A stretch of 6,159 nucleotides of DNA from Firmicutes bacterium UBA3871 (lineage in GTDB: Bacteria > Bacillota > Clostridia > Peptostreptococcales > Anaerovoracaceae). The notes below the pieces were generated by a model. The model saw nothing but the letters and a program-made list of their open reading frames with translations. It did not search any database and was not told where the DNA came from. The position numbers and the translations under genes are program-made. The stretch covers positions 1 to 6,159 of the forward strand of contig DGGP01000165.1 of NCBI GenBank assembly GCA_002392265.1, written 5' to 3'. This document shows, in pieces, positions 1 through 6,159 of the stretch; position 1 is the first letter of the stretch; each line of letters begins with the position of its first letter.

Positions 1-37
1 AGCAGGAACAGGAATAAGTAAGAAAGTAGGAATAAAG
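1..37 (+). other. Leader upstream of the metal-responsive operon
   Basis: This short purine-rich stretch holds the Shine-Dalgarno site of the first gene (GTAGG at 26-30, 7 nt before the ATG). I see no -35/-10 pair and no 12-2-12 type imperfect palindrome such as ArsR/SmtB repressors bind. The promoter and operator of the operon are therefore probably just outside the window, although a 37 bp leader is too short to judge. Nothing in it looks like the end of another gene. Confidence 0.5.
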
Positions 38-430
38 ATGGAGGAACAAGCTAAAAAAGTTATATTACCGCATAATCACGGCACCGGAACGGCAGAGGTA
101 CTGTCGCACGGAAAACTTGGGGACAGCTTTTCCGGTGATAGCATTATATTCGAAGAAGCGGCAGATGCTTTTGCAATCCTCGCAGATGCGAGCAGGCTTA
201 AGATTTTTACACTGCTCTGCCATACCGAGGACTGCGTAAGCAATATTGCGGCGGCAGTAAGCATGAGCCTGCCGGCAGTTTCCCATCATCTGAAGATGCT
301 GAAGGCGGCAAGGCTTTTACAGGCTCGCAAATGTGGCAAGGAGGTTTACTATACCATTGCCGACAACCAGGAGGCAGACCTGATTCACAGAATTGTAGAC
401 AGTATAATGGACATGAAATGCGAATATTAG
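38..430 (+). CDS. ArsR/SmtB-family metal-sensing transcriptional repressor
   Basis: The 130-residue protein is a winged-helix repressor of the ArsR/SmtB (CadC/CzrA) family. Residues 38-60 form the first helices (AADAFAILADASRLKIFTLL, the usual 'ALADPTRLRIL' element). Residues 66-91 are the helix-turn-helix, with recognition helix SLPAVSHHLKMLKAA, and residues 95-107 are the beta wing (GKEVYYTI). The start ATG has a GTAGG Shine-Dalgarno 7 nt upstream. The stop lies 13 bp before the ATPase start, so the two genes are surely co-transcribed. By family knowledge the apo-dimer should bind the operon promoter and leave it when Zn, Cd or Pb binds. The metal site is unusual. The alpha-3 Cys pair of CadC is reduced to one Cys (C66, with S68 at the second position). 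The alpha-5 D-x-H...H-x2-H/E set of SmtB/CzrA is not conserved beyond D109. Other candidate ligands are H12, H14, H24, C61, H62, C99, H117 and C128. The family is certain; the inducing metal is not. Confidence 0.93.
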   Translation: MEEQAKKVILPHNHGTGTAEVLSHGKLGDSFSGDSIIFEEAADAFAILADASRLKIFTLLCHTEDCVSNIAAAVSMSLPAVSHHLKMLKAARLLQARKCGKEVYYTIADNQEADLIHRIVDSIMDMKCEY

Positions 431-443
431 AGAGGTAGACAAA

Positions 444-2690
444 ATGAGCGAACATGAACACAGACACGAGCATAACAGCGAGCAGCACTGCTGCTGCAAT
501 CACAACCACGAGCATGAGCATCATCACGAGCATGAGCACTGTGGCTGCGGCCATGACCACCACCATCACCACCACGGGCATGGGGAGCACAGAGTAAGCG
601 AAAAGGTTACCGTTGGGGTCGGCGCGGTGATGACAGGGCTTGCACTGCTTACACTGGCGGTGGGAATGAAAATGCCTGCAACAATTATATTTGTAATTGC
701 ATATATCATAGTGGGCGGCGAAGTTTTGCTGAATGCGGCAAAGGGCATCCTGCACGGAGAGCTTTTGGACGAAAACTTCCTGATGGCTATAGCCTCACTC
801 GGTGCAATGGTGCTTGGCGAATACACCGAAGGCATAGCGGTAATGCTGCTTTTCCGCATCGGAGAAATGTTTGAAGAGTATGCGGAGGGCAAATCGGTTA
901 AATCCATTACCGAAATTATGGACATCAGACCCGACTACGCAAACCTCTATATGAAGGCGGGCGAGTACGGTGAATATTTGGAGGCTCTTAAAAAAGCAGA
1001 GGCCGAAGGAACCGAAGAAAAGCCTGAAATCACAGGCGCTGAGAGAACCTCGCACGATGCCGCAGATCCTGTGGAGATAAAAGTCGGAGACATAATTCAG
1101 ATAAAGCCGGGCGAAAAGGTTCCGCTCGACGGGCATATCATATATGGTGCTTCATCAGTGCAGACTGCTGCGCTTACAGGAGAATCCGTACCGAGAGACC
1201 TTACTGTCGGCGACGAAATCCTTTCGGGCTGTGTCAATATCACGGGCACACTTCTGGTTGAAGTCAGCAAGGAATTCGGAGAATCCACGGCGAGCAAGAT
1301 TATCGATCTGGTACAAAACGCTGTTGAAAAGAAGAGCAGGCCCGAGAAGTTTATCACCAAATTTGCGAGAGTCTACACTCCTGCGGTTTGTGCTGCGGCA
1401 GTGCTGCTTGCGGTAATTCCGCCGCTTGCATTTGGCGGAGACTGGGCAGACTGGGTATACAGAGCACTGGTGTTTCTGGTAATATCCTGCCCATGCGCAC
1501 TGGTAATTTCGGTACCGCTCAGCTTTTTCGGCGGAATCGGTGCAGCTTCAAAGGACGGAATTCTCGTAAAGGGCAGTAACTACCTCGAGGCCGTTGCCAA
1601 GGCAGATACCGTGGTGTTTGACAAGACGGGAACGATCACAACCGGAAATTTTGTGGTTAAAGAAGTAATTCCGAACCGCAATGGCGGAGAAAAGACATAT
1701 CTGAGTGATGAAATTCTCGAGATTGCGGCCTATGCGGAGGGGCATTCGTCTCATCCGATTGCGCTTTCAATAAAGCAGGCATACGGTGAAGTTGTCAAAA
1801 AGCATGACGACGGTGGCCTGATCGACTATCGGGGCATAATCGGCGAAGAGTCGGGCGACCTCTTCGGGGCACTTATCAGAGAATGCGAAGAACTTCCGGG
1901 CTATGGAATAAAGACGGTTCTGGGAAAGAGTGAAGCGCTGATAGGAGATTATCCGGGGTTAAAAGATGCAAAGCTCAAAACTGCGGTAGGAAACCTAAAG
2001 CTGATGAAGGAAATCGGCGAAGAGGTTTATGAAGAGGCACTTGAAGCGACAAAGGAAAGCGGCGCATTTTCGACAGTCGTATATGTTGCTGTCGACGGGC
2101 AGTACGCAGGTATGATTGTAATCGGTGATGAGATAAAAGCCGATGCGGCGCAGGCGGTCGAAGGTCTCAGAATGGCCGGCGTTACGACTGTTGCAATGCT
2201 TACCGGAGATCGCAGAGAGTCTGCGGAAGACATCGCAATGCAGGCGGGAATAGCAAAGAAGAATGTGTTTGCGGAGCTGCTGCCTGAAGGGAAGCTTGCA
2301 AAGCTTGAAGAGCTGATGCGAAAGAGCGGCCACCGCAGAGGCAGCGTGATATATGTGGGTGATGGCGTAAACGATGCGCCTGTGCTTGCCAGAGCGGATG
2401 TGGGTCTCGCAATGGGAGGACTCGGCTCGGATGCGGCAATAGAAGCTGCAGATGCGGTAATCATGAAGGATGAGCCTGCAAAAATCCTGAGCCTGATGGG
2501 CATAGCGAGAAAGACGCTCGGAATCGCAAAGCAGAACATTGCTTTTGCACTGATTATAAAATTCGGCGTGCTGATTTTGGGCGCGCTTGGAATAGCTACA
2601 ATGTGGGCCGCAGTCTTTGCCGATGTGGGCGTAATGATTCTCGCCGTTCTGAATGCAATGCGGGCACTTGCAAAGCCAAAGGCTGAATAG
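444..2690 (+). CDS. zntA: P1B-type ATPase, Zn2+/Cd2+/Pb2+ exporter with His-rich N-terminus
   Basis: This 748-residue membrane pump exports soft divalent metals from the cytoplasm using ATP. In order it shows: a His/Cys-rich cytoplasmic tail (1-50; 22 His, 5 Cys including C16-C18 and C33/C35); two membrane helices (about 53-73 and 79-98); two more (about 111-147); the actuator domain with TGES at 245-248; helices around 309-331 and 338-365, the latter with the CPC metal site (C349, C351); phosphorylation motif DKTGT (D393); the HP motif (H437-P438); GYG (486-488); TGD (587-589); GDGVNDAP (639-646); and two last helices with K696, N698 and the conserved Asp of helix 8 (D727). CPC plus this Asp is the P1B-2 pattern (ZntA/CadA), which argues against copper (no helix-8 Met/Ser set) and cobalt (SPC) pumps. 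There is no GMxCxxC metal-associated domain. Insertions lie at about 171-205 (actuator) and 451-520 (nucleotide domain). AGAGG at 431-435 gives a good ribosome site 8 nt from the ATG. The repressor gene just upstream implies metal induction. The symbol follows family convention; Zn versus Cd preference is not shown. Confidence 0.95.
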   Translation: MSEHEHRHEHNSEQHCCCNHNHEHEHHHEHEHCGCGHDHHHHHHGHGEHRVSEKVTVGVGAVMTGLALLTLAVGMKMPATIIFVIAYIIVGGEVLLNAAKGILHGELLDENFLMAIASLGAMVLGEYTEGIAVMLLFRIGEMFEEYAEGKSVKSITEIMDIRPDYANLYMKAGEYGEYLEALKKAEAEGTEEKPEITGAERTSHDAADPVEIKVGDIIQIKPGEKVPLDGHIIYGASSVQTAALTGESVPRDLTVGDEILSGCVNITGTLLVEVSKEFGESTASKIIDLVQNAVEKKSRPEKFITKFARVYTPAVCAAAVLLAVIPPLAFGGDWADWVYRALVFLVISCPCALVISVPLSFFGGIGAASKDGILVKGSNYLEAVAKADTVVFDKTGTITTGNFVVKEVIPNRNGGEKTYLSDEILEIAAYAEGHSSHPIALSIKQAYGEVVKKHDDGGLIDYRGIIGEESGDLFGALIRECEELPGYGIKTVLGKSEALIGDYPGLKDAKLKTAVGNLKLMKEIGEEVYEEALEATKESGAFSTVVYVAVDGQYAGMIVIGDEIKADAAQAVEGLRMAGVTTVAMLTGDRRESAEDIAMQAGIAKKNVFAELLPEGKLAKLEELMRKSGHRRGSVIYVGDGVNDAPVLARADVGLAMGGLGSDAAIEAADAVIMKDEPAKILSLMGIARKTLGIAKQNIAFALIIKFGVLILGALGIATMWAAVFADVGVMILAVLNAMRALAKPKAE
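507..538 (+). repeat. In-frame 14 bp direct repeat in the His-rich tail
   Basis: CACGAGCATGAGCA occurs at 507-520 and again at 525-538, a period of 18 bp or six codons. It encodes two copies of His-Glu-His-Glu-His plus one variable residue. The neighbouring CAC/CAT runs (553-582) continue the His-rich tract. This looks like growth of the metal-binding tail by slippage or tandem duplication. Being a multiple of three, it leaves the reading frame intact. Confidence 0.8.
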
Positions 2691-2710
2691 CATAGGAGTC
2701 CGGCAGGAAT

Positions 2711-2739
2711 TTGAACTTATAATCAAAATAGAGTATTAT
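2711..2739 (+). promoter_or_regulatory. SigA-type promoter for the larB unit
   Basis: A -35 box TTGAAC (2711-2716) and a -10 box TATTAT (2734-2739) are separated by exactly 17 bp of AT-rich sequence. Each differs from the consensus (TTGACA, TATAAT) by one or two positions. Transcription would start near 2746, leaving a leader of about 35 nt before the larB ATG. The 90 bp gap (2691-2780) has no stem followed by a T-tract, so read-through from the ATPase gene is also possible. No operator-like dyad is evident. Confidence 0.65.
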
Positions 2740-2780
2740 AAATGTAGTCGCAAAGGTGAATTTGGAGACAGGTTGGAAAA

Positions 2781-3542
2781 ATGGATCAAAGACACATTAA
2801 AGAAATTCTGGAAAATGTAGCAAGCGGGAAGGTTAGCGCCGACGAGGCGGCAGAAGCGCTGAAAACACTGCCGTTTGATGATATAAATTTTGCAAATATC
2901 GACAATCACAGGGCACTGCGCAGCGGATATCCCGAGACGGTTTTCTGCCAGGGAAAGACCGACAAGCAGATTGCGGAAATTATGGCACGCCTCGCAGAGG
3001 GGAATGACAACCTTATCGGAACGCGGGCTTCGCGCGAAAACTACGAGGCTGTCAGAAAGCTGCTGCCGGATGCAAAGTACATCGAAGATGCGCGTCTTAT
3101 TGTTCTTCACAGAAAACCCCTCCCGAAAAACAGCAAGCCTATTGCGGTGGTTACTGCAGGGACTGCGGACATACCCGTTGCTGAGGAAGCCGCAGTGGTT
3201 GCCGAGATGCTCGGTAACAGCATCGACCGCATTTACGATGTGGGTGTTGCGGGAATTCACAGGCTGTTTGCAAAGCTGGACCGAATCCGCGCTGCAAATG
3301 TTATTATTGTCGTGGCAGGCATGGAGGGCGCGCTTGCAAGCGTGGTCGGCGGGCTTGTCGACAAGCCGGTCATCGCTGTGCCGACCAGCATCGGCTACGG
3401 CGCAAACCTTGGCGGCTTGTCCGCACTGCTTTCAATGCTGAACAGCTGTGCAAACGGTGTGGGCATTGTCAATATTGACAACGGCTTTGGCGCAGGATAT
3501 ATGGCTGCACAGATTAACAGGCTTTCGGGAAGAACGGAATAA
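2781..3542 (+). CDS. larB: LarB, pyridinium-3,5-biscarboxylic acid mononucleotide synthase
   Basis: The 253-residue protein is a full-length LarB. By family knowledge it carboxylates the pyridinium ring of nicotinic acid adenine dinucleotide and cleaves its phosphoanhydride. This releases AMP and the mononucleotide that LarE and LarC turn into the nickel-pincer cofactor of lactate racemase and related enzymes. The N-terminal part (about 1-118) has the LarB-specific helical start and the GTRAS segment (80-84). The C-terminal part (119-253) is PurE-like, with VVTAGTADIPVAEEA (123-137), GMEGALASVVGG (180-191), PTSIGYGANLGG (201-212) and LSMLNSCANGVGIVNIDNGFGAG (from 217). C223 matches the cysteine that forms a covalent adduct with the substrate in Lactobacillus plantarum LarB, and E182 matches its active-site Glu. 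The ATG is the first possible start after an in-frame TGA at 2757. GGAG at 2764-2767 lies 13 nt upstream, which is rather far. No larA, larC or larE is in the window. The gene is probably driven by the promoter at 2711-2739 and co-transcribed with the downstream gene. Confidence 0.95.
   Translation: MDQRHIKEILENVASGKVSADEAAEALKTLPFDDINFANIDNHRALRSGYPETVFCQGKTDKQIAEIMARLAEGNDNLIGTRASRENYEAVRKLLPDAKYIEDARLIVLHRKPLPKNSKPIAVVTAGTADIPVAEEAAVVAEMLGNSIDRIYDVGVAGIHRLFAKLDRIRAANVIIVVAGMEGALASVVGGLVDKPVIAVPTSIGYGANLGGLSALLSMLNSCANGVGIVNIDNGFGAGYMAAQINRLSGRTE
3352..3367. repeat. Perfect 16 bp palindrome inside larB
   Basis: GGCTTGTCGACAAGCC is its own reverse complement. It lies in the codons for the loop Gly-Leu-Val-Asp-Lys-Pro of the PurE-like domain. 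A second, 12 bp palindrome (CGCTTGCAAGCG, 3331-3342) lies just upstream. In RNA the larger one could form a 6 bp hairpin. There is no T-tract, so it is not an intrinsic terminator. It may be a by-product of the codons used here. Confidence 0.7.
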
Positions 3543-3549
3543 GATATAG

Positions 3550-6159
3550 ATGAAATATATAGATATCGGCATTCTGGCGCATGTTGACGCCGGAAAGACA
3601 ACTTTATCGGAAGCAATCCTGTTCCAAAGCGGAGCTATCCGCAAGGCGGGACGGGTAGACCACAAGGACGCGTTTCTGGACACAGATGCCATCGAGAGAG
3701 AACGAGGCATCACCGTGTTTTCAAAGGAAGCGCGTTTTGACGTATCCGGGGAAGATGGGCAGGAAATGCGCTTTACGCTCCTCGACACGCCGGGGCATTC
3801 GGATTTTTCGTGCGAAATGGAGAGAACCCTTCGCGTGCTTGACTATGCGATTCTGGTTATAAGCGGCAGCGAAGGCGTACAGAGCCACACGATGACGCTG
3901 TGGAAGCTCCTTAAAATATATAATGTGCCTGTTATCATTTTCGTAAACAAGATGGATATGGGCGATGCCGACCGCCTGCGCGTGTGGAACCAGATGAATG
4001 TTTCGTTTGGCGGCGGGCTTTTCGAAATCTCCGTGCAAGCTCAAGGCGGTGCAAGCTCAGGTGCAGCGACTGCTCCTGCCCTCCCGCAGGTCTTTCCGAA
4101 AGACTGCGAGGAGCTGGCGATGCTAAGCGAGCCTATGATGGAGGCATTTCTCGAGAAAGGCGAGGTGCCGGAAGGCTTTATTCGCGAGGCAATTGCGGAG
4201 AAAAAAGCTGTGCCCGTTGTGTATGGCTCGGCGCTTCGCATGGAGGGAACGGATGCGCTGCTTGCGGTGCTCGGAAAATATGCCACCTTCAGCAAGGTAT
4301 GCTGCAAAGACCATGACTTTTCCGCTATCGTCTACAAAATCACACGCGATAGGCAGGGCGTTCGCCAGACACATATGAAAATCATGGGTGGCGCGCTTAA
4401 AACCAAAATGCTCATCACGGGCGAAACTCCGGCGGGCGAGCAGTGGAGCGAAAAGGTCGAGCAGATCAGGCTCTACAACAGCACGGGCTTTGAAAATACT
4501 CAGGAAGCAGGGCCGGGCGAAATCGTGGCGGTTACGGGGCTAAATCTTACCTATGCGGGCGAGAGCCTGGGGGAAAGCTTGAAGTCTGCCGAAATTGCAC
4601 AAGGCGACGGGAGAGGTGTGACACCTCCGATAGGCGGGATATTGCAGCCGGCACTGACCTATCGTGTGAACATTCACGGCGAAAGGGACAATGCGAGTGC
4701 GATTAGAAAATTTGCGATTCTTGAAGAGGAAAATCCGAGCTATCATTTCGTCTGGGACGAGGAGCACGGAGAAATTCACGTGCAGGTAATGGGTGATCTC
4801 GAGCTCGAGATTCTGGCTTATCAGATTCGTGAGAGGCTGGGCCTTGAGGTGAGTTTTGACCAAGGCAGCATAATATACAAGGAGACGGTAACAGAGCCTG
4901 TAATTGGAATCGGGCACTATGAGCCGCTGCGTCACTATGCGGAGGTTCAGCTGCTGCTTGAACCACTCCCGCGCGGGAGTGGGCTTGAGTTTACGAGCCT
5001 TGTGAGCGAGGATGTCTTCGCAAAGAACTGGCAGAGGCTGGTGATGACGCACCTTTCGGAAAGACGCCACCGCGGCACGCTGACTAATTCTGAAATTACC
5101 GACATGCGTATCAGCATAGTCGCGGGCCGTGCAAGCAACAAGCACACGGAGGGCGGCGACTTCAGAAAGGCCACCTACCGTGCGATTCGTCATGCTCTGA
5201 GGCAAGCTCTCGAAAACGGCACAATGAGACTGCTCGAGCCGGAATACAGCTTTACAATCGAGGTGCCGTCGGAAAACATAGGGCGCGTTATGAGTGATAT
5301 GGAAAGGCTTGGCGCAAAGTGCGAGCTGCCGGATATGAGTGCTGATGGTGCGGTTTCAGTCCTTCGCGGCCGGGGACCGGTAGCTACGCTTCGCGATTAT
5401 CAGAGAGAGATAAACACCTTTGCACGTGGGCGCGGGCGCATAATGGCGGCGATGGAAGGATATGCCGACTGCCATAATCAGGAAGAGGTGGTGGCAGAAA
5501 TCGGATACGACCCTGATACGGATGGAAGAAATCAGGCAGGGTCCGTGTTCTGCGAGCACGGTGCGGGAGTCTATGTCGACTGGCAGGACGTGGCAAAGCT
5601 GGCTCATACTGAGGCTTGCGTGAAGCTTGTGGCTGTGGATGACGGCGAAAGCAAGGCAGTTTTGGAAAGCGCGGGCGGGCCGGGAAAATCGTCGCTCAGT
5701 GCGGACACGGGCCGCGGAATCGGCGGGTCCGGTGCTGCGGAAAAGGAGCTTGATGCAATCTTTGAAAAGACATATGGAAAGAGCAAGCGCGATGAACAGC
5801 TGCTGCGCGCAAGGCAGTCGGAGGCCAGCCGCAGGAGTCACTTAAAATCCGGCGAAATCGAAAACTTCCCGCAGCCGAAGTGGAAGAAGGATGACGGCGG
5901 CGGTGAGCGGGAAAGGCACATGTTTATCGATGGCTACAATGTCATATTTGCATGGCAGGAATTAAAGGCGCTGGCGGATGTGAATATTGATTCCGCGCGC
6001 GATGCGCTTTTGGATATTCTGGGTAATTATCAGGGGTATACAAAGCAGAATATTACGATCGTGTTTGACGGCTACCGTGTGGCAGGCAGTCCCGGAAGTA
6101 CCGAAAAGGTTTCGGGGCTTGACGTTGTTTACACGCGGGAAGGAGAAAAGGCAGACAGC
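3550..6159 (+). CDS. TetM/EF-G-like ribosomal GTPase fused to a YacP/Rae1-like NYN nuclease (3' partial)
   Basis: The frame stays open for 870 codons to the window end. The start MKYIDIGILAHVDAGKT matches the TetM family start, so ATG 3550 is sound. It lies 7 bp after the larB stop with only a weak GGA (3536-3538) as ribosome site, suggesting translational coupling. GTPase motifs: AHVDAGKT (10-17), RGIT (52-55), DTPGH (79-83), NKMD (133-136), GSAL (226-229). Domain II is about 256-345, III 366-440, IV 447-560 and V 565-640, so all EF-G-like domains are present. A Cys/His-bearing extension (C641, H642, C668, H670) and a Gly-rich then basic linker (about 690-790) follow. From 791 an NYN/PIN-like domain begins: FIDGYNVIFAW (D794, N797), ARDAL (816-820), IVFDGYR (D840) and EKADS (D869), closely resembling B. 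subtilis YacP/Rae1, a ribosome-dependent endoribonuclease. About half of that domain is missing. The domain IV tip (526-538) lacks TetM's SPVST loop, so tetracycline protection should not be assumed. Predicted role (inference): ribosome A-site binding coupled to mRNA cleavage. Confidence 0.92.
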   Translation, partial: MKYIDIGILAHVDAGKTTLSEAILFQSGAIRKAGRVDHKDAFLDTDAIERERGITVFSKEARFDVSGEDGQEMRFTLLDTPGHSDFSCEMERTLRVLDYAILVISGSEGVQSHTMTLWKLLKIYNVPVIIFVNKMDMGDADRLRVWNQMNVSFGGGLFEISVQAQGGASSGAATAPALPQVFPKDCEELAMLSEPMMEAFLEKGEVPEGFIREAIAEKKAVPVVYGSALRMEGTDALLAVLGKYATFSKVCCKDHDFSAIVYKITRDRQGVRQTHMKIMGGALKTKMLITGETPAGEQWSEKVEQIRLYNSTGFENTQEAGPGEIVAVTGLNLTYAGESLGESLKSAEIAQGDGRGVTPPIGGILQPALTYRVNIHGERDNASAIRKFAILEEENPSYHFVWDEEHGEIHVQVMGDLELEILAYQIRERLGLEVSFDQGSIIYKETVTEPVIGIGHYEPLRHYAEVQLLLEPLPRGSGLEFTSLVSEDVFAKNWQRLVMTHLSERRHRGTLTNSEITDMRISIVAGRASNKHTEGGDFRKATYRAIRHALRQALENGTMRLLEPEYSFTIEVPSENIGRVMSDMERLGAKCELPDMSADGAVSVLRGRGPVATLRDYQREINTFARGRGRIMAAMEGYADCHNQEEVVAEIGYDPDTDGRNQAGSVFCEHGAGVYVDWQDVAKLAHTEACVKLVAVDDGESKAVLESAGGPGKSSLSADTGRGIGGSGAAEKELDAIFEKTYGKSKRDEQLLRARQSEASRRSHLKSGEIENFPQPKWKKDDGGGERERHMFIDGYNVIFAWQELKALADVNIDSARDALLDILGNYQGYTKQNITIVFDGYRVAGSPGSTEKVSGLDVVYTREGEKADS
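4033..4108 (+). repeat. Low-complexity insertion with direct repeat and hairpin in the GTPase domain
   Basis: GTGCAAGCTCA occurs at 4033-4043 and 4049-4059 (16 bp period), and GGTGCAGC follows. The segment encodes the Ala/Ser/Gly/Gln-rich run VQAQGGASSGAATAPALPQ (codons 162-180), between the NKMD and GSAL motifs. An imperfect hairpin follows at once: CGCAG (4085-4089), bulged G, TCTTT (4091-4095), loop CCG, AAAGA, CTGCG (4099-4108). The frame is kept, so the segment is translated. It is probably a flexible surface loop that has expanded. Confidence 0.6.
4796..4811. repeat. Perfect 16 bp palindrome in domain III coding sequence
   Basis: ATCTCGAGCTCGAGAT is fully self-complementary. It encodes the run Asp-Leu-Glu-Leu-Glu-Ile of the GTPase. 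The alternating CTC/GAG codons for Leu-Glu-Leu-Glu account for much of the symmetry, so a codon-choice origin is plausible. No T-tract follows. Confidence 0.7.
4963..4982. repeat. Perfect 20 bp palindrome in domain IV coding sequence
   Basis: CCACTCCCGC is followed directly by its reverse complement GCGGGAGTGG. In RNA it would give an 8 bp GC-rich stem with a CGCG loop. It lies in codons for Pro-Leu-Pro-Arg-Gly-Ser-Gly, at the place where TetM has a similar PLPLGSG turn, so it is inside a conserved protein segment and not an insertion. No T-tract follows, which argues against an intrinsic terminator. Confidence 0.75.

Follow-up and report, generated by a model that had tools for sequence, protein, structure and literature searches.

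A translational GTPase fused to a Rae1/YacP-type NYN nuclease that may replace stand-alone Rae1 in Clostridia

The window, meaning the whole 6,159-nucleotide stretch of DNA analysed here, is contig 96 of an assembly that is 70% complete. Its 3′ part (3550–6159, + strand) is a single uninterrupted frame of 870 codons that is still open at the contig end. Database protein P0001 is identical to the window protein across all 870 residues and is 943 aa long, with the NYN domain complete, so that the window holds the first 870 of 943 codons and the 3′ end of the gene lies beyond the contig. The stop or frameshift just past the window that, according to the original prediction, could leave the nuclease incomplete is thus not found. 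The upstream neighbor, ending 7 bases before the fusion gene, encodes LarB (2781–3542), a protein of nickel pincer cofactor synthesis. Further upstream (38–2690) are an ArsR-type regulator and a heavy-metal P-type ATPase whose N-terminus is histidine-rich, by appearance an ordinary metal-export pair. ORFs were clustered over 81 regions, comprising 80 named fused loci and the window. The fusion's own cluster was recovered in 78 of these (ORF pruning removed it from the other three) and no other cluster occurred in more than 7, indicating that no operon partner explains the fusion; larB turns up in a single other region, where it lies some 7 kb downstream of the fusion.

The frame begins with a domain I GTPase (GTP_EFTU, residues 3–244; 3556–4281), which contains the G motifs AHVDAGKTT (3577–3603), RGIT (3703–3714), DTPGH (3784–3798), NKMD (3946–3957), and GSAL (4225–4236). 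It is followed on the same strand by EF-G domain II (EF-G_D2, residues 257–341; 4318–4572), domain III (EFG_III, residues 366–436; 4645–4857), domain IV (EFG_IV, residues 440–553; 4867–5208), and domain V (EFG_C, residues 560–644; 5227–5481), all assigned by Pfam. The alignment places a conserved tail past domain V (5470–5562), with the motifs CHN (641–643) and SVFCEHG (665–671). A linker of residues about 690–790 (5617–5919), delimited from the predicted structure and the sequence, leads to the first 80 residues (791–870; 5920–6159) of an NYN_YacP/Rae1-type nuclease domain, identified by Pfam and by alignment. The five GTPase motifs, EF-G-like domains I–V, and subsequent NYN domain of the original prediction agree with these Pfam and motif positions, and the GTPase-NYN fusion is confirmed as an observation. 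PF05991 is present in all 120 homologues listed (the best 120 of 7998 scored, precomputed Pfam assignments), which excludes a chance joining of domains. The fusion is real, conserved, and widespread.

Despite its truncation at the contig end, the NYN_YacP match extends over profile positions 1–81 of 166 and scores 91.4 bits, compared with a Pfam cut-off of 24.6. The window protein aligns to the YacP/Rae1 chains 5MQ8 and 5MQ9 of Bacillus subtilis (E 1.3e-21), and residues D794 (5929–5931), N797 (5938–5940), D840 (6067–6069), and D869 (6154–6156) face aspartate and asparagine residues of those chains. Following the original prediction, we take these four residues to be the catalytic set; their numbering and YacP arrangement were given there correctly. 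All four are kept in 195 of 197 aligned fused proteins (120 database homologues, many of them near-identical, plus 77 of the 80 named loci), with P0021 and P0025 differing at one residue each, and in 29 of 30 fused proteins after thinning to <85% identity. Loss of the acidic residues across homologues, which had been considered beforehand, is therefore not general. Rae1 itself is short (181 residues in the PDB chains) and has no GTPase, whereas the NYN domain of the window protein follows a GTPase part of about 690 aa and so departs from the short stand-alone form of Rae1/YacP. All matches listed (at most 50) from a fold search with the whole model were translation factors, apart from their spliceosomal relative at rank 47; the NYN fold was consequently judged by sequence.

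Tet-family GTPases with an additional YacP-like NYN domain were described from ten Clostridiales species in the available part of Atkinson 2015 (PMC4342817), and the architecture has thus been known since 2015. The likeness to the protein studied here is one of described architecture rather than of directly compared sequences. In the part of that paper available, the fusions are presented as resistance proteins to which an RNase was added; here, by contrast, we find a one-per-genome alternation with stand-alone Rae1, a non-TetM tip, and occurrence in some families outside the class. A literature search, with most subscription papers lying outside it, found no functional study and no activity, ribosome-binding, or structural data on a fused protein.

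According to the suggestion in the accessible portion of Atkinson 2015 (PMC4342817), the protein could protect ribosomes from tetracycline or another antibiotic, with the NYN domain adding an RNase activity, perhaps on rRNA. The best NCBIfam match is indeed the general tet_protect model, and the original prediction had guessed that such fusions carry generic tetracycline resistance labels, as is the case for the Agathobacter rectalis copy, labelled TetM/TetW/TetO/TetS family. (A Monoglobus fusion copy is labelled "translation factor GTPase family protein.") The tet_protect score of 365.5 bits, however, falls short of the cut-off of 775. Among the 25 NCBIfam families listed of 36 that match, TetM/W scores 223.8 bits (cut-off 1100), TetM 182.4 (1420), TetQ 225.4 (1425), Otr(A) 260.9 (900), and EF-G, TIGR00484, 252.8 (659.4). 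The relatives L125, P0121, L115, and P0050 give tet_protect scores of 384–442 bits, all under the cut-off, and even L131, which is without the KHTxGGDFR tip, remains under it at 606 bits. Relative to TetM and TetO (3J9Y, 4V6V), domains I–V occur in the same order (profile E about 1e-101 to 1e-103), but the fusion has another domain IV tip, an extended C-terminal tail, and the nuclease domain, and falls far under the TetM family cut-offs; the three listed Tet(W)/Tet(M) records share 27–28% identity with it.

The tip of domain IV (residues 531–539; 5140–5166) reads KHTEGGDFR in this family, aligned by profile to PVSTPADFR in TetM and TetO. Exact KHTEGGDFR is found in 116 of 120 homologues and in 76 of 78 fused ORFs, the window included, and 196 of 197 fused homologues retain Lys531, which occupies the position of TetM Pro509. 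Pro509 of TetM is presumably a tetracycline drug contact. The domain IV tip loops of Tet proteins are the elements that dislodge tetracycline (Atkinson 2015, PMC4342817, available in part). With scores under the family cut-offs and the TetM/TetO tip replaced, we do not regard the fusion as TetM-type. The GTPase part follows the EF-G plan without qualifying as a TetM-type protein; it may still have some other drug-related role. These results, together with the unconserved neighbor genes (every other cluster in at most 7 of the 81 regions), weaken the antibiotic-response option of the original prediction, and the distribution described below is that of a swap with Rae1 rather than of an accessory gene. 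We therefore consider a ribosomal protection protein quite improbable.

The tail past domain V contains two near-invariant cysteines, Cys641 (330 of 330 aligned relatives, fused and unfused) and Cys668 (328 of 330), often accompanied by His642 and His670. One could guess at a metal site here, and it stays a guess because 11 of the 16 unfused copies from Clostridia have Lys instead of His670. The AlphaFold model has a pLDDT of 79 and a pTM of 0.60; residues about 709–785 are mostly below 50, and the linker, partly of low confidence, includes predicted helices. The spacing between the tail motif and DGYN is 98–141 residues with a median of 117 (114 of 120 homologues with both patterns). Within the linker motif TYGKSKRDE (5770–5796), residues 742, 743, 746, and 747 are invariant across all 120 database homologues but variable in the 77 named loci.

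To survey the taxonomic spread, as proposed with the original prediction, we used a class sample of 243 genomes that are at least 90% complete, the window's own genome (70%) being the exception. PF05991 was matched in 161 genomes, leaving 82 NYN-free, and each of the 161 has exactly one NYN_YacP domain above the Pfam cut-off. The 150 places listed comprise 77 frames of at least 800 aa, 66 of at most 220 aa, and 7 intermediate ones. The GTPase query also matches all 77 long-frame genomes, while a separate GTPase is found in 11 of the 66 short-frame genomes. Six of the seven intermediate genomes match the GTPase and were taken as whole or broken fusions, with G185 left unsorted; 11 genomes have no listed place, of which 5 with the GTPase in a long frame were counted as fused and 6 without it as stand-alone. 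The tally for the class is 88 fused, 72 stand-alone, and 1 open, the last steps of the assignment being indirect. No genome with both the fusion and a stand-alone Rae1 was found among the 243 sampled, because the apparent second NYN domains in three genomes of one genus are partial matches that, at 21.3–21.5 bits, fall short of the cut-off of 24.6.

Of the 47 NYN-bearing families of this sample, 22 have the fused form, and only four families (f21, f22, f26, and f27) contain both fused and stand-alone forms; one f26 genus comprises four sampled genomes with the fusion and a fifth with a stand-alone gene. As the swap is clustered by family, the genomes are not independent observations. In a phylum sample of 299 genomes, at least 11 of them common to the class sample, 163 match NYN (161 above the cut-off) and 12 genomes outside the class carry the fusion; one genome, G441, has two NYN copies, both stand-alone. 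All of the best 80 of 590 named loci carry the NYN part, since their matches reach residue 908 or further, and their titles name Clostridia groups with the exception of L057. The latter is titled Thermoflexaceae, a Chloroflexota family name, and represents either a mislabel or a broader spread. A few copies are disrupted: the G190 copy (L134) has an in-frame stop within the GTPase part, and in L166 (G235) and L167 (G044) the GTPase and NYN parts lie in adjacent separate open frames.

This one-per-genome swap with stand-alone Rae1 is the new evidence presented here on the role of the protein. With a single NYN_YacP domain per genome, either fused or stand-alone, the fusion looks like its host's Rae1 rather than an added resistance gene, and it likely replaces Rae1 in the host. 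The missing stand-alone gene in the window's own assembly means little by itself, given that this assembly is 70% complete.

The GTPase also exists without a nuclease. Unfused KHTxGGDFR-type GTPases of Clostridia and their Lactobacillaceae relatives share domains I–V and the tail SVFC.(H/K)G with the fusion, but they end at about 640–700 aa without an NYN domain, and the Lactobacillaceae proteins mostly have V where the fusion tip has K. PF05991 is absent from all 120 listed relatives of the Lactobacillus salivarius GTPase, some of which are fragments; those with a readable source name are from Lactobacillaceae. An unfused GTPase (E≤1e-80) accompanies stand-alone Rae1 in 11 of 72 class genomes and is found without any NYN in 6 of the 82 NYN-free genomes. 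A Rosetta-stone pairing of unfused GTPase with stand-alone Rae1 is consequently weak (11/72 vs 6/82, Fisher p 0.13). Three of the 19 unfused class ORFs (L116, L131, and L133) are without the KHTxGGDFR tip and represent another type; omitting them, 10 of 15 unfused-GTPase genomes have a stand-alone NYN and 5 have none. In the phylum sample, all four unfused-GTPase genomes, counted irrespective of tip type, have a stand-alone NYN. The two proteins are not obligate partners, because stand-alone Rae1 is usually found without the GTPase and the GTPase also occurs without NYN.

In a GTPase tree of hand-picked rows (26 fused, 16 unfused Clostridia, 7 Lactobacillaceae, and 3 others), the fused and the unfused Lactobacillaceae proteins form one clade (99/100), with the unfused Clostridia proteins outside; its fused members come from several families and from more than one class. 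We reject the fusion as a strict clade, since Lactobacillaceae genes are nested among the fused GTPases and the latter by themselves are monophyletic in 0 of 200 bootstrap trees, although the AU test does not reject such a clade (p 0.28). Nesting within the fused clade suggests that the Lactobacillaceae copies have lost the nuclease, a reading tempered by the same AU result. In the NYN tree (29 fused, 28 stand-alone, and 2 split copies, with a midpoint root) the fused rows are likewise not monophyletic, with monophyly not rejected by the AU test (p 0.19). A 95/93 branch has 27 of the 28 stand-alone domains on the same side. The remaining one, from G209 (f27; L179:2287–2808), is an intact stand-alone gene of 173 residues that groups with fused domains; the same genome also holds an unfused GTPase. 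Fused genes of the mixed families f21, f22, and f26 join those of other families (100/98 clade), and one pair (96/91) links f26, within the class, to f118, a family from outside; in four other f118 genomes the NYN gene stands alone. The simplest reading of these trees is a fusion, arising perhaps a single time, followed by spread and displacement of Rae1.

That each part is found without the other in many genomes, as are the 120 listed L. salivarius relatives without an NYN domain, would fit a fusion of convenience, in which two independent activities are merely co-expressed: the usual Rae1 and a GTPase with a separate job, for example freeing stalled ribosomes. We regard this as unlikely. The fused form is present in 22 of 47 NYN-bearing class families and in families outside the class, and the 26 fused GTPases of the tree group with the Lactobacillaceae copies in a single clade, which argues that the fusion has been long retained.

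Factors built on the TetM plan enter the ribosomal A site with domain IV. Rae1 is described, in the available portions of PMC6613710, PMC10100781, and PMC12320835, as an endonuclease that attacks A-site mRNA, with a proposed entry into stalled ribosomes. The combination of an EF-G/TetM-type GTPase with a Rae1-type NYN domain likely stands in for Rae1 and is predicted to cut mRNA in ribosomes with an empty A site, a proposal to which we give an even chance. The strict swap with stand-alone Rae1 supports the idea in the original prediction that the nuclease would be delivered to the A site under GTPase control. The GTP-bound GTPase part would bind a ribosome with a vacant or stalled A site, and GTP hydrolysis would then withdraw domain IV. 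The tethered NYN domain would follow it into the A site and cut the mRNA, which would be passed on to decay and ribosome rescue. We place the exit of domain IV before the entry of the NYN domain because both are directed to the same location and are unlikely to occupy it simultaneously. The GTPase would in effect be the loading step of Rae1-type cleavage, contained within the same chain. Counting against this explanation, the NYN domain may be in competition with domain IV for a single site, and the model from which their arrangement might be read has the modest pTM given above. A more far-reaching version, put forward only tentatively, makes Rae1-type cleavage a GTPase-driven step. In many Clostridia the sole Rae1 of the cell would then be attached to an EF-G-like factor that probes A sites for vacancy and, on GTP hydrolysis, exchanges domain IV for the nuclease, a single protein thereby recognizing the stalled ribosome and cutting its mRNA; in genomes with separate parts, the unfused KHTxGGDFR GTPase would serve Rae1 in trans.

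Alternatively, the GTPase could simply tether the nuclease to the ribosome, where it would act on rRNA, tRNA, or mRNA away from the A site in ribosome maturation or turnover. The long linker would permit other sites to be reached, and a function in rRNA and tRNA maturation has been proposed for the NYN domain in the available part of PMC4342817. The NYN part nevertheless matches Rae1, an A-site mRNA nuclease according to the portions available of PMC6613710, PMC10100781, and PMC12320835, and we consider tethering alone rather unlikely. The literature seen has not established how Rae1 locates paused ribosomes. By apparently displacing Rae1 across many Clostridia families, the fusion would offer a built-in and testable answer, the partner of the nuclease being the kind of GTPase that enters the A site. 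If this is true, at least some chromosomal genes with a "tetracycline resistance" label would belong to routine mRNA decay or ribosome rescue, with consequences for how resistance genes are counted in gut metagenomes.

A resistance gene or mobile element was also considered as the main reading and rejected, near-full-length copies being rare on plasmids and phages. Only 2 of 1298 matching plasmid records cover at least 80% of the protein, both of them large replicons typed as non-mobilizable, while a mobilizable L. salivarius megaplasmid carries an unfused relative. Among 113 phage matches, 2 reach the same coverage. These near full-length fusions are encoded by MT835563.1 and MT835514.1, unannotated faecal contigs entered as "Bacteriophage sp." that are perhaps bacterial DNA.
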